Part shown: piece after piece, positions 1 to 64,000 of the stretch
How the letters are laid out: every line of letters starts with the position of its first letter
Numbering within the stretch: position 1 is the stretch's first letter
Source of the DNA: Agrobacterium vitis
GTDB lineage: Bacteria; Pseudomonadota; Alphaproteobacteria; Rhizobiales; Rhizobiaceae
Reading direction: 5' to 3'
DNA: 64,000 nt
Assembly (NCBI RefSeq): GCF_037039395.1
Contig: NZ_CP146242.1
Coordinates: 3,483,001 to 3,547,000, forward strand
Notes under the pieces: generated by a model
What the model was told of the DNA's origin: nothing
Database searches by the model: none
Seen by the model: the letters and a program-made list of their open reading frames with translations, nothing else
Position numbers and translations under genes: made by a program

Positions 1-582
1 TGCGGGAATCAACGCCCAGGCGTCGTTGCCGAAGATTGCTTTTGGAAAAGTGACGCCGCGATTGTTCAGATAAATATCGAAGGGCAGGGCGATGGAATCT
101 CGCGCCTGAGGCAGGATCGCGATGACGCCTCTATACCAGAAGAAGATGACCAGCAGCGGTGGAATGTTGCGAAAAATTTCGACATAGACCTGGCAGAGCT
201 TTGCCACCAGCCAGTTTCGCGACAGTCGGCCAAGGCCAACCGCAAAGCCGATGATCGAAGCGGTGATGATACCTGCCACGGCAACCTGGAGCGTATTCAA
301 AAGCCCGACGAGGAGAGCCCGGCTATAGGTCGAATCGCTGCTGTAACTGATGAGCTGCTGGCCGATGTCAAAGCCGGCACGGCCGTGCAGGAACCCGAAT
401 CCAGACGCGATATTGGCTTTTTGCAGATTGTGAATGGTATTGTTGGCGACCGTCCAGATGAAGGCGATCAATAGCATGACGGTAATAATCTGATAAAATA
501 TTCCCCGGACTTTGGGGTCGTATATCAGCGAAGTCAAACTGACAGATCCGGTTTTGGATGAGCTCGAATTCTGATTTGCCAT
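1..582 (-). CDS. aapQ: General L-amino acid ABC transporter permease AapQ (partial)
   Basis: Inner-membrane permease of the broad-specificity L-amino acid importer (AapJQMP). The first 194 codons are visible; the 3' end lies beyond position 1. Translation from the ATG at 582 starts MANQNSSSSKTGSVSL and runs into hydrophobic helices (FYQIITVMLLIAFIWTVANN), then the HAAT-family permease start with a helix-rich LLVGLLNTLQVAVAGI segment and a YVEIFRNIPPLLVIFFWY stretch that is typical of these permeases. It lies directly downstream of aapJ on the same strand, separated by a 13-bp hairpin. Family assignment is by recognition plus context. Confidence 0.9.
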   Translation of the reverse strand, partial: MANQNSSSSKTGSVSLTSLIYDPKVRGIFYQIITVMLLIAFIWTVANNTIHNLQKANIASGFGFLHGRAGFDIGQQLISYSSDSTYSRALLVGLLNTLQVAVAGIITASIIGFAVGLGRLSRNWLVAKLCQVYVEIFRNIPPLLVIFFWYRGVIAILPQARDSIALPFDIYLNNRGVTFPKAIFGNDAWALIPA

Positions 583-643
583 TGAGGCTTTTTCCCCCTT
601 TTTCACCCTTGTGTCAGGCGTGCATTTTTCTGCCGCTTTGCAA

Positions 644-673
644 TGGGGAGGCGGTGCGGACACCGCCTCCCCA
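644..673 (-). terminator. 13-bp stem-loop between aapJ and aapQ
   Basis: TGGGGAGGCGGTG and its exact complement flank a 4-nt loop, 40 nt after the aapJ stop. No U-run follows, so it is more likely a partial terminator or a 3'-end stabiliser that leaves more binding-protein mRNA than permease mRNA, as in other binding-protein operons. The hairpin is seen; the function is inferred. Confidence 0.6.
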
Positions 674-715
674 CAAAGGTTTGGTTTGGGCTCGGTTTAT
701 ATAAAACTTAGCGGT

Positions 716-1741
716 TCAGCGGATCGGCGGACCGTATTGCAGGCCACCCTTCGTCCACAGTGCGTTTTCGCCGCGGGCGATTTTCAGCGGGCTGCCAGCG
801 CCGACGTTGCGGTCGAAGACTTCGCCGTAATTTCCGACCAGCTTGACGACATTGTAGGCCCAGTCTTCTTTCAGACCGAGGTCGGTGCCAAGCTTGCTGC
901 CGGGCTCAACACCCAGCATACGCTTGATGTCCGGACCGGCGCTGGTCTTCATGTCATCGATATTCTTCGAGGTAACACCAGCTTCTTCTGCGTTTACCAT
1001 GGCATAGTGAACCCAGCTGACAATGTCGAACCACTTGTCGTCGCCCTGGCGAACGGCTGGTCCAAGCGGCTCTTTGGAAATAACTTCCGGCAGAACCACG
1101 TTGTCGTCGGGGTTTTTGAGCTTCAGGCGGATCGCATAGAGGCCGGACTGGTCGGTGGTGTAGACGTCGCAACGGCCAGCGTCATAGGCCTGGGTTGCAT
1201 CGTCTTCCTTCTCGAATACGACGGGGTTGTATTTCAGGCCATTGGCCTTGAAATAGTCGGCAAGGTTCAGTTCGGTCGTGGTGCCGGTCTGAACGCAGAC
1301 GGCTGCACCGGACAGTTCCAGAGCCGACTTCACGTTGAGGCTCTTTTTAGCCATGAAGCCCTGGCCGTCATAATAGTTCACGGTGCGGAAGTTGAAGCCC
1401 AGCGAGGTATCGCGGCTGATGGTCCAGGTCGTGTTACGCGTCAACACATCGATTTCACCAGACTGCAATGCCGGGAACCGATCCTTGGCGGACAGAGGGG
1501 TGAACTTGGCCTTGGAAGCATCTCCGAACACTGCGGCAGCAATGCCACGGCAGTAATCAACGTCTAGACCCGACCATTCGCCCTTGTCATTCGGAGCTGA
1601 AAAGCCCGGAACACCCTGGCTGACGCCGCATTGAACAAAGCCTTTTGCCTTAACATCGCTCAGCGTGTCGGCCGAGGCTGCCGATGCGCCAAAACCAAAT
1701 GCCGCAGCGCCAAGCGCAACTGACAGGAGCGTCTTTTTCAT
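716..1741 (-). CDS. aapJ: General L-amino acid-binding periplasmic protein AapJ
   Basis: Periplasmic solute-binding protein that delivers L-amino acids to the AapQM permease. 341 residues, the usual length of the family. The N-terminus MKKTLLSVALGAAAFGFG and ASAASA is a Sec signal peptide with cleavage before DTLSDVKAKG. The conserved SBP family 3 start (VKAKGFVQCGVSQGVPGF, then GLDVDYCRGIAAAVFGD) is clear. A TTG nine bases upstream (1750) would only add three residues; the ATG at 1741 is preferred because it starts the signal peptide, with GGTTGGGA upstream. First gene of the aap operon; transcription starts somewhere in the 440-bp gap shared with metC. Confidence 0.95.
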   Translation of the reverse strand: MKKTLLSVALGAAAFGFGASAASADTLSDVKAKGFVQCGVSQGVPGFSAPNDKGEWSGLDVDYCRGIAAAVFGDASKAKFTPLSAKDRFPALQSGEIDVLTRNTTWTISRDTSLGFNFRTVNYYDGQGFMAKKSLNVKSALELSGAAVCVQTGTTTELNLADYFKANGLKYNPVVFEKEDDATQAYDAGRCDVYTTDQSGLYAIRLKLKNPDDNVVLPEVISKEPLGPAVRQGDDKWFDIVSWVHYAMVNAEEAGVTSKNIDDMKTSAGPDIKRMLGVEPGSKLGTDLGLKEDWAYNVVKLVGNYGEVFDRNVGAGSPLKIARGENALWTKGGLQYGPPIR

Positions 1742-2180
1742 GTTTCCCAACCTTTTTTCTGTTTGTCTTCCCTCCGGCGCGTGACACGGCTCTTGCCCCT
1801 CTCCATGCGCCGGTGCCCGGGTTGTGACCCTAGCAAGCCCATCACATTCATAAATGGGTTCATGGTCAAGTGTTGATGGGTGGAAATTGCGTCGAAAAGT
1901 GGCAATTCAATTTTTTTGCTCATAAAACAGGCCGACAACTCAGGAAAGCCGCAGTTGGTGATGAAAATTTAGTCTAAATAGCCTCGCAGAATTTCATTGT
2001 CCCGGTGACGCGGGAAGGCTTGACCATGCTTGGCAGGCCTGTTCAAAAAAAGAAGTGGAGAAGCGGCGGCGATGAACCGAAATCGAGGTGGATTGCGCTG
2101 CTGTCTTCGATAGTCGTAGTCTTGGCATGTTGCCCCTCCCGGGCAGGCGGCCAGCACGTGAAAAAAGGCAGTTATAGCGG
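1742..2180. other. Divergent promoter region aapJ / metC
   Basis: 439 bp without a credible gene. It must hold promoters for both divergent genes. I see short hairpins at 2001-2014 (CCCG/CGGG) and 2016-2040 (AGGC/GCCT) upstream of metC but no known riboswitch consensus and no clean sigma-54 site. Confidence 0.5.
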
Positions 2181-3371
2181 ATGTCCGACAAAAAAGACTG
2201 GTTGACGAGCGCCGGTACCAATACGAAATTGTGCCATATCGGCCATGATCCATCGAGCTACCATGGCTTTGTCAATCCGCCGATCATCAAGGCATCGACA
2301 GTGCTGTTTCCGACTGCGGAAAGCATGGAAACGCGCACGCAGAAATATACCTATGGTACCCGCGGCACACCGACGACGGATGCGCTCTGCGATGCGATCG
2401 ACGTGCTGGAAGGGTCGGCTGGAACGATTATACTGCCCTCCGGCCTCGCTGCTATTACCGTCCCTTTTCTGGCCTTCCTGTCGCCTGGCGATCATGCGCT
2501 GATCGTTGATTCGGTCTATGATCCGGCCCGGCATTTCTGCGATACGATGTTGACGCGGATGGGTGTCGATGTCGAATATTACGATCCCGCCATCGGTGCG
2601 GACATTGCATCGCTGATGCGCGCCAATACAAAGCTGGTTCACACCGAGGCTCCTGGCAGCAACACATTTGAAATGCAGGATATTCGCCTTCTGGCTGACA
2701 TTGCTCATAGCCATGGCGCCGTGGTCAGCATGGACAATACCTGGGCAACACCGCTCTATTTCCGTCCGCTGGATTTCGGTGTCGATATCTCCATGCAGGC
2801 GGCGACCAAATATCCGGCTGGCCATTCCGACATTTTGATGGGGACGGTTTCGGCCAATGCGGCCTGCTTGCCGCGCCTCAAGGCTGCCAATGGTGCCCTG
2901 GGCCTCTGCGGTTCGGCAGAAGACAGTTATATGGTTCTGCGTGGCCTCAGAACCATGGCGGTCAGGCTTGCCCATCACGATCGCAGCGCTCGTGCCGTGG
3001 CCGAATGGCTGGAGACGAGAGACGATGTTGCGCGCGTCTTGCATCCGGCCCTGCCCAGTTTTCCCGGTCATGACATCTGGAAACGCGACTTTAAAGGCGC
3101 TTCGGGGATATTTTCCTTTGTGCTGGCGGAAAGCGATCCGGCACAGTTCAAGCGCAAGGCGCATGCCTTTCTCGATGCCTTGCAGATTTTCGGTCTTGGG
3201 TGGTCCTGGGGCGGTTACGAAAGCCTGGCGGTATTGGCCAATATTGGCGACCGCGTCGTCACCAAACCGCCAGCTGATGGGCCTTTGATTCGTCTTCAGA
3301 TTGGCCTTGAAGATGTTGCCGATCTCCAGGCGGACCTGGAGCGAGGCTTTGCAGCAGTGGCTACGGCCTGA
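2181..3371 (+). CDS. metC: Cystathionine beta-lyase
   Basis: PLP enzyme of the Cys/Met metabolism family (396 aa, usual length) that cleaves cystathionine to homocysteine in methionine synthesis. Visible family marks: YTYGTRGTPTTDAL near residue 55, the glycine/serine cofactor region SGLAAITVPFLAFL, the aspartate in SMDNTWATPLYFRPLDFG, and the PLP-lysine motif AATKYPAGHSDILMG. Near the C-terminus SWGGYESLA is typical of the beta/gamma-lyase group. RBS-like AAAAAAGGCAG lies upstream of the ATG. A gamma-lyase or gamma-synthase role cannot be excluded from sequence alone, but the divergent neighbour aap and the W-G-G-Y-E motif fit MetC. Confidence 0.88.
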   Translation: MSDKKDWLTSAGTNTKLCHIGHDPSSYHGFVNPPIIKASTVLFPTAESMETRTQKYTYGTRGTPTTDALCDAIDVLEGSAGTIILPSGLAAITVPFLAFLSPGDHALIVDSVYDPARHFCDTMLTRMGVDVEYYDPAIGADIASLMRANTKLVHTEAPGSNTFEMQDIRLLADIAHSHGAVVSMDNTWATPLYFRPLDFGVDISMQAATKYPAGHSDILMGTVSANAACLPRLKAANGALGLCGSAEDSYMVLRGLRTMAVRLAHHDRSARAVAEWLETRDDVARVLHPALPSFPGHDIWKRDFKGASGIFSFVLAESDPAQFKRKAHAFLDALQIFGLGWSWGGYESLAVLANIGDRVVTKPPADGPLIRLQIGLEDVADLQADLERGFAAVATA

Positions 3372-3374
3372 TTG

Positions 3375-3400
3375 CCTGGCCCGGAATCGAACCCGGGTCA
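3375..3400 (-). repeat. tRNA T-arm-like hairpin between convergent genes
   Basis: On the minus strand the short gap reads GACCCGGGTTCGATTCCGGG, which resembles a tRNA T-arm (CCCGG ... GTTCGATT ... CCGGG). There is no acceptor, D-arm or anticodon arm. It may be a tRNA 3'-end remnant, or simply the hairpin that terminates metC and the convergent monooxygenase gene. Confidence 0.35.
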
Positions 3401-3421
3401 AAACCATCAGAAAATCCTAGT

Positions 3422-4600
3422 TTACCGGCCTTGGAAGACAGGCCGGTAGCCGTACAGCCAGTCGAGATCGCGGGCAAAACTATCGGAAGAGCGCAAGGAT
3501 AGAAGAACGTCGCGCCCGATTTGCAGCGGCCCCTTGGCGTGATAGGCGAATTTGTTGATTGCCCCTCGTTTGCGCACGGCGCTGACCCGTTTTTGCCGGC
3601 TGGCCTCATAAGCCGCGAGTGCCTGGGGGATAGACTGGCTGGAGACGAGATCGGCAAGTTCGAAAGCGTCTTCGATGGCCATCGCCGCGCCCTGGGCCGA
3701 GAAGGGGAGCATGGCATGGGCTGCATCACCGATCAGCACCAGATCTCTGTCATTGTGCCAACGGCCATTTCCGGACTGAAATAGCGGCCAGAAGGTCATG
3801 TTGCTTTTGGCATTCGCCAGCATGGTACAGATGGCGCTATTCCACCCTTTGAAGGCTCGCTCCAGCAGCAGCGCCTGGCTATCCTGCGTTTGTGCCGCCC
3901 ATCCTTCGCCGGGATCGACGCCCGCGCCGATGGCCACGATATTGATACTATCGGTATCGCGTAAAGGGTAGGTGACCATATGGGCATTCGGCCCGAGAAA
4001 TGCCGTTACGGACTGGCGGTCGAGAAAGGCTGGTGCTTCGGCCTGGGGAAGGGTGACGCGCCAGGCAATGCTGCCGCTGAAGGACACGTCCGGGCCGCCG
4101 GCAACGAAATTGCGCAGCCGCGACCAGACGCCATCGGCAGCGATCAGCAGGTCGGGACGGTCGCCGGTTTGCGGATCACGCAGGATTTGTGCATCGGGGC
4201 TTTCGACCCTCTGGTCCAATATCAGGGAGCAAAGCGGATTGCGCGCCACGGCCTCAAGAAGAGCCTGTTGCAGCGTTGCGCGATGCAACACGCCGTAGGG
4301 CGCCTGCCAACGGGATTTCGCGTGGGCGCCAACCGGCACGTTGCACAGGCGTTTCAAGCTGATGCCGGAGGCAAGCGCCACCACATCCGGCTCATGCCAG
4401 TGCGCGCGCAGGTTTTCGAGAACGCCGAGTTCGTTGAGAATCCAGGTGACGTTTGGCGTCAGTTGCAGGCCGGCGCCGACCTCAAGCAATTGCGGGTTTT
4501 TCTCAAAAATCCGGGTCGCAATACCCACGCGGGCAAAGCACAAGGACGCGACGAGACCGGCTATGCCGCCGCCGACAATTGCCACGGTTTTCGTGGGCAT
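3422..4600 (-). CDS. FAD-dependent aromatic-ring monooxygenase (salicylate hydroxylase-like)
   Basis: Flavoprotein hydroxylase of the UbiH/salicylate hydroxylase family, 392 aa. N-terminal dinucleotide-binding motif VAIVGGGIAGLVASL, the DG motif at LLIAADGVWSRLR, and the GD motif VLIGDAAHAMLPFSAQG are all intact, so it should bind FAD and use NAD(P)H. Substrate is not readable from sequence; candidates are salicylate, 3-hydroxybenzoate or another phenolic acid. A zf-CHCC protein gene lies 38 bp upstream on the same strand and is probably co-transcribed. Confidence 0.8.
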   Translation of the reverse strand: MPTKTVAIVGGGIAGLVASLCFARVGIATRIFEKNPQLLEVGAGLQLTPNVTWILNELGVLENLRAHWHEPDVVALASGISLKRLCNVPVGAHAKSRWQAPYGVLHRATLQQALLEAVARNPLCSLILDQRVESPDAQILRDPQTGDRPDLLIAADGVWSRLRNFVAGGPDVSFSGSIAWRVTLPQAEAPAFLDRQSVTAFLGPNAHMVTYPLRDTDSINIVAIGAGVDPGEGWAAQTQDSQALLLERAFKGWNSAICTMLANAKSNMTFWPLFQSGNGRWHNDRDLVLIGDAAHAMLPFSAQGAAMAIEDAFELADLVSSQSIPQALAAYEASRQKRVSAVRKRGAINKFAYHAKGPLQIGRDVLLSLRSSDSFARDLDWLYGYRPVFQGR

Positions 4601-4638
4601 GGTGATAATCCGATCGCTGGCGCGTCGTTGAGAGCCGC

Positions 4639-4884
4639 TCAGGCTGCCTTGACGTGAAAGACGCAGCCTGCCGGGTTGGTTTCTGTTGCCTTCAGGCTGC
4701 TGTTATAACGGTAGAGCGTTGAGCAGTAGGGGCAGACCTTCTCGGTGTCGTGGCCGAGGTCGATGAAGATATGCGGATGATCGAAAGGAACGGACGCGCC
4801 GGTGCACATGAATTCCTTGACGCCGATTTCGACAAGCCGATGTCCGCCGTCGTTCTGGAAATGGGGAATGGAATGACCGGCCAT
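4639..4884 (-). CDS. Small zinc-finger (zf-CHCC) protein
   Basis: 81-residue protein with a single CHCC zinc-binding pattern: C in EFMCTGASVPFDHPHIF, then H, then CPYCSTLYRY. This is the fold also seen in mitochondrial complex I subunit NDUFS6. A longer frame to 4944 exists, but the ATG at 4884 has a good GGAG ribosome site nine bases upstream (GGAGCATAGACATG) and starts the conserved MAGHSIPHFQND. Role in bacteria is not settled; it may be a small metal-binding or complex-assembly factor. Confidence 0.8.
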   Translation of the reverse strand: MAGHSIPHFQNDGGHRLVEIGVKEFMCTGASVPFDHPHIFIDLGHDTEKVCPYCSTLYRYNSSLKATETNPAGCVFHVKAA

Positions 4885-5285
4885 GTCTATGCTCCGAATG
4901 CCTTGTTGCCCAGCTTCCATGGCCTGTAAGGCCCGGAAACTCAACTGAAGATGAAACGTTTATGGCGGGTGATCCGCATCTCTGCCGCCGCCATGCACCG
5001 CGATTGGGTTGCGCCGGACATTAGCCGCCTTTTTTTGAAATGGGTAGAGCCAATGAAGCGCGCTGCCGATTGTTTTTACAGAATTGGCGTGCGTTTGCAG
5101 GGGGTAGAGGCAGATAAAGTCTTGAACCTTGCAGGGGTTACGACTTATGCAGCATGGGCTACTGCGTATCGCAACCCTTACGGTCTGGCCTCTGCTTATC
5201 TTTACTGGCAGGTGTGGGCTGGCATTTCGTGGGGCGGCGGGCAGGGTCATGCTGTCTGATCGACTATCAAACTGGACCGATTGTG
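4885..5285. other. Intergenic gap, no confident gene
   Basis: About 400 bp between divergent genes. A frame at 5147-5326 (+) would give a short hydrophobic peptide (MQHGLLRIATLTVWPLLIF) overlapping the next gene start; nothing supports it beyond the open frame. Promoters for both flanking genes must be here. Confidence 0.4.
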
Positions 5286-6071
5286 ATGAATCTGAACGCT
5301 CCCGCTTTTTCCCGCTTTCGCCATGACGGTCTGGAGATCGCCTATTTCGATGAGGGCGATCCGTCTGGCCCGGCGGTTCTGCTGATCCACGGCTTTGCCT
5401 CCAGTGCCCTGGTCAATTGGGTGCATCCTGGCTGGTTGAAGACGCTGGGCGATGCTGGCTACCGGGTGATTGCACTCGACAATCGCGGCCATGGCCAGAG
5501 CGACAAGCCGCATGAAGCGGAAGTCTATCATCCTGAAAACATGGCAGCGGATGCCGCAGCCTTGCTTGATCATCTTGGCGTGGCGCAAGCGCATGTCATG
5601 GGATATTCCATGGGCGCGCGGATTTCGGCGTTCATGGCGCTGGATTTTCCGCAGCGGGTCCGCTCGCTGGTGTTTGGCGGGCTTGGCATTGGCATATCCA
5701 CCGGTGTCGGCGATTGGGACCCGATTGCCGATGCGCTGCTCGCTCCGTCGCTTGACGATGTGACCCATGAGCGCGGACGGATGTTTCGCGCCTTTGCCGA
5801 ACAGACACGCAGCGACCGGTTGGCGCTCGCCGCCTGTATTTCCACGTCGCGCGATCTGGTGTCCGCAGCCGAGCTTGCCACAATCACCATGCCTGTCCTG
5901 ATCGGTGTCGGGACAGTGGATGATATTGCCGGATCACCCCATGAACTGGCGGCGCTGATGCCCAATGCCCGCGCGCTCGATATTCCCAAGCGCGACCATA
6001 TGCTGGCGGTTGGCGACAGGGTGTTTAAACAGGCCGTTCTGGAATTTTACGCCGAGGTGGATGGCCGGTAG
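5286..6071 (+). CDS. Alpha/beta hydrolase
   Basis: 261-residue hydrolase with the alpha/beta fold. HGFASSALVNW supplies the oxyanion region, GYSMGARIS holds the nucleophile serine, GTVDDIAG the acid and KRDHMLAVGD the catalytic histidine. Start chosen at the ATG at 5286 (MNLNAPAFSRF) because upstream residues in the longer frame lack family character. Substrate unknown; possible esterase or enol-lactone hydrolase. Convergent with the following enoyl-CoA hydratase gene, only 6 bp apart. Confidence 0.82.
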   Translation: MNLNAPAFSRFRHDGLEIAYFDEGDPSGPAVLLIHGFASSALVNWVHPGWLKTLGDAGYRVIALDNRGHGQSDKPHEAEVYHPENMAADAAALLDHLGVAQAHVMGYSMGARISAFMALDFPQRVRSLVFGGLGIGISTGVGDWDPIADALLAPSLDDVTHERGRMFRAFAEQTRSDRLALAACISTSRDLVSAAELATITMPVLIGVGTVDDIAGSPHELAALMPNARALDIPKRDHMLAVGDRVFKQAVLEFYAEVDGR

Positions 6072-6077
6072 ACGTTT

Positions 6078-6881
6078 TTATTCTCCGGTAAAGATCGGTT
6101 GGCGTTTTTCGCGAAAGGCCGCGCGGCCTTCACGGTAGTCGGCGCTTTCAAACGTGGTGGAGCCAAGAACTGCGGCCTCGCTCAGCAGGCTATCGTCCTG
6201 GCTTTCCGTTGCCCGCAGTGCCAGCTTGGCAGCGTGGATAGACATTGGCGCATTGGCGGCGATGGTTTCTGCCAGCGAAAAGGCAGCACCGTCAAGAGCT
6301 TGAGGGGCGACGAGGTCGCCCAGAAAGCCGCAGCTCAACAGGGAAGCAGCAGGGAACGCCTGGCCGGTAAATAGTGCCCGCCGGGCGATCTGGCTGCCCA
6401 GCGTCCGGCTGAGGTCGGCAACGGCATCTGCGGGATAGGCGAGGCCGAGCCGGGCTGCGGGTATGGCGAAGATTGCGGTGTCGTCGGCGATCCTGATATC
6501 GGCGGCGGCGGCAAGCCCGAAGGCCCCACCATAGCAAATCCCGCGAAGCGAAGCGATGACAGGCACCCGCGCCTCACGAATGGCCGCGAAAGCCGCACTA
6601 TTGTCAGCCTCGTAGATCCGCGCCTGCCGGCTATCGTTGCGCACGGCGTCAAATTCGGAAATGTCGGCACCGGCGCTGAAATCCGTCTGGCCGCCGCCTG
6701 TCATGACGATGCAGTGAACCCCGGCCTCGGCAATCAGCCAGTCCAGTGCGGGCGGAATGGCGCGCCACATGGCCTGGGTAATCGCGTTCTTGCGTGTCGG
6801 ATTGTCGATAATCAGCGCGCCAATGCCATTTTGTCCGGCCACCCTTATGCCGTTATCTGCAAAGGTCCGCGCTTTTTTCAT
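6078..6881 (-). CDS. Enoyl-CoA hydratase/isomerase family protein
   Basis: 267-residue crotonase-fold protein. Oxyanion-hole segments are visible at FSAGADISEFD (near residue 75) and at SLRGICYGGAFGLAAAADIR (near 110), followed by ADDTAIFAIPAARLGLAYPADA. The C-terminal half YREGRAAFREKRQPIFTGE matches hydratases. The catalytic glutamates are not both obvious, so it may be an isomerase or another crotonase rather than a fatty-acid hydratase. Divergent from cysE. Confidence 0.82.
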   Translation of the reverse strand: MKKARTFADNGIRVAGQNGIGALIIDNPTRKNAITQAMWRAIPPALDWLIAEAGVHCIVMTGGGQTDFSAGADISEFDAVRNDSRQARIYEADNSAAFAAIREARVPVIASLRGICYGGAFGLAAAADIRIADDTAIFAIPAARLGLAYPADAVADLSRTLGSQIARRALFTGQAFPAASLLSCGFLGDLVAPQALDGAAFSLAETIAANAPMSIHAAKLALRATESQDDSLLSEAAVLGSTTFESADYREGRAAFREKRQPIFTGE

Positions 6882-6894
6882 CTCATGCCCCCAT

Positions 6895-6924
6895 CTGGTC
6901 TGATCGATAGATCATCTATATAAT
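6895..6924 (+). promoter_or_regulatory. Possible cysE promoter
   Basis: TATAAT at 6919-6924 with a weak CTGGTC 18 bp upstream. Transcription would start near 6931, which agrees with translation from 6954 rather than from the in-frame ATG at 6930. Only one good element is visible. Confidence 0.3.
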
Positions 6925-6953
6925 GGAAGATGAACGTCAATGAGGAGATTGCA

Positions 6954-7778
6954 ATGGCTGTCATGCACGATCTTGCTGTGCGCGAGATGATCAAGCCCAT
7001 GGACCCGATCTGGGACAGCATGCGCCAGGAGGCCCGCAGTGCCGCCGAGCATGATCCACTTCTGGCGGCCTTCCTTTATTCCACCGTGCTCAACCACCGT
7101 TCGCTTGAAGGCAGCGTGATCTATCGGATCTGTGAACGGCTCGACCATGCCGACCTGCAATCCAGCCTTTTGCGCCAGACTTTCGAGGAAATGCTGGCTG
7201 ATTGGCCGGAATGGGGCACCGTGCTGCGCGTCGATATTCAGGCCTATTACGACCGCGACCCGGCCTGCCTGCGCTTTATCGAGCCTGTGCTGTATTTCAA
7301 AGGGTTCCACGCGATCCAGACCCATCGGCTGGCAAACTGGCTTTGGAACAAGGGCAGGCGCGATTTCGCGCTCTATCTGCAAAGCCGGTCCTCCAGCGTC
7401 TTTCAGACGGATATCAATCCCGCTGCCCACATCGGCAAGGGGGTGTTTCTGGATCACGCCACAGGCCTGGTGGTCGGCGAGACGGCGCGGATTGGCGATA
7501 ATGTTTCGATCTTGCATGGGGTGACGCTGGGCGGCACCGGCAAGGAAGGGGCAGATCGCCATCCCAAGATTGGCAATGGTGTCCTGATCGGCGCGGGTGC
7601 CAAAGTGCTTGGCAATATCGAGATCGGTTGCTGCTCACGCGTGGCCGCCGGTTCGGTGGTGCTGAAGCCTGTACCGGCAGGCAAGACGGTTGCAGGCGTA
7701 CCGGCCAAGGTGGTGGGCGAGGCTGGCTGTGCCGAACCGGCCCGCTCGATGAACCAAGTGGTGTCCGAGGACGGCTGA
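6954..7778 (+). CDS. cysE: Serine O-acetyltransferase
   Basis: Makes O-acetylserine from serine and acetyl-CoA, the first step of cysteine synthesis. 274 aa. N-terminal helical SATase domain (IWDSMRQEARSAAEHDPLLA), then left-handed beta-helix hexapeptide repeats with DHATGLVVGETARIGDNV and SILHGVTLGGTGK, which carry the catalytic histidines. The start at 6954 is set by GAGGAG at 6942-6947, six bases ahead; an upstream in-frame ATG at 6930 lacks a site. Tail after VPAKVVGEAG is the usual variable, inhibitor-complex region. Confidence 0.93.
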   Translation: MAVMHDLAVREMIKPMDPIWDSMRQEARSAAEHDPLLAAFLYSTVLNHRSLEGSVIYRICERLDHADLQSSLLRQTFEEMLADWPEWGTVLRVDIQAYYDRDPACLRFIEPVLYFKGFHAIQTHRLANWLWNKGRRDFALYLQSRSSSVFQTDINPAAHIGKGVFLDHATGLVVGETARIGDNVSILHGVTLGGTGKEGADRHPKIGNGVLIGAGAKVLGNIEIGCCSRVAAGSVVLKPVPAGKTVAGVPAKVVGEAGCAEPARSMNQVVSEDG

Positions 7779-8118
7779 CGTAATGCGTGCCCACACGGTC
7801 TCAGAAGTCGCGTTGATTTCAAGAGGCCGTGCTGGAGTGCGAACGAGATAACATCGGGGCCGCTTTGGTTGGCGATCAAGAATGGCCCTGTCTGTTGATT
7901 TTTAGTGAACCGATTCCGCTTCCAGCAATTATCCCTTAAAAGCAGGGGCGGATCGATATTCGCGGCTTTACACAGCTGTTTGGCGCATGCGACAAGCAGG
8001 CCGCCGAAGCATGGTTCGTGCGGTTTGTCAGTCACGGCCATGCTGGAATTTTGAGAGCGCTGCGGCAACATGGCCGGATCGAAGGTTCGTGCTGCGCAGA
8101 CAATCCATGGAGATTTTT
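7779..8118. other. Intergenic gap, nothing recognised
   Basis: 340 bp after cysE. No RNA gene, repeat or credible frame was found; it should contain the promoter of the DUF3126 gene. Confidence 0.4.
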
Positions 8119-8322
8119 GTGAAAGCAGACGAAATCAAGAAGCTTGACGCTTATTTCAAGCGGACGTTCAACCCGACGATGGCTGTAAAGGCGCGCCCGC
8201 GCAAGGATGACTCGGCAGAAGTTTATGTGGGCGATGAGTTTCTCGGCGTTGTCTTCAAGGATGACGAGGACGGCGATCTGTCCTACAATTTCTCGATGGC
8301 CATTCTGGATGTTGATCTTTGA
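8119..8322 (+). CDS. DUF3126 family small protein
   Basis: 67-residue protein of a family confined to Alphaproteobacteria (KARPRKDDSAEVYVGDEFLG, DDEDGDLSYNFSMAILDVDL). Function unknown. The start is a GTG at 8119 because GGAG at 8109-8112 sits six bases ahead; an in-frame ATG at 8107 overlaps that site and would add four residues. Stand-alone gene followed by a strong terminator. Confidence 0.8.
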   Translation: MKADEIKKLDAYFKRTFNPTMAVKARPRKDDSAEVYVGDEFLGVVFKDDEDGDLSYNFSMAILDVDL

Positions 8323-8369
8323 TCACAGGTTGCATTCATGAGGAATGCATTTATTGATATTTGATAATG

Positions 8370-8401
8370 AAGGGCGGCCGTGTATGGGGTCGCCCTTTTT
8401 T
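8370..8401 (+). terminator. Rho-independent terminator after DUF3126 gene
   Basis: Stem AAGGGCG/CGCCCTT with a 14-nt loop, followed by a T-run (8396-8401). Confidence 0.8.
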
Positions 8402-8512
8402 GTTATTGATAAAATGCAACTTTTTGGCGATGACGCACTGCACAATTTGACTTGACCAATTTTAGCAATCTGTCCTATGGTTTGGGACAGCAGAGGAAAA
8501 AGGAGTGCTGTT

Positions 8513-8866
8513 ATGTTGAATTTTGAAGACGTGAACAAGAAGAGCAAAGAAGCCGTCGATACGATGGTGAAGAATTATTCCGAGGTTGCCAAAGGCATGC
8601 AGTCGATCGCTGCCGAAGCCCAGGATTACTCGAAAAAGTCCTTCCAGGATCTGGCCGGTTTCATGGAACAGTTGACCGCTGCCCGCAGCATCGAAACCGT
8701 TTTCGAGTTGCAGACGAAATATGCTAAGAGCTCCTACGAAACGTTCGTGTCAGAAGCCACCAAGATCACCGAAATGTATGCCGATCTGGCCAAGACGGCC
8801 TATAAGCCTTACGAGGCTCCTCTTGCCAAGGCTTCGAAAGCGGTGTCCGCCGCGACGGCTGCCTGA
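8513..8866 (+). CDS. Phasin family protein
   Basis: 117-residue phasin, the amphipathic coat protein of polyhydroxyalkanoate granules. The whole chain is predicted helical with heptad-like spacing (SKEAVDTMVKNYSEVAKGMQ, FMEQLTAARSIETVFELQTK) and an Ala/Lys-rich tail (KASKAVSAATAA). The ATG at 8513 follows AGGAG at 8501-8505; the longer frame upstream is not used. Single-gene unit with its own terminator. No PHA synthase gene is in this window. Confidence 0.85.
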   Translation: MLNFEDVNKKSKEAVDTMVKNYSEVAKGMQSIAAEAQDYSKKSFQDLAGFMEQLTAARSIETVFELQTKYAKSSYETFVSEATKITEMYADLAKTAYKPYEAPLAKASKAVSAATAA

Positions 8867-8890
8867 TCATTTTTTATTGATGTCGCTGCA

Positions 8891-8919
8891 AACGGCCGTC
8901 CTGTGGGATGGCCGTTTTT
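8891..8919 (+). terminator. Rho-independent terminator after phasin gene
   Basis: AACGGCC/GGCCGTT stem extended by TCC/GGA, tight loop, then TTTTT. Confidence 0.85.
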
Positions 8920-9272
8920 CGTTGGTACTTCCCATGCCAGCCCCGGTTTGGCGGCTCGTATCCATGCGCGGTCTTATGGTCAGCCTGGGGCATTGCTGGG
9001 GAGACAATATGATTATCTGGTGGTAATCTCAGCTGGAATTGAACGCGCTGCGATTGCTGGTCTGGAAAACGCGGGTAAGGCACTTATCTTTAGGCCTGTT
9101 GCGTCGGTATCGGGACTTGTCCGGGGTGCCTTTTTGAGGTCGGACACGCAATTCTCTTTGCAGTGCGTATCTATGGGCTTAAAATCGATGAGAAATGGAC
9201 TACCTTAATGAATCTGTGAGGTCTGGCGGGATTCGCCTTTTGCGATGAAGCGGCCGGAACTCGGGAGAATGG
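8920..9272. other. Intergenic region upstream of clpS
   Basis: About 350 bp with no supported gene; an open frame at 8903-9208 has no family features. Expected to hold the clpS-clpA promoter, which I cannot place. Confidence 0.4.
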
Positions 9273-9626
9273 ATGGAAATGATCGCGCAACCGATCGTCA
9301 TGCAAGCGCAGGGTAACAACGACGGACCAAACAGGGGCACGTCGGTTATCACGCGCACGAAGCCGAAAACCAAGAAGCCCAATTTATATCGCGTTCTGCT
9401 GCTAAATGATGACTATACGCCTATGGAGTTCGTCATCCATATTCTGGAGCGTTTCTTCCAAAAGGACAGGGAAGCGGCAACCCTCGTCATGCTGCACGTA
9501 CACAACCACGGGGTAGGGGAATGCGGCGTCTTCACCTATGAGGTCGCCGAAACCAAGGTAAGCCAAGTTATGGACTTCGCGCGGCAGCACGAGCATCCGC
9601 TGCAATGCGTCATGGAAAAGAAATGA
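9273..9626 (+). CDS. clpS: ATP-dependent Clp protease adaptor ClpS
   Basis: Adaptor that binds N-degron substrates and hands them to ClpA-ClpP. 117 aa. The core [20 protein letters not shown] carries the Asn-Asp-Asp residues that grip the substrate N-terminus; the His in [16 protein letters not shown] completes the pocket. The N-terminal 37 residues are a flexible extension ([10 protein letters not shown]). Two Met codons (9273 and 9279) are possible; GGGAGA at 9263-9268 favours the first. clpA follows after 10 bp. Confidence 0.95.
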
Positions 9627-9636
9627 GGATCTGACC

Positions 9637-12123
9637 GTGCCAACATTTTCTCCGAGCCTGGAAAAGGCGCTGCATCAGGCACTGACTTTTGCCAATGAGC
9701 GCCACCACGAATACGCGACGCTTGAACATTTGCTGATGGCACTGATCGATGATGCCGATGCGGCCGCCGTTATGGGCGCCTGCAATGTGAACCTCGATAC
9801 GCTGCGCAAGACCGTGAGCGATTACGTCGATAATGAGCTGGCCAATCTGGTGACCGGCTATGATGAGGATTCCAAACCCACCTCCGGCTTCCAGCGGGTC
9901 ATCCAGCGGGCTGTCATCCATGTCCAGTCTTCCGGTCGGGAAGAAGTGACGGGTGCCAATGTTCTGGTGGCGATCTTTGCCGAGCGTGAAAGCCATGCGG
10001 CTTACTTCCTGCAAGAACAGGAAATGACCCGCTATGACGCGGTCAACTACATATCCCACGGTATCGGCAAGCGTCCGGGCACCTCCCAGCCTCGCCCGCC
10101 ACGCGGCGTCGAGGAAGAGAGCGAAGCCAGCCAGAAGCCGCCGCGTGAGCAGGAGGAAGGTCCGGCCAAGAAGCAGCCGGAAGCCCTCAAGGCCTATTGC
10201 GTCAACCTGAATGAAAAGGCCAAGACCGGCCGGATCGATCCGCTGATCGGCCGTCACGACGAGGTCAACCGTACCATTCAGGTCCTGTGCCGCCGCTCAA
10301 AAAATAATCCGCTTTACGTCGGCGATCCCGGCGTCGGCAAAACGGCGATTGCCGAGGGCCTGGCCAAGCGGATCGTCGAAGGGAAAGTGCCTGAGGCGCT
10401 GGCCGATGCGACGATCTTTTCGCTCGACATGGGGACGCTTCTGGCCGGTACGCGCTATCGCGGCGATTTCGAGGAACGCTTGAAGCAGGTGGTCAAGGAG
10501 CTCGAAGACTATCCGGGCGCCGTGCTGTTCATCGACGAAATTCATACGGTAATCGGCGCAGGGGCCACCTCCGGCGGGGCGATGGACGCCTCCAACCTGT
10601 TGAAGCCTGCCTTGTCGTCTGGCGCCATCCGCTGCATCGGCTCGACCACCTATAAGGAATATCGGCAGTTCTTCGAGAAGGACCGGGCGCTGGTGCGCCG
10701 GTTCCAGAAGATCGATGTCAATGAGCCGTCTATCGATGACGCCATCGAGATCATGAAGGGCCTGAAGCCTTATTTCGAGGAATATCACAAGCTGCGTTAC
10801 ACCAACGAGGCGATCAAGACGGCTGTCGAGCTTTCGGCCCGCTATATCAGCGACCGCAAGCTGCCGGACAAGGCGATCGACGTGATTGATGAGACGGGTG
10901 CCGCGCAAATGCTGCTGCCTGCTTCGCGCCGCCGCAAGCTGATCACCGAGAAGGAAATCGAAGTCACCATCGCCACAATGGCGCGGATTCCGGCCAAGAC
11001 CGTGTCCAAAGACGATGAGCTGGTTCTTGCCAATCTCGACAAGGAACTGCGCTCGGTCGTTTACGGTCAGGACGATGCCATCGAAGCGCTGTCGACGGCG
11101 ATCAAGCTGGCCCGGGCAGGGCTGCGTGAACCCAATAAGCCGATTGGCTCCTACGTCTTCTCCGGTCCGACAGGCGTCGGCAAGACCGAGGTTGCCAAGC
11201 AATTGGCCGCGTCGCTTGGCGTCGAAATGCTGCGCTTCGATATGTCTGAATATATGGAGCGCCATACGGTGTCGCGTCTACTTGGGGCTCCTCCCGGCTA
11301 TGTCGGCTTCGACCAGGGTGGCCTGCTGACCGACGGTGTCGATCAGCATCCGCATTGCGTCGTGCTGCTGGACGAAATCGAAAAGGCCCATCCGGATATC
11401 TACAACATCCTGTTGCAGGTTATGGACCACGGTTCGCTGACCGACCATAACGGCAAGAAGATCGACTTCCGCAATGTGATCCTGATCATGACCACCAATG
11501 CGGGCGCATCGGAAATGGCCAAGTCGGCTATCGGCTTTGGTTCTTCCAAGCGCAGTGGAGAGGATGAAGAGGCGATCAATCGTCTCTTCACCCCGGAATT
11601 CCGCAATCGTCTGGATGCGATCATTCCGTTCGCCCCGCTGCCAAGCGAAGTGATCCACAAGGTCGTGCAGAAGTTTGTCATGCAGCTGGAAGCTCAGCTT
11701 TCGGAACGTGGCATTACCTTCGACCTGTCAGAACCGGCTGTCGCCTGGTTGGCTACGCGTGGCTATGACGAGAAAATGGGCGCCCGGCCGCTTGGCCGCG
11801 TCATTCAGGAACATATCAAAAAGCCTTTGGCCAATGAGATCCTGTTCGGCAAGCTGAAAAAGGGCGGGATCGTCAAGGTCGGCACCGTCACCAAGGATGG
11901 CGACGAACAGCTATCCCTCGACTGCGTGGCCGATGTGGCGCCGGTCAAGCCGAAGAAGGAAGCGGAAATCGCCGCCGTGGTGCCTGATGATGGCGAGGTC
12001 ATCGCTAAGCCGCGTTCCAAGGCTAAAAAAGTCGCCAAGGCCGAGCCGGAAGTTGAAGCTTTGAAGGAGACTAAGCCGGTCGCCAAGAAAACCACGGTGC
12101 CAAAGGTGCCGAAAAAGAAGTAA
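9637..12123 (+). CDS. clpA: ATP-dependent Clp protease ATP-binding subunit ClpA
   Basis: Hexameric AAA+ unfoldase of ClpAP. 828 aa. N-domain (FSPSLEKALHQALTFANERH), D1 with Walker A GDPGVGKT at residues 229-236 and Walker B VLFIDEIHTV, D2 with Walker A GPTGVGKT at 510-517, Walker B VVLLDEIEKAHPD. The ClpP-contact loop region IGFGSSKRSGED is present. Start is GTG with GAGGA upstream. The C-terminus carries about 60 extra Lys/Ala/Pro/Val-rich residues beyond the E. coli end, common in rhizobial ClpA. Operon with clpS. Confidence 0.97.
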   Translation: MPTFSPSLEKALHQALTFANERHHEYATLEHLLMALIDDADAAAVMGACNVNLDTLRKTVSDYVDNELANLVTGYDEDSKPTSGFQRVIQRAVIHVQSSGREEVTGANVLVAIFAERESHAAYFLQEQEMTRYDAVNYISHGIGKRPGTSQPRPPRGVEEESEASQKPPREQEEGPAKKQPEALKAYCVNLNEKAKTGRIDPLIGRHDEVNRTIQVLCRRSKNNPLYVGDPGVGKTAIAEGLAKRIVEGKVPEALADATIFSLDMGTLLAGTRYRGDFEERLKQVVKELEDYPGAVLFIDEIHTVIGAGATSGGAMDASNLLKPALSSGAIRCIGSTTYKEYRQFFEKDRALVRRFQKIDVNEPSIDDAIEIMKGLKPYFEEYHKLRYTNEAIKTAVELSARYISDRKLPDKAIDVIDETGAAQMLLPASRRRKLITEKEIEVTIATMARIPAKTVSKDDELVLANLDKELRSVVYGQDDAIEALSTAIKLARAGLREPNKPIGSYVFSGPTGVGKTEVAKQLAASLGVEMLRFDMSEYMERHTVSRLLGAPPGYVGFDQGGLLTDGVDQHPHCVVLLDEIEKAHPDIYNILLQVMDHGSLTDHNGKKIDFRNVILIMTTNAGASEMAKSAIGFGSSKRSGEDEEAINRLFTPEFRNRLDAIIPFAPLPSEVIHKVVQKFVMQLEAQLSERGITFDLSEPAVAWLATRGYDEKMGARPLGRVIQEHIKKPLANEILFGKLKKGGIVKVGTVTKDGDEQLSLDCVADVAPVKPKKEAEIAAVVPDDGEVIAKPRSKAKKVAKAEPEVEALKETKPVAKKTTVPKVPKKK

Positions 12124-12159
12124 TTCTTTTGAAAGAACGGTCAAATTTTTGACAGCATC

Positions 12160-12184
12160 AATGCCGGGCAGTTTGCCCGGCATT
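12160..12184 (+). terminator. Hairpin after clpA
   Basis: Perfect 11-bp stem AATGCCGGGCA/TGCCCGGCATT with a 3-nt loop, 37 nt after the stop. U-run is weak, so termination may be partial. Confidence 0.65.
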
Positions 12185-12252
12185 GTCATGAGCGGAAGCG
12201 CTGATTTTTCAACGCAAGGCGCTATAACGCTTCGACTTTTGCTGGAAATCTT

Positions 12253-13029
12253 ATGTCATCTCTCCTTCTTGCCGACCGCAGTCAGTTGCGCTGGTTCTTC
12301 ACGGGCATGCGCGGCCTTTTCAGCCTGCCGGCCGTTATCCTCATGGTATCGTTTGTCGGTTTCAGCGCCTTCGCGTTGCAAAGCGGTGTCAGCCGCAATG
12401 AAGCGATGTTCATGACGGTGATCGTCTGGGCCTTGCCTGCCAAGATGATCCTGATCGGCATGATGTCGAGTGGCGCCAATCTTTTGGCCTGTTTTCTGGC
12501 CGTGTCGCTCTCCTCGATCCGGATGATGCCGATGGTCGCCTCGCTGGTGCCGGAAATGCGCGACCGCAAGACACCGACCTGGCTCCTGCTATTCCTGTCG
12601 CATTTCGTCGCCATTACCGCCTGGGTCTATGCGATGGGCAATCTGAAGACCGTGCCGCGCGAAGGGCGGGTGGCGTTCTTCGCGGGCTTTGGCCTGACTT
12701 TGGTGGCGGTCAATACCACCCTGGTCGGTGTGTGCTATGGCCTTGTCTCCAGCCTGCCGCCGCTTGTCGCCGGTCTGCTGTTTTTCCTCACGCCGGTCTA
12801 TTTCGTCGCCTCGATCTGGGCGACCGGCAAGCAACGGGTGGTGAAGATCGCCTTCGTGATCGGCATCGTCTCCGGGCCGCTGCTCGCATTGGCGGCCCCA
12901 GGTTTCGACATACTGATTGCGGGCCTGGGTGGCGGCACGATTGCCTATCTGATCGACCGGAAAATCCGCCGCCGAAGCCACGAGCCCTCGGATATTCAGC
13001 CGGTTGAAAACCTGTCGGAGGAGCTATGA
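12253..13029 (+). CDS. AzlC-family branched-chain amino acid exporter, large subunit
   Basis: 258-residue integral membrane protein with about seven helices. Family features: GLFSLPAVILMVSFVGFSAF, AMFMTVIVWALPAKMILIG and SLSSIRMMPMVASLVPEMRD. AzlC pairs with a small AzlD protein to export branched-chain amino acids or analogues; the next gene encodes that partner and overlaps by four bases (ATGA). Substrate is unproven. Confidence 0.85.
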   Translation: MSSLLLADRSQLRWFFTGMRGLFSLPAVILMVSFVGFSAFALQSGVSRNEAMFMTVIVWALPAKMILIGMMSSGANLLACFLAVSLSSIRMMPMVASLVPEMRDRKTPTWLLLFLSHFVAITAWVYAMGNLKTVPREGRVAFFAGFGLTLVAVNTTLVGVCYGLVSSLPPLVAGLLFFLTPVYFVASIWATGKQRVVKIAFVIGIVSGPLLALAAPGFDILIAGLGGGTIAYLIDRKIRRRSHEPSDIQPVENLSEEL

Positions 13030-13358
13030 TGGCGGAGTTCTGGCCCTATCTGGTTATCATCGTCGCGGGCTGGCTGGCGACCGATCTCTGGCGCTGGCTG
13101 GGCGTGCTGGCCGGAAACCGCCTTCAGGAAGGTTCCGAGCCGCTCTATTGGGTGAGGGCGGTTGCCACGGCCCTGGTCATGGCCGTGACGGCCAAGCTGA
13201 TCGTCTTTCCAACCGGAACGCTGGAACATTCGCCCCTCTGGCTACGGCTGGCGGCCACCGGCATCGGCTTTGCAGCGTTCCTGCTTGCCGGTCAGCGGAT
13301 CATCGTTGGCGTGCTGGTATCGCTCGGTGTTTTGGCGGTAGGTTTGTTTGTCCTATAG
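13026..13358 (+). CDS. AzlD-family exporter, small subunit
   Basis: 110-residue membrane protein with four hydrophobic segments (YLVIIVAGWLATDLWRWLGV, AVATALVMAVTAKLIVF, LWLRLAATGIGFAAFLL, IIVGVLVSLGVLAVGLFVL). It overlaps the azlC-like stop codon, the usual coupled arrangement of AzlCD. A second ATG follows at once (13029). Its stop codon lies in the left end of a RIME-like repeat. Confidence 0.82.
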   Translation: MMAEFWPYLVIIVAGWLATDLWRWLGVLAGNRLQEGSEPLYWVRAVATALVMAVTAKLIVFPTGTLEHSPLWLRLAATGIGFAAFLLAGQRIIVGVLVSLGVLAVGLFVL

Positions 13359-13460
13359 AGCATTTCCAGGAAAAGTGTGAAGCGGTTTTCCGTCCGGAAA
13401 TGCGTAAAAACAAAAACTATAGCATCGTGCTGAATCCAGTTTTCTGCATGATGCTATAGC
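13353..13460. repeat. RIME-like palindromic intergenic repeat, copy A
   Basis: About 108 bp. Contains CTATAGCATC (13417-13426) and its inverse GATGCTATAG (13450-13459) plus a left half GAAAAGTGTGAAGCGGTTTTCCGTCCGG. The same layout recurs at 58648-58757. It fills the gap between convergent genes and supplies both stop codons. Confidence 0.75.
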
Positions 13461-13879
13461 GCTGCGATAATCTTCGCGGCATTGGCCTTCAACACATCGA
13501 TATTCTCCATGCCACCCACATGCGGCTTCAACGGCTGGCCGTCATGGCGGGGAATGACGTGGAAATGCAGGTGATAGACGGTCTGGCCTGCGGCAGGCTC
13601 GTTGAACTGCGCAACGTAGACCCCGTCGGCATTAAAGGCCTGTTTGACGGCAGCAGCCAGTTTCTGCACGACTGGAATGAGTTTTGCCAGCACAGCCGGA
13701 TCGGCGTCCAGCAGATTTCGGGAGCCCTGCTTTGGAATCACCAGGCAATGGCCCGGCGCCTGCGGCATTACATCCATGAAGGCCAGCGCGTCGTCATCCT
13801 CATAGAGCTTGATTGAGGGAATGTCGCCTTTGAGGATCTTGGCGAAAATATTGTCTGGATCATAGGCCGAAATCGTCAT
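13454..13879 (-). CDS. HIT family nucleotide-binding protein
   Basis: 141-residue histidine-triad protein (Hint branch), a purine nucleoside phosphoramidase or nucleotidyl hydrolase. The triad is YHLHFHVIPRH near residue 108; the N-terminal NIFAKILKGDIPSIKLYEDD is also typical. ATG at 13879 follows GGAG. The stop codon (CTA on plus) is inside the terminal inverted repeat of the adjacent palindromic element. Confidence 0.92.
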   Translation of the reverse strand: MTISAYDPDNIFAKILKGDIPSIKLYEDDDALAFMDVMPQAPGHCLVIPKQGSRNLLDADPAVLAKLIPVVQKLAAAVKQAFNADGVYVAQFNEPAAGQTVYHLHFHVIPRHDGQPLKPHVGGMENIDVLKANAAKIIAAL

Positions 13880-13934
13880 TATCTGTCTCCGTTGCCGGGT
13901 CTTGTCTATCCTGGTCCTGACCTGTCAATCAAGG

Positions 13935-15143
13935 TCAGCCATCGATTTCCTCGCCGTCGCGCGGCTGGCGTTCGCCCTTGCGAAACGGCGTATGTTCGCC
14001 GAGATAGGCACCGATGTGCTCCACCTCTTCGCGTTCGCGTTCCAGATAGTCGGCGATGGCCCGGCGCAGGCCCGGATGGGCGATGTAATGGGCGGAATGG
14101 GTGGTAACCGGCTGGTAGCCTCGCGCCAGCTTATGCTCGCCCTGCGCCCCCGCTTCGACCTTTTTCAGCCCCTTGGCCAGGGCAAAGTCGATGGCCTGAT
14201 GGTAGCAGACCTCGAAATGCAGAAAGGGATGATCCTCGCTACAGCCCCAATGGCGACCGAACAGCGTATCCTCGCCGATGAAGTTGATGGCGCCCGCCAC
14301 ATAGCGGCCGTCGCGTTTGGCCATCACCAGCAGAATGTCCTCAGCCATGCGCTCACCAATCAGCGAGTAGAATTGGCGGGTCAGGTAGGGCTTGCCCCAT
14401 TTGCGGCTGCCGGTATCCATGTAGAAGGTGAAAAACTGGTCCCATATCGATTCGGTCAGGTCGCTGCCGGTCAGCCAATCGATGGTGATGCCGTTTTCCA
14501 GTGCCGCCCGCCGCTCCTTCTTCAAGGCCTTGCGTTTGCGCGAGGCTAACGTTTCCAGAAAGGCGTCGTGATCGGCGTAGCCCTGGTTGATGAAGTGGAA
14601 TTGCTGATCCAGCCGATGCAGGAAATCCGCATCCTCGAAATGCTCCAGCTCATTTTCCGGCAGGAAGGTCGCATGAGCCGAGGAGACGCCGAGCTTGCGG
14701 GATATTTCCGCAAAGCTGGAGGCCAGCGAGGCGCGGGCGCTTTCCGGCTCGACGCCCTCCGCAACCATCAGCCTCGGGCCGGTTGCTGGCGTAAACGGGA
14801 TGGAGGCCTGCAATTTCGGATAATATTGCCCGCCCGCCCGCTCGAACGCATCGGCCCAGCCCTGGTCGAACACATATTCACCCCGGCTGTGGCTCTTGAG
14901 ATAGCAGGGCATGGCACCAAGCAATTGCCCGTTGCCATCCTCCATCAGCAGATGATGACCAAGCCAGCCGGTTTTGGCCGTGGCAGAGCCCGACTCTTCC
15001 AAAGCCGAAAGATAGGCCCAACTGTTGAACGGATTATAGGCTTCGCCTCCCGATGCCTTGGCGGCACCGGAAAGCCTGTTCCATGCGCTTTGGTTGATGG
15101 CCTTGAAGGACTGCTCAACCCGAATGATGACCTCTTGTGTCAT
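13935..15143 (-). CDS. GNAT-fold acyltransferase of the COG3146 type
   Basis: 402-residue protein of the peptidogalycan-biosynthesis/recognition group: N-terminal SAWNRLSGAAKASGGEAYNP, central FLETLASRKRKALKKERRAA and the end YQPVTTHSAHYIAHPGLRRA. These proteins have two GNAT-like halves like FemABX enzymes, but their substrate is not established. Start at 15143 is supported by GGAG four bases ahead. Followed on the same strand, 55 bp on, by the HIT gene. Confidence 0.78.
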   Translation of the reverse strand: MTQEVIIRVEQSFKAINQSAWNRLSGAAKASGGEAYNPFNSWAYLSALEESGSATAKTGWLGHHLLMEDGNGQLLGAMPCYLKSHSRGEYVFDQGWADAFERAGGQYYPKLQASIPFTPATGPRLMVAEGVEPESARASLASSFAEISRKLGVSSAHATFLPENELEHFEDADFLHRLDQQFHFINQGYADHDAFLETLASRKRKALKKERRAALENGITIDWLTGSDLTESIWDQFFTFYMDTGSRKWGKPYLTRQFYSLIGERMAEDILLVMAKRDGRYVAGAINFIGEDTLFGRHWGCSEDHPFLHFEVCYHQAIDFALAKGLKKVEAGAQGEHKLARGYQPVTTHSAHYIAHPGLRRAIADYLEREREEVEHIGAYLGEHTPFRKGERQPRDGEEIDG

Positions 15144-15160
15144 GCCACTCCATTACAAGA

Positions 15161-15886
15161 TTATGATGCCACGGTGTCGCGCGGGTCAAAGCCTTCAAAC
15201 GTCATTTGATCAGCGTAAGTATAGGTGTGAGCGCGCATAATTTCATCCCGCACCGTCCACGTGATCACTGGAATGTTTTTCTGCCGCTGCGCCTCGATGA
15301 AGCTGTTGGGCAGATGGGCGACGCAATAGGAGATGAAATCCAGGCCGAGCTGCATGGCCTCGTCATGGACAAAGAAGTTTTCCGGCTTGGCGCCCTCAGC
15401 GGTCAGTCCGACCGGGTAGGGGCAGTCATTGGCCTTCAACTCTTTCAAAAGATGATGGTCAAAGCTCATCAGCGCGACTTTACCCTGGTAGCCGGTGAGA
15501 ACCTCCAGCACATCCTCGACAAAGCCCTCGTCGTCGCCGAGCCTGCCTTTTAGCTCAATTACCAGCGGCACCTGGCCCTTGACCAGATCGAGCAATTGCC
15601 GCAGCGTCGGCACCTTGTCGGCTGTACCGCCGACCGACATCATTTTCAGTTCCCCCGAGGTGCGGGCGCGCACATCACCAGTCATGTTGCACAGGCGCTG
15701 CATGTCGTCGTCATGGAAGACAACCGGCACGCTGTCCGTGGTGTATTGCAGGTCGCATTCGATGGCGAAACCGGCCTCTATGGCGCGGCGGGCAGCTGAC
15801 AGCGTATTTTCCCAAACCAGCTTGTTCTGGTCGTGAAAGCCGCGATGGGCAACCGGCGTGTCCTTGATCCAGCTGGCATCCGTCAC
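15161..15886 (-). CDS. Glycerophosphodiester phosphodiesterase
   Basis: 241-residue cytoplasmic GDPD (UgpQ-like) that releases glycerol-3-phosphate from deacylated phospholipids. Motifs: VAHRGFHDQ (catalytic His-Arg-Gly), NTLSAARRAIEAG, ECDLQYTTDSVPVVFHDD with metal-binding Glu/Asp and second catalytic His, and VIELKGRLGDD. No signal peptide. Starts with GTG, whose bases overlap the stop codon of the upstream Rid gene (GTGA), so translation is coupled. Confidence 0.88.
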   Translation of the reverse strand: MTDASWIKDTPVAHRGFHDQNKLVWENTLSAARRAIEAGFAIECDLQYTTDSVPVVFHDDDMQRLCNMTGDVRARTSGELKMMSVGGTADKVPTLRQLLDLVKGQVPLVIELKGRLGDDEGFVEDVLEVLTGYQGKVALMSFDHHLLKELKANDCPYPVGLTAEGAKPENFFVHDEAMQLGLDFISYCVAHLPNSFIEAQRQKNIPVITWTVRDEIMRAHTYTYADQMTFEGFDPRDTVAS

Positions 15887-16353
15887 AGGCGGATCTCCAG
15901 GATGGCATCGATCTCGACGGCGGCGTTCATCGGCAGGGCGGCCATGCCGACGGCGGCGCGGGCATGTTTGCCAGCCTCACCCAGCACCGAGGCGATCAGG
16001 TTGGAGGCGCCGTTGATCACCAGATGCTGATCGGTAAAGCCGGGGCCTGAGGCAACGAAGCCGTTGAGCTTGATGACGCGGGCAATGCGGGAAAGGTCGC
16101 CATCCAGCGCCGATTTCGCCTGGGCCAGAATATTGATGGCGCACAGTTCTGCGGCGCGCTGGGCCGAGGCCAGGTCCACATCGCTGCCGACCAGGCCGGT
16201 CACGGCGATTTTGCCGGCCTCCATCGGCAATTGGCCGGATAGATAAAGCAGGTTGCCGCTGATGACATAGGGTACATAATTGGCAGCAGGTGCTGCGGCC
16301 TGGGGCAGGGTAATGCCAAGGGCGGCAAGGCGGCTGTCGATAGTGTCGGACAT
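15883..16353 (-). CDS. Rid (YjgF/YER057c/UK114) family protein
   Basis: 156-residue member of the imine/enamine deaminase superfamily. GNLLYLSGQLPMEAGKIAVTG near residue 33 and RVIKLNGFVASGPGFTDQHL, AVGMAALPMNAAVEIDAIL at the end match the Rid fold. This branch (about 155 aa) often lacks the deaminase arginine context of RidA, so its activity is uncertain. ATG at 16353 chosen; a TTG two codons upstream is less likely. Coupled to the phosphodiesterase gene. Confidence 0.85.
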   Translation of the reverse strand: MSDTIDSRLAALGITLPQAAAPAANYVPYVISGNLLYLSGQLPMEAGKIAVTGLVGSDVDLASAQRAAELCAINILAQAKSALDGDLSRIARVIKLNGFVASGPGFTDQHLVINGASNLIASVLGEAGKHARAAVGMAALPMNAAVEIDAILEIRL

Positions 16354-16477
16354 GATCAAATCCCGGCTAGCATGAAAACGGAAACGTGGTGATAAACTCA
16401 GGCAAGTTGCGTAAGCGCCTCGCTTTTGACAACTCAGTTCTTATAGCATCAAGCCAGACCGCAACAGGAGAATATCG

Positions 16478-17296
16478 ATGCCGCAGTTGACCTTGGCCCT
16501 TGTTATGGCATTGACGGCAAACACCGCGATGACATCCGTGAAGGTCGATCCGCAGGCTGTAGGCGATCTCGCGCCACATCGCGCTACCTATGATATCCAG
16601 CTGAAAAAGGCGACAGACCAGTCCGGCGTCGACAATATGAGCGGTCGGATGGTCTATGAGTTCAATGGTTCGGCCTGTGACGGCTATTCCACCAGCTTCC
16701 GATTCGTCACCAGGATCGAGACCGGCGATCAGGTCAGCGTCACCGACCAGCAGGTTCACACATTCGAGGACATGGCCGCCAGACGGTTCGATTTCGAATC
16801 GAAAAGTTTTACCGATGACAAGCTGGACAAGGACGTCAAAGGGGCTGCTGCCGCAAAAACCGATGGTCTGCGTATCGAGTTGAAAGAGCCGCAGAAGAAG
16901 GAGCTGGAGCTGGCCTCGGCACGGTTCCCGGCTCAACATATGCTTGATATGATCGACAGGGCCAGGAAGGGAAACCGCTTCTTCGAGGCCCGCGTGTTCG
17001 ATGGCACGGAAGACGGCGACAAAAGCTATCTGACCACGACGGTGCTGGGGACATCGAAAAAGCTGACGGGCGATACCAAGGATCCCCTTTCGGGCCGTAC
17101 CTATTGGCCGGTCGCCATCGCCTATTACGATGACAAGTCGGATGGCGATCAATTGCCGGTCTATACCCAGTCCTTCGATCTCTATGATAATGGGGTGACG
17201 CGGGACCTGACGCTGGATTACGGTGATGTTGTCCTGACCGGCAAGCTTTCCAAGTTGGAATTGCTGCCGCCGACGGCCTGCAAGGCGCAAAAGTAG
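16478..17296 (+). CDS. EipB-type periplasmic envelope integrity protein (DUF1849)
   Basis: 272 aa with an N-terminal secretion signal (MPQLTLALVMALTANTAMTS). The DUF1849 core is clear: APHRATYDIQLKKATDQ, VDNMSGRMVYEFNGSACDGY, FRFVTRIETGD. In Brucella this family (EipB) is a beta-spiral periplasmic protein needed for envelope integrity. Cysteines at residues 67 and 268 could form the disulfide reported for that family. CAGGAG lies 7 nt before the ATG. A 14-base fragment at 16441-16454 matches the end of the RIME-like repeats. Confidence 0.82.
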   Translation: MPQLTLALVMALTANTAMTSVKVDPQAVGDLAPHRATYDIQLKKATDQSGVDNMSGRMVYEFNGSACDGYSTSFRFVTRIETGDQVSVTDQQVHTFEDMAARRFDFESKSFTDDKLDKDVKGAAAAKTDGLRIELKEPQKKELELASARFPAQHMLDMIDRARKGNRFFEARVFDGTEDGDKSYLTTTVLGTSKKLTGDTKDPLSGRTYWPVAIAYYDDKSDGDQLPVYTQSFDLYDNGVTRDLTLDYGDVVLTGKLSKLELLPPTACKAQK

Positions 17297-17478
17297 CAAT
17301 TGCAGGCTTTTTCTCGGCCCTACACTTGCCTTGGCCGTCAAATCGTTCTATGGCGACCGGCATTCCACACGTGAAGCTTGGGATAGGCCGGGAGACATCC
17401 GGTCCGTTCCGCCCGGTGGCGTTTTGAAAAAGACGCTGTTTGCTTCACGGGGGTTCAACCGGAAAAGGAGAAAAAGGC

Positions 17479-18246
17479 ATGGCATTGCCTGATTTTAGCA
17501 TGCGTCAGCTTCTGGAAGCTGGCGTTCACTTCGGCCACCAGACACATCGCTGGAACCCGAAGATGAAGCCGTACATCTTCGGCGATCGTAACAACATTCA
17601 CATCATCGACCTGGCTCAGACCGTACCGATGCTGTCGCGCGCCCTGCAGGTCGTATCTGACACGGTTGCCCGTGGCGGTCGCGTTCTGTTCGTTGGCACC
17701 AAGCGTCAGGCCTCTGACCTGATCGCCGATGCTGCCAAGCGTTCGGCCCAGTATTACGTCAACTCCCGCTGGCTCGGCGGCATGATGACCAACTGGAAGA
17801 CCATTTCCAACTCGATCCAGCGCCTGCGCAAGCTCGACGAAATCCTGAATTCGGAAGCCCAGGGCTTCACGAAGAAGGAACGTCTGAACCTTGAGCGCGA
17901 ACGCGAAAAGCTTGACAAGGCTCTCGGCGGTATCCGCGACATGGGCGGCACCCCGGACCTGATGGTGATCGTTGACACCAACAAGGAAAAGATCGCTATC
18001 GATGAAGCCAAGCGCCTGGGCATTCCGGTCGTTGCCATCATCGACTCGAACTGCGATCCGGACCTGATCGATTATCCGATCCCGGGCAATGACGACGCTT
18101 CGCGCGCCATCGCTCTCTACTGCGACCTGATCTCGCGCGCTGCCATCGACGGTATCGCTCGCCAGCAGGGTTCGTCTGGCCGTGATATCGGCGCCATGGT
18201 TGAGGCTCCGATCGAGCCGGCTCTGGAAGGCTCTGCCGAGGCTTGA
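17479..18246 (+). CDS. rpsB: 30S ribosomal protein S2
   Basis: 255 aa, the normal length for rhizobial S2. [20 protein letters not shown] is the conserved start; [38 protein letters not shown] and [20 protein letters not shown] are diagnostic. An AAAAGGAG site precedes the ATG at 17479; an upstream in-frame start at 17440 is ignored. First gene of the rpsB-tsf-pyrH-frr group, with hairpins before tsf. Confidence 0.98.
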
Positions 18247-18262
18247 TGCAATCGGATGCATG

Positions 18263-18283
18263 AAGGCGGGCTTGCTCCGCCTT
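18263..18283 (+). terminator. Hairpin 1 in rpsB-tsf gap
   Basis: AAGGCGG/CCGCCTT with a 7-nt loop, 17 nt after rpsB. No U-run, so probably an attenuator or mRNA-end stabiliser. Confidence 0.5.
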
Positions 18284-18298
18284 TGACAAAAGATTGAT

Positions 18299-18340
18299 GG
18301 GCCGCCCGTCAGCGTCAGGCTGTGCGGCGGCCCGCTCTTT
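18299..18340 (+). terminator. Hairpin 2 in rpsB-tsf gap
   Basis: GGGCCGCC (18299-18306) pairs with GGCGGCCC (18326-18333), followed by GCTCTTTT. Likely the main rpsB terminator or attenuator; tsf may have its own promoter in 18341-18505. Confidence 0.6.
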
Positions 18341-18505
18341 TGAATGGCTTCCCTTTTGCGGGAGCCGCCTTGCGGTTTCCCCGCTCGCGTGATGACGTGA
18401 TTTCATCACGCTGTAACATTTCCGGGTACAAGTCGTGCCCAATCCGGGCGCCGGTTTCAGGCATCTGTCCTTTGGCCCGCCCCTGAACAGACAAAGAGGC
18501 AAACA

Positions 18506-19432
18506 ATGACCGAGATCACTGCTGCAATGGTGAAGGAACTGCGCGAAAAGACCGGCGCAGGCATGATGGATTGCAAGAAGGCGCTGGCTGAAAACGGCGG
18601 CGACATGGAAGCATCCATCGACTGGCTGCGCGCCAAGGGCATTGCCAAGGCCGACAAGAAGTCCGGCCGTACCGCAGCCGAAGGCCTGATCGGTATTGCC
18701 AGCGCCGGCACCACCGCGGTTGTCGTCGAAGTGAATTCCGAAACCGACTTCGTTGCCCGCAACGATGCCTTCCAGGACATGGTTCGCGGCATTTCCACCG
18801 TCGCACTCTCCACCGACGGCACTGTCGACGCCATCAATGCTGCAAACTACGCAGCCACCGGTAAGACGGTTGCTGATTCGATCAAGGATGCGATTGCCAC
18901 GATCGGTGAGAACATGGCGCTTCGCCGTGCAACACAGCTGAAGGTTGAAGACGGCGTTGTCGCCACCTACGTTCACAACGCTGTATCGGACGGCCTTGGC
19001 AAGCTCGGCGTGCTGGTTGCCCTGAAGTCGACCGGCAACAAGGACGCGCTCAACACCATCGGTCGTCAGATCGCCATGCATGTTGCCGCCACCAACCCGC
19101 TGGCCGTGCGCGCTGAAGAAGTAGACGCCGCTGTTGCCGAACGCGAGCGCAATGTGTTCATCGAGCAGTCGCGCGAATCGGGCAAGCCTGAAAACATCAT
19201 CGAAAAGATGGTTGAAGGCCGGATGCGCAAGTTCTTTGAAGACGTTGCCCTGCTGTCGCAGGCTTTCGTCATCAACCCCGACCAGACCGTTGCTGCTGCC
19301 CTCAAGGAAGCCGAAAAGGATGTCGGCGCGCCGATCGAGATCACCGGCATCGCTCGTCTGCTGCTGGGTGAAGGCATCGAGAAGGAAGAAAGCGATTTCG
19401 CCGCTGAAGTGGCGGCTGTTGCCAAGGGCTGA
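18506..19432 (+). CDS. tsf: Elongation factor Ts
   Basis: Guanine nucleotide exchange factor for EF-Tu, 308 aa. N-terminal UBA-like domain [20 protein letters not shown], then [13 protein letters not shown] and the EF-Tu contact motif [10 protein letters not shown]. The C-terminal [15 protein letters not shown] is usual for the alphaproteobacterial protein. Lies in the conserved order rpsB-tsf-pyrH. Confidence 0.98.
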
Positions 19433-19650
19433 TCGCTCTTTACCGTAAAACATTCCAATCATGGGAAAAGTCAGGGCATCGCGTGACAACGCGGTGCCCT
19501 TCGTGTATCCGGCATTGCTGGCGCCCGCGCTTCTTGCCCGCTGCGGCACATTTCGTGACGTTTTTCACCATTGCGGCCTCTGTTTCATCGTCCGCCGGTC
19601 TTCAAGCCGGGGTGTTTCATCAGGCGGCAGGTTCAATTCCAGGAGAGACC

Positions 19651-20373
19651 ATGACCTCCAAGCCCATTTATCAACGAGTTCTTCTCAAAGCTTCCGGCGA
19701 AGCCCTGATGGGCAGCCAGGGCTTCGGCATTGATGTCGCGGTCGCCGACCGGATCGCCGGCGATATCGCAGAGGCGCGCGCCATGGGCGTCGAAGTCGGC
19801 GTCGTGGTCGGTGGCGGCAATATTTTTCGCGGCGTGGCCGTCGCCTCCAAGGGCGGCGACCGGGTAACGGGCGACCATATGGGCATGCTCGGCACAGTGA
19901 TCAACGCTCTGGCGCTGGCAACGTCGCTGCGTAAGCTGGACATCGACACCGTGGTGCTTTCGGCCATTGCCATGCCGGAAATCTGCGAAACTTTTTCGCA
20001 GCGCGTCGCGGTTCATCATCTGTCGCAGGGCAGGGTGGTGATTTTCGCTGGCGGCACCGGCAATCCATTCTTCACCACCGATTCTGCCGCAGCCCTGCGC
20101 GCTGCCGAAATGGGTGCGCAGGCGATTTTCAAGGGCACCCAGGTGGATGGCATCTATTCCGCCGACCCGAAGAAGGACCCGACAGCCACCCGTTTCGACC
20201 ATATTACCCATGCTGAAGTGCTCGAAAAGGGCCTGGCGGTAATGGATGTGACCGCCGTTGCCCTGGCGCGGGAAAACCGGATCCCGATCATCGTCTTCTC
20301 CATCCACGAAAAAGGTGGCTTCAGCGCCATCCTGCAAGGCGGCGGTGTGAAAACAGTCGTTAATGACGATTGA
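19651..20373 (+). CDS. pyrH: UMP kinase
   Basis: Phosphorylates UMP to UDP; amino-acid-kinase fold, 240 aa. RVLLKASGEALMGSQGFGID and GVVVGGGNIFRG form the phosphate-binding N-terminus; GTGNPFFTTDSAAALRAAEM and VDGIYSADPKKDPTA are diagnostic. Start ATG at 19651 follows AGGAGAG; the longer upstream frame is not conserved-looking. Confidence 0.97.
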   Translation: MTSKPIYQRVLLKASGEALMGSQGFGIDVAVADRIAGDIAEARAMGVEVGVVVGGGNIFRGVAVASKGGDRVTGDHMGMLGTVINALALATSLRKLDIDTVVLSAIAMPEICETFSQRVAVHHLSQGRVVIFAGGTGNPFFTTDSAAALRAAEMGAQAIFKGTQVDGIYSADPKKDPTATRFDHITHAEVLEKGLAVMDVTAVALARENRIPIIVFSIHEKGGFSAILQGGGVKTVVNDD

Positions 20374-20460
20374 CGGAGGCGAATGGCAGCCGGGACCGAT
20401 TGACAGACGGATCGTTTCACGTTTTCAAGGCGTCACTGAAGAATTGTCGGAGACTGTAAG

Positions 20461-21021
20461 ATGACAGCAGGTATTGATCTCAACGATATCAAGCGCCGCA
20501 TGGATGGCGCGATCAACGCATTCAAGAGCGACCTCGCCTCGTTGCGCACCGGTCGTGCCTCGGCCAATATTCTCGACCCGGTCATGGTTGAAGCCTATGG
20601 TTCGCGCGTGGCGCTGAACACCGTGGCCAATATCACCGTGCCGGAACCGCGCATGCTGGGTGTCTCTATCTGGGACAAGAGCATGGTCGGCGCTGTCGAC
20701 CGGGCAATCCGGGAATCCAATCTTGGCCTCAACCCGATTGTCGACGGCCAAAACCTGCGCATTCCGCTGCCGGAACTGAACGAAGAGCGCCGCAAGTCGC
20801 TGGTCAAAGTGGCGCATGGTTATGCCGAAAACTCGAAAGTCGCGATCCGCCATGTTCGCCGCGATGGCATGGACAGCCTGAAGAAGGCTGAAAAGGATGG
20901 CGAAATCGGCAAGGACGATGCGCGAAGCCTTTCGGAAAAGCTGCAAAAGATGACGGATGACACGATTTCCGATATCGATCGCTTGCTTGCTGAAAAGGAA
21001 AAGGAAATCATGCAGGTCTAA
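20461..21021 (+). CDS. frr: Ribosome recycling factor
   Basis: 186 aa, splits post-termination 70S ribosomes with EF-G. Family features: [60 protein letters not shown] and [19 protein letters not shown]. Start ATG 20461 lies after GTCGGAGACTGTAAG. Same strand and close to pyrH and uppS. Confidence 0.98.
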
Positions 21022-21065
21022 TCTGCACATTTCGCCTTCTCTGCGACGCCAATGCAGGACCTGAT

Positions 21066-21812
21066 ATGACGACTTTGGATATTTCCGCCGTTCCCGAGCA
21101 CGTTGCCATCATTATGGATGGCAACGGACGCTGGGCCAATCAGCGCGGCATGCCGCGCGCTTATGGCCATCGGCAGGGAATGGAAGCCCTGCAGACAGTG
21201 GTTCGCACGGCGGGCGAAATCGGCGTGCGCTATCTGACCCTGTTTGCGTTTTCATCCGAAAACTGGCGCAGGCCGGAAACCGAGATCACCGACCTGTTCG
21301 GTTTGCTCAAGACTTTCGTGCGCCGCGACCTCGCCGAGCTTCGTGCCAATAACGTGCGGGTGCGGATCATCGGTGAGCGCAGCTCGCTGAAGAGCGATAT
21401 TCTCAAGCTGCTGATCGAGGCAGAGGAGACCACCCGCACCAATACCGGCATGACCATGGTGATTGCCTTCAATTATGGTGCGCGCGATGAGATGACCAGG
21501 GCGGTTTCAGCCCTGGTGCGCGATGTGCAGGCAGGGCTTTTACCTGCCAGCGCCATTACACCAGAGGCGATTTCCGCTAGATTGGATACGGCGGGAATAC
21601 CCGATCCGGATCTGATCATTCGCACCAGCGGCGAGGAACGCCTGTCGAATTTCCTGCTCTGGCAGGCCGCCTATTCTGAATTGATCTTCGTGCCGGAATA
21701 TTGGCCCGATTTTAGCCGCGAAAGCTTTCTGGCGACTTTGGAACTCTATGCCTCCCGCAATCGGCGGTTCGGCGGTCTGGCACCTGCCGCCGCCGTGGTT
21801 GCCGGATCGTAG
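21066..21812 (+). CDS. uppS: Undecaprenyl diphosphate synthase (isoprenyl transferase)
   Basis: cis-Prenyltransferase making the lipid carrier for peptidoglycan and O-antigen. 248 aa. [20 protein letters not shown] contains the catalytic Asp and Asn; [14 protein letters not shown] and the C-terminal [20 protein letters not shown] are intact. It is 6 bp ahead of cdsA. Confidence 0.97.
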
Positions 21813-21818
21813 CCGGCC

Positions 21819-22661
21819 ATGACCAGAGAACTCAGACTCCGTATCTTGTCTTCCATCGTCATGGTAATAGTGGTGCTCGCCGCCACCTGGACCGGCGGCC
21901 TACCTTTCCGGGGGCTCGCCGCCTTAATCGGCCTTGCCGTGTTCTGGGAGTGGTCAACGATGACCCGGCTCGGCGAGGTCAGCATCCGTGGCCTTGCCAT
22001 CGGCTGGCTTTCGGTGGCGGTCATTGCCGGCAATGTTGTGGCGGGCGATACCTCTTTGAGCCTGCCCTTGCTTTCCGGTTTCACGCTGACGCTGGTTTTC
22101 CTTACATTTCTGCGTCGCTGGTCCTGGTGGCTTGCCGGAGGCGTATTTTATGCCGGAGCCTGTATCGTGACTTTGGCGGCCATTCGCGATGATGATGCGA
22201 TCGGCTTTGTCGCCATGCTTTTTGTCTTCGTCATTGTCTGGAGCACGGATATCTTCGCCTATTTCGTCGGTCGCACGCTCGGTGGCCCGAAGCTGGCGCC
22301 TCGCATATCGCCGGGCAAGACCTGGTCGGGCGCCGTCGGCGGAACCGTGGCTGCAGTCATCGGCGGTTATGCGGTGACGGCATCCTATTTCACGGTCTAT
22401 GGCTGGTGGATACCGGTCTTGGCGCTGGTGCTTTCCATCTGCAGCCAAATGGGCGATCTGTTCGAATCCTTCGTCAAGCGCCGTTGCGGTGCCAAGGATT
22501 CCAGTCATCTGATTCCCGGCCATGGCGGCGTGATGGATCGGGTCGACGGATTGGCGACCGCAAGCTTCGCGGCATTTCTGATTGCTATGATCGTTGCTGC
22601 AATCAACAACGGAGTGACCGATTCGGTTGGCGGACTGCTGTTCGATTTCGCTGGTCACTGA
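21819..22661 (+). CDS. cdsA: Phosphatidate cytidylyltransferase
   Basis: Integral membrane enzyme making CDP-diacylglycerol from phosphatidate and CTP. 280 aa with about eight hydrophobic helices. The family signature is complete near the end: FVKRRCGAKDSSHLIPGHGG then VMDRVDG. Sits between uppS and rseP as in most Proteobacteria. Confidence 0.96.
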   Translation: MTRELRLRILSSIVMVIVVLAATWTGGLPFRGLAALIGLAVFWEWSTMTRLGEVSIRGLAIGWLSVAVIAGNVVAGDTSLSLPLLSGFTLTLVFLTFLRRWSWWLAGGVFYAGACIVTLAAIRDDDAIGFVAMLFVFVIVWSTDIFAYFVGRTLGGPKLAPRISPGKTWSGAVGGTVAAVIGGYAVTASYFTVYGWWIPVLALVLSICSQMGDLFESFVKRRCGAKDSSHLIPGHGGVMDRVDGLATASFAAFLIAMIVAAINNGVTDSVGGLLFDFAGH

Positions 22662-22871
22662 CGAACGTTTGACTGTCGTCCGGTTTCTGTCATTGCCGTT
22701 GGTGATGTGTATCCTTTACGGCGGTGCCAATCTGGCGCATATGTAAAGCGAGAGTTTGCCTTAGGAAAGTGGAACCCGGGTTTCCCGAGAGGACAAACGA
22801 CAAAAAGACATCCGTGGTCTGTCCGGTTCAATGTGAACCTGTCAAACCTCGGTCTTAGAGAAGGGCGTGCT

Positions 22872-23993
22872 ATGGCTGTTATCGGTTTTCTGACGGGTTA
22901 TATCATCCCCTTCGTCCTGGTCCTGTCGCTGATCGTTTTCGTGCATGAGATGGGCCATTACCTGGTTGGGCGCTGGTCGGGGATCAAGATTCTCGCATTC
23001 TCGCTGGGGTTCGGCCCGGAGCTGATTGGCTTCAATGACCGCCATGGTACGCGCTGGAAGCTGAGCGCCATTCCGCTGGGTGGTTATGTGCGCTTCTTCG
23101 GTGATGCCGATGCGTCCAGCAAGACCGATACAGCGGAGTTTGAGGCGCTGAGCCCTGAGGACCGCGCCCGCACGCTGAATGGCGCAAAATTGTGGAAAAG
23201 AGCCGCCACCGTTGCCGCCGGGCCAATCGCTAATTTCCTGCTGGCAATTTTAATTTTTTCGGTAACCTTCAGCCTTTATGGAAAGCCCGTTTCCGATCCT
23301 GTCGTGGCAGAGGTCAAGCCTGCGAGCGCGGCGGCTGACGCCGGTGTGCAGCCCGGAGATACCCTGGTGGCGCTCGATGGCAGCAGCGTCAAGACCTTCG
23401 ACGATGTGGTGCGCTATGTAAGCGTTCGCCCGCTTGTGCCAATCGTCGTCACGGTCAAGCGTGGTGAGTCCCAGTTGGACCTGTCGATGACGCCGCGCCG
23501 GACCGAAACCACCGACCGCTTCGGCAACAAGATGGAAGTCGGCCAGATCGGGATCATGACGACGGCGGCCAGCGGCAATTTTCGCGTTGAAAAACTGGGG
23601 CTTGTCGATTCGGTCCGTGCTGGCGTCGAGCAGACCTGGAATATCGTAACCGGCACCTATGATTATCTCGCCAACCTGTTTGCCGGTCGGATGAATGCCG
23701 ATCAGCTGGGGGGACCTATCAGGGTTGCGCAGGCGTCCGGTCAGGTTGCCACCTTGGGTGCCGTTGCTTTGCTGCAATTGGCTGCCGTTTTGTCAGTTTC
23801 CATTGGGTTACTGAACCTTATGCCGGTTCCGGTGCTTGATGGTGGCCATTTAATCCTCTATGCGCTAGAGGCAGTACGCGGAAAACCAGTCAGCGCCGGT
23901 GCGCAGGAAATCGCGTTCAAGGTGGGAATGGTCATGATTCTGTCGCTGATGGTGTTCGCAACATGGAACGACATCAGTCGGTTGATTGGCTAG
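22872..23993 (+). CDS. rseP: Site-2 protease RseP
   Basis: Inner-membrane zinc metalloprotease that cleaves anti-sigma factors and remnant signal peptides. 373 aa. Zinc motif HEMGH at residues 25-29 in the first helix, a single visible PDZ domain (VKPASAAADAGVQPGDTLVA), and the third-helix motif NLMPVPVLDGGH with the metal-binding Asp. E. coli RseP has two PDZ domains; here I can make out one clearly. The ATG at 22872 was chosen because it begins the first helix; the longer frame to 22707 is unsupported. Confidence 0.94.
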   Translation: MAVIGFLTGYIIPFVLVLSLIVFVHEMGHYLVGRWSGIKILAFSLGFGPELIGFNDRHGTRWKLSAIPLGGYVRFFGDADASSKTDTAEFEALSPEDRARTLNGAKLWKRAATVAAGPIANFLLAILIFSVTFSLYGKPVSDPVVAEVKPASAAADAGVQPGDTLVALDGSSVKTFDDVVRYVSVRPLVPIVVTVKRGESQLDLSMTPRRTETTDRFGNKMEVGQIGIMTTAASGNFRVEKLGLVDSVRAGVEQTWNIVTGTYDYLANLFAGRMNADQLGGPIRVAQASGQVATLGAVALLQLAAVLSVSIGLLNLMPVPVLDGGHLILYALEAVRGKPVSAGAQEIAFKVGMVMILSLMVFATWNDISRLIG

Positions 23994-24292
23994 TGTATCG
24001 ATCCAATAGGAGGCGAGAGCCGAATTTGGAAAAATCGATGCATTAACAAATGATTAGTGCATTGATGCGTGTTCGCAGTGAGCGCGCCAGTGTCCTGGAG
24101 GGTTCTTGCGTTGATGATAAGGATTTGTTTACGATGTTTCAATTTGGTAGTGGCGAATACGCCACGTGTTGAAACGAAGTAAATGGAAATTAACCGCTGG
24201 TCTTGCTTGTAGAGCAAAAGCGGTTAAAACCACCATCGGACCGGAGTCGGTTTAAAGACCGAGGGACAACGGAAAAAAGGTTAGAAGTTCAC
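23994..24292. other. rseP-bamA intergenic region with two hairpins
   Basis: 299 bp. A nested hairpin at 24190-24227 (TTAACCGCT/AGCGGTTAA outside, TTGCT/AGCAA inside) and a short one at 24247-24262 (TCGGT/ACCGA) lie just before the bamA ribosome site. They may terminate rseP transcription or shape the bamA leader. Confidence 0.55.
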
Positions 24293-26629
24293 ATGAAGGC
24301 TGGTTCAAGATTTTTGAACGCGGTGTCAGCGATTGCGCTGTCTGCTGGTGTAGTTTCGTTAAGTGCAGGCCTCGCCGTTGTGGCATCTGCTTCTGTTGCC
24401 AATGCGGCCTTGATCCAGCGGATCGATGTGCGTGGTGCGACGCGTGTAGGAACGGAGGCTGTTCGTTCCAACTTGACGATCCAGCCTGGAAAGGCCTTTT
24501 CCAATTCCGACATCGACGACTCGGTCAAGCGTCTTTACGCCACCGGTTATTTTTCCGATGTGAAGATTTCGGTTTCCGGCAGCGCGCTGGTGGTTACGGT
24601 CAACGAGAACCAGTTGGTCAACCAGGTCGTGTTCAACGGCAACCGCAAGATAAAAGACGACAAGCTGTCGACTGTTGTTCAGACGCAGCCGCTCGGTCCT
24701 TATAGCCAGGAACTCATCCAGGCCGATATTACCCGCATCAAGCAGGCCTATGCCGCCATCGGCCGCAGCGAAGTTGAAGTGACGACGCAGACCTCGCCGG
24801 TTGGCCAGGGTCGCGTTAATCTCGCCTTTGTCGTCAACGAAGGTGACCGTACCAAGATCGGTGCCATCAACTTCGTCGGCAATCACGCCTATGGCGATAG
24901 CCGTCTTGCAGCTGTTATCAGCACCAAGAAGTCCAATCCTCTGTCGTTCCTGACCCGTAAGGATGTCTATAACGACGACAAGTTGAAGGCTGACGAGGAA
25001 GCACTGCGTCAGTTCTACTACAATCACGGTTATGCCGATTTCCGGATCATTTCTGCGGATGCATCGCTTAACGAGCAGACCAACGAATACACTGTGAACA
25101 TCACGGTTGACGAAGGTCAGCGTTACAAATTCTCCGACATCAATGTCGAAAGCTCTGTGGAAGGCGTTGACCCTGCTGAGTTGAAGGGTCTTGTGACGAC
25201 GTCTTCGGGCGGCGTCTACAGCGCTCGCGAAATCCAGAAGTCGATGGAAGCAATTTCCCAGCGCGTCTCTGCCAAGGGCTATCCTTTTGCCCGCGTCGTT
25301 CCGCGCGGCAATCGCGATATGGGCAATGGCACGATCGGCGTCACCTATATGGTCGATCAGGGCGAGCGCGCCTATGTCGAGCGTATCGAGGTCAAGGGCA
25401 ATACCCGGACACGCGATTACGTTATCCGTCGCGAATTCGACATCAGCGAAGGCGATGCTTTCAACCAGGAAGTCATTACCCGCGCCAAGCGTCGTCTTGA
25501 AGCGTTGGGCTATTTCAGTTCGGTCAATATCACGACGGCTCAGGGCAGTTCGCCTGACCGCGTCATCATCGTCGTCAATGTCGAAGATCAGTCGACTGGC
25601 TCCTTCGGTATCGGCGCTGGCTATTCCGTTGGTGGCGATGGCCTGATCCTGGAAGCTTCGGTGGAAGAAAAGAACTTCCTCGGTCGCGGTCAGTATATCC
25701 GTATTGCGGCTGGTGCCGGTACGGACGACAGCCAGACCTACAATCTGTCGTTTACCGAGCCCTACTTCCTCGGCTATCGCCTGGCTGTCGGTTTTGACCT
25801 GTTCAAGAGCAGCACGAGCAGCAACGATTATTACGATTATAGCGAACAGGGGGGCACCCTGCGCGTTACGGCGCCGATTACCGAAAATCTGGCAACGACG
25901 TTCCGCTATACCTACAAGCAGATCAAGTATGAGGGCGTCGATGCCTGGAGAACTGCGCTTTCGGAGCCTTATAAGGATCTGATCAACGGCAGCCCTTGGG
26001 TTGTGTCTTCGGTTTCGCAAACCTTGACCTATAATACGCTGGACGATAAAAATCTGCCGCATGAAGGTATTTATGCGACGTTCACCCAAGAGTTTGCCGG
26101 TCTCGGTGGCGATTCCGATTACTACAAGGTCTATGGTAAGGCCCGTATCTTCAAGAGCCTGTCGGACGAACATGATATTATCGGATCGCTTTCTGCCGGC
26201 GCCGGGCATGTTATGGCTACAGGTGACAACCTGAATGTCTTCGACCAGTTCCAGATCGGCGGTAAGGAAATCCGCGGCTTTGAGAACAATGGTATCGGTG
26301 TTCGCATGCCGAACAGCAACGATGACGCCTTGGGTGGCACCACCTACTTCACCGCCTCTGCTGAAGCGAGCATGCCTATTCCGGGCGTTCCGCAGGATGC
26401 AGGCTTCCGTATCGCTGTCTTCTCGGATGCTGGTACGCTTTACGGCAATGAAGTGAAGAACAGCGCTGGTGCACAGGGCACAGACATGGCTTGGCGTGCG
26501 TCTGTTGGTGCCGGTATCGTCTGGGCATCTCCTTTTGGTCCGCTGCGCTTCGATTACGCACAGCCTATCCTCAAGGAAGATTACGACAAGGTGCAGCAGT
26601 TCCGATTCTCCATTGCGAACCAGTTCTGA
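24293..26629 (+). CDS. bamA: Outer membrane protein assembly factor BamA
   Basis: Omp85 protein that inserts beta-barrels into the outer membrane. 778 aa. Signal peptide ends ASVANA before ALIQRIDVRGATRVGTEAV, the first of five POTRA domains (others start near VNQVVFNGN, IGAINFVGNHAYG, KFSDINVESSVEG and VERIEVKGNTRTRDYVI). The 16-strand barrel follows, with the lid-lock type motif near FRIAVFSDAGTLYG and a C-terminal phenylalanine (FSIANQF). No skp gene lies downstream, unlike E. coli. Confidence 0.97.
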   Translation: MKAGSRFLNAVSAIALSAGVVSLSAGLAVVASASVANAALIQRIDVRGATRVGTEAVRSNLTIQPGKAFSNSDIDDSVKRLYATGYFSDVKISVSGSALVVTVNENQLVNQVVFNGNRKIKDDKLSTVVQTQPLGPYSQELIQADITRIKQAYAAIGRSEVEVTTQTSPVGQGRVNLAFVVNEGDRTKIGAINFVGNHAYGDSRLAAVISTKKSNPLSFLTRKDVYNDDKLKADEEALRQFYYNHGYADFRIISADASLNEQTNEYTVNITVDEGQRYKFSDINVESSVEGVDPAELKGLVTTSSGGVYSAREIQKSMEAISQRVSAKGYPFARVVPRGNRDMGNGTIGVTYMVDQGERAYVERIEVKGNTRTRDYVIRREFDISEGDAFNQEVITRAKRRLEALGYFSSVNITTAQGSSPDRVIIVVNVEDQSTGSFGIGAGYSVGGDGLILEASVEEKNFLGRGQYIRIAAGAGTDDSQTYNLSFTEPYFLGYRLAVGFDLFKSSTSSNDYYDYSEQGGTLRVTAPITENLATTFRYTYKQIKYEGVDAWRTALSEPYKDLINGSPWVVSSVSQTLTYNTLDDKNLPHEGIYATFTQEFAGLGGDSDYYKVYGKARIFKSLSDEHDIIGSLSAGAGHVMATGDNLNVFDQFQIGGKEIRGFENNGIGVRMPNSNDDALGGTTYFTASAEASMPIPGVPQDAGFRIAVFSDAGTLYGNEVKNSAGAQGTDMAWRASVGAGIVWASPFGPLRFDYAQPILKEDYDKVQQFRFSIANQF

Positions 26630-26680
26630 TTTCTATAGTCCCAACCTCAGACAAACTCACTCGTCTGGGACATTGGTGTG

Positions 26681-27745
26681 ATGGAGCATGAAACTTTTTA
26701 TCCGCCCCACGCGGGCGTCAGTTTGAAAGAACTGGCGGACCGTCTTGGGGCGGAACTGTTACAGGATGAGGCGGGCGACCGCGTCATTCGTTCGGTGGCA
26801 CCGGTCTACCGGGCAAAGCCGAGCGATATTTGTTATATCCTGTCGAGGCGCAACAAAGCCGAACTCGAAACCTGTGATGCTGGGGCAATCCTTTGCGACG
26901 CCGCGCTGCGCTCGTTGATCCCTGAGCATATTCCGGTCTTGTTGATCAAAAATCCCCATGCGGCTTTTGCGATCGCAGGGCAGTTTCTGCATCCGGAGGG
27001 CAAACAGCCTTTGCCTGTGGCCCGGCCGGGCGCTCCCGACATTTCCCCTGCGGCCTTTGTCGATCCGACGGCCCGTCTTGAGGACGGTGTTGTGGTCGAG
27101 CCCATGGCGGTGATCGGTGCGGATGTAGAAATCGGCGCTGGTAGTCTGATCGGTGCGGGCGCAGTGATTGGCCGTGGTGTCAAGATCGGACGCGATTGTT
27201 CGATTGCCGCAGGCACCAGTATTATTGCTAGCTATATCGGCAATGGCGTTATCATCCATAACGGGGCACGCATCGGCCAGGATGGTTTTGGCTATGCGCC
27301 AGGCCCGCGCGGCATGGTGAAAATCGTGCAGATCGGACGGGTGATCATCCAGGACAATGTGGAAATCGGCGCCAATACGACGATTGACCGCGGAACGATG
27401 GATGACACTGTCATCGGCGAAGGAACCAAGATCGACAATCAGGTCCAGATCGCTCACAACGTGCGCATCGGCCGCCATTGCGGCATCGTTGCCCAGGTTG
27501 GCATTGCCGGCAGCACGGTGATTGGCGATGGCGTTTTGATTGGTGGTGGCTCTGGCGTTAACGGCCATATCAAGATAGGTGACGGTGTTCAGATTGCCGC
27601 GATGAGCGGTGTTATTGGCGATCTTCCGCCGGGCGAGAAATTCGGTGGTATTCCGGCACGTCCGCTTGGGGATTTTCTCAGGGATTGCGCCCAGATCATG
27701 GGACGGTCTGAAGGCAAGTCGAAGGTTGGAAAGGGGCAGAAATGA
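26681..27745 (+). CDS. lpxD: UDP-3-O-acylglucosamine N-acyltransferase
   Basis: Third step of lipid A synthesis: adds the second 3-hydroxyacyl chain. 354 aa. N-terminal uridine-binding domain ([20 protein letters not shown]), then hexapeptide repeats, with the catalytic histidine in [16 protein letters not shown]. The ATG at 26681 is preferred to the GTG just before it. Its stop overlaps the fabZ start (ATGA). Confidence 0.96.
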
Positions 27746-28206
27746 CCGTTGAGCAGAAAGAGTTGGGACGCGCGGATATTCTGGAGATCATGAAGCTCCT
27801 GCCGCATCGCTATCCCTTCCTGCTGGTGGATCGCATCATCGACATCGATGGCGACAATGCGGCCATCGGTATCAAGAATGTAACCGCAAACGAACCACAG
27901 TTTACCGGACATTTTCCCGAACAGCCGATCATGCCAGGGGTGCTGCTGATCGAAGGCATGGCGCAGACGGCAGGGGCGATCTGTGCCCGCAAGGCCGGAA
28001 CGGCTGGCGATCTTGTGTATTTCATGACGATCGACAATGCCAGGTTCCGCAAGCCTGTTGTGCCGGGCGACCGTGTAGAGTTCCACGTCACCAAGCAGAA
28101 ACAGCGCGGTAATGTGTGGAAGTTCCACTGCGATGCCAAGGTGGATGGCGCGCTTGTGGCAGAAGCCGATATCGGGGCAATGATCGTCAATAAGGAAGCC
28201 CAATGA
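27742..28206 (+). CDS. fabZ: 3-hydroxyacyl-ACP dehydratase FabZ
   Basis: 154 aa hot-dog-fold dehydratase for fatty acid synthesis. [18 protein letters not shown] and the catalytic His/Glu in [20 protein letters not shown] are intact. Overlaps both neighbours by four bases, so it is translationally coupled with lpxD and lpxA; this places competition for 3-hydroxyacyl-ACP in one operon. Confidence 0.97.
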
Positions 28207-29018
28207 CTGTTATTCCAGCCAGTGCCCGCATTCATCCCTCCAGTGTCATCGAAGATGGCGCGGTGATCGGGGAAAATGTCACGATAGGACCGTTCTGCCA
28301 TGTCGGTCCCAAGGTCGTGTTGGGCGATGGTGCTGAGTTCATGTCGCATGTGGTGCTGACGGGAAAGACCATTGTCGGCAAGAATAGCCGGATATTTCCC
28401 AATGCGGTCATCGGCGGTGAGCCGCAGAGCATCCATCATGCAGGCGAAGAGACAACCTTGACCATCGGCGATAATTGCACGATGCGTGAAGGCGTGACGA
28501 TCAATTGCGGCACGGTGGAAGGCGGCGGCCACACGGTGGTCGGCAACAATAATTTGTTCCTGGCCAATTCCCATGTGGCGCATGATTGTCAGCTCGGCAA
28601 TCATATCATTCTGTCCAACAACGTGATGTTGGCTGGCCATGTCAAAATCGGCGACCGGGCCATCCTCGGCGGCGGTTGCGCCGTTCACCAGTTCACGCGT
28701 ATCGGACGGCAGGCCTTTATCGGCGGGCTGACGGCGTGCAGCTACGATGTCATTCCCTACGGCATGCTGAATGGCAATCCCGGTCTGCTGGGTGGATTGA
28801 ATGTGGTCGGCATGACCAGGGCCGGAGTGGAACGCGCAACCATTCACCGCGTCCGTAAGGCCTATAAGGCATTGTTCGATGAAGAAGGTGCTATTCGTGA
28901 AAAGGCTGCGGCCATTCGCGAAGAGTTTGCCGATTGCGCCGAGGTCATTGAAATCCTGGATTTCATTGTTGCCGAAAGCGACCGGGCGCTTTCGTCGCCA
29001 TTTCGTGGCAAGAGCTGA
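28203..29018 (+). CDS. lpxA: Acyl-ACP:UDP-N-acetylglucosamine O-acyltransferase
   Basis: First step of lipid A synthesis. 271 aa. Left-handed beta-helix with [20 protein letters not shown]; the catalytic histidine lies in [19 protein letters not shown] and the acyl ruler region follows at [17 protein letters not shown]-terminal helical domain [20 protein letters not shown] is usual. Confidence 0.97.
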
Positions 29019-29021
29019 GGG

Positions 29022-29900
29022 ATGAGCGGCCCGCAGGGGCGTCTCGCCATCATTGCCGGCAGCGGTATGCTGCCGGTCTATGTCGCCGAAGCAGCGCGGG
29101 CGGCGGGTGAAGATCCGTTCATCCTGCCGCTGAAAAACGAGGCGGACCAGCGCTGGGAGGGTTTCCAGTCCTCCGTGATCGGGGTCGGCGATATGGCGGG
29201 CTTGTCGAGCCTGATTAAGCGACATGGCATCAAACGGGTGGTGATGTCTGGAGGCGTTAAAAAGCGTCCGAATTTCAAAGAGATCCACGTTAATCTTCGC
29301 TTTTTGGTGAAGCTGCCTTTTGCGGTAAAAACCCTGTTATCGGGTGGCGATGACGCTGTGCTGAAAATGGTCATTCAACTGATCGAGTCGCAGGGTTGCC
29401 GGGTGGTGGGCGCGCATGAAATTGCGCCTCAATTGCTGGCAGAGCTTGGGCCGCTCGGTGCGTCCAGACCGACGGATGATGACAGGCGCGACATTGCCGC
29501 TGCCGCCAAAGCCGCCGATGCGTTGGGCCGGCTGGATGTCGGGCAGGGAGCCGTTAGCGTTGGGGGGCGTATCGTTGCTCTTGAAGGGGTTGAAGGAACG
29601 GACCGGATGTTACAGCGCGTTGCCGAACTTCGCGCCGAAGGGCGGATTTCATCGCGGCGGCGCGGCGTGCTGGTCAAGCTGTGCAAACCGCAGCAGGATA
29701 TTCGCGCCGACCTGCCGACCATCGGGCAATCGACCATCGAAAATGCTGCCCGTGCCGGGCTTTCCGGCATCGCGGTCCAGGCCGGGCGCGCGCTGCTTTT
29801 GCAACGCCAGGAAACCTTGAGACAGGCAGATGCGGCGGGTATTTTTATCTCCGGTATTGAATTAGAACCTGAGGGCGAAGCCCGATTGAATCAAGAGTGA
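29022..29900 (+). CDS. lpxI: UDP-2,3-diacylglucosamine pyrophosphatase LpxI
   Basis: Replaces LpxH in alphaproteobacteria; hydrolyses UDP-2,3-diacylglucosamine to lipid X. 292 aa (DUF1009). Typical segments: LAIIAGSGMLPVYVAEAARA, HGIKRVVMSGGVKKRPNFKE, VVGAHEIAPQLLAELGPLG and the C-terminal AGRALLLQRQETLRQADAAG. The end of the frame runs into a 28-bp tandem repeat that sets the last eleven codons and the stop. Confidence 0.95.
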   Translation: MSGPQGRLAIIAGSGMLPVYVAEAARAAGEDPFILPLKNEADQRWEGFQSSVIGVGDMAGLSSLIKRHGIKRVVMSGGVKKRPNFKEIHVNLRFLVKLPFAVKTLLSGGDDAVLKMVIQLIESQGCRVVGAHEIAPQLLAELGPLGASRPTDDDRRDIAAAAKAADALGRLDVGQGAVSVGGRIVALEGVEGTDRMLQRVAELRAEGRISSRRRGVLVKLCKPQQDIRADLPTIGQSTIENAARAGLSGIAVQAGRALLLQRQETLRQADAAGIFISGIELEPEGEARLNQE

Positions 29901-29952
29901 GGGTTAAGCCCGATTGAATAAAGGGTGAGGGCGAAGCCCGGTTAAGCTAAGG
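29870..29952. repeat. 28-bp tandem repeat, three copies, at the lpxI-lpxB junction
   Basis: Copies begin at 29870, 29898 and 29926 and read TGAGGGCGAAGCCCGATTGA, TGAGGGTTAAGCCCGATTGA and TGAGGGCGAAGCCCGGTTAA at their starts; a fourth begins with TGAG. The second copy supplies the lpxI stop codon. Confidence 0.85.
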
Positions 29953-29993
29953 TGAGACAACGCCTCAATGAAGTCGACTGAGGGAAGTGAAGC

Positions 29994-31169
29994 ATGGAAA
30001 ACCGGCCCCTGAAGATCGCAGTCATTGCTGGCGAAGTCTCCGGCGATTTGCTGGGTGCGGATCTGATTGCGGCGCTGAAGCAGCGCTATGACGGGGAAAT
30101 CACGCTGATCGGCGTCGGTGGACCGGCTCTGGAGGCGCAGGGTCTGACCTCGCTGTTTGATTTTTCGGAATTGTCGGTCATGGGCATTACCCAGGTCTTG
30201 GCAAAGCTGCCGCGTTTCCTGAGGTTGATCGGCACGACCGCCAAAGCGATTGTCTCAGCCAAGCCAGATCTGCTGCTGATCGTCGACAGCCCGGATTTTA
30301 CCCATCGCGTTGCAAAAAAGGTGAGGGCGGCCTACCCGACCATGCCGGTGGTCCATTATGTCTGCCCGAGCGTCTGGGCGTGGAAGGAATATCGGGCCAA
30401 GGCCATGCTGGCCTATGTCGATACCGTTCTGGCCGTCCTGCCGTTCGAGCCAGCCGTGATGCAGCAGCTTGGCGGGCCGGAAACGCATTTTGTTGGTCAT
30501 CGACTGGTCACCAGCCCGGCCATGCTGGCCTGTCGGGCAGACCGGCTGCTGCGTCCGCTTCCCGCCGCAGAGGAGCCGAAAACCATCATGCTGCTGCCGG
30601 GATCGCGTGGCGCGGAAATCTCGGCCCTGACGCCGGTTTTTCGCGATGCAGCCCGGATTTTTGTTGAGCGCAACGGGCCAACGCGGTTTGTGCTGCCGAC
30701 CGTGCCAAGGCGGGAGCGCCAGGTGCGTGAGGCTATCGCCAACTGGGAGGAAAAGCCTGACGTGGTTGTTGGGGAGGATGCCAAGTGGCGGGCCTTTGCC
30801 GAAGCGGATGCAGCGATTGCTGCCTCGGGTACGGTGCTGCTGGAGCTTTGCCTGGCTGGTGTGCCTGTTGTCTCTACCTATAAGACCGATTGGCTGATCA
30901 AGCTGCTGCACAGCCGGATCAAGACCTGGACCGGTGCCTTGCCGAGTATCATTGCTGATTATGTCGTGGTGCCAGAATATCTGAACGAGCAATTGCGCGG
31001 CGCTTCGCTGGCCCGCTGGATGGAGCGTCTATCCTCGCACACGCGGGAGCGGCAAGCGATGACCGAGGGTTTCGATCTGGTCTGGCAGAAAATGCAGACG
31101 GAAATCCCCGCCGGAGAGGCGGGGGCGAAGATCGTGCTGGATCTTTTGAAGACCCGCTCCATTATATAG
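29994..31169 (+). CDS. lpxB: Lipid A disaccharide synthase
   Basis: GT19 glycosyltransferase joining UDP-diacylglucosamine and lipid X. 391 aa. IAVIAGEVSGDLLGADLIAA is the family start; FDFSELSVMGITQVL, ILLLPGSRGAEIS-type loop (here IMLLPGSRGAEI) and the C-terminal AASGTVLLELCLAGVPVV are present. Last gene of the plus-strand lipid A block; its stop lies in the first copy of a 21-bp duplication. Confidence 0.97.
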   Translation: MENRPLKIAVIAGEVSGDLLGADLIAALKQRYDGEITLIGVGGPALEAQGLTSLFDFSELSVMGITQVLAKLPRFLRLIGTTAKAIVSAKPDLLLIVDSPDFTHRVAKKVRAAYPTMPVVHYVCPSVWAWKEYRAKAMLAYVDTVLAVLPFEPAVMQQLGGPETHFVGHRLVTSPAMLACRADRLLRPLPAAEEPKTIMLLPGSRGAEISALTPVFRDAARIFVERNGPTRFVLPTVPRRERQVREAIANWEEKPDVVVGEDAKWRAFAEADAAIAASGTVLLELCLAGVPVVSTYKTDWLIKLLHSRIKTWTGALPSIIADYVVVPEYLNEQLRGASLARWMERLSSHTRERQAMTEGFDLVWQKMQTEIPAGEAGAKIVLDLLKTRSII

Positions 31170-31201
31170 CGTTAGTCCAGCATTATATAGCGTTAGTCCA
31201 G
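31160..31201. repeat. 21-bp tandem duplication at the lpxB/fghA convergent junction
   Basis: CATTATATAGCGTTAGTCCAG occurs twice without a gap (31160-31180 and 31181-31201), given here as one 21-base unit in two parts: CATTATATAGCG and TTAGTCCAG. Copy 1 ends lpxB; copy 2 ends fghA. Confidence 0.9.
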
Positions 31202-32026
31202 CCGCTCGCCATGCCAGCGCAGGTGATCATCCATGAATGTCGAGATGAAATAATAGGAATGGTCGTAGCGCTCGTGCAGCCGCAGCGTCAGGCCGATATC
31301 GGTGTTTTTCACCGCCTCTTCCAGCAGCCAGGGCTGTAGACCGGTTTCCAGGAAACTGTCGGCCTTGCCCTGGTCCACCAGGAATTCCGGAAAGCGCGCT
31401 CCGTCCTCGATCAGGGCGCAGGCGTCGTATTGTCGCCAGAGGGAACGGTCGGGGCCGAGATATTTCTCGAAAGCGTCCTGCGTCCAGTCGGCTTTCAGCG
31501 GGCTGACAATGGGGGCGAACGCAGAGCAGCTCTTGAAGCGGTCGGGATGTTTCAGCGCGATGGTCAATGCGCCATGGCCGCCCATCGAATGGCCGAAAAT
31601 GCCCTGGCGGCTCATGTCAGCGCGGAACTGTTCGGCAATCAGCGCAGGCAATTCCTCGGTGATGTAGCTGTACATCTTGAAATGTTCGGCCCAGGGCGTT
31701 TCGGTGGCATTCAGATACATAGCCGCGCCCTTGCCCATCTTCCAGTTGGTCAACTCATCCGGCACGTCATTGCCGCGCGGGCTGGTGTCTGGGCAGACGA
31801 CGATCAGGCCGAGTTCGGCGGCCAGCCGGCGGTACTCACCCTTTTCCATCACATTCGCATGGGTGCAGGTCAGGCCGGACAGATACCAGAGCACCGGGCG
31901 CTTTTCAGTGATCGCCTGGGGTGGCACGAAGACCGCGAAGGTCATTTCGCAGCCGGTGACATCGGACTGGTGCGAAAACACGCCCTGCATGCCGCCAAAG
32001 GCGGTGTTTTGCGACAGGATATTCAT
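31193..32026 (-). CDS. fghA: S-formylglutathione hydrolase
   Basis: Esterase D family serine hydrolase, 277 aa, that hydrolyses S-formylglutathione to formate and glutathione. GHSMGGHGALTIALKHPD contains the nucleophile; PVLWYLSGLTCTHANVMEKG the oxyanion segment; RYDHSYYFISTFMDDHLRWH the catalytic His. The dehydrogenase for the preceding step (adhC) is at the start of the same strand run, so the two act in one pathway of formaldehyde detoxification. Confidence 0.95.
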   Translation of the reverse strand: MNILSQNTAFGGMQGVFSHQSDVTGCEMTFAVFVPPQAITEKRPVLWYLSGLTCTHANVMEKGEYRRLAAELGLIVVCPDTSPRGNDVPDELTNWKMGKGAAMYLNATETPWAEHFKMYSYITEELPALIAEQFRADMSRQGIFGHSMGGHGALTIALKHPDRFKSCSAFAPIVSPLKADWTQDAFEKYLGPDRSLWRQYDACALIEDGARFPEFLVDQGKADSFLETGLQPWLLEEAVKNTDIGLTLRLHERYDHSYYFISTFMDDHLRWHGERLD

Positions 32027-32045
32027 GAAACTTGGCTCCTGCTGA

Positions 32046-32717
32046 TCAATTGGCTATCGAAACGACGGCGTTGACGGCTGCCGCGACCAGGATTGTGTTG
32101 AAGAAGAACGACACGATGGAATGGGCGAGATTGATGCGCCGCATGGCCGTGGTGGTGATGGCGACATCGGATGTCTGGGCGGTCATGCCGATGACGAAGG
32201 CGAAATACAGAAACTCATAGCCGCCCGGCTCAGGGGTGTCGGGAAAGTCCAGGCCGCCGGAAGGGCCTGGGTCGGGAGTGCTGGTCAGATGACGCCAATA
32301 GTCATGGGCGTAATGCATGGCAAACATCGTGTGAATGGTGAACCAGCCGCTGATGACCGACACAAACGCCAGCGACACTTCCAGCAGGCTGGGCGAACCG
32401 GCCCGGTTCAAGGCGTTGAACAGCGCCGCCACCGCAGCAACCACCGCCAGCAGGCTGACCAGCGGGATGACAATGGTCGGGGCATCGTCGCGTTGCGGGC
32501 TGGTTTTCAGGCGTTCGGCGGTGATGCCGGGGATACGTTTGATCATCAACGCGATATAGAGCACGAAAAACACGATGGCCGAGGACTCGACGGCCAAGGC
32601 GGGCTTGATCCATAGAAAGACCGGCAAAGTCAAAAGGCCGAGCAGGCTGGACCCATAGAAGGGGCTGTGCCTATGGCGTCTCAATGCGTAGAAACGAGGC
32701 TTTTTCTTGGGGGTCAT
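32046..32717 (-). CDS. DUF1345 family membrane protein
   Basis: 223 aa with about five transmembrane helices. Family features: GWFTIHTMFAMHYAHDYWR and GYEFLYFAFVIGMTAQTSDV. Function unknown. The start at 32717 overlaps the stop of the upstream YaiI-like gene (ATGA), so it is coupled. The longer frame to 32759 is unlikely. Confidence 0.82.
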   Translation of the reverse strand: MTPKKKPRFYALRRHRHSPFYGSSLLGLLTLPVFLWIKPALAVESSAIVFFVLYIALMIKRIPGITAERLKTSPQRDDAPTIVIPLVSLLAVVAAVAALFNALNRAGSPSLLEVSLAFVSVISGWFTIHTMFAMHYAHDYWRHLTSTPDPGPSGGLDFPDTPEPGGYEFLYFAFVIGMTAQTSDVAITTTAMRRINLAHSIVSFFFNTILVAAAVNAVVSIAN

Positions 32718-33178
32718 AATGGGGGCGTGTCCTGACGGAGGGATTTGCAGCGGCGGCAAAGCCGGTCCAGTGTTTCCAGAAACTGCGAGCGGTCGCGGGG
32801 GCTGAAGGCGCGGTTATAGCCTTTGCTTTCGCCGGTCTCACGCAAATGGGCGCCGAGATCGCGCATGGCGGTTGCCATGCCGATATTGGTCTCATCAAAC
32901 ATCCGTCCGGTCGGCCCGGTAACGAAAGCACCCGTCGCCACACAGCGCCCGGCCAGAGGCACGTCGGCGGTGATGACAATGTCGCCTGGGCCGGCCCGCT
33001 CGGCGATCCAGTCGTCGGCGGCATCGAAACCATTGGAGACGATAACATTCTTGACCATCGGATCGCGAGAAGGACGCAGGCCGGAATTGGCAACGAAAGT
33101 CACCGGCTGATCGTGGCGTTCGGCCACTTTCAACACCTCTGCTTTAACCGGGCAGGCGTCGGCATCCACATAGATCAT
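32714..33178 (-). CDS. YaiI/YqxD (DUF188) family protein
   Basis: 154 aa; PIN-like fold protein of unknown function. MIYVDADACPVKAEVLKVAE, VSNGFDAADDWIAERAGPGD and IVITADVPLAGRC are the conserved blocks, with aspartates that could bind metal. Overlaps the DUF1345 gene by four bases. Confidence 0.88.
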   Translation of the reverse strand: MIYVDADACPVKAEVLKVAERHDQPVTFVANSGLRPSRDPMVKNVIVSNGFDAADDWIAERAGPGDIVITADVPLAGRCVATGAFVTGPTGRMFDETNIGMATAMRDLGAHLRETGESKGYNRAFSPRDRSQFLETLDRLCRRCKSLRQDTPPL

Positions 33179-33183
33179 TGGTT

Positions 33184-33657
33184 TCAGGCCCTTCCGATGG
33201 AGACGGCACGAACCATGTCGACATGGGCAATGCCGTCCTCCAGGTAGTCCGCCGAGACCGGGAGAAAACCAAACGACTGATAGAAAAGTTGCAGATGGCT
33301 TTGCGCGGAAAGCTCTATCGGACTTGAGGGAAAACGGTGTTCGCAGGCCGCAATGGCTTCGCGCATCAAGGCATCGCCAAGCCGCTTGCCGCGATGGGAG
33401 GGCGAGACGACAACGCGCCCGATCTTGACCGCGGACGAAGGCGCGTCGGAGGCTAAAATTCGGGCGCTTGCGATGAGATCGTCGCCGTCCACCAGCCGCA
33501 GATGTAGGGCGTCGATGTCCTTGCCATCAAGCTCTGGATAGGCGCATTTCTGCTCGACGACAAAGACATCGACGCGCATTTTCAGAAGATCGTAAAGGTC
33601 TCGTGCGGAGAATGCATCCAATCTCCGCACATCGACCCGGTAAGGCATATTTGCCAT
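33184..33657 (-). CDS. GNAT family N-acetyltransferase (ElaA-like)
   Basis: 157 aa. DLYDLLKMRVDVFVVEQKCA followed by YPELDGKDIDALHLRL resembles ElaA; the acetyl-CoA loop is RVVVSPSHRGKRLGDALMR. Target unknown. Its ATG shares one base with the adhC stop (TGATG), so it is translationally linked to adhC. Confidence 0.85.
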   Translation of the reverse strand: MANMPYRVDVRRLDAFSARDLYDLLKMRVDVFVVEQKCAYPELDGKDIDALHLRLVDGDDLIASARILASDAPSSAVKIGRVVVSPSHRGKRLGDALMREAIAACEHRFPSSPIELSAQSHLQLFYQSFGFLPVSADYLEDGIAHVDMVRAVSIGRA

Positions 33658-34784
33658 CAATACAGAACCACGCTGCGGATGCTTTCGCCGGAATGCATCA
33701 GCTCGAAGCCCTTGTTGATGTCCTCAAGCGGCATGGTGTGGGTGATCATAGGGTCGATCAGGATCTTGCCCTCCATGTACCATTCGACAATCTTCGGCAC
33801 GTCGGTACGCCCACGCGCGCCGCCAAAGGCGGTGCCCATCCAGTTGCGGCCGGTGACCAGCTGGAACGGACGGGTGGAGATTTCCTGACCCGCGCCCGCA
33901 ACGCCGATGATTACGGACTTGCCCCAGCCGCGATGTGAGGATTCCAGCGCCTGGCGCATCACTTTGGTATTGCCGGTGCAGTCGAATGTGTAATCGGCAC
34001 CACCGATCAGGTCGCCATTGCGCTTCGTCAGGTTGACCAGATAGGCCACGATGTCGCCATCGACTTCGGTCGGATTGACGAAATGCGTCATGCCGAATTT
34101 TTCGCCCCAGGCCTTGCGGTCATTGTTGATATCGACACCAATGATCATGTCGGCGCCAGCAAGCCGCAGGCCCTGCAGCACGTTGAGACCGATGCCGCCC
34201 AGGCCAAAGACGATGGCGGTCGCGCCGATCTCGACCTTGGCGGTATTGATCACCGCACCGATGCCTGTCGTGACGCCGCAGCCGATATAGCAGATCTTGT
34301 CGAAAGGCGCGTCTGGGTTAACCTTGGCGAGCGCGATTTCCGGCAGGACGGTGAAATTGGCGAAGGTCGAGCAGCCCATGTAATGATGGATCTTGTCCTT
34401 GCCGATGGAAAAGCGCGAAGTACCATCCGGCATGACACCCTGGCCCTGGGTGGAGCGGATGGCGGTGCACAGATTGGTCTTGCGCGACAGGCAGGAATAG
34501 CATTCGCGGCATTCAGGCGTGTAAAGCGGAATGACGTGATCGCCTTTTTTCAGCGAGGTGACGCCCGGCCCGACATCCACCACGATGCCAGCCCCTTCAT
34601 GGCCAAGAATGGCTGGAAACAGGCCTTCGGGATCGGCGCCGGACAAGGTGAAATCATCGGTATGGCAGATGCCTGTAGCCTTGACTTCAACCAGCACTTC
34701 GCCAGCCTTCGGGCCGTCCAACTGCACGGTCATGATTTCAAGCGGCTTGCCTGCCTGAGTGGCAACGGCGGCACGAACATCCAT
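33657..34784 (-). CDS. adhC: S-(hydroxymethyl)glutathione dehydrogenase / class III alcohol dehydrogenase
   Basis: Zinc-dependent MDR dehydrogenase that oxidises the glutathione adduct of formaldehyde (also known as FrmA/AdhI). 375 aa. Catalytic zinc ligands in [18 protein letters not shown] and [13 protein letters not shown], structural zinc cluster [18 protein letters not shown]-binding [20 protein letters not shown]. An AAGGGAG site precedes the ATG. First gene of a run ending in fghA. Confidence 0.96.
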
Positions 34785-34871
34785 TAAGAGATCTCCCTTG
34801 GTTTCTTGTCGGCGGAGTTTTGCACTGACTTGCGCAAAGCCTCAAGATCCGGAAGGGGTTTTTCTCAAAAC

Positions 34872-35405
34872 TCAGCCCAGCGCAAATCGTTTTTTGCGCT
34901 GTTGAACAGGCAAAGCCTTTTTATCTCTGTAGTCGCGGTTTGGAAAACGGCTGTGCAGGTCTCTTCCATGTCTTTTCAATGGATGAACGCTGCCCACGAC
35001 CGTCTTTTCAGGGACACTCTCCAGGTCCGGTGTCTGAATAGGCTCACTCTGCAAATCTGCCATCATCATGGAAATTTGTTGCAAAAGCCGCTGTTCGATT
35101 GGCGAGTTTGCCTTGCCATCGGTGGTGAAGGTGCGGATCAGCCATTGCAGTTTATACCGGTCCATACGGTTTTCCGGTGGCTGTTTGCGCAAAATGTAGC
35201 ACGCCATGGAATCGATAAAATAGCTCTGCCATTCAGCGCATTTATCGGGACAGCATCCGTTCAGCACGAGAAGCGTCATCGCATCTTCATGGGTGCAAAC
35301 CCCATGCGGCAGGCCGTATGTCTTGAGAAGAACCACGTCATGGTGGTCCAATCTCTGTTTTCCGGCGATAACACATGCCGGAAACGAGAGACGAAATTCC
35401 CTCAT
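34872..35405 (-). CDS. Unrecognised protein, rhizobial type
   Basis: 177 aa, no family I can name. The first 110 residues look folded (VVLLKTYGLPHGVCTHEDAM, CAEWQSYFIDSMACYILRKQ, YKLQWLIRTFTTDGKANSPI) and contain five cysteines; the rest is basic and probably disordered (RDYRDKKALPVQQRKKRF). No signal peptide or membrane segment. Similar W-x-x-Y-F-x-x-A patterns occur in other alphaproteobacterial unknowns, so it is likely real. Confidence 0.6.
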   Translation of the reverse strand: MREFRLSFPACVIAGKQRLDHHDVVLLKTYGLPHGVCTHEDAMTLLVLNGCCPDKCAEWQSYFIDSMACYILRKQPPENRMDRYKLQWLIRTFTTDGKANSPIEQRLLQQISMMMADLQSEPIQTPDLESVPEKTVVGSVHPLKRHGRDLHSRFPNRDYRDKKALPVQQRKKRFALG

Positions 35406-35606
35406 AGTCGAAACCCCGTTTCATCATGAAACCGTAGATTGATCTAAATGCCAATTCTTTCTTTCGCCATAACGAACGGAGTTTACAAAAGGTTACAATG
35501 AGCTGAAACGAGACGTTATATGCGCTGCGCTGCGGATACCCACTCAAAATGCCCGGGTTTCTCCGCTCAAAACACTGAATATGAATTTGCTCATTTTTGG
35601 GTGTAT

Positions 35607-36545
35607 TCAGGTCGCGGCCAGAGCCTTATCGGCAGAGGCGTTGCGGTGTTCACGCCATAGAATGAACAGGCCGGAGGCGACGATGATGCCGATGCCCAGC
35701 CATTTCGACGGCGACGGAAAATCATCAAACAGCACATAGCCGAGAATGGTCGCCGCAATGATCTCGAAATACTGGAACGGCGCGAGTACGGAAAGCGGTG
35801 CCATGCGGAAGGCCTTCACCACGAGAAGGTGTATATGGCCTGAGAGAACACCGAGCAGAACCAGCAGCAGCAGACCGGTCATGCTGGCTGGGAGCGACGG
35901 TGTGAAATCGGCACTGCCTGCGGATTGACCGATCAGGATCGCGCCACCCATGAATATTGTGCCACCGACGCCCGACATGGTCTGCATGGTCATCGGCGAA
36001 TCGGCATTACCGATGGCGCGATTGAGAAACATGTAGAGGGCAAATAGGAAGGCGCAGAGCACCGGCAGAAGCGAGGTCGCCCCGAAAATTTCCCAGCTGG
36101 GTTGGATGACGATCATCGCGCCGCCAAAGCCGATCAGAATGGCAAGCCAGCGCCGCCAACCGACCTTGTCGCCCAGAAACAGCGCCGATAGCGCTGTCAG
36201 GATGAACGGCTCGACGAAATAGATCGCGAACACATCGGCGAGCGGCATATATTTGACGGCGGCGAAAAAACACAGGCTTGCCGCGCCATGCAACGCGCCC
36301 CGCAGCAGGTTGAGAAACGGTCGCTTGGCCGTAAAGGCTTTGCTGCCTTGTAATGCGATGAGAAAGGGCAGGGTGCAGGCAAGCTGAAAGAAGAAACGGT
36401 AAAAGGTAATCTGCCCCGGCGACATGCCTTCGATATTGGCCATGTATTTGGCAATCGCGTCCATGCCCGGCAGCACAAGCATGCAGCCGGCCATCAGCGC
36501 CATGCCACGCAACGGATTGGAAAGATTGGCGGAGACAGTCGTCAT
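35607..36545 (-). CDS. DMT/EamA family transporter
   Basis: 312 aa with ten hydrophobic helices in two EamA repeats (first NPLRGMALMAGCMLVLPGMD, second SLLPVLCAFLFALYMFLNRA). Related to RhaT/RarD-like drug or metabolite exporters; substrate unknown. Near the stop CTGAATA/TATTCAG could form a hairpin (35575-35610). Confidence 0.85.
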   Translation of the reverse strand: MTTVSANLSNPLRGMALMAGCMLVLPGMDAIAKYMANIEGMSPGQITFYRFFFQLACTLPFLIALQGSKAFTAKRPFLNLLRGALHGAASLCFFAAVKYMPLADVFAIYFVEPFILTALSALFLGDKVGWRRWLAILIGFGGAMIVIQPSWEIFGATSLLPVLCAFLFALYMFLNRAIGNADSPMTMQTMSGVGGTIFMGGAILIGQSAGSADFTPSLPASMTGLLLLVLLGVLSGHIHLLVVKAFRMAPLSVLAPFQYFEIIAATILGYVLFDDFPSPSKWLGIGIIVASGLFILWREHRNASADKALAAT

Positions 36546-36638
36546 CGGAATATCCAGGTTTTCCGATGATGATCATGAGGCGAGGCCTTAATCAAGGCTC
36601 GGCTTGTAAAGGCAGGTTGAAAAAAATTGTATGTATGT

Positions 36639-37280
36639 TCAGGCGTGAGAATGCATGTGTGGCTCAGCTGCGGCTGTCTGTGCCGGTCTCGCAGGAATTG
36701 TTGGCTGGATGGCGCGGCGGCCCTCAACGGTGGTTTGCAATTGCGATAGCAGAGCATAGCCTCCGCTCCACCGGCCGAACCCGCTTTGCGGGTTGATATG
36801 GCCCACGGCGCCGAGATTGACCAGCCGACTGCCCCAGCAGGACGCGGTGCGCTGCACGGTGTCACTATCCATATAGGGATCGTTGCTGCTGCCGATCATC
36901 AATGAGGGAAAGGGCAGGTGCTGGCAAGGCATGTCACCGAAGCGGATGACATCGGGATGTTGGTTCTCGGTGGTTTTCAGGTCGCAGGGTGCGACAAGCA
37001 GCGCGCCACGGATCAAATGGCGAAGCGGACTATCGGCCATTTGGGCGGTCAGAAGGCAGCCCATGCTATGGGCGACGATCCACGCACCGGTCCTACACGA
37101 GGCAAGCTGCTGTTCCAGCCGGGCTTTCCAGGCGCCAAGCTCAGGATGAGCCCAATCGTCCTGTTCAACCATGATGCTGGAGGGCTGGTCTTCGACCCAA
37201 TGCTGCTGCCAATGCCCGGCGGCTGAACCGTTCAGTCCCGGTACAACAAGTGTATCGATGCTACAGGTCTGGCTTGGCAT
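36639..37280 (-). CDS. RBBP9/YdeN-type serine hydrolase
   Basis: 213 aa alpha/beta hydrolase. VVPGLNGSAAGHWQQHWVED, the nucleophile in WIVAHSMGCLLTAQ, the acid in IGSSNDPYMDSDTVQ and the histidine in GAVGHINPQSGFGRWSGG are all in place. Substrate unknown. The C-terminal 30 residues (AAEPHMHSHA end) are low-complexity. Ends 93 bp before the DMT start on the same strand. Confidence 0.86.
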   Translation of the reverse strand: MPSQTCSIDTLVVPGLNGSAAGHWQQHWVEDQPSSIMVEQDDWAHPELGAWKARLEQQLASCRTGAWIVAHSMGCLLTAQMADSPLRHLIRGALLVAPCDLKTTENQHPDVIRFGDMPCQHLPFPSLMIGSSNDPYMDSDTVQRTASCWGSRLVNLGAVGHINPQSGFGRWSGGYALLSQLQTTVEGRRAIQPTIPARPAQTAAAEPHMHSHA

Positions 37281-37519
37281 GGCTGATCCTTTCCGTCACT
37301 TCGGGGACATCGGGCACTTTAGGGACATCGGGCGCTGTCGAAACATCCGAGCGTGCCGATCCCGCGTCGATCATGCTCCGATATTGCCGATTATCGATCC
37401 GAATCTGGCCGAGGACGAGAAAGCTCCATCTATTCTCTGGTTTTTTAGTAGAAAATTTGACCGGATAAATGAAATTTCATTCCAGATATCCGGTCATTGT
37501 CGCGTTGTGGCAGGCTATT

Positions 37520-40500
37520 TCAGACATTTTGCAGGACGGCGATCACGTCGCCCGCTTTGATCGTCTTTCCTGGTGCGACGCGCAATTCCCGCAGGATGCC
37601 GGGTGCATGGGCCGTCATCGTGATCTCCATCTTCATCGATTCAATGATGGCAATCGTCTCTCCGGCGGCAACGGACTGTCCTTCCTCCACCAGCACTTTC
37701 CAGAGATTGCCGGGCACGGCGCTTTCCACGCCGAAGCAATTGTCTGGAATATCGCCGCCAGCACTGGGGCTTGCGTCCTCATCGGCGGTGAAGCTGTCGA
37801 GGCCTTGGTCCTTCCAGCGCTGGCGTTCCGCCTCGAAGGCTGCCTGTTGTTGACGCTTGAAGGTGCCGATGCTTTCGGCATTTTCAGCCAGGTCCGCCGC
37901 GTAGCTTGCATAGGAAAACGCGCCGTCCTCGATACGGATCGGATAGCCGCCATGCGGGAAGGCGGCGCGGGCCTCTGTCAGTTCGTCGTGACTGACGGGG
38001 AAGAAGCGGATCTGGTCAAAGAAATCCAGCAGCCAGGGCTTGTTGCGGGTAAAGACCGGCGTTTGCCGCCAGGCGTTCCACATCTGGATGGTGCGGCCAA
38101 ACAGCTGGTAGCCACCTGGACCTTCCATGCCGTAGATGCACATATAAGCGCCGCCAATGCCAACGGCATTTTCCGGCGTCCAGGTGCGGGCCGGGTTGTA
38201 TTTCGTCGTTACCAGCCGGTGGCGCGGATCGAGCGGCGTGGCAACCGGCGCACCGAGATAGACATCGCCAAGCCCCATCACCAGATAGCGGGCGTTGAAA
38301 ATCGTATCCTTCACCGCCTGCTCGTCGGCAAGACCGTTGATACGGCGGATGAACTCGATATTGGACGGGCACCAGGGGGCGTTGGGCCGCACCAGTTCCT
38401 GGTATTTGCGCATCGCCAGTTCCGCCTCCGGGTCGTTCCAGGAGAGCGGCAGATAGACCGTGCGGCTTGGCACCGTCACATCCTCTACCGGGGGCAGGCT
38501 AGCCTCGATTTCGCTGAGCAGGCCCAGCAGCCGGACGCGCGATAGGCTGGCGCCATCATAATGGATTTGCAGCGACCGAATGCCGGGGGTGAGGTCGATC
38601 AAGCCCGGCAGCTTGGCTGCCTTGACCGCCTGCATCAGCAGGTGGACGCGCATTCGAATGGCGATGTCGAGCTGCATCTCGCCATATTCCACCAGCAAAT
38701 TGTCATCACCCTGACGGCGATAGGTGACGGAGACGGGGCCATTGGAATTGTGGCTGAGGATGGGTGATCCGGCTTTGGGTGGGAGGGGGTTTTGAGCTGG
38801 CGTTGGAGGTGGTGGTTTACCCCCCTCTGCCTTGCCAGGCATCTCCCCCTCAAGGGGGGAGATCGGGGATGGTGCCGCCGAGATATCTTGATCGGTCTCG
38901 TCAAAGGAGAGGTTTCTAGTCTTGCCAATCTCCCCCCTTGAGGGGGAGATGTCCGGCAGGACAGAGGGGGGTATCCCGTGCTCGACGCCTCCTGAAGCCG
39001 CCGCAATATCCCCATCTCGCGCCACAGGATGAAAACGAATGGTATCGCCCGGTTTGAACTGTCCCATCTTCCATTGTTCATCCCTGGCAATCACCGCCGG
39101 GCAGACGAAGCCGCCAAGGCTTGGACCATCAGGGCCGAGAATGATCGGCATATCCCCGGTAAAATCGATGGCCCCAATCGCATAGGGATTATCATGCAGG
39201 TTGGACGGATGCAGCCCGGCTTCTCCGCCATCCTGCCGCGCCCATGTCGGGGCAGGACCGATCAACCGGACCCCGGTGCGGGCGCTGTTGAAATGCACCT
39301 CGTAATCCGTGGAAAACAGCGTTTCGATATCGCTGTCCAGAAAGAAATCCGGCGCGCCATGCGGGCCATAGACCACACCGACCGACCATGCGCGGGTCAG
39401 CTCCGGTGGCTCCTCGGCTGGCGTGGCGACGGGTTGTGGGTGGCGGGCCAGCCGCAGCACATGGCCAGCCTTAAGGTTTCCCGTGGCATTGCCGCCGAAT
39501 TGGCCAAGGCCAAAGGTGGCGCGCGATCCAAGCACGACAGGTGCCGCAAAGCCGCCCGACACCGCCAGATAGGCGCGCTGGCCGGGACCGGAAATCCCTC
39601 CAATGGCGAGAACCTGTCCGGGTTTGACAGTAAAGGCCGTGTTATGTGCGACCGGAGCGCCATCCAGTGTCATTGCCATCTCGGCCCCGGCCAGTGCAAC
39701 AGTGACATTGGAGAAGAATTTCAGCACCGGCCCCGAGACTGTCAGCTCCAGCGCCGCCACATCGTCGCCATTGCCGACCAGCCGGTTGGCATGGCGGAAG
39801 GAGTGGGCATCCATCGGCCCGCTCGGCGGCACGCCGACATGCCAAAGCCCTAGACGCCCCGGAAGTTCCTGAAGGCTGGATTGGGCGCCGGGGGCGATGA
39901 CCTCGACCACATCGGGCACGAAGGAAAAATCCTTCAGCGCCGTGGTTGCCACATCACCGCTTAAAAACAGATCAGAGGCAGCGATAGCGCTGAGATAAAC
40001 GAGATTGGTCTCGATGCCGGAAATGGACGTTGCAGATAGCGCCGATTGCAACGCGGCAATCGCCGCGTCACGGTCCTTGCCTGTTACGATCAGCTTGGCC
40101 AGCATCGGGTCGTAATAGGGCGTCACCTCTGTGCCTGTCTCGATCCAGCCATCGACACGGGCCGTTTTCGCAAACACCACCTCCGTCAGCAGCCCCGCGC
40201 TGGGGCGAAAATCGGCATGGGGCATTTCGGCATAAATCCGGGCCTCAATGGCAGCACCCTTCGGCACCAGATTTTCATTGCCGGTCAGCACATCCTCATC
40301 GGCGGCTTGGCGGATCATCCATTCCACCAGATCGATACCAAACACCGCCTCGGTGACAGGATGCTCCACCTGAAGCCGCGTGTTAACCTCCAGGAAGTAG
40401 AACTCCTGGCGGGCGGGATCGTAGATGAATTCCACCGTGCCTGCCGAGCGGTAATGGACAGACCGGCCAAGCGAGACGGCCGCCTCATGCAGGCGCTGGC

Positions 40501-41251
40501 GCACCGCGCCCGACAGGCCGGGGGCCGGAGTTTCCTCGATGACTTTCTGGTTGCGGCGCTGGAGAGAGCAATCCCGCTCACCAAGCGCGATGACCCGGCC
40601 CTGTCCATCGCCAAAGATCTGTACTTCGACATGCCGGGCCTTGGAAACAAAGCGTTCCAGATAGACCCGTGCATCGCCGAAACTGGCCTTGGCGGTGCGC
40701 TGGACCGTGTCGAAGGCCGCTTGCAGGCCTGCGGCGTCGTGGCAGAGCTGCATGCCGATACCGCCGCCGCCTGCGGTGGATTTTAGCATTACCGGATAGC
40801 CGATCAAGCTAGCTGCCGAAAGCGCGTCTTCGGCGCTGTTCAGCAAGCCGCTGCCGGGCAGCAGTGGTACGCCACTGTCTGCCGCCAGTTGCCTTGCCGT
40901 GTGTTTGAGGCCAAAACTGGCGATATTCTCCGGCGTCGGGCCGATAAAGGCGATGCCTTCGGCCTGTAGCCGCTCGGCAAAGCCGATATTTTCCGAGAGA
41001 AAGCCATAGCCGGGATGGACGGCTTCAGCCCCCGTCGCCTTGCAGGCGGCAATCACCGCCTCGACATTCAGATAGCTTTCGCTTGCTTGGGCTGGGCCAA
41101 GGCGGATGGCTTCATTAGCCAGCCGCACATGCAGCGCAAACCGGTCGGCATCGGAATAGACGGCGACGGAGGCAATGCCCAGACGCCGCAATGTCTTGAT
41201 GATCCGGACGGCGATTTCGCCCCGGTTGGCAATCAGAACCTTCTTGAACAT
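37520..41251 (-). CDS. Biotin-dependent urea/guanidine carboxylase
   Basis: 1243 aa. Order: biotin carboxylase (residues 1-450; FKKVLIANRGEIAVRIIKTL, ATP-grasp loop around TAGGGGIGMQ), KipA-like domain (about 470-760; GLWHVGVPPSGPMDAHS), a Pro-rich insert at about 760-811, KipI-like domain (about 840-1060), and a C-terminal biotinyl domain with the biotin lysine near 1207 in ESMKMEI. The family carboxylates urea or guanidine to allophanate or carboxyguanidine using ATP and bicarbonate. The upstream guanidine-I riboswitch and DUF1989 partners favour guanidine. Last gene of the cluster. The insert is an in-frame palindromic repeat. Confidence 0.92.
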   Translation of the reverse strand: MFKKVLIANRGEIAVRIIKTLRRLGIASVAVYSDADRFALHVRLANEAIRLGPAQASESYLNVEAVIAACKATGAEAVHPGYGFLSENIGFAERLQAEGIAFIGPTPENIASFGLKHTARQLAADSGVPLLPGSGLLNSAEDALSAASLIGYPVMLKSTAGGGGIGMQLCHDAAGLQAAFDTVQRTAKASFGDARVYLERFVSKARHVEVQIFGDGQGRVIALGERDCSLQRRNQKVIEETPAPGLSGAVRQRLHEAAVSLGRSVHYRSAGTVEFIYDPARQEFYFLEVNTRLQVEHPVTEAVFGIDLVEWMIRQAADEDVLTGNENLVPKGAAIEARIYAEMPHADFRPSAGLLTEVVFAKTARVDGWIETGTEVTPYYDPMLAKLIVTGKDRDAAIAALQSALSATSISGIETNLVYLSAIAASDLFLSGDVATTALKDFSFVPDVVEVIAPGAQSSLQELPGRLGLWHVGVPPSGPMDAHSFRHANRLVGNGDDVAALELTVSGPVLKFFSNVTVALAGAEMAMTLDGAPVAHNTAFTVKPGQVLAIGGISGPGQRAYLAVSGGFAAPVVLGSRATFGLGQFGGNATGNLKAGHVLRLARHPQPVATPAEEPPELTRAWSVGVVYGPHGAPDFFLDSDIETLFSTDYEVHFNSARTGVRLIGPAPTWARQDGGEAGLHPSNLHDNPYAIGAIDFTGDMPIILGPDGPSLGGFVCPAVIARDEQWKMGQFKPGDTIRFHPVARDGDIAAASGGVEHGIPPSVLPDISPSRGEIGKTRNLSFDETDQDISAAPSPISPLEGEMPGKAEGGKPPPPTPAQNPLPPKAGSPILSHNSNGPVSVTYRRQGDDNLLVEYGEMQLDIAIRMRVHLLMQAVKAAKLPGLIDLTPGIRSLQIHYDGASLSRVRLLGLLSEIEASLPPVEDVTVPSRTVYLPLSWNDPEAELAMRKYQELVRPNAPWCPSNIEFIRRINGLADEQAVKDTIFNARYLVMGLGDVYLGAPVATPLDPRHRLVTTKYNPARTWTPENAVGIGGAYMCIYGMEGPGGYQLFGRTIQMWNAWRQTPVFTRNKPWLLDFFDQIRFFPVSHDELTEARAAFPHGGYPIRIEDGAFSYASYAADLAENAESIGTFKRQQQAAFEAERQRWKDQGLDSFTADEDASPSAGGDIPDNCFGVESAVPGNLWKVLVEEGQSVAAGETIAIIESMKMEITMTAHAPGILRELRVAPGKTIKAGDVIAVLQNV
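38818..38973. repeat. In-frame palindromic repeat inside the carboxylase gene
   Basis: Two near-identical inverted arms of 46 bp (38818-38863 and 38928-38973) around a 64-bp centre. Each arm holds CATCTCCCCCTCAAGGGGGG or its inverse. Total 156 bp, a multiple of three, read through as 52 codons (SPSRGEIGKTRNLSFDE and ISPLEGEMPGKAEGG). Such arms are typical of intergenic repeats in rhizobia. Confidence 0.85.
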
Positions 41252-41254
41252 CGA

Positions 41255-41905
41255 TCAGGCCTCGCTATCCCAGACCAGAACCCGGGCAGGCGTCGGATCA
41301 AAACCGTTGCAGGGATTGTTGATCTGCGGGCAATTGGAAATCACCAGCAGCACATCCATTTCGGCTTGCAGCTCGACAAAATCGCCGGGGGCGGAAATGC
41401 CATCGACAATGGTCATCTGGCCGCTCGGCTCAATCGGCACATTCATGAAGAAGTTGATATTGGCGACCACATCGCGCTTGCTCATGCCGTGTTTGGCAAC
41501 TTCCAGCACAAAGTTATCGCGGCAGGCATGCAGATATTTGGTACCATGGCCAAACCGCACCGTGTTGCTCTCGCAGGAGCAGGCCCCGGCTGAGGTATCA
41601 TGCCGCCCGCAGCTATCGGCGGTCATGGTCAGCATGATCCGACCTTCATTGGAGATGATTTTCGTGCCGGTGGAAATATAGGCGGCACCCTGTTCGCGCA
41701 TCGTATCCTGATTGGAATAACGCTCGGAAAAATCCTCAGCATTGTAAAACAGCGTGTCGATGGCTTGCTGGCCATAGCTGTCCTCAATCCGCAGGATCTG
41801 GCCCTTCTTGATCACCGTGGAAAATGGCGCTTCCGCCGCAATGACGTGATCCTGCACAGCGGTATCAGGGGTGCGAAGGGGAGATGTGGTGTTGAATTCA
41901 GACAT
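41255..41905 (-). CDS. DUF1989 urea carboxylase-associated protein (probable carboxyguanidine deiminase subunit)
   Basis: 216 aa. AYISTGTKIISNEGRIMLTM then a Cys-His block CGRHDTSAGACSCESNTVRF and FFMNVPIEPSGQMTIVDGIS, ending ELQAEMDVLLVISNCPQINN. In Pseudomonas the two DUF1989 proteins beside the carboxylase form a carboxyguanidine deiminase (CgdAB), releasing ammonia and allophanate. That role is inferred here from family and context. It is 3 bp upstream of the carboxylase gene. Confidence 0.85.
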   Translation of the reverse strand: MSEFNTTSPLRTPDTAVQDHVIAAEAPFSTVIKKGQILRIEDSYGQQAIDTLFYNAEDFSERYSNQDTMREQGAAYISTGTKIISNEGRIMLTMTADSCGRHDTSAGACSCESNTVRFGHGTKYLHACRDNFVLEVAKHGMSKRDVVANINFFMNVPIEPSGQMTIVDGISAPGDFVELQAEMDVLLVISNCPQINNPCNGFDPTPARVLVWDSEA

Positions 41906-41916
41906 GGTTTCCTCCC

Positions 41917-42744
41917 TTACAGCGCTGCAAATGCATTGTTTTCAAAGCCACGTACCGCTTCGGCTGTCGCCGTGCGGCAAAGATCGTCCGCTTGCGGCTG
42001 TCGGGCCTTTATCCGGCTAATGACAACGGGGTTGGGCTGGTAGAGCGGATTGGGATCGAGCGGATGCGGGCAATTGGAAAAGCCGACGATCATCTCCATC
42101 TCGGCGCGAAGCTCGATGTAATCCCCGGCATTGAGCAGTTCCGGCCTCCAGTGGAAGCCTCCGTCCGCATCGCCCCGCACGGGAGCAAACAAGGCAAGGG
42201 CTGCTGGAATGTCGCGCTTGTCGAGGCCGAGCTTGCTCGCCATGATCAGGAAATTGTCACGGGTATTGCGCAGGCCTTGGCTGCTGGCGCTGGCATATTT
42301 GCGGGCGTTGGAGGCAGCGGTGGAGCCGCCCATCAGGCAATCATGCGCGCCGCATGTGTCGTCGGTGATCGAAAACATCACCTTGCCCATGTCGGAAAAT
42401 ATCACCCGGCCTTTGCCAAGCCCAGTGGTCCATTGCATTTTGACGGTATCAGGCAGGTTCAGCCGTTCGGACGGCTCAGCAGCGTTCCAGGCGACCAGCG
42501 TGACGGTTGAAAACCCGTGGGGCAGGGCAATCCGCAGCGTCTCATGGGTTTTTACAGACGTGGACCAATACCAGCCGCTGGGAATGGTTTCGCTATGGAT
42601 AAGGTCTGCCACCTCGATGTCCGGTGCTGGCAACGGGCTTTTACCCGGCAGGGCCTTCGGGGAAAATTCCAGGCCGTTTTTCTGGTGTTCCTCATAGCGC
42701 GCCCGGTTGGCGGCAATCTCTTCGGCAGAGCGTCGGATATGCAT
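41917..42744 (-). CDS. DUF1989 urea carboxylase-associated protein (second subunit)
   Basis: 275 aa, paralogue of the next gene. The same block is seen as FSITDDTCGAHDCLMGGSTA and LRAEMEMIVGFSNCPHPLDP. N-terminal part has a longer extension (SAEEIAANRARYEEHQKNGL). Two paralogues side by side between an importer and the carboxylase is the standard order of guanidine clusters. Likely the other half of the carboxyguanidine deiminase. Confidence 0.85.
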   Translation of the reverse strand: MHIRRSAEEIAANRARYEEHQKNGLEFSPKALPGKSPLPAPDIEVADLIHSETIPSGWYWSTSVKTHETLRIALPHGFSTVTLVAWNAAEPSERLNLPDTVKMQWTTGLGKGRVIFSDMGKVMFSITDDTCGAHDCLMGGSTAASNARKYASASSQGLRNTRDNFLIMASKLGLDKRDIPAALALFAPVRGDADGGFHWRPELLNAGDYIELRAEMEMIVGFSNCPHPLDPNPLYQPNPVVISRIKARQPQADDLCRTATAEAVRGFENNAFAAL

Positions 42745-42755
42745 GATGGGTTCTC

Positions 42756-43571
42756 CTATCGACGATGTGCCGGGTCGTCCCGGTGAAGCCCGATGGATGC
42801 GACCGGGCCGTCCCGGTCAGGGCGAAAGATGGAAGGGGTTCCGGCTTGGCGGGGTGGCCAGATGGAAATGTCCTTGGTGATGGTGGCGCCGTAGCGCTGT
42901 TTTTCCTCCGGCCGGTCACGGGGGCGCTCGAAAGCCACAACGCGGCTGGCCAGCGTAAAGGCTTCGCGCATGTCATGGGTGACCATGACGACGGTCATCG
43001 GGTTTTCGTGCCAGAGCTTTTTCATCAGCATATGGATTTCGGCGCGAATGCCGGGATCGAGCGCCCCGAAGGGCTCGTCCAGCAGCAGCACTTTCGGCTT
43101 CATGATCAGCGCCTGCGCCAAGGCCAGCCGCTGTTGCATGCCGCCCGAAAGCTGGGCCGGATATTTCGCTTCCGATCCGGCAAGGCCAACGGCGGCAATC
43201 ATCGCGCGGGCCTCATCCACGGCATTGCGCCGGGCGGAACCGAACAGGCGGCCAGCCAATGGTGAGGCGGGCAATTCCTTACCCAGCAGCACGTTGCCCA
43301 GCACGGTGAGATGCGGAAATACCGAATAGCGCTGGAAGACGACGCCGCGATCCGGCCCCGGCTCCTTCGGCAGCGGTTCGCCATCCAGCAGGATGGTGCC
43401 GCGTGTCGGCTGTTCCTGCCCCAGCAGTATGCGCAGAAACGTGCTCTTGCCGCAGCCGGATGGGCCGACCAGAGCCACGAAGCCCCGGGACGCGACTGTT
43501 AGCGAGACGCTCTCCAGCACGATCTGGTCGCCATATTCCTTCCAGATATTGTCGATCTTCAGCCCGCTCAT
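42756..43571 (-). CDS. ABC transporter ATP-binding protein (guanidine/urea-type importer)
   Basis: 271 aa, NitT/TauT family ATPase. Walker A GPSGCGKST, Q-loop in VVFQRYSVFPHLTVLGN, signature QLSGGMQQRLALAQALIMKP, Walker B VLLLDEPFGALDPG, H-loop VMVTHDMREAF. The C-terminal 30 residues are variable. Start overlaps the permease stop (ATGA). Confidence 0.93.
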   Translation of the reverse strand: MSGLKIDNIWKEYGDQIVLESVSLTVASRGFVALVGPSGCGKSTFLRILLGQEQPTRGTILLDGEPLPKEPGPDRGVVFQRYSVFPHLTVLGNVLLGKELPASPLAGRLFGSARRNAVDEARAMIAAVGLAGSEAKYPAQLSGGMQQRLALAQALIMKPKVLLLDEPFGALDPGIRAEIHMLMKKLWHENPMTVVMVTHDMREAFTLASRVVAFERPRDRPEEKQRYGATITKDISIWPPRQAGTPSIFRPDRDGPVASIGLHRDDPAHRR

Positions 43572-44386
43572 TGGCCCTTCTCCAGGTTTGACCAGGGAAA
43601 CAGGGCAATGCGCAGCCGGTCGAGCAGGACGTCAGCCAGCACGGCAATCAGCGTGATCCACAACACGTAAGGAAAGATCACATCCATGGAAAGGTAGCGG
43701 CGCACCAGGAAGATCCGGTAGCCAAGACCGCTATCGGAGGAAATCGCTTCCGCCGCGATCAGAAACAGGAAGGCCGGGCCAAGCTGCAATCTGAGACAGG
43801 TGATCAGGCGCGGCAGGATTTGGGGCAGGACCACCCTGATGGCGACCTGCCAGGAGGAGCCGCCTAGCGTTTCCGCCTTGATGATCTGTTCGCGCGGCAG
43901 GGCAAGGGCGGTGAGGGCCAGATCGCGGATCATGATCGGAGCGACACCGATGACGATCAGGGTGATTTTAGACACCTCGCCCAGGCCCATGGCGATGAAC
44001 AGAATGGGCAGCAGCGCCAGCGGCGGCACCATGGAAATTGCGGCGACGAACGGCGACAGCAGCGCCCGCAGATAGGGCAGCATGCCGATGGCCATGCCGA
44101 TCGTCAGCGCGATCAACAGTGAAATTCCAAGCCCGGAGGAAAGCCGTGTCAGGCTGGCCAGGGTATCGGTCCAGAGGAGATAGTCGCCGGTGCGGGCATC
44201 GGCGGTAAAGGCCACGCGGTTGATTGCATCGGCAAAGGTGGCAAAGCCTGGCAGCAGCTTGTCATTGGCGTTTTCCGCCAGCCTAGCCGCCGAGCCTGCG
44301 GCGTAGGCGACCAACACCAGCCCAAAGGGCAGGGCAGCGAGGCCCAGTTTCGCACCATTGCTTGGTTTTTGATTGATCCAACGCAT
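43568..44386 (-). CDS. ABC transporter permease (guanidine/urea-type importer)
   Basis: 272 aa, six-helix NitT/TauT-family permease. The EAA loop is visible as IIKAETLGGSSWQVAIRVVL with PQILPRLITCLRLQLGPAFL after it. Couples the binding protein to the ATPase in the inner membrane. Translation is coupled to the ATPase gene by a four-base overlap. Confidence 0.92.
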   Translation of the reverse strand: MRWINQKPSNGAKLGLAALPFGLVLVAYAAGSAARLAENANDKLLPGFATFADAINRVAFTADARTGDYLLWTDTLASLTRLSSGLGISLLIALTIGMAIGMLPYLRALLSPFVAAISMVPPLALLPILFIAMGLGEVSKITLIVIGVAPIMIRDLALTALALPREQIIKAETLGGSSWQVAIRVVLPQILPRLITCLRLQLGPAFLFLIAAEAISSDSGLGYRIFLVRRYLSMDVIFPYVLWITLIAVLADVLLDRLRIALFPWSNLEKGQ

Positions 44387-44456
44387 CCTGTTGCTCCGAC
44401 TTATTGGGGAATGTGGGGCGGAAAGATATCCGCCCCGCTCACAGGTCAGGCGTTGC

Positions 44457-45530
44457 TCAGAGCGCGCCTTTGGCGGCGGCGTCCATATAGGTGGTGGTGA
44501 AGCGGAACTTCACATTGGCCTTGTCGCCCAGCACCTTACCGTCAGGCATTTCGATGCCGATCACGTCGGCAGAGGGTGCGCCATTGCCCAGCAGGCCTTT
44601 TTCGAACAGGAAATTGCGTACCAGATCCATGGTTTTCGGCAGGCCGGGTGAGGTGGTGAAGGCGCTGGCATCCGCTGGCTTGTCGAACAGCTTGGTGGCG
44701 GCCAATTGGCTGTCGAAGCCCTTGAGGTCGGTGCCGGAAGCCTTGCCCATGTCCTCGCGGGCAGCCTTGCCCTCTGCAGTGTCGGCCATCATCAGCTTGA
44801 CCGTATCATACCAGATGCCCGCCAGCGCCTTGCCGAAATCCGGATTGTCCTTCAGCACTTCGGTATTGGCGACCATCAGGTCCATGATTTCGCCGGGGAT
44901 TTGCGAGCTGTCGAACACTTTCTTCGCCGTCGGTTCTTCCAGAATGGTCGAGACCAGCGGGTTCCAGGTGACGACCGAGGTCACATCGTCGGTCTTATAG
45001 GCGGCGACCATATCGGCATCTGAGGTGTTGACCACCTTCACGTCTTTTTCCGTCATGTTTAAGCTCTCTAGCGCCCGCACCAATAGATAATGCGAGACGG
45101 AAAACTCGACCAGATTGACGTTCTGGCCTTTGATATCGGCAAGCTTGTCCTTACCCTTCAGGATGACCGCGTCATTGCCATTGGAAAAGTCGCCGACGAT
45201 CACCGCTGTGGTGTCGACGCCACCGGCGGCGGGAATGGAAAGACCGTCCATATTGGTCAGCGTGACAGCGTCGAAGGCACCGGCGGTATATTGGTTCATC
45301 GATTCCACGTAATCATTGAACTGGGTGACATCGATCTTGATGCCGTATTTATCGGCCCATTTCTTGACGATGCCATGGTCGCTGGCATAGCCCCAGGGCA
45401 TCCAGCCGACATAGATCGACCAGGCGACCTTGAACTCCTTCTTGGGCGCGGCATCGGCTGGGACAAGTCCGGCCAGCGACATAGCTGCGGACAGTACGGA
45501 AACAGAGAGAAGTTTTGAGAACAGGCGCAT
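44457..45530 (-). CDS. Periplasmic substrate-binding protein of the guanidine/urea-type importer
   Basis: 357 aa with a signal peptide (LLSVSVLSAAMSLAGLVPAD before AAPKKEFK). NitT/TauT SBP fold: WSIYVGWMPWGYASDHGIVK, IKIDVTQFNDYVESMNQYTA, GDFSNGNDAVILKGKDKLAD. Earlier annotations call this family a urea transporter component; the riboswitch in its leader argues for guanidine. First gene of the cluster, with an AGGGG ribosome site before the ATG. Confidence 0.9.
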   Translation of the reverse strand: MRLFSKLLSVSVLSAAMSLAGLVPADAAPKKEFKVAWSIYVGWMPWGYASDHGIVKKWADKYGIKIDVTQFNDYVESMNQYTAGAFDAVTLTNMDGLSIPAAGGVDTTAVIVGDFSNGNDAVILKGKDKLADIKGQNVNLVEFSVSHYLLVRALESLNMTEKDVKVVNTSDADMVAAYKTDDVTSVVTWNPLVSTILEEPTAKKVFDSSQIPGEIMDLMVANTEVLKDNPDFGKALAGIWYDTVKLMMADTAEGKAAREDMGKASGTDLKGFDSQLAATKLFDKPADASAFTTSPGLPKTMDLVRNFLFEKGLLGNGAPSADVIGIEMPDGKVLGDKANVKFRFTTTYMDAAAKGAL

Positions 45531-45537
45531 GAATTTC

Positions 45538-45560
45538 CCCTTTTGCTTTTTTCAAAAGGG
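45538..45560 (-). promoter_or_regulatory. Possible ribosome-site-sequestering hairpin
   Basis: On the minus strand CCCTTTTG and CAAAAGGG pair around a 7-nt loop. The second arm contains the AGGGG ribosome site of the binding-protein gene, and the first arm overlaps the 3' side of the riboswitch terminator, so the two hairpins exclude each other. Confidence 0.45.
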
Positions 45561-45590
45561 ATCGGCATAGACCAACGCCGCCAATCCCTT
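45553..45590 (-). terminator. Riboswitch-linked intrinsic terminator
   Basis: AAGGGATTGGC pairs with GCCGATCCCTT (11 bp, one G-U) followed by TTTT on the minus strand. Its 5' arm begins at the last two bases of the riboswitch P1 helix. Expected behaviour: guanidine binding stabilises P1 and prevents termination. Confidence 0.75.
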
Positions 45591-45707
45591 GGCTAACGAG
45601 GTCTCCCGGGCTTTTATCCCGCCGTGCACCCGACAGGGATGTCTCCCCCGCCGGTGGCTGCTCTCGGACCAGTCACGCTTCTTGCGCCGGAACCCTAGCT
45701 GCCAACT
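45588..45707 (-). promoter_or_regulatory. Guanidine-I (ykkC) riboswitch
   Basis: The minus strand carries the conserved blocks in order: CTAGGGTTCCGG, then ACTGGTCCGAGAG, then ACGGCGGGATAAAAGCCCGG and GGAGACC. GTTGGC at the 5' end and GCCAA at the 3' end can form P1. These blocks are the hallmark of the guanidine-I class. It sits directly before the importer genes and a terminator, so it is an on-switch for guanidine uptake and breakdown. Confidence 0.93.
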
Positions 45708-45731
45708 CTAGCTATAGACTAGCAACTCTTA

Positions 45732-45750
45732 TGCCAGCTTGGCAATTGCC
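45732..45750. promoter_or_regulatory. Overlapping palindromes upstream of the riboswitch
   Basis: TGCCAGCTTGGCA (45732-45744) and GGCAATTGCC (45741-45750) overlap by four bases. They could be an operator for transcription of the guanidine cluster; no regulator gene is next to it. Confidence 0.35.
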
Positions 45751-45874
45751 GAGTGCTATTTGGAGTTTTCTCTGTTTATCCTTTGTTTTTTGGCGGTTTT
45801 TCAAAATTTACTGTTCTGTCATGAGCTATTATCGTCCCGCAAATGTGGCAGGATATTAAATTTTAAGCAGGCAG

Positions 45875-45894
45875 CGGTGCAATTTTAAACACCG
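45875..45894 (-). terminator. Weak hairpin after ilvA
   Basis: CGGTG/CACCG with a 10-nt loop rich in A and T, directly after the stop codon. Weak stem, low confidence. Confidence 0.3.
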
Positions 45895-47145
45895 TCAGAT
45901 GATCAGATTGGCCAGGATTTCGTTTTCGGTGATGTCCTCGAAGCCGAGACCATTTTCATCGAAGCGTTGAAACAGGCCGGAAAAATTCGAGGCATCCGTC
46001 GTTTCAATGCCGATCAGGATCGAGCCGAAATTGCGGGCTGATTTCTTCAGATATTCGAAGCGGGCGATATCGTCTTCCGGGCCGAGCAGGTTGAGAAAAT
46101 CGCGCAACGCGCCGGGCCGCTGCGGCAGGCGCAGGATGAAATATTTCTTCAAGCCGGCATAGCGCATGGCGCGCTCTTTCACGTCGGGCAGGCGCTCGAA
46201 ATCGAAATTGCCGCCGGAGACGACGAGAACCACGGTCTTGCCCTCAATGTATGGACGCCCCAGCAGGCCGAGGGCAGCAATCGCCAAGGCACCCGCCGGC
46301 TCCAGCACCACGCCTTCGACATTCAGCATGTCGATGATTGTCCCGCAAATCGCATTTTCCGGCACCAGCATGACCTGAGCGGGCGGGAAGTGTTTCAGGG
46401 CTGCAAAATTGGCATCGCCGATCCGTGCCACGGCGGCGCCGTCGACAAAATTATCGACCTTGGGCAAGGTGATGACTTCACCCGCTTCCAAAGAGCGTTT
46501 GAGGCTTGGCGCGCCGACCGGCTCGGCAAACAGAAAGGCGGAAGGTGGCAGGTCTTCTGCCAGATAGCCCGTCATGCCCGCACTCAAGCCGCCACCGCCG
46601 ACGGGCATGATCACCAGATCGGGCGTGACCTCTTCCGGTAGTTGCTCCAGAATTTCGGCAGCAACGGTTGCCTGGCCTTCTATGATATCGGCGTGGTCGA
46701 AAGGCGGCACCATCAGGCCGCCGGCTTCTTCCACATAGTCGCGGGCTGCCTTGTAGCATTGGTCGAAGATATCGCCGACCAGCCGGATGGTGATGAACTC
46801 GGCACCGAACTTGCGGGTCTTGTCGATCTTCTGTTGCGGCGTGGTCACCGGCATGAACACCACGCCATGCACGCCGAAATGACGGCAGGCAAAGGCGAAC
46901 CCTTGCGCATGATTGCCGGCTGAGGCGCAGACGAAGATCTTGTCGGTCTGTCCCCGGGCAATAACCTTGCGGAAGAAGTTATAGGCGCCGCGCACCTTGT
47001 AGGAGCGCACCGGCGTCAGGTCTTCGCGTTTGAGATAAATATTGGCATTGAACAACGTGCTCAAGTGCTCGCTCAATTGCAGAGGTGTCGCGGGGAACAG
47101 GTCGCGAAGGGCATGAACGGCATCTTGAACGGCAGTTTTTGTCAT
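45895..47145 (-). CDS. ilvA: Threonine ammonia-lyase (threonine deaminase)
   Basis: PLP enzyme converting threonine to 2-oxobutyrate for isoleucine synthesis. 416 aa, the short form with one C-terminal ACT-like domain. PLP lysine is K50 in RSYKVRGAYNFF; VGGGGLSAGMTGYL binds the cofactor phosphate; the C-terminal FILRLPQRPGALRDFLNLLG and ILIGIETTDASNFSGL form the regulatory domain. The start codon follows a run with no close upstream gene, so it is a single-gene unit. Confidence 0.95.
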   Translation of the reverse strand: MTKTAVQDAVHALRDLFPATPLQLSEHLSTLFNANIYLKREDLTPVRSYKVRGAYNFFRKVIARGQTDKIFVCASAGNHAQGFAFACRHFGVHGVVFMPVTTPQQKIDKTRKFGAEFITIRLVGDIFDQCYKAARDYVEEAGGLMVPPFDHADIIEGQATVAAEILEQLPEEVTPDLVIMPVGGGGLSAGMTGYLAEDLPPSAFLFAEPVGAPSLKRSLEAGEVITLPKVDNFVDGAAVARIGDANFAALKHFPPAQVMLVPENAICGTIIDMLNVEGVVLEPAGALAIAALGLLGRPYIEGKTVVLVVSGGNFDFERLPDVKERAMRYAGLKKYFILRLPQRPGALRDFLNLLGPEDDIARFEYLKKSARNFGSILIGIETTDASNFSGLFQRFDENGLGFEDITENEILANLII

Positions 47146-47834
47146 GGTCTGGTTTCCAGCATCGGCAATATCAGTTCTATCTGCTAACCCATCAATCCCG
47201 AAGTTGGAACTGCTTTAAGCAATCCGGCAGCAGATAGTGAAAAATACGATTTCACCTTGGCAGGTATAGGCGAACGACGTTGCTGACGCGCTCTACTGGA
47301 GCGAATGCAGGGAGAGCAGGGCGCGAAACACCACTGCCAACCCCTCAATCCATGTCTCGATATGGATCATAAGCCGACGCTATCAGGAAATTTACCATAA
47401 GTTCCGTTTTTTGCATTCAAGCATGCAATCATAGATGGTTGCATTGCGTAGAATAAATCCACTTATGGTTTGTAAAATATCCCCCGTAATAAAGGGGTAG
47501 ATGTACACCAATCTTCCAAAATGTTGATTTCGAATAGTTTTTCTAAATTCTACTGCTTGAACAGTGCTGTCCCAATTCGGGAAAATTGCAAAAATACATA
47601 TGTAGCATAATGGTAATTCTGATTTAGTTCCCGTGATTCTTAAAAAAATAGACCCAATAAATGACGTTTCTAGATGTTGCTGGCTCGGCTAATGTTGTGT
47701 AGGCTTAATTTTGTATTAATGCTTTTTCCGTGAACGCTGCGGCATCAGTGATGGTGTCTGAACAGATCTTGGCTGCGTATGGCTTGAAATCCGTGCGTGG
47801 CAGAGGGGGTCGTTGAAGCAACGTGAGGTGTATG
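47146..47834. other. AT-rich intergenic region before the glycosyltransferase gene
   Basis: 689 bp with no supported gene. From about 47390 to 47700 it is markedly richer in A and T than the flanks. TTGCAT (47411-47416) and ATGCAA (47423-47428) form an inverted repeat. It must contain the ilvA promoter at its left end and the promoter of the glycosyltransferase gene at its right. Confidence 0.6.
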
Positions 47835-48872
47835 ATGAGTGTATCGGTTGCTGTCGTGATTCCCTTTTTCCAGAAAGAGAAGGGAATTTTATCCCGGGCT
47901 CTGGAATCGATTAAATCGCAGAAATTAGACAGTGACGTTGAGATAAGCGTTGTTATCGTTGACGATAGCTCGCCAATTTCCGCCAAAGAGGAACTTGCTG
48001 ATTTCGAGGCCGGTGCCAATCTGCGCATCGTTCTGCTTGAAAAAGACAATGGTGGACCAGGCGAAGCGCGCAATATGGCGCTGGATTATCTTGAAGCCGA
48101 TCCCGTCAACTATGTGGCCTTTCTCGATTCCGACGACGTCTGGCATGACGACCACATTCAGCGCGCCCTGGACGGGCTTGTGTTTGGCGATTTCTTCTTC
48201 TGCAACCATGTTCGCGGCAAGTATTATGCTGACTATTTCATCAGTCTTCCCGGCACGCGCCGCGCACTTGCTTCCGATGAAGACCTGATCTGCGGTGACA
48301 ATTACCATGCGTTCCGCAAGGGCCAGCTGGCGGAAGTGATGATCCGCGAATGCCCACCGCAGACATCGACCGTCGTTTACCGATTCGAGAAAAATGCCGG
48401 TTTGCGTTTCAATGGCGCGCTGCGCAGTGCCGGCGAGGATCATGTTTTCTGGATCGAACTTTGCCTGTTCAACGACACGGTGATCGATCCAAAGATCAAT
48501 GTCAGCTGCCTGGAAGGCGTCAATCTCTACTGGTCCAACGTGTCCTGGGACAGCCCGAAATCCGTGGCAATCCAGGGCTGTCTGGCCCTTCAATATAATT
48601 ATCTCAAGGATACGCCTGTTATCCTGCTTGCCGATCCGGAGACTGTTCTGTTCCGCCAGAAGCTCTATGAAGGCGCCTATACCTATGCCTTGTTGCGTGG
48701 TCTGGCCAAGGGCTACCTGCCGGATTTCAAGGTTCTGATGCGGCTGGTTGCCGCCTATCCCGGTTATCTGATGCGGGCGCCAACCAGCTTTCAGTTTTTC
48801 CTGCGCAATCGTCGTGTGATGACCAACGAAACCGCAGTGAAATCCATGCCTGCCGAGGATGCGGTCGCCTGA
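47835..48872 (+). CDS. Glycosyltransferase family 2, ExoW-like
   Basis: 345 aa GT-A fold transferase. SVAVVIPFFQKEKGILSRAL and VVIVDDSSPISAKEELADFE are the nucleotide-sugar binding start; the DXD-type site is VAFLDSDDVWHDDH; SAGEDHVFWIELCL supplies the base region. Closest in outline to ExoW of succinoglycan synthesis. No signal or membrane anchor apart from a mild hydrophobic patch at the C-terminus. Start ATG at 47835 has GAGG six bases ahead. Stand-alone; no other exopolysaccharide gene is near. Confidence 0.85.
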   Translation: MSVSVAVVIPFFQKEKGILSRALESIKSQKLDSDVEISVVIVDDSSPISAKEELADFEAGANLRIVLLEKDNGGPGEARNMALDYLEADPVNYVAFLDSDDVWHDDHIQRALDGLVFGDFFFCNHVRGKYYADYFISLPGTRRALASDEDLICGDNYHAFRKGQLAEVMIRECPPQTSTVVYRFEKNAGLRFNGALRSAGEDHVFWIELCLFNDTVIDPKINVSCLEGVNLYWSNVSWDSPKSVAIQGCLALQYNYLKDTPVILLADPETVLFRQKLYEGAYTYALLRGLAKGYLPDFKVLMRLVAAYPGYLMRAPTSFQFFLRNRRVMTNETAVKSMPAEDAVA

Positions 48873-49011
48873 TATCGGCGTTTTATCGCGGGTTCTGAGC
48901 AAAATCGCTTGATTTTATGATCATGCTTGCCGACAAACGACATTGGTCTTGGCCAGGATGCGGGAGCGTCCCTGGGCTATGACATTTGTTGGCAGGCAGA
49001 GGGCAGTTGCA

Positions 49012-49338
49012 ATGGCATCCTTTCTTTCGAAGATCTTTTCGGCGTTTTCGGGTTCGTCATCATCAGATGAGACGAAGCAGTCCGTTTCCGCCGAGCCGCA
49101 ATTGCATGGCGATTGCCGGATCTATGCCGAGCCGATCAAGGAAGGCAGCCAGTTGCGTTTGGCCGGGCGGATCGAAAAGGACGTCAATGGCGAGACGCTG
49201 ACCCGCAGCTTCATTCGCGCCGATATGTTTACATCAAAGGAAGATGCGCTGGACTGCACCTTCCGCAAGGCCCGTCAGATCATCGACCAGAACGGACCTT
49301 CGCTGTTTGCCGATGGCGCGAAGGATCGCAGCGCCTGA
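49012..49338 (+). CDS. HlyU-family protein
   Basis: 108 aa. HlyU-like proteins are small winged or beta-rich proteins described as transcriptional activators in Vibrio; in rhizobia the role is unknown. Core: CRIYAEPIKEGSQLRLAGRI, GETLTRSFIRADMFTSKEDA, FRKARQIIDQNGPSLF. The ATG at 49012 follows GAGGG; the longer upstream frame is not used. Confidence 0.8.
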   Translation: MASFLSKIFSAFSGSSSSDETKQSVSAEPQLHGDCRIYAEPIKEGSQLRLAGRIEKDVNGETLTRSFIRADMFTSKEDALDCTFRKARQIIDQNGPSLFADGAKDRSA

Positions 49339-49370
49339 TATCCGTCACTTGCTTCTATCGTAACGCATAA

Positions 49371-49399
49371 AAAACGCCCGGATTTGGTCCGGGCGTTTT
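49371..49399. terminator. Bidirectional terminator
   Basis: AAAACGCCCGGA/TCCGGGCGTTTT, 12-bp perfect stem, 5-nt loop, flanked by A-run and T-run; serves the HlyU gene and the convergent phosphodiesterase gene. Confidence 0.9.
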
Positions 49400-49421
49400 G
49401 CGTTTCAGGTGGAACGTGGTT

Positions 49422-51425
49422 TTACAGAATCAGCCGGTAATTGGCAAAACCGTCCGCGCCGTCACCGGCATCCTCGATCTTCGCGCCCTTGACCTCAGCG
49501 GCGAACGCGCGACCCTTGGGGCCTGTCTGGAAGCTCGCCGTCGTGTCGGGGATTGCGGCAAAGCGCCAATTGCCATCGGCGGAGGGGTTGATGGTGCCCT
49601 GCGCGACGATATAGCGGACGATGACATCGCGATTGGTATCCGGGCCGACGAAAATCACCTTGTCGGAGGCGATCTCAGGGAATTTGCCACCACCACCGGC
49701 GCGATAATTGTTGGTGACGACCACAAATTGCTGGGCGGGATCGATCGGCTTGCCGTTAAAGCTCAGGTTCTTGATCCGGCTTGCCTCCGGATTGACCGGC
49801 TTGCCATCCTTGTCATATTTCGCTGGCTGCGACAGGTCGATCTCGTAGGTGACGCCGTCGATCACATCGTAATTGTAGGATGGGAAGTCGAGATTGAGCA
49901 GGGCTGCATCCTTCGATCCGGGCTTGATCTGGTTGAACATGCCAGCCGACATTTCCAGCCAGTTCTTGACTTGCGCGCCTGTTATCAGCACCGCCTGCAC
50001 GGTATTCGGATAGAGATAGAGGTCCGAGACATTCTTGATGGCGATATCGCCTGCGGGAACATCGGTATAATAATCGGCGCCACCACGGCCGCCAGCCTTG
50101 AACGGCGCTGCGGCTGAAAGTACCGGGTAATCCTTGTACTTCGTCTCCTTCAGCATGTCCTTGATATACCAGGTCTGGGCATTGGACACGATCTGCACCG
50201 AGGGGTCGTCGGCCACCAGGGCAAAATAGGAGTAAAGCGGTGCAGAGGTCTTGCCAACAGGGGTGCGCACGTAAGTGAGGGTCGCCTCGTGCTCAGCCTT
50301 GATTGCGGCGGCTACTTCCGGCTTGTCCTTGACATCGGCGATGATCTTCTTGGCGTCGTCGCGGTGATAGATCGGCCGGGCTTCGGCGGTAAAATCAACG
50401 ATTTTCCAGCTCTTGCCGTCCTTTTCCAACAGAAGGTCGATCAGGCCCATATGCGAGCCCCAGAAACCGGCCATCACCGCTGGTTTGCCCATCAATGTGC
50501 CTTTGACCGGATCGGCACCCTTGATGCCGTCCCAGGTTTTCGGTCCGGGAAAGACCAGATGCTGATGGCCGGTAAAGATCGCATCGATGCCTTCGACACC
50601 AGCCAGATAGAGCGAGGCATTTTCCATTTTATCGGTCTGACCGCTGCCATCGATGCCGGAATGGGAGAGCGCGATGATGATGTCGGCGCCTTGCTCCTTC
50701 ATTACAGGCACCCAGGCGCGGGCGGCCTCGACGATATCGCGGGTCTGGGCCTTGCCTTCCAGGTTCTTGGCGTCCCACAGCATGATCTGCGGCGGCACGA
50801 AGCCGATAAAGCCGACCTTGACGACGCTCTCGGTGCCCGCGCCATCCTTGATGGTCTTTTCGATGATGGTGAAGGGCTTGAAGAATAGTGCGTCGCTTTT
50901 TGGATCGGCGGCCAGCTGGCCCTTGGTCAGGTTGGCGCAGACGATGGGATATTTCGCCGCCGCCAGCGTGTTGAACATGAAGTCGAGGCCGTAATTGAAT
51001 TCATGATTGCCAAGCGTACCGCAATCGTAGCCCAGCGTGTTCATCGCCTTCATGACGGGATGCTGGTCGCCAGCCTTGATGCCTTTCTTATAGGCCATGT
51101 AGTCGCCCATCGGGCTGCCCTGCAGCAGGTCGCCATTGTCGATCAGCATGGAGTTTCCGGCTTCGGCGCGAATAGCATCGATCAGCGTCGCTGTGCGCGC
51201 CAGACCCATCGTGTCATTGGGCTTGTCGGCATAATAGTCATAGGGCATCAGGTTGACATGGATATCGGTGGTTTCCATCAGCCGCAGATGCGCCTGGTTG
51301 GCTGCCGCGCGGGCGGCAAACGGATGGAGCACGACGAGGGCGCTGGCGGCGGCAAAGCCACTCAGCAGCGAGCGACGCGTAATGGGGTGCAGGTCGGTAG
51401 GGCGCACGTGAGCGAGTGGCGACAT
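49422..51425 (-). CDS. cpdB: 2',3'-cyclic-nucleotide 2'-phosphodiesterase / 3'-nucleotidase
   Basis: 667 aa periplasmic enzyme that recycles cyclic nucleotides and 3'-nucleotides. A twin-arginine signal is visible (ITRRSLLSGFAAASALVVLH). The metallophosphoesterase domain has LMETTDIHVNL, LIDNGDLLQGSPMGDY, GTLGNHEFNYGLDF and IALSHSGIDG; the C-terminal 5'-nucleotidase domain ends with NNYRAGGGGKFPEIAS. The ATG at 51425 is set by AGGAG eight bases upstream; the earlier ATG at 51449 has no site. Confidence 0.92.
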   Translation of the reverse strand: MSPLAHVRPTDLHPITRRSLLSGFAAASALVVLHPFAARAAANQAHLRLMETTDIHVNLMPYDYYADKPNDTMGLARTATLIDAIRAEAGNSMLIDNGDLLQGSPMGDYMAYKKGIKAGDQHPVMKAMNTLGYDCGTLGNHEFNYGLDFMFNTLAAAKYPIVCANLTKGQLAADPKSDALFFKPFTIIEKTIKDGAGTESVVKVGFIGFVPPQIMLWDAKNLEGKAQTRDIVEAARAWVPVMKEQGADIIIALSHSGIDGSGQTDKMENASLYLAGVEGIDAIFTGHQHLVFPGPKTWDGIKGADPVKGTLMGKPAVMAGFWGSHMGLIDLLLEKDGKSWKIVDFTAEARPIYHRDDAKKIIADVKDKPEVAAAIKAEHEATLTYVRTPVGKTSAPLYSYFALVADDPSVQIVSNAQTWYIKDMLKETKYKDYPVLSAAAPFKAGGRGGADYYTDVPAGDIAIKNVSDLYLYPNTVQAVLITGAQVKNWLEMSAGMFNQIKPGSKDAALLNLDFPSYNYDVIDGVTYEIDLSQPAKYDKDGKPVNPEASRIKNLSFNGKPIDPAQQFVVVTNNYRAGGGGKFPEIASDKVIFVGPDTNRDVIVRYIVAQGTINPSADGNWRFAAIPDTTASFQTGPKGRAFAAEVKGAKIEDAGDGADGFANYRLIL

Positions 51426-51567
51426 GGGAAGGCTCCTGGCAAATGTCATCGTCGATGCGTAAGCATCGCAAACCAGTTGCCTTCATATCATGACAGGTTG
51501 ATGATGCTAAACTGAAATACCATGCGCGCCAGACATTGACGGATGGCACTCCCTCCGGCGATCAAAC

Positions 51568-51903
51568 CTATCGTTTCAGGACGGGCCGCACTTCCTGGTG
51601 GAAGTTGCGAAAGTAAGCGGCGACCTTCGCAATGGAATTGCTGTTCTGACGAAATTGAATGCCCAGCCGTCCGCCCCGGTTCCAGCGGACCATGCCCTCC
51701 AGTAGACCAATTTCCTCATTTTCGATGAGGACGGTGCTGCCAGCCGCTGCGTGGAAGGCAGTGTAGAGTTCAAGTGCCAAGCCTGAGCGTGAAATGTCGA
51801 TGATCCGGCAATCGGCAACCTGGCGCATATAGCGCACAGCACTATCCATGCGGCAGCGGCTTCGGGGGGCTGTGCGAATGTCCATTTTTAGGTTGTTTTG
51901 CAT
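51568..51903 (-). CDS. PilZ domain protein
   Basis: 111 aa, a single PilZ domain. Both c-di-GMP motifs are seen: RSRCR (R14-x3-R18) and DISRSG in CRIIDISRSGLALEL. It should bind c-di-GMP and act on motility, adhesion or polysaccharide, though the target is unknown. Stand-alone gene. Confidence 0.87.
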   Translation of the reverse strand: MQNNLKMDIRTAPRSRCRMDSAVRYMRQVADCRIIDISRSGLALELYTAFHAAAGSTVLIENEEIGLLEGMVRWNRGGRLGIQFRQNSNSIAKVAAYFRNFHQEVRPVLKR

Positions 51904-52098
51904 TGTGAAAGTCTTTTTTCTCGGTTCCTTTCCGGATTTTAGAAGCGACCGTTGTAAATACGGTAAAAGATCTCGTTAAAATTTCAGCTTACACCGAGCA
52001 GACCGAAGCTGCCCGCCACGTCATACGAACGGCTATTGAAAATTGCAGCTCGCATTCCAATTTTTTGGCGAGGATGTGGATCACATCTTCGGACCTTC

Positions 52099-53697
52099 CT
52101 ACTGGTCGGGTGTGAGCAAAAAACTCTTGCTCCAGAGCGGTTGGCGGTGGTTGTAATCATAAACGCTTAAACACACCGTGTTTTCATCTGGCTGCCCAAG
52201 TCGCAATTGCGACGAGGCACCTTGCTCGCCACCGGTCTTGCTCTGCCACAGCGGCTGATTGTTGCGGTTATAGAAAACCAGATTTCCATCGTCTCGCATC
52301 TGCAATCGGCCGGGTAGGGCGGCTTTTTCATTTTCGTTCAGCATTGACCCCAGCATCGACCAAAGCGTCTTGCCTGAACTATCGCGCACTTGCGGACCGA
52401 GCACCGGGTCGTTCAGCAGGCTGGCGCTACCATTGAACGTGGTTAGCGATTGGCCGGGCAGCAGCACAGCGTTGCTGCGGCTGTCCAGCCGGGAAATATC
52501 GGTCATCTCGCCAACCAGCGGGATCTGCATCAGATATTTGACATCGTCCAGTGACCAACCATTTGCATCGCGGGCCGCCAGAAGCACGGTCAGCTTGGCG
52601 AGGGAGGCCATGACGGTCATATCCACCGGGTTCAACGCGCCTATGGCGGGCAGCCAGGCCCCTGCGGCATAGGTATTATAATCCACAGCACCTTGGAGAA
52701 CCTGGGTATTATCGACAATCACCACGCCGGCCCGGTTGGCCTCATCCAAGGCCTTGTAGATAGCGCCTTGGTCCGGCTGCCGGGCATTGCCGCTTGGGAA
52801 ATTGCCCGCGCCATAGGCTTGCAGCACCAGTCCGCCAATGCCCTGGGTCACGCAGGCGCGGATCATATCGGCCAGCAGCGCCTTACCTTGGGCGGCATCG
52901 TACCAGGCGGGAAAGGCCCCGAGAGTGATGACTGGGGCCTTGTTTATGTTGGAGGTGATGGCCTGCAATTGGGCCAGGGTTTCGGCCCTTGCGGCTTCAT
53001 CATCCAGGCTGACGGATGATGATACGGGCGGCGGCGGGGTAAGGTCGGCATTGAGGCCGAGGGTGATGCCATACTGGCCGACAACCGGTAAATTCGGACT
53101 GGAAAAGCCGCGAAACTGGCTGGCATCGGCTTTCACCACACGTGAGGCGCGCATCAACTGGCTATCGAAAAACACACTGACACCGGCAAGGCCCGTCTGG
53201 GCGGCCGCGACCGCCCCACACACATTTTGAAAGGCGTCACTATTGAACGTCATGCCGGAAATCACCCCCGGCGTTGGGGAGTGAAACAGCGGCACCTGCG
53301 AGCCGGTGAGGATCACCGGCTTGCTGAGTTGCGCCAGCACGGTGCCATCGGCACTGAGGCGCGCCAGCAGCATGGCCAGTGCCGTGCCGCTGTAATCCAT
53401 CGTATCGGTGCCATGCAGCACGATCCAGCCGTCCACCGTGTCGTAGCGCTCCAGAATATGGCGGGCAATCAGGCACCAGTCGGAGGGTTGCAGATTGGTG
53501 CTGTCCAACATGCCGCTTTCGCTTTCGGGAAAAGCGAGGTCGGTCACATAGTCCAGCACCAGATCGGCAAATTTCTGCTTGAGAATCGGGTCGAGATGGG
53601 ACTGGCAGGCTGCCTTGAATTGCGTGCTGGTCATCGGAGCCAGTGGATTGCCGACGCAGCTGATCGTGCCGCCGGTATTGATGACGCCAATTTTCAA
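52099..53697 (-). CDS. L-asparaginase with C-terminal bulb-lectin domain
   Basis: 532 aa. N-terminal type-I/II asparaginase: TGGTISCVGNPLAPM (first catalytic Thr) and IVLHGTDTMDYSGTALAMLL (second catalytic Thr-Asp), SKPVILTGSQVPLFHS. The last about 100 residues carry a B-lectin pattern (GRLQMRDDGNLVFYNRNNQP, then LWQSKT and LRLGQPD) not usual for asparaginases. Start taken as TTG at 53697 because AAGGAG is seven bases ahead and longer frames would overlap the preceding gene. No signal peptide is seen, so cytoplasmic unless exported another way. Confidence 0.82.
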   Translation of the reverse strand: MKIGVINTGGTISCVGNPLAPMTSTQFKAACQSHLDPILKQKFADLVLDYVTDLAFPESESGMLDSTNLQPSDWCLIARHILERYDTVDGWIVLHGTDTMDYSGTALAMLLARLSADGTVLAQLSKPVILTGSQVPLFHSPTPGVISGMTFNSDAFQNVCGAVAAAQTGLAGVSVFFDSQLMRASRVVKADASQFRGFSSPNLPVVGQYGITLGLNADLTPPPPVSSSVSLDDEAARAETLAQLQAITSNINKAPVITLGAFPAWYDAAQGKALLADMIRACVTQGIGGLVLQAYGAGNFPSGNARQPDQGAIYKALDEANRAGVVIVDNTQVLQGAVDYNTYAAGAWLPAIGALNPVDMTVMASLAKLTVLLAARDANGWSLDDVKYLMQIPLVGEMTDISRLDSRSNAVLLPGQSLTTFNGSASLLNDPVLGPQVRDSSGKTLWSMLGSMLNENEKAALPGRLQMRDDGNLVFYNRNNQPLWQSKTGGEQGASSQLRLGQPDENTVCLSVYDYNHRQPLWSKSFLLTPDQ

Positions 53698-53717
53698 GAC
53701 ATGTCTCCTTGCAGTGC

Positions 53718-54227
53718 CTAGACGGTTTCCAATCCCTCCGACAGGTCTTCGCCCACCGGGGTCCGCTCGATCCTGCATTGAAAGCAGTTGTTGCGAGCCG
53801 ACCGGACATGCACATAGGCGATTTTTTCGTCGTGGAGAAGCTCTTGCGCGCGCGCCGCAATTCGGGATGTCTCGGTAACGGCCCCGGTGCCATAGACGAT
53901 CCTGTCATCATGGCCATAACCACGCACAATATAATCAGGGCTTTCGAAGATGGGCGGCAAGGTATCGCCATCATCGTAAGCCGCGCATTCCTCGGCGTGA
54001 AGAAAGATCGGTCCTGTTTCGGCATAGGGCTGTAGATGCGGGAAAGGCCGATAGGCCAGGGTCAGATAAGGCTCACCTTCGGCAATTGACGCCAGGCAAT
54101 GGCGGCATTGATAACTGCCACCGGGCGAGATGCGGCGCTCCGGCGCACAGCCATAAGCATCCGGCGCACCGTTGCGGTAGGCTTCGGCAAGGGTGGACGG
54201 CATGGGGGCAAAGCGGATGGTCTGCAT
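53718..54227 (-). CDS. DUF1203 domain protein
   Basis: 169 aa. Core: YQCRHCLASIAEGEPYLTLA, YRPFPHLQPYAETGPIFLHA and the C-terminal VRSARNNCFQCRIERTPVG. Two CxxC-like pairs suggest metal binding. Function unknown. Lies 20 bp upstream of the asparaginase start on the same strand; probably co-transcribed. Confidence 0.82.
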   Translation of the reverse strand: MQTIRFAPMPSTLAEAYRNGAPDAYGCAPERRISPGGSYQCRHCLASIAEGEPYLTLAYRPFPHLQPYAETGPIFLHAEECAAYDDGDTLPPIFESPDYIVRGYGHDDRIVYGTGAVTETSRIAARAQELLHDEKIAYVHVRSARNNCFQCRIERTPVGEDLSEGLETV

Positions 54228-54316
54228 TGTCTGGCTCCTGTTTGACGTGAATGTGCCAAACTCTTGCCTGGACGGTGGACTGAAACCACCCGGTTCTTGC
54301 CAGCGAGCAAAGAAAC

Positions 54317-54685
54317 TTAAAGCGGCCGTTCAATCTTGTCGTAAACGCTCTTCAATGCCTTCAACCGAGCATCATAGGCCTTGGCAATGCAGTCATTGTC
54401 GGCATTGCAGGACTGGCGGGTTTTCAGCCAGACTGTCTGCTGGTCCTGCAATTCGCCTCGATTGCCCATTGGCAGCAGGCCGGAAATCAGCTCGAATGTG
54501 GTGACCATCTTCACGTCGAGGTCGTTCAGAGCACGATTGTCGCAAATCGCTTTTTCATCGGCCTTCAGATCGGTCTTGGTGCAATCGAAGCTCGCGGCCT
54601 CGCTGTGGCGGGGCATCATGCCTGCAATCACCAGGGTGCTGAGAAACAAAATCGAGGCGGTGGCAGATGCGGTTTTCATGATCAT
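54317..54685 (-). CDS. LprI-like exported lysozyme-inhibitor family protein
   Basis: 122 aa with a secretion signal (MIMKTASATASILFLSTLVI before SEAASFDCTK). Core FDCTKTDLKADEKAICDNRA, LNDLDVKMV and QQTVWLKTRQSCNADNDCIA, four cysteines, is the LprI/DUF1311-type pattern. No lipobox cysteine at the cleavage site, so periplasmic rather than a lipoprotein. The start at 54685 follows GGGAAAG; the longer frame is not conserved-looking. Confidence 0.8.
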   Translation of the reverse strand: MIMKTASATASILFLSTLVIAGMMPRHSEAASFDCTKTDLKADEKAICDNRALNDLDVKMVTTFELISGLLPMGNRGELQDQQTVWLKTRQSCNADNDCIAKAYDARLKALKSVYDKIERPL

Positions 54686-54883
54686 GGCTTTCCCGTCATT
54701 TGACGCGGCAGGCTTTTCGCAGTCAAGGCTATCAAGAATGCGCTTCACCAGCAAATGTTCCCCGCTTTGGTGGGGTGGATCATCTCGGTTTTCATTATTG
54801 TCGTTGCGCTGAACCGTCGCTGCTTGAAATGACGATGCTTTGCCACAATTTTCACCCAAGAGCCTATTTTGCTTTGCCAAGAC

Positions 54884-54916
54884 CTCCCATAAGACTTGAC
54901 CGTCAAGTTTTGGGAG
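54884..54916. promoter_or_regulatory. Large inverted repeat upstream of degP
   Basis: Outer arms CTCCCA/TGGGAG and inner arms ACTTGAC/GTCAAGT around one base. The right edge is only a few bases before the degP ribosome site. Could be an operator or an mRNA hairpin. Confidence 0.6.
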
Positions 54917-54934
54917 AATGAAGAGGAAACCCGT

Positions 54935-56338
54935 ATGCGTGGCCTGAAATCGATGTCTCCCGCCGTCATCGTCCTTGCATGTCTGGCCGGTTCACCGGGG
55001 CTGGCGCAGGACGCGAAAAGCCTGCCCCAAAGCCGCGCGGATATGCAAATGTCCTTTGCCCCTCTGGTCAAGCAGACCCATGGGGCTGTCGTCAATGTTT
55101 ATGCCGAGCGGATTGTCCAGAGCCGCGTCAATCCTTTCGCTGGCGATCCGTTTTTTCAGCAGTTTTTCGGCCAGCGGTTTCCCAACCGCACGGAACGCCA
55201 GACCTCGCTGGGCTCCGGGGTGATTGTTGAGTCGAACGGCACGGTAATGACCAATTTTCATGTCATCGCAGGGGCAGACGATATCAAGGTGGCGCTGTCC
55301 GATGGCCGGGAATATCCGGTGAAAGTGGTCTTGAAGGATGAACGGTTGGATCTGGCCGTCCTGAAAATCGACGCCAAGGAAAGCCTGCCGACGCTGAAAA
55401 TCGCCGACTCGGATAAGATCGAGGTTGGCGATCTGGTGCTGGCAATCGGCAATCCCTTCGGTGTCGGCCAGACGGTGACCAGCGGCATTGTCTCCGGCCT
55501 GGCACGCAATCAGGTATCGGAAGGCGATTTCGGCTTCTTCATCCAGACCGATGCATCGATCAATCCCGGTAATTCCGGTGGCGCGCTGATGAATATGAAT
55601 GGCGAGCTTATCGGGCTGAATACCGCGATCTTTTCCAAGGGCGGTGGGTCTAACGGTGTTGGTTTTGCCATTCCAGCCAATCTGGTCAAGGTGTTCCTGG
55701 AGGCGGCTGACAAGGGTGCGGCTTCGTTCGAGCGGCCTTACGTTGGCGCCACATTCGAGCCCGTCACGTCAGATGTTGCCGATGCACTGGGCTTGAAGCA
55801 GGTTTTGGGTGCGCTTGTGACGAAGACGGTGGAAGGCGGTCCGGCGGATAAGGCCGGGATCAAGGCGGGGCAGGTGATTACGGCGGTGGATGGGGTTATC
55901 GTCGAGCATCCCGATGCCCTGAACTATCGCCTGACGACGATAGGGCTTGGCAAATCGGTCACCTTGAACGTGATCGACAACGGCAAGCCGAAGGACATTA
56001 CCTTGACGCTGGCCGGTGCGCCGGAAACCCGCCCGCGCGACGAGCAGGTAATCAAGAACAACAGCCCGTTTGAAGGGGCGACGGTCGGCAATCTATCGCC
56101 GCGTCTTGCCTATGAATTGAAATTGAACACGCAGACGACTGGCGTGGCCATTACGGCTGTCGCCGATGGCTCGGTTGCCCAGCGGCTTGGCTTCCAGCCC
56201 GGCGATATCATCGTCTCCATCAACGGTACCGAGGTCACCTCGTCGCGGGACATGGTGCAGATTGCCAAAAGCTCGCCTGCCTATTGGCGGATCGAGATCG
56301 ATCGCAACGGCCAGCGGATTCGGCAGATGTTTCGATGA
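54935..56338 (+). CDS. Do-family periplasmic serine protease (DegP/DegQ-like)
   Basis: 467 aa HtrA protease. Signal peptide SPAVIVLACLAGSPGLAQ; trypsin-like domain with triad H109 (VMTNFHVIAG), D139 (DERLDLAVLKID) and S214 (PGNSGGALMN); two PDZ domains follow (VTKTVEGGPADKAGIKAGQV and VADGSVAQRLGFQPGDIIVS). Degrades or holds misfolded envelope proteins. Start at 54935 follows GAAGAGGA. A long inverted repeat precedes it. rarA overlaps its stop by four bases. Confidence 0.93.
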   Translation: MRGLKSMSPAVIVLACLAGSPGLAQDAKSLPQSRADMQMSFAPLVKQTHGAVVNVYAERIVQSRVNPFAGDPFFQQFFGQRFPNRTERQTSLGSGVIVESNGTVMTNFHVIAGADDIKVALSDGREYPVKVVLKDERLDLAVLKIDAKESLPTLKIADSDKIEVGDLVLAIGNPFGVGQTVTSGIVSGLARNQVSEGDFGFFIQTDASINPGNSGGALMNMNGELIGLNTAIFSKGGGSNGVGFAIPANLVKVFLEAADKGAASFERPYVGATFEPVTSDVADALGLKQVLGALVTKTVEGGPADKAGIKAGQVITAVDGVIVEHPDALNYRLTTIGLGKSVTLNVIDNGKPKDITLTLAGAPETRPRDEQVIKNNSPFEGATVGNLSPRLAYELKLNTQTTGVAITAVADGSVAQRLGFQPGDIIVSINGTEVTSSRDMVQIAKSSPAYWRIEIDRNGQRIRQMFR

Positions 56339-57642
56339 GTGATCTGTTTGCCCCGAAACTGGATGAGGACATGGCGGCCCGCAGGCCGCTGGCGGATCGG
56401 CTGCGGCCGAAAACGCTCTCCGATGTGACGGGGCAGGATCATCTGACCGGGCCGGACGGTGTTCTGGCCCGGATGATTGCGTCTGGCTCTCTGGGGTCGA
56501 TGATCTTCTGGGGGCCGCCCGGCACCGGCAAGACCACCGTTGCCCGGCTGCTGTCGGGGGAGGCCGATCTGGCCTTCGAGCAGATTTCGGCGATTTTTTC
56601 CGGCGTGGCGGATCTGAAAAGGGTGTTTGAGGGCGCCCGCGCACGGCGGATGTCCGGTCGCCAGACATTGCTGTTCGTGGATGAGATCCATCGTTTCAAC
56701 CGGGCGCAGCAGGATAGCTTCCTGCCGGTCATGGAGGATGGCACTGTCATTCTGGTCGGTGCCACTACTGAGAACCCGTCTTTCGAGCTGAATGCCGCGC
56801 TTTTGTCGCGTGCCCGCGTGCTCACCTTCAAGCCGCATGACGAGGAGAGTATTGAGACGCTGCTAAAACGGGCCGAAGCGACCGAGGAAAAACCCTTGCC
56901 GCTGGATGAGGCTGCTCGTACCAGCCTGATCCGCATGGCGGATGGCGATGGTCGTGCGGCCCTGACGCTGGCCGAGGAAGTCTGGCGGGCAGCGCGCCAG
57001 GGAGAGGTTTTCGATACCGAGGGGCTGACACGGATCGTGCAGCGGCGTGCCCCGGTCTATGACAAGGGGCAGGACGGCCACTATAATCTGATCTCGGCGC
57101 TGCATAAATCGGTGCGCGGCTCAGACCCGGATGCGGCGCTCTATTATCTCTGCCGGATGTTCGATGCAGGCGAAGACCCGCTTTATCTCGGTCGAAGGCT
57201 CGTCCGAATGGCTGTGGAGGATATCGGTCTCGCCGATCCGCAGGCGCTGGTGGTCTGCAACGCCGCCAAGGATGCCTATGATTATCTCGGCTCACCGGAG
57301 GGGGAGCTGGCTCTGGCGCAGGCCTGCGTCTATCTCGCCACCGCGCCGAAATCCAACGCGGTTTATACCGCCTATAAATCAGCCATGCGCGCCGCCAAGG
57401 AAAATGGTTCGCTGCTGCCGCCCAAGCATATTCTCAACGCCCCAACCAAGCTGATGAAAGGCGAGGGCTATGGGGACGGCTATCGCTATGACCATGACGA
57501 GCCCGATGCGTTTTCCGGGCAGGATTATTTCCCGGAAAAAATGGGCCGCCAGACCTTTTACGATCCGCCGGAACGCGGTTTCGAACGGGATATCCGCAAG
57601 CGGCTGGACTGGTGGGCAAAGCTGAGGCGGGAGCGCAATTGA
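56335..57642 (+). CDS. rarA: Replication-associated recombination protein RarA
   Basis: 435 aa AAA+ ATPase of the MgsA/WRNIP1 family, acting at stalled replication forks. Walker A GPPGTGKTT, Walker B LLFVDEIHRFNRAQQDSFLP, sensor GATTENPSFELNAALLSRAR, C-terminal tetramer domain with AMRAAKENGSLLPPKHILNA. The ATG at 56335 overlaps the degP stop (ATGA), so the two are translationally coupled. Confidence 0.95.
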   Translation: MSDLFAPKLDEDMAARRPLADRLRPKTLSDVTGQDHLTGPDGVLARMIASGSLGSMIFWGPPGTGKTTVARLLSGEADLAFEQISAIFSGVADLKRVFEGARARRMSGRQTLLFVDEIHRFNRAQQDSFLPVMEDGTVILVGATTENPSFELNAALLSRARVLTFKPHDEESIETLLKRAEATEEKPLPLDEAARTSLIRMADGDGRAALTLAEEVWRAARQGEVFDTEGLTRIVQRRAPVYDKGQDGHYNLISALHKSVRGSDPDAALYYLCRMFDAGEDPLYLGRRLVRMAVEDIGLADPQALVVCNAAKDAYDYLGSPEGELALAQACVYLATAPKSNAVYTAYKSAMRAAKENGSLLPPKHILNAPTKLMKGEGYGDGYRYDHDEPDAFSGQDYFPEKMGRQTFYDPPERGFERDIRKRLDWWAKLRRERN

Positions 57643-57722
57643 CGTGATGAAGGTCGCCGGTATGTTTACCGATCCAGTTCCTCGTGACGGAAAATCATGT
57701 CTCGCAGCATTATAAAACAATA

Positions 57723-57758
57723 AAGCGCCGGACACCCGGAAGGGAATGTTCGGCGCTT
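57723..57758. terminator. Terminator between rarA and the DUF1127 gene
   Basis: 12-bp stem AAGCGCCGGACA/TGTTCGGCGCTT. On the minus strand it is followed by TTATTGTTTTA, so it can end the DUF1127 transcript as well as rarA. Confidence 0.75.
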
Positions 57759-57787
57759 CAAATGTAAATTCAAGCGATCACTTGAGC

Positions 57788-57894
57788 GCTACAGCGCCGT
57801 GCGCCATATATGTCGCACAAAGGTTCGCTGTAGCTCCTTATATCTGCTGCATAATTTTCTCTTTAAACCGATTCCGGTTTAAAGAATTATGCAG
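57788..57894. repeat. Palindromic intergenic repeat, type 2, copy A
   Basis: Two adjoining hairpins: CTACAGCG/CGCTGTAG (57789-57833, inner GTGCG/CGCAC) and CTGCATAATT...CTTTAAACC / GGTTTAAAG AATTATGCAG (57847-57894). The same pair recurs inverted at 60861-60960. Confidence 0.8.
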
Positions 57895-57898
57895 TAGA

Positions 57899-58048
57899 TC
57901 AGCCAGCCTTGACGGCGTGGCGGGCAACGCGACGGATGTCGTCACGGCCAATGCCGAGGTCGTGCAATTCGCGGTCCGACATGCGGCCCAGTTCAGAAAT
58001 GGTCTGACGATATTTGCGCCAGTTGGTCAGCGAGCGAGTGATGTTCAT
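57899..58048 (-). CDS. DUF1127 small basic protein
   Basis: 49 residues: starts MNITRSLTNWRKYRQTISEL and continues GRMSDRELHDLGIGRDDI then RRVARHAVKAG. This is the full DUF1127 motif (arginine-rich helix with SDRELHDLGI and GRDDIR). In Rhodobacter a DUF1127 protein (CcaF1) binds RNA and helps mature the neighbouring CcsR sRNAs. Ribosome site AAAAAAGGCAAGACC precedes the ATG. Strand matches the hairpin RNAs upstream. Confidence 0.88.
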   Translation of the reverse strand: MNITRSLTNWRKYRQTISELGRMSDRELHDLGIGRDDIRRVARHAVKAG

Positions 58049-58304
58049 GGTCTTGCCTTTTTTCAGCGTTTGCTGGCAAATCGGCCAGCCCTCATGTGTT
58101 GAGGTGAATATATGCGCTGCGGCATAAATTATGAAGTGTCATTCCAGCGGAGCACCTATGCCGTGAATGCATGGCATCTCAATGATTTGTTAAGAAGTGT
58201 CTATTTCTCGAGCAAATTCGGCTCAACGCGCTCTGGCGGGTGAAATTTTGCGTTGGAGCGGTTTTAGTCGTTCATGAGCCATGGAGAAGAAGAGGCTGAA
58301 CACA

Positions 58305-58425
58305 ATAACGCCCACCGGGGGAGGAGATCCGGTGGGCGTCATTTGAAATGGGCGACAACTGGGAGGAGGAGGGTTGTCAGCCCGTTCGGCGCGCATTGGG
58401 AGGAGGAGTATGCTGCACCGAAACT
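58305..58425 (-). ncRNA. CcsR/cuckoo-type sRNA locus, three CCUCCUCCC hairpins
   Basis: On the minus strand three hairpins in a row each expose a CUCCUCCC-type loop: H1 58385-58422 (TTCGGTGC..., loop CTCCTCCTCCC), H2 58351-58382 (GACAAC/GTTGTC, loop CCTCCTCCTCCC), H3 58308-58339 (ACGCCCACCGG/CCGGTGGGCGT, loop with CTCCTCCCC). Loop sequences complement the ribosome binding consensus. This is the hallmark of CcsR/cuckoo RNAs. A DUF1127 gene follows on the same strand, as in Rhodobacter. Confidence 0.8.
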
Positions 58426-58647
58426 TGTTTTCAGCTTGCGCTGTCTGCATCCGTAAACACTGATGTTCTCGTCTGCTGTTGGTATTCATCCTACCGTTTT
58501 TACGGGTTTTGTGCAGTGCGATATTATCATGAGAGCTATGCGTTTGATGCATAAATTAACTGTGGCTCGTCGAACGGCCCATTGTCGATCTGATGTTCTC
58601 GCTGCTGCGGCACTGAAAACGGGTTTTCGACATTGGTGAAAAGGCGC

Positions 58648-58757
58648 CTATATAGAGCATCGTACCGAAAAGTGGAAACCGGTTTTCGGGCAATACGGTG
58701 CGAAAACAAAAGCCTATAGCATCGTGCTGATTACGTTTTTCCGCTTGATGCTATAGA
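58648..58757. repeat. RIME-like palindromic intergenic repeat, copy B
   Basis: Same design as 13353-13460: left half GAAAAGTGGAAACCGGTTTTC and right half CTATAGCATC (58714-58723) / GATGCTATAG (58747-58756). It ends 27 bp before the DUF2157 start codon. Confidence 0.75.
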
Positions 58758-58783
58758 GGACTGCCGCGACGGACGGAGCTATG

Positions 58784-59890
58784 ATGTATCGGGCGAAACT
58801 GAAGAAAGATCTTGATCGCTGGACCGGTATGGGCCTGATCAGTAAACAGGCCGCCGAGGCGATGATCGAGGATCACGATGGCCGGGCGGGTAATTTCAAT
58901 ATCGGCGGCGTGTTGCTCATGTTGTCGGCGGTGCTGGTCTCTGCTGCCATTCTGCTGCTTGTGGCGGCTAATTGGCAGGCCATTCCGCGTCTGGTGAAGG
59001 TTTCTGCTCTGATTCTGCTGATCTGGGGCTTTCACGGCGGCGCGGCCTTCTGCCTCGCTCAAGGGCGGCAGGCGTCGGGCCATGCTCTTCTGGTGCTGGG
59101 AGCGGCCAGTTTCGGCGCGGCGCTGTCGCTGGTTGGCCAGCTGTATCACCTGTCGGGCGACCTTCTCGATCTGGTTTATCTGTGGATCGGCATGGCGAGC
59201 CTGTCCTGCCTGCTGTTTCGCTCCGGCGCGATGGCGGCTTTCGTTGGTGTCCTGGGGCTGGGCTTGGCGGCAGCAACCCTTGATCAGTTCAATTTTTCCT
59301 GGATGCCGGAAACGGTGTGGACGCCGCCGCTGCTGGCTGTGCTCGTTGCCGGGCTGGCGCTTTTCACCGGAAACATCCGGGTTCAGCATATTTCTGGTCT
59401 GCTGATTCTTGGCTGGCTGGGCTGGATCTATGCCGAAATCATGCAGCCCGGCCTTGCCATGGCCTATGTGGCTTTCGGTATTGCCGCATTTGCGGCGTCG
59501 GCTCTGCCGCAGTTTGCCCGACATATGTCCGTGCAGATTGCCGGTTTTCATGCCTTGCTGATGGCGGCAATGGGCCTTTTCATCCTCAATATAGACTATG
59601 ATCACGGCTTTCCGCTGGCCCTGGTGGCCGTTACGGCAGTCGCCACCTCCATTGCTGCCCTTACGCTTCGCGGCCGTCACGATGGCGTGGTGAGGGCGTT
59701 GGCCTATCTGATTTTCGCAGGCGAGATCCTCTATCTGTCCTTTACAACGATCGATTCTTTGCTGGGCACATCGGGCTTTTTCCTGATCGCCGGTGTGATT
59801 GTCGCTTTGCTGGCCCTCGGCGTCAGCCAGATGGAAAAGCTGCTGGGCACGCGCAAGCGTCCGATGATGGTTGAAGGACGGGAGCGGTGA
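58784..59890 (+). CDS. DUF2157 membrane protein
   Basis: 368 aa with a cytoplasmic N-terminus (KKDLDRWTGMGLISKQAAEA) followed by about ten hydrophobic helices. Family function unknown, but it usually precedes a GDYXXLXY protein, as here. Start at 58784 has GGAG five bases ahead; an ATG three bases earlier is too close. Overlaps the next gene. Confidence 0.85.
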   Translation: MYRAKLKKDLDRWTGMGLISKQAAEAMIEDHDGRAGNFNIGGVLLMLSAVLVSAAILLLVAANWQAIPRLVKVSALILLIWGFHGGAAFCLAQGRQASGHALLVLGAASFGAALSLVGQLYHLSGDLLDLVYLWIGMASLSCLLFRSGAMAAFVGVLGLGLAAATLDQFNFSWMPETVWTPPLLAVLVAGLALFTGNIRVQHISGLLILGWLGWIYAEIMQPGLAMAYVAFGIAAFAASALPQFARHMSVQIAGFHALLMAAMGLFILNIDYDHGFPLALVAVTAVATSIAALTLRGRHDGVVRALAYLIFAGEILYLSFTTIDSLLGTSGFFLIAGVIVALLALGVSQMEKLLGTRKRPMMVEGRER

Positions 59891-60471
59891 TGATGCAGCG
59901 CAATCATATTTTTCGTCTGGCTTCCGCTGCGATTCTTCTGGCTGCCCTGCAAACGGCGGCGATTGGCTACCAGATTGGTGAGCGGGCCAATATTTTGCGC
60001 AACGGCCAGGAAGTCCTGTTGCGGACTGAGGCCGTCGATCCGCGCGATCTGCTGCGCGGCGATTATGTCGTGCTGAATTATTCGATTTCCCGCATTCCTG
60101 AAGAGAAGATCGTCGGTCCTCGTCCATTGCGCCGGCAGGATGTTCGCCTGCATGTGCGCGTTGTGCCGCAGGCCGATGGCTTTGCCACGGTCGAAGAGGC
60201 ATCGGTCGCCGATCTGTTGCCAAGGCCCGGAAGCGTGGTGCTGTTAAGCGAGCCACTGTCCTTTCCGTCGCCTCTGGCGCCCGGAGACAGTTTGATCGTG
60301 CATTACGGGATCGAGCGATTCTATGTTCCCGAAGGCGAGGGTGGCGGTATCGAGGCACAGCGCAATCAAGGTGCGGTCTCAATCGCCATACGAGTGTCTT
60401 CTGCGGGGCGGGCGCAGATCCGGCAATTGTTCGTTGCGGGCCAGCCGGTTTACCGAGAACCGGATTTTTGA
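59890..60471 (+). CDS. GDYXXLXY domain protein
   Basis: 193 aa, anchored by one N-terminal helix (RLASAAILLAALQTAAIGYQ). The signature is RGDYVVLNYSISRIP. Family members sit in operon with DUF2157 proteins and are thought to be membrane-bound; activity unknown. The ATG at 59890 shares a base with the DUF2157 stop. Confidence 0.85.
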   Translation: MMQRNHIFRLASAAILLAALQTAAIGYQIGERANILRNGQEVLLRTEAVDPRDLLRGDYVVLNYSISRIPEEKIVGPRPLRRQDVRLHVRVVPQADGFATVEEASVADLLPRPGSVVLLSEPLSFPSPLAPGDSLIVHYGIERFYVPEGEGGGIEAQRNQGAVSIAIRVSSAGRAQIRQLFVAGQPVYREPDF

Positions 60472-60605
60472 CCGACGCCTGCGCGGGCTACGATTTTCCG
60501 GTGAAGACATGTCACTGTCATTTTTCCTTTGCGTGTTGAAAAACGGGTGTTATAGAGACCGCGCTCCGGCGGGGTCATGCAAAGTGCATGACGTTCTGAT
60601 GGATC

Positions 60606-60690
<85 letters not shown>

Positions 60691-61074
60691 GAACGTAAGG
60701 CAGCAAGGCAGAGGGCGGGAATGCGTGCATTCCGGCCCATTGTTTGTATGTTATGGTCTATGTGATGAGGCCTGCACGCGTGGCCTATAGAGCTGCTTTG
60801 CCTGGCAAAATGCTGAATGTTTGCCACACAGCCGCCTCTGGATCAGCGGAGGAGTGCTGGCTGGATAATCCCTTGAACCGGTATTGGTTCAAGGGATTAT
60901 CCAGCGAACTTAAAGTATTACAGCGTTCCATGTGCGTTTTTATCAAACGCACGGCACTGTGGAGAACCACCGGCTGCCTCGCAGCCCAGACGATAAGAAC
61001 CGGCTGTCCGGGCACGGGCGCCAACGAAACACATGGCTGTCCGAGCATGGCTGCCACGACACGAAGGTTAGAAC
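60691..61074. other. Intergenic region between tRNA-Leu and tig
   Basis: 384 bp with no gene. Most of its right half is the type 2 palindromic repeat below; the tig promoter is not obvious. Confidence 0.45.
60861..60960. repeat. Palindromic intergenic repeat, type 2, copy B (inverted)
   Basis: A 19-bp perfect inverted repeat (CTGGATAATCCCTTGAACC, arms 60861-60879 and 60886-60904) followed by GTGCGTTT/AAACGCAC (60932-60952) within ACAG/CTGT. Mirror-image order of copy A at 57788-57894. Confidence 0.8.
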
Positions 61075-62556
61075 ATGCAGGTTATCGAAACGCTCGCTGA
61101 AGGGCTGAAGCGCGAACTCAAGGTCATCATTCCGGCCGCTGACATGGAAGCGCAGATGAATGAGCGCCTTGCCGACGTCAAGGACAAGGTTCGCATCAAC
61201 GGTTTCCGTCCGGGCAAGGTACCGGCAGGTCACCTGAAGAAGATGTATGGCAAGTCGGTCATGGCCGAACTGGTCAACGAAATCGTTCGCGACCGTCCCT
61301 CCGCTATCCTGTCTGAACGTGGCGAAAAGTCCGCGACCCAGCCGGAAGTGGCGATGACCGAGGACGAGGCAGAAGCCGACAAGATCCTCAATGCGCAGGC
61401 CGATTTCGAATTCACGCTTGCCTATGAAGTCATTCCCGCTATCGAATTGAAGCCGGTTGACGGCATCAAGATCGTTCGCGAAGTCGTTGAAGTGTCGGAA
61501 GACGAAGTCAACGAGCAGATCATGAAGATCGCCGAAAGCGCGCGGACCTTCGCCACCAAGGACGGTGCGGCTGCTGATGGCGACCGCGTCACCATGGATT
61601 ACCTGGGCAAGGTCGATGGCGTTCCCTTCGACGGCGGCAAGGACGAAGACGCAGAGCTGGTCATCGGCTCCAACCGCTTCATTCCCGGCTTTGAAGAGCA
61701 GTTGGTTGGCCTAAAGGCTGGTGACGAAAAGGTCATCAACGTGACCTTCCCGACCGAATATCCGGCTGCAAACCTGGCTGGCAAGGACGCCACCTTCGAC
61801 ATCACCGTCAAGGAAGTTGCGGCTCCCGCTGAAACCGAGATCAATGACGAGCTGGCCACCAAGCTCGGCCTGGAATCGGTCGACAAGCTGAAGGAAATCG
61901 TCCGCGGCCAGATCGAAAGCCAGTACGGCAATGTCACGCGCCAGAAGATCAAGCGTCAGATCCTTGATCAGCTGGACGAGATGTACAAGTTCGAGGCGCC
62001 TTCGCGTCTGGTCGATGCCGAGTTCGACAATATCTGGCGCCAGATCAACACCGATCTGCAACAGTCCGGCAAGACCTTCGAAGATGAAGAGACCACGGAA
62101 GACGCCGCTCGCGAAGAATACCGCGCCCTGGCTGAACGTCGCGTTCGTCTCGGCCTGGTTCTTTCCGAAATCGGTGAAAAGGCCGCTATCGATGTGACCG
62201 AGGAAGAAATGCAGCGCGCGCTTTACGCCCAGTTGCAGCAGTTCCCGGGCCAGGAAAAGCAGATCATCGACTTCTTCCGCAACACGCCCGGCGCTTCTGC
62301 CTCGCTGCGCGCTCCGATCTTTGAAGAAAAGGTCATGGACAAGCTGATTTCCGAGGTCAATGTTACGGACAAGACCGTGACCAAGGAAGAACTGCTGGCC
62401 GAGGACGAAGACGGCGACGACACCAAGCCTGCCAAGAAGTCGGCCAAGAAGAAGGCTGCCAAGGCTGAAGACGCTTCCGCTGAAGGCGAAGAAGCCGCTC
62501 CGAAGAAAAAGGCTGCTGCGAAGAAGAAGGCTGCTGACGAAGGCGACGCTGAATAA
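61075..62556 (+). CDS. tig: Trigger factor
   Basis: Ribosome-bound chaperone and prolyl isomerase, 493 aa. Ribosome-binding loop [24 protein letters not shown] domain around 160-250 ([20 protein letters not shown]), then the C-terminal chaperone domain. The last 50 residues are an Asp/Glu plus Lys/Ala-rich tail ([13 protein letters not shown]), seen in rhizobial homologues. Followed by a strong terminator. Confidence 0.96.
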
Positions 62557-62585
62557 GCGATCCTTCTGCGACTTCGGAAATGATA

Positions 62586-62611
62586 AAACCGCCCTTCGGG
62601 GCGGTTTTTTT
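62586..62611 (+). terminator. Rho-independent terminator after tig
   Basis: AAACCGCCC/GGGCGGTTT with TTCG tetraloop and a T-run. Confidence 0.93.
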
Positions 62612-62727
62612 ATGGTGATGACGGTCTTTCTGAAAGGCGGGTGACGCCCGGCAGGACCGGTGCTTCCAGAGAATCAATTGTCTTTGATAGAAGGCTGTTG
62701 AAACATCCGAACGGTTGGGAGAGCGGC

Positions 62728-63480
62728 ATGCAGATAGAATTGATCCGCAGTTCCACGCTGCGATTAAAGATGGCCGGGCAAACGCTGCTGATCGACCCTT
62801 GGCTGGCGGCGAAGGGGCAGGGACGAAGCTATCGCGGGGGCTTGACCTCGCCACTGGTCGATCTGCCAATCCCGGTCGAGCAGGTGCTTCACGGCATTGA
62901 TGCGGTGCTGGTTTCGCATCTTCACTCCGATCATTTCGACGATGTTGCCAAACGTCTGTTGCCACACGACATCTCGTTGTTCTGCCACCCGCGTGATGTG
63001 GCGGCGATCCGTACCCTGGGCTTTTCGCGGGTGATGGGGCTTGAAAGTGCCACACAGCTTGGCGACGTTCATTTGGAAACGACAGATGGCCAGCATGGGC
63101 CGCCTGAGGTGCTGGCGGATATGGGAGACGTCAGCGGCTTCCTGCTGCGGGCTGCCGGTGAGCCGGTGCTTTACTGGGCTGGCGATACCATTCTGTGCGA
63201 TGCGGTGCGCCAGGTGCTTGTCGATCACCGACCGGATGTGATCGTCGTTCACGCCTGCGGTGCGGAATGGAACGGCTGTGGACCGCTGGTAATGGATGCC
63301 GCCATGGTGATGGAGGTCTTGCAGCTGGCGCCGCAGGCCATGGTCATCGCAACCCATCTCGACGCCGTCGACCACGCCACCGTCAGTCGCGCCGATCTCG
63401 CCGCCGCTGCTCAACGGCAAGCGCCAGAGGTCAGGGCAAGACTTTATATCCCGCCCGATGGCGCCAGCCTGGTTTTCTAG
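62728..63480 (+). CDS. MBL-fold metallo-hydrolase
   Basis: 250 aa beta-lactamase-fold hydrolase. The metal-binding HxHxDH motif is AVLVSHLHSDHFDDVAK; further ligands in YWAGDTILCDAV and VIATHLDAVDHATV. Similar to UlaG/L-ascorbate lactonase-like and related proteins; substrate unknown. ATG at 62728 follows GGGAGA; upstream codons in the frame are ignored. Confidence 0.86.
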   Translation: MQIELIRSSTLRLKMAGQTLLIDPWLAAKGQGRSYRGGLTSPLVDLPIPVEQVLHGIDAVLVSHLHSDHFDDVAKRLLPHDISLFCHPRDVAAIRTLGFSRVMGLESATQLGDVHLETTDGQHGPPEVLADMGDVSGFLLRAAGEPVLYWAGDTILCDAVRQVLVDHRPDVIVVHACGAEWNGCGPLVMDAAMVMEVLQLAPQAMVIATHLDAVDHATVSRADLAAAAQRQAPEVRARLYIPPDGASLVF

Positions 63481-63523
63481 ACTATTCCTGCAAAAGTGCG
63501 CAGCGGTTTAGCTCTGGCGAATG
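63478..63523. repeat. Fragment of RIME-like repeat
   Basis: CTGCAAAAGTGCGCAGCGGTTT matches the left half seen at 13365-13395 (given here as two pieces: CTGCAAAAGTGCG and CAGCGGTTT). The right half is missing, so it is a remnant. Confidence 0.6.
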
Positions 63524-63538
63524 CCAGCTTTCTGCCCC

Positions 63539-64000
63539 TTATTGCGCCTCATTTTTCACGGTTTTTTCGACCTTCAGTTCTCCCATCCGGTTCCAGGCGT
63601 CCAGTCCGGCGATCTTGTAGGCTTCGGCCAGCGTTGGGTAATTGAAGGTGTTTTCGACGAAATATTCCACCGTTCCTTTCAGGTTCAGCACGGCCTGGCC
63701 GATATGGACCAGTTCGGTTGCGCCTTCGCCAACGATATGGACGCCGAGCAGGCGGCGGGTTTTCAGCGAGAAGATCATTTTCAACATGCCGCTATCGAGG
63801 CCCATGATATGGCCGCGTGAGGTCTCGCGGAAATGGGCAATGCCGCATTCATAGGGAATGGCGCGCTGTTTGACCTCTTCCTCGGTTAGCCCACAGGTGG
63901 AAATTTCCGGCACAGCGTAAATTCCATAGGGGAAATATTGCGGCGGTTCGCCGGAGGGCGCGCCAACCGCATGGCGGGCGGCAATGCGGCCTTGTTCCAT
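63539..64000 (-). CDS. sthA: Soluble pyridine nucleotide transhydrogenase (3' part)
   Basis: The last 153 residues of a flavoprotein disulfide reductase-fold enzyme that exchanges reducing equivalents between NADPH and NAD. The dimerisation domain is seen: YAVPEISTCGLTEEEVKQRA, LLGVHIVGEGATELVHIGQA and the SthA-type end FVENTFNYPTLAEAYKIAGL. The 5' part is outside the window; position 64000 is not the start. Confidence 0.9.
   Translation of the reverse strand: MEQGRIAARHAVGAPSGEPPQYFPYGIYAVPEISTCGLTEEEVKQRAIPYECGIAHFRETSRGHIMGLDSGMLKMIFSLKTRRLLGVHIVGEGATELVHIGQAVLNLKGTVEYFVENTFNYPTLAEAYKIAGLDAWNRMGELKVEKTVKNEAQ

Follow-up and report, generated by a model that had tools for sequence, protein, structure and literature searches.

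The window analysed here, a 64,000-nucleotide stretch of Agrobacterium vitis contig NZ_CP146242.1, carries on its minus strand a small RNA of the Rfam family ar14 and, downstream of it, a short DUF1127 gene, with tig and other plus-strand genes on the far side of the RNA. The features of the locus are as follows.

57899..58048, minus strand: DUF1127 gene (PF06568), 49 aa, corresponding by synteny to S. meliloti SMc02051
58107..58127, minus strand: PhaR(AniA)-like site in the DUF1127 promoter, core CGCAGCGCA, lying over the -10 (14.0 bits)
58107..58135, minus strand: sigma-70 promoter predicted for the DUF1127 gene, TTCATA-N17-TATATT, start at about 58100 (pattern scan, 9/12 matches)
58158..58171, minus strand: LsrB/VtlR-type box TGCA-N6-GCAT in the DUF1127 promoter (exact match)
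58303..58426, minus strand: ar14 sRNA, whole RF02344 model (cmscan, 105.8 bits)
58304..58343, minus strand: ar14 hairpin 3, loop with CUCCUCCC, terminator-like stem, then a poor U-tract, GUUAUUGUG (RNA fold, covarying stem)
58350..58383, minus strand: ar14 hairpin 2, loop with CUCCUCCUCCC (RNA fold, covarying stem)
58385..58422, minus strand: ar14 hairpin 1, loop with CUCCUCCUCCC (RNA fold, letters checked)
58488..58493, minus strand: predicted ar14 -10, TAGGAT, start at about 58480 (read from the box position and relatives; absent from the promoter-scan list)
58506..58526, minus strand: PhaR(AniA)-like site in the ar14 promoter, core CGCACTGCA (17.4 bits)
58538..58551, minus strand: LsrB/VtlR-type box TGCA-N6-GCAT in the ar14 promoter (exact match; motif from PMC10746234)
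58781..59890, plus strand: DUF2157 gene (PF09925), divergent neighbour and synteny marker
59887..60471, plus strand: GDYXXLXY gene (PF14345), synteny marker
60606..60687, plus strand: tRNA gene (Rfam RF00005)
61075..62556, plus strand: tig, trigger factor (Trigger_N/Trigger_C), synteny marker that also flanks NfeR1 in S. meliloti

We identified the minus-strand segment 58303-58426 as ar14 (RF02344) at 105.8 bits, over the gathering cut-off of 58.8 (E 1.6e-18), with the 124-nt match running through the model from end to end. A sequence-only reading had placed three adjacent minus-strand hairpins here, and all three fold at those places, hairpin 1 identically and hairpins 2 and 3 with each end shifted by 1 and 4 nt, respectively. 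The minimum free energy of the region was -57.3 kcal/mol against -29.2 (sd 2.9) for shuffled sequences (z -9.6), and none of 200 shuffles was as good. The three loops are of the CUCCUCC type; loops 1 and 2 carry the full CCUCCUCCC motif, and loop 3 is one base short of it. The stem of hairpin 3 is strong, and a terminator scan of the region lists none. The window RNA has the ar14 architecture of three hairpins with such loops and covarying stems, loop 3 being one base short. The broader claim of the sequence-only reading, an anti-Shine-Dalgarno (aSD) sRNA of the cuckoo/CcsR kind beside a DUF1127 gene, held up against ar14 at 105.8 bits and PF06568 at 57.2 bits. Membership in CcsR proper was rejected by the covariance model, with CcsR1 (RF02791) scoring 33.4 bits under a cut-off of 65.3. 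In kind the feature is ordinary: both its sRNA family and this type of locus were known before. Two further reading frames at the locus, a 109-aa frame across ar14 (58223-58552, minus strand), whose listed start codon lies inside the LsrB-type box, and an ORF beside ar14 at 57746-58102 on the plus strand, are without Pfam match and were set aside.

Compensatory changes in the stems of relatives had been proposed earlier as a test of the hairpins, and these changes were found. Thirty-four ar14 copies were aligned, of which this genome supplied 5 and relatives 29; 20 of the 23 pairs in hairpins 2 and 3 were changed on both sides, and 96.5% of cells held standard pairs. The covariation score was 0.616 against a shuffle mean of 0.266, a value that 0 of 500 shuffles reached, and it dropped to 0.06-0.14 when the pairing partners were slid. 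This count covers hairpins 2 and 3 only, because RNAalifold on the alignment did not recover hairpin 1. We then compared loop placement without an alignment in 80 named loci, the best 80 of at least 382 relatives and all close to the window DUF1127 protein, so that conservation among them partly reflects shared ancestry. An aSD array was counted where at least two exact CCTCCTCC motifs lay within 60 nt, a rule that can miss copies. The 72 arrays found at 60 of the 80 loci hold 210 CCTCCTCC motifs, and 201 of these lay wholly in hairpin loops; in controls in which the motifs were kept and the letters between them shuffled, 116 of 1050 did so.

The DUF1127 ORF scored 57.2 bits for PF06568 (cut-off 23.3), and its product is 96% identical to two named Agrobacterium vitis records. 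Its start codon lies 254 nt from the ar14 match on the same strand, in agreement with the earlier description of a 49-residue DUF1127 gene about 260 nt downstream. Among the 80 named loci, tig is upstream and divergent in 79 and DUF2157 is present in 51; an aSD array stands upstream of the DUF1127 gene in 60 (49 single, 10 double and 1 triple), and the hairpins-first order with tig upstream is seen in 59. The other 20 loci, several of them from the Agrobacterium tumefaciens group (L113, L114, L119-L121, L123, L124 and others), are without an aSD array by the exact-motif rule and retain both tig and the DUF1127 promoter box.

This arrangement matches a locus described in S. meliloti. NfeR1, a symbiosis RNA and the founding member of ar14, was found there as candidate C14 beside SMc02051, between that gene and the divergent tig (PMC2780559). 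A second RNA, sm7' (SmelC398), lies in the same intergenic region, starting 369 nt before the NfeR1 (sm7) start (PMC2573895, PMC2873474); its detection was still awaited in 2008 (PMC2573895), and SmelC398 is present in a 2010 sequencing list (PMC2873474). Similarly, a locus of Sinorhizobium psoraleae (L159) has two ar14 copies 364 nt apart before its DUF1127 gene, and the leader of the first is the longer of the two. The SMc02051 promoter letters printed for position -122 (PMC12542648) recur at 20 of 21 places at -122 in L159 and at 19 of 21 at -118 in a further relative (L146), and those of the second printed site, at -76, match 15 of 21 letters at -76 in L159. One paper names SMc02051 and SMc02052 as DUF1137 (PMC8343143), which is taken to be a slip for DUF1127. 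From synteny and promoter letters, as distinct from protein sequence, we infer that SMc02051 is the DUF1127 gene at the nfeR1 locus; given the shared tig synteny and these promoter letters, the window therefore holds the nfeR1 locus.

The window RNA shares with NfeR1 (Smr14C2, SmelC397) and sm7' the Rfam family, the three aSD hairpins, the tig/SMc02051 locus, an LsrB-type box predicted to lie at about -72 and predicted targets rich in ABC transporters. Unlike the S. meliloti tandem, the window has one ar14 copy. The promoter element CACTGCACA is found at 11 of 11 first tandem copies, 0 of 11 last copies and 37 of 50 single copies including that of the window; the window ar14 thus corresponds to the sm7' (SmelC398) type and not to NfeR1 itself, and its promoter, which has a PhaR-like site, is sm7'-like. 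It also differs from both RNAs in its leader, which would run for about 54 nt up to the ar14 model if the start has been predicted correctly, in the shorter third loop and in a poorer terminator tail. No paper treating NfeR1 together with DUF1127 was found in the open-licence literature, a scope outside which the core cuckoo-RNA, NfeR1 and CcaF1 papers fall; that the nfeR1 locus itself is an RNA-DUF1127 pair was not found there and is new with respect to the literature searched.

We further studied how often the two kinds of feature stand together. The genome (6.04 Mb, 5 contigs) has 5 ar14 copies and 6 DUF1127 genes over cut-off, and for three of these ar14 copies the distance to a DUF1127 domain on the same strand is 248-266 nt. 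If the five copies were placed at random, three of them would fall within 300 nt with a probability of about 6e-9. Two of the three paired copies are gene-first (C4:888 kb and C5:169 kb) and the one in the window is RNA-first; the remaining copies, L001 and L004, lack an exact box as well as any DUF1127 match up to 1.5 kb away. Weaker ar14 matches at C2:3319879 (29.5 bits), C2:3395049 (19.7) and C2:3725329 (16.8) were below cut-off and were excluded as copies. At L002 (C4:888 kb), L004 (C4:1190 kb) and L005 (C5:169 kb) an extra CCTCCTCCC occurs in a likely hairpin directly 5' of the ar14 match, which probably brings the number of aSD loops in these RNAs to four.

Of 61 genomes drawn from the family, 60 gave an ar14 match at E <= 1e-4 (56 over cut-off) and 58 a DUF1127 match at E <= 1e-9. 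Among the 150 best ar14 matches and the 129 DUF1127 matches listed at E <= 1e-9, 91 ar14 copies and 85 DUF1127 genes were within 1.5 kb of the other kind, and the adjacency occurred in 50 of the 55 genomes having listed ar14 matches. CIN1-type adjacency, an aSD RNA beside a short DUF1127 gene, is thus a property of the window and of 91 of the 150 listed copies. The 126 listed pairs within 1.5 kb, of which one cluster may supply several, comprised 80 gene-then-ar14, 45 ar14-then-gene and 1 on opposite strands. Many of the listed gene-then-RNA clusters are tight, their gaps of 27-45 nt being what one expects of a CcsR-like 3' end, and others are wider; gaps between neighbouring listed RNA-then-gene pairs are 168-439 nt, with one exception of 58. 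The hairpins-first order, which had been set apart from the Rhodobacter arrangement, is therefore no anomaly but common, with 45 against 80 of the 126 listed pairs and 59 of the 80 named loci. In a class-wide draw, 3 of 190 genomes matched ar14 at E <= 1e-6, and only the present one was over cut-off. The recurrence of the pair in both orders suggests a connection between RNA and protein that holds even without a shared transcript.

Each of the two units has an LsrB/VtlR-type box in its promoter, and the predicted starts at about 58480 (ar14) and 58100 (DUF1127) each fall about 71 nt after the box. Within 110-160 nt before the ATG, the DUF1127 box occurs with at most one mismatch at all 80 named loci and exactly at 44, against 4% and 0.3% of control intervals, respectively. 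A box with at most one mismatch precedes 62 of 72 ar14 arrays in a 280-nt interval, against 112 of 726 controls of equal width. Both units therefore carry a conserved box of the LsrB/VtlR regulon type, as judged by its letters. LsrB is reported to bind the NfeR1 promoter at TGCA-N6-GCAT, from -72 to -60 (PMC10746234), and the VtlR consensus is given as GCAT-N3-TG-N3-T (PMC7486931, PMC8844928), which the extended form GCATRGGTG fits as far as the TG. VtlR is also reported to activate three DUF1127 genes in Brucella (PMC12595884) and to bind the promoter of A. tumefaciens atu1667, the ortholog of two VtlR-activated Brucella genes, in circuits that differ between species (PMC7486931). Genome-wide there are 15 occurrences of TGCA-N6-GCAT-N3-TG and none of its reverse; 4 of the 15 are at ar14/DUF1127 loci, including the DUF1127 gene of the window, and the window ar14 box has TC for TG and so falls outside the 15. 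A LysR gene stands beside the tandem suhB/AbcR RNAs of this genome, the place expected for lsrB. On the minus strand, the 13-mers GCGAGAACATCAG (58602-58590) and ACGAGAACATCAG (58472-58460) are a near-identical stretch occurring twice, once upstream of the box and once in the predicted ar14 leader.

A second kind of site was identified with a PhaR weight matrix built from 17 S. meliloti sites rated EMSA-efficient, whose training scores range from 16.2 to 27.7 bits; the S. meliloti PhaR(AniA) motif is given in PMC12542648. Both promoters of the window contain a candidate PhaR palindrome (YGCRNYGCR), that of ar14 at 17.4 bits and that of the DUF1127 gene at 14.0, just under the training range. 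At 8 bits, a threshold below that range, the matrix picked out such sites in 58 of 60 first-or-only ar14 promoters, in 2 of the 12 promoters of later copies and in 61 of 80 DUF1127 promoters, against 17 of 726 controls of 160 nt and 7 of 726 of 80 nt. At 16.2 bits the counts were 49 of 60, 0 of 12 and 17 of 80, with 0 of 726 controls at either width. DUF1127 promoters with a site numbered 56 of 60 beside an array and 5 of 20 without one, by statistics that ignore kinship. The other ar14 copies of the genome scored 22.2, 20.0, 17.3 and 5.4 bits (the last being L004), and a fourth DUF1127 gene scored 10.7. One gene of the genome encodes PHB_acc_N (PhaR). SMc02051 itself is listed in the PhaR-repressed module 1 with two motif copies, its site being predicted, and neither NfeR1 nor SmelC397 is named in that paper (PMC12542648). 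In PMC10746234, AniA appears once, in a reference title, and PhaR is absent; AniA is named for MmgR in PMC7143759. In the open-licence literature as delimited above, PhaR control of ar14 RNAs was not found either. Nor was it found there that the two units share conserved LsrB/VtlR-type and PhaR-like sites; these are likely control sites of the same two regulators at both genes, which makes a new regulatory prediction.

Altogether, we propose, with a probability of roughly 75%, that the conserved tig/nfeR1 locus encodes here a trans-acting ar14 sRNA and a DUF1127 protein as two neighbouring members of one regulon, each with a transcript of its own. Several results count against this reading. 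The ar14 -10, TAGGAT, is weak and the U-tract after hairpin 3 poor; most NfeR1 copies of S. meliloti escape reliable detection on northern blots; VtlR/LsrB circuits reportedly vary from species to species; the later tandem copies, of NfeR1 type, mostly lack a PhaR-like site; with the PhaR matrix, the gene-first loci reach only -3.8 and -6.5 bits at their DUF1127 promoters; and the mapped start of SMc02051, 37 nt before its ATG, does not match a start about 71 nt after the box.

The sequence-only reading had pointed to Rhodobacter; in R. sphaeroides the aSD RNAs CcsR1-4 stand beside the DUF1127 gene of CcaF1 (CIN1 locus, PMC10253847), and a similar operon in the window would yield one precursor cut by RNase E and the DUF1127 protein. 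Hairpins and gene are indeed close and on one strand, compact gene-then-ar14 clusters exist among the matches listed in relatives, and, because the U-tract after hairpin 3 is poor, some read-through from ar14 into the DUF1127 gene may occur. However, in Rhodobacter the gene comes first in one RpoHI/RpoHII operon that gives four processed RNAs, whereas in the window the RNA, of a different Rfam family by the CcsR1 score, comes first with its own predicted promoter and is separated from the gene by the 254-nt gap. Moreover, the gene has its own conserved box with promoter-like -35 and -10 sequences. The pattern scan that lists its promoter is weak evidence alone, since 3 sites were found in the region against 1.5 (sd 1.4) in shuffles, and its -10-like TATATT (58112-58107) recurs in relatives. 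The start of the S. meliloti counterpart, mapped 37 nt before the ATG (by subtraction from Table 3 of PMC12542648), also argues against one transcript for hairpins and gene, and we regard such an operon as unlikely. We give still less credit to a second alternative, in which the hairpins would be a cis-acting leader, or attenuator, of the DUF1127 mRNA. S. meliloti duf1127_1 is controlled by such a leader, a C-rich RNA upstream of a DUF1127 gene with its start 279 nt upstream and C-rich codons (PMC12218461), and the 109-aa frame happens to be open across ar14 in the window. That leader, though, acts through a translated uORF with premature transcription termination, not through an aSD hairpin array; S. 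meliloti makes ar14 as a free-standing RNA, 115-124 nt long (PMC2873474, PMC2780559), the 109-aa frame would begin before the predicted transcript start, and a box and a -10-like sequence stand before the DUF1127 gene. Pairing of ar14 with the ribosome binding site of its own DUF1127 gene (RNAduplex, 80 loci) averaged -6.6 kcal/mol against -5.0 (sd 3.3) for shuffles and was only -2.0 kcal/mol in the window, leaving a cis effect without clear support.

It is also improbable, to about the same degree as the operon, that the window ar14 is a degenerate, silent paralog without current function. The shortened loop 3, the weak -10 and the poor terminator tail would fit such a copy, and only 1 of 6 NfeR1 copies in S. 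meliloti was reliably detected on northern blots (PMC7143759). Against it, the stems are intact, the covariance score is 105.8 bits and the promoter elements are conserved in related loci.

For the separately transcribed pair, the loops suggest a mode of action, and the earlier proposal that they can pair with ribosome binding sites was supported by the matches in the genome. The pattern GGGAGGAG-N4-9-ATG occurs at 25 places, against 2 for the reversed pattern. We kept 23 of the 25 ORFs, dropping one antisense to ar14 itself and one 19-aa frame, and 9 of the 23 encode predicted ABC components (7 solute-binding proteins, 1 ABC ATPase and 1 permease). The control Shine-Dalgarno pattern AAAGGAGA occurs at 45 places, against 4 for its reversed pattern; 30 of the 45 were fetched and 20 of the 30 ORFs scanned, the ten left out being 25-138 aa except one of 210 aa. 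No ABC component was found among these 20 scanned ORFs (Fisher p 0.0017 against the targets). These matches support ABC transport as the predicted target class of the window ar14. Pairing of any of the three NfeR1 loops with a ribosome binding site is reported to block translation, and ABC-transporter mRNAs are prominent among the predicted NfeR1 targets (PMC10746234, PMC7143759). The AbcR1/AbcR2 RNAs (suhB, RF00519) are likewise reported under LsrB/VtlR, with aSD pairing and ABC-transporter targets; they differ from ar14, a family characterised by Hfq-independent, trans-acting RNAs of about 120 nt, in being another, Hfq-binding RNA family encoded beside lsrB.

The box about 71 nt before each predicted start would mediate activation, and the PhaR(AniA)-like site observed in each promoter would mediate repression. 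Through its exposed CUCCUCC loops, ar14 would base-pair with ribosome binding sites rich in GGAGG and so keep mRNAs, chiefly those of ABC-transporter components, from being translated, as the matches predict here and as reported for S. meliloti NfeR1. The DUF1127 protein would be co-expressed and may aid RNA processing like CcaF1 or act via proteins such as PhoR. CcaF1 binds RNA and takes part in the processing of the CcsR RNAs (PMC10253847); in A. tumefaciens, the short proteins of this family reportedly target PhoR, and RNA binding by DUF1127 is contested (PMC12501420).

A more specific version, which we put at somewhat less than even odds, is that ar14 and DUF1127 form a two-part switch reading LsrB/VtlR and, via PhaR, carbon storage. 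PhaR is taken to be released when PHB accumulates. If the switch exists, stored carbon would raise the aSD RNA and shut ABC-type uptake genes, and the DUF1127 protein would rise too. PhaR control of ar14 would couple a translational block on nutrient uptake directly to carbon storage. The locus connects three lines of work, namely the NfeR1 locus, the disputed role of DUF1127 in RNA or kinase binding, and the PHB regulator PhaR; the pairing of RNA and protein in both gene orders bears on DUF1127 protein function.

Three minor observations concern other parts of the window. Directly 3' of the DUF1127 gene lies a dispersed palindromic repeat (57825-57904, minus strand) that has 61 strand-matches at about 40 places in the genome, two of them near the ar14/DUF1127 locus at C4:888 kb, and that resembles Brucella CI27 below cut-off. 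A Guanidine-I riboswitch (45601-45709) and a Guanidine-II riboswitch (42770-42819) stand on the minus strand less than 3 kb apart. An rpsB-family RNA (RF01815; 17366-17477, plus strand), at 44.7 bits against a cut-off of 40, reaches the start of a ribosomal S2 gene (L212).
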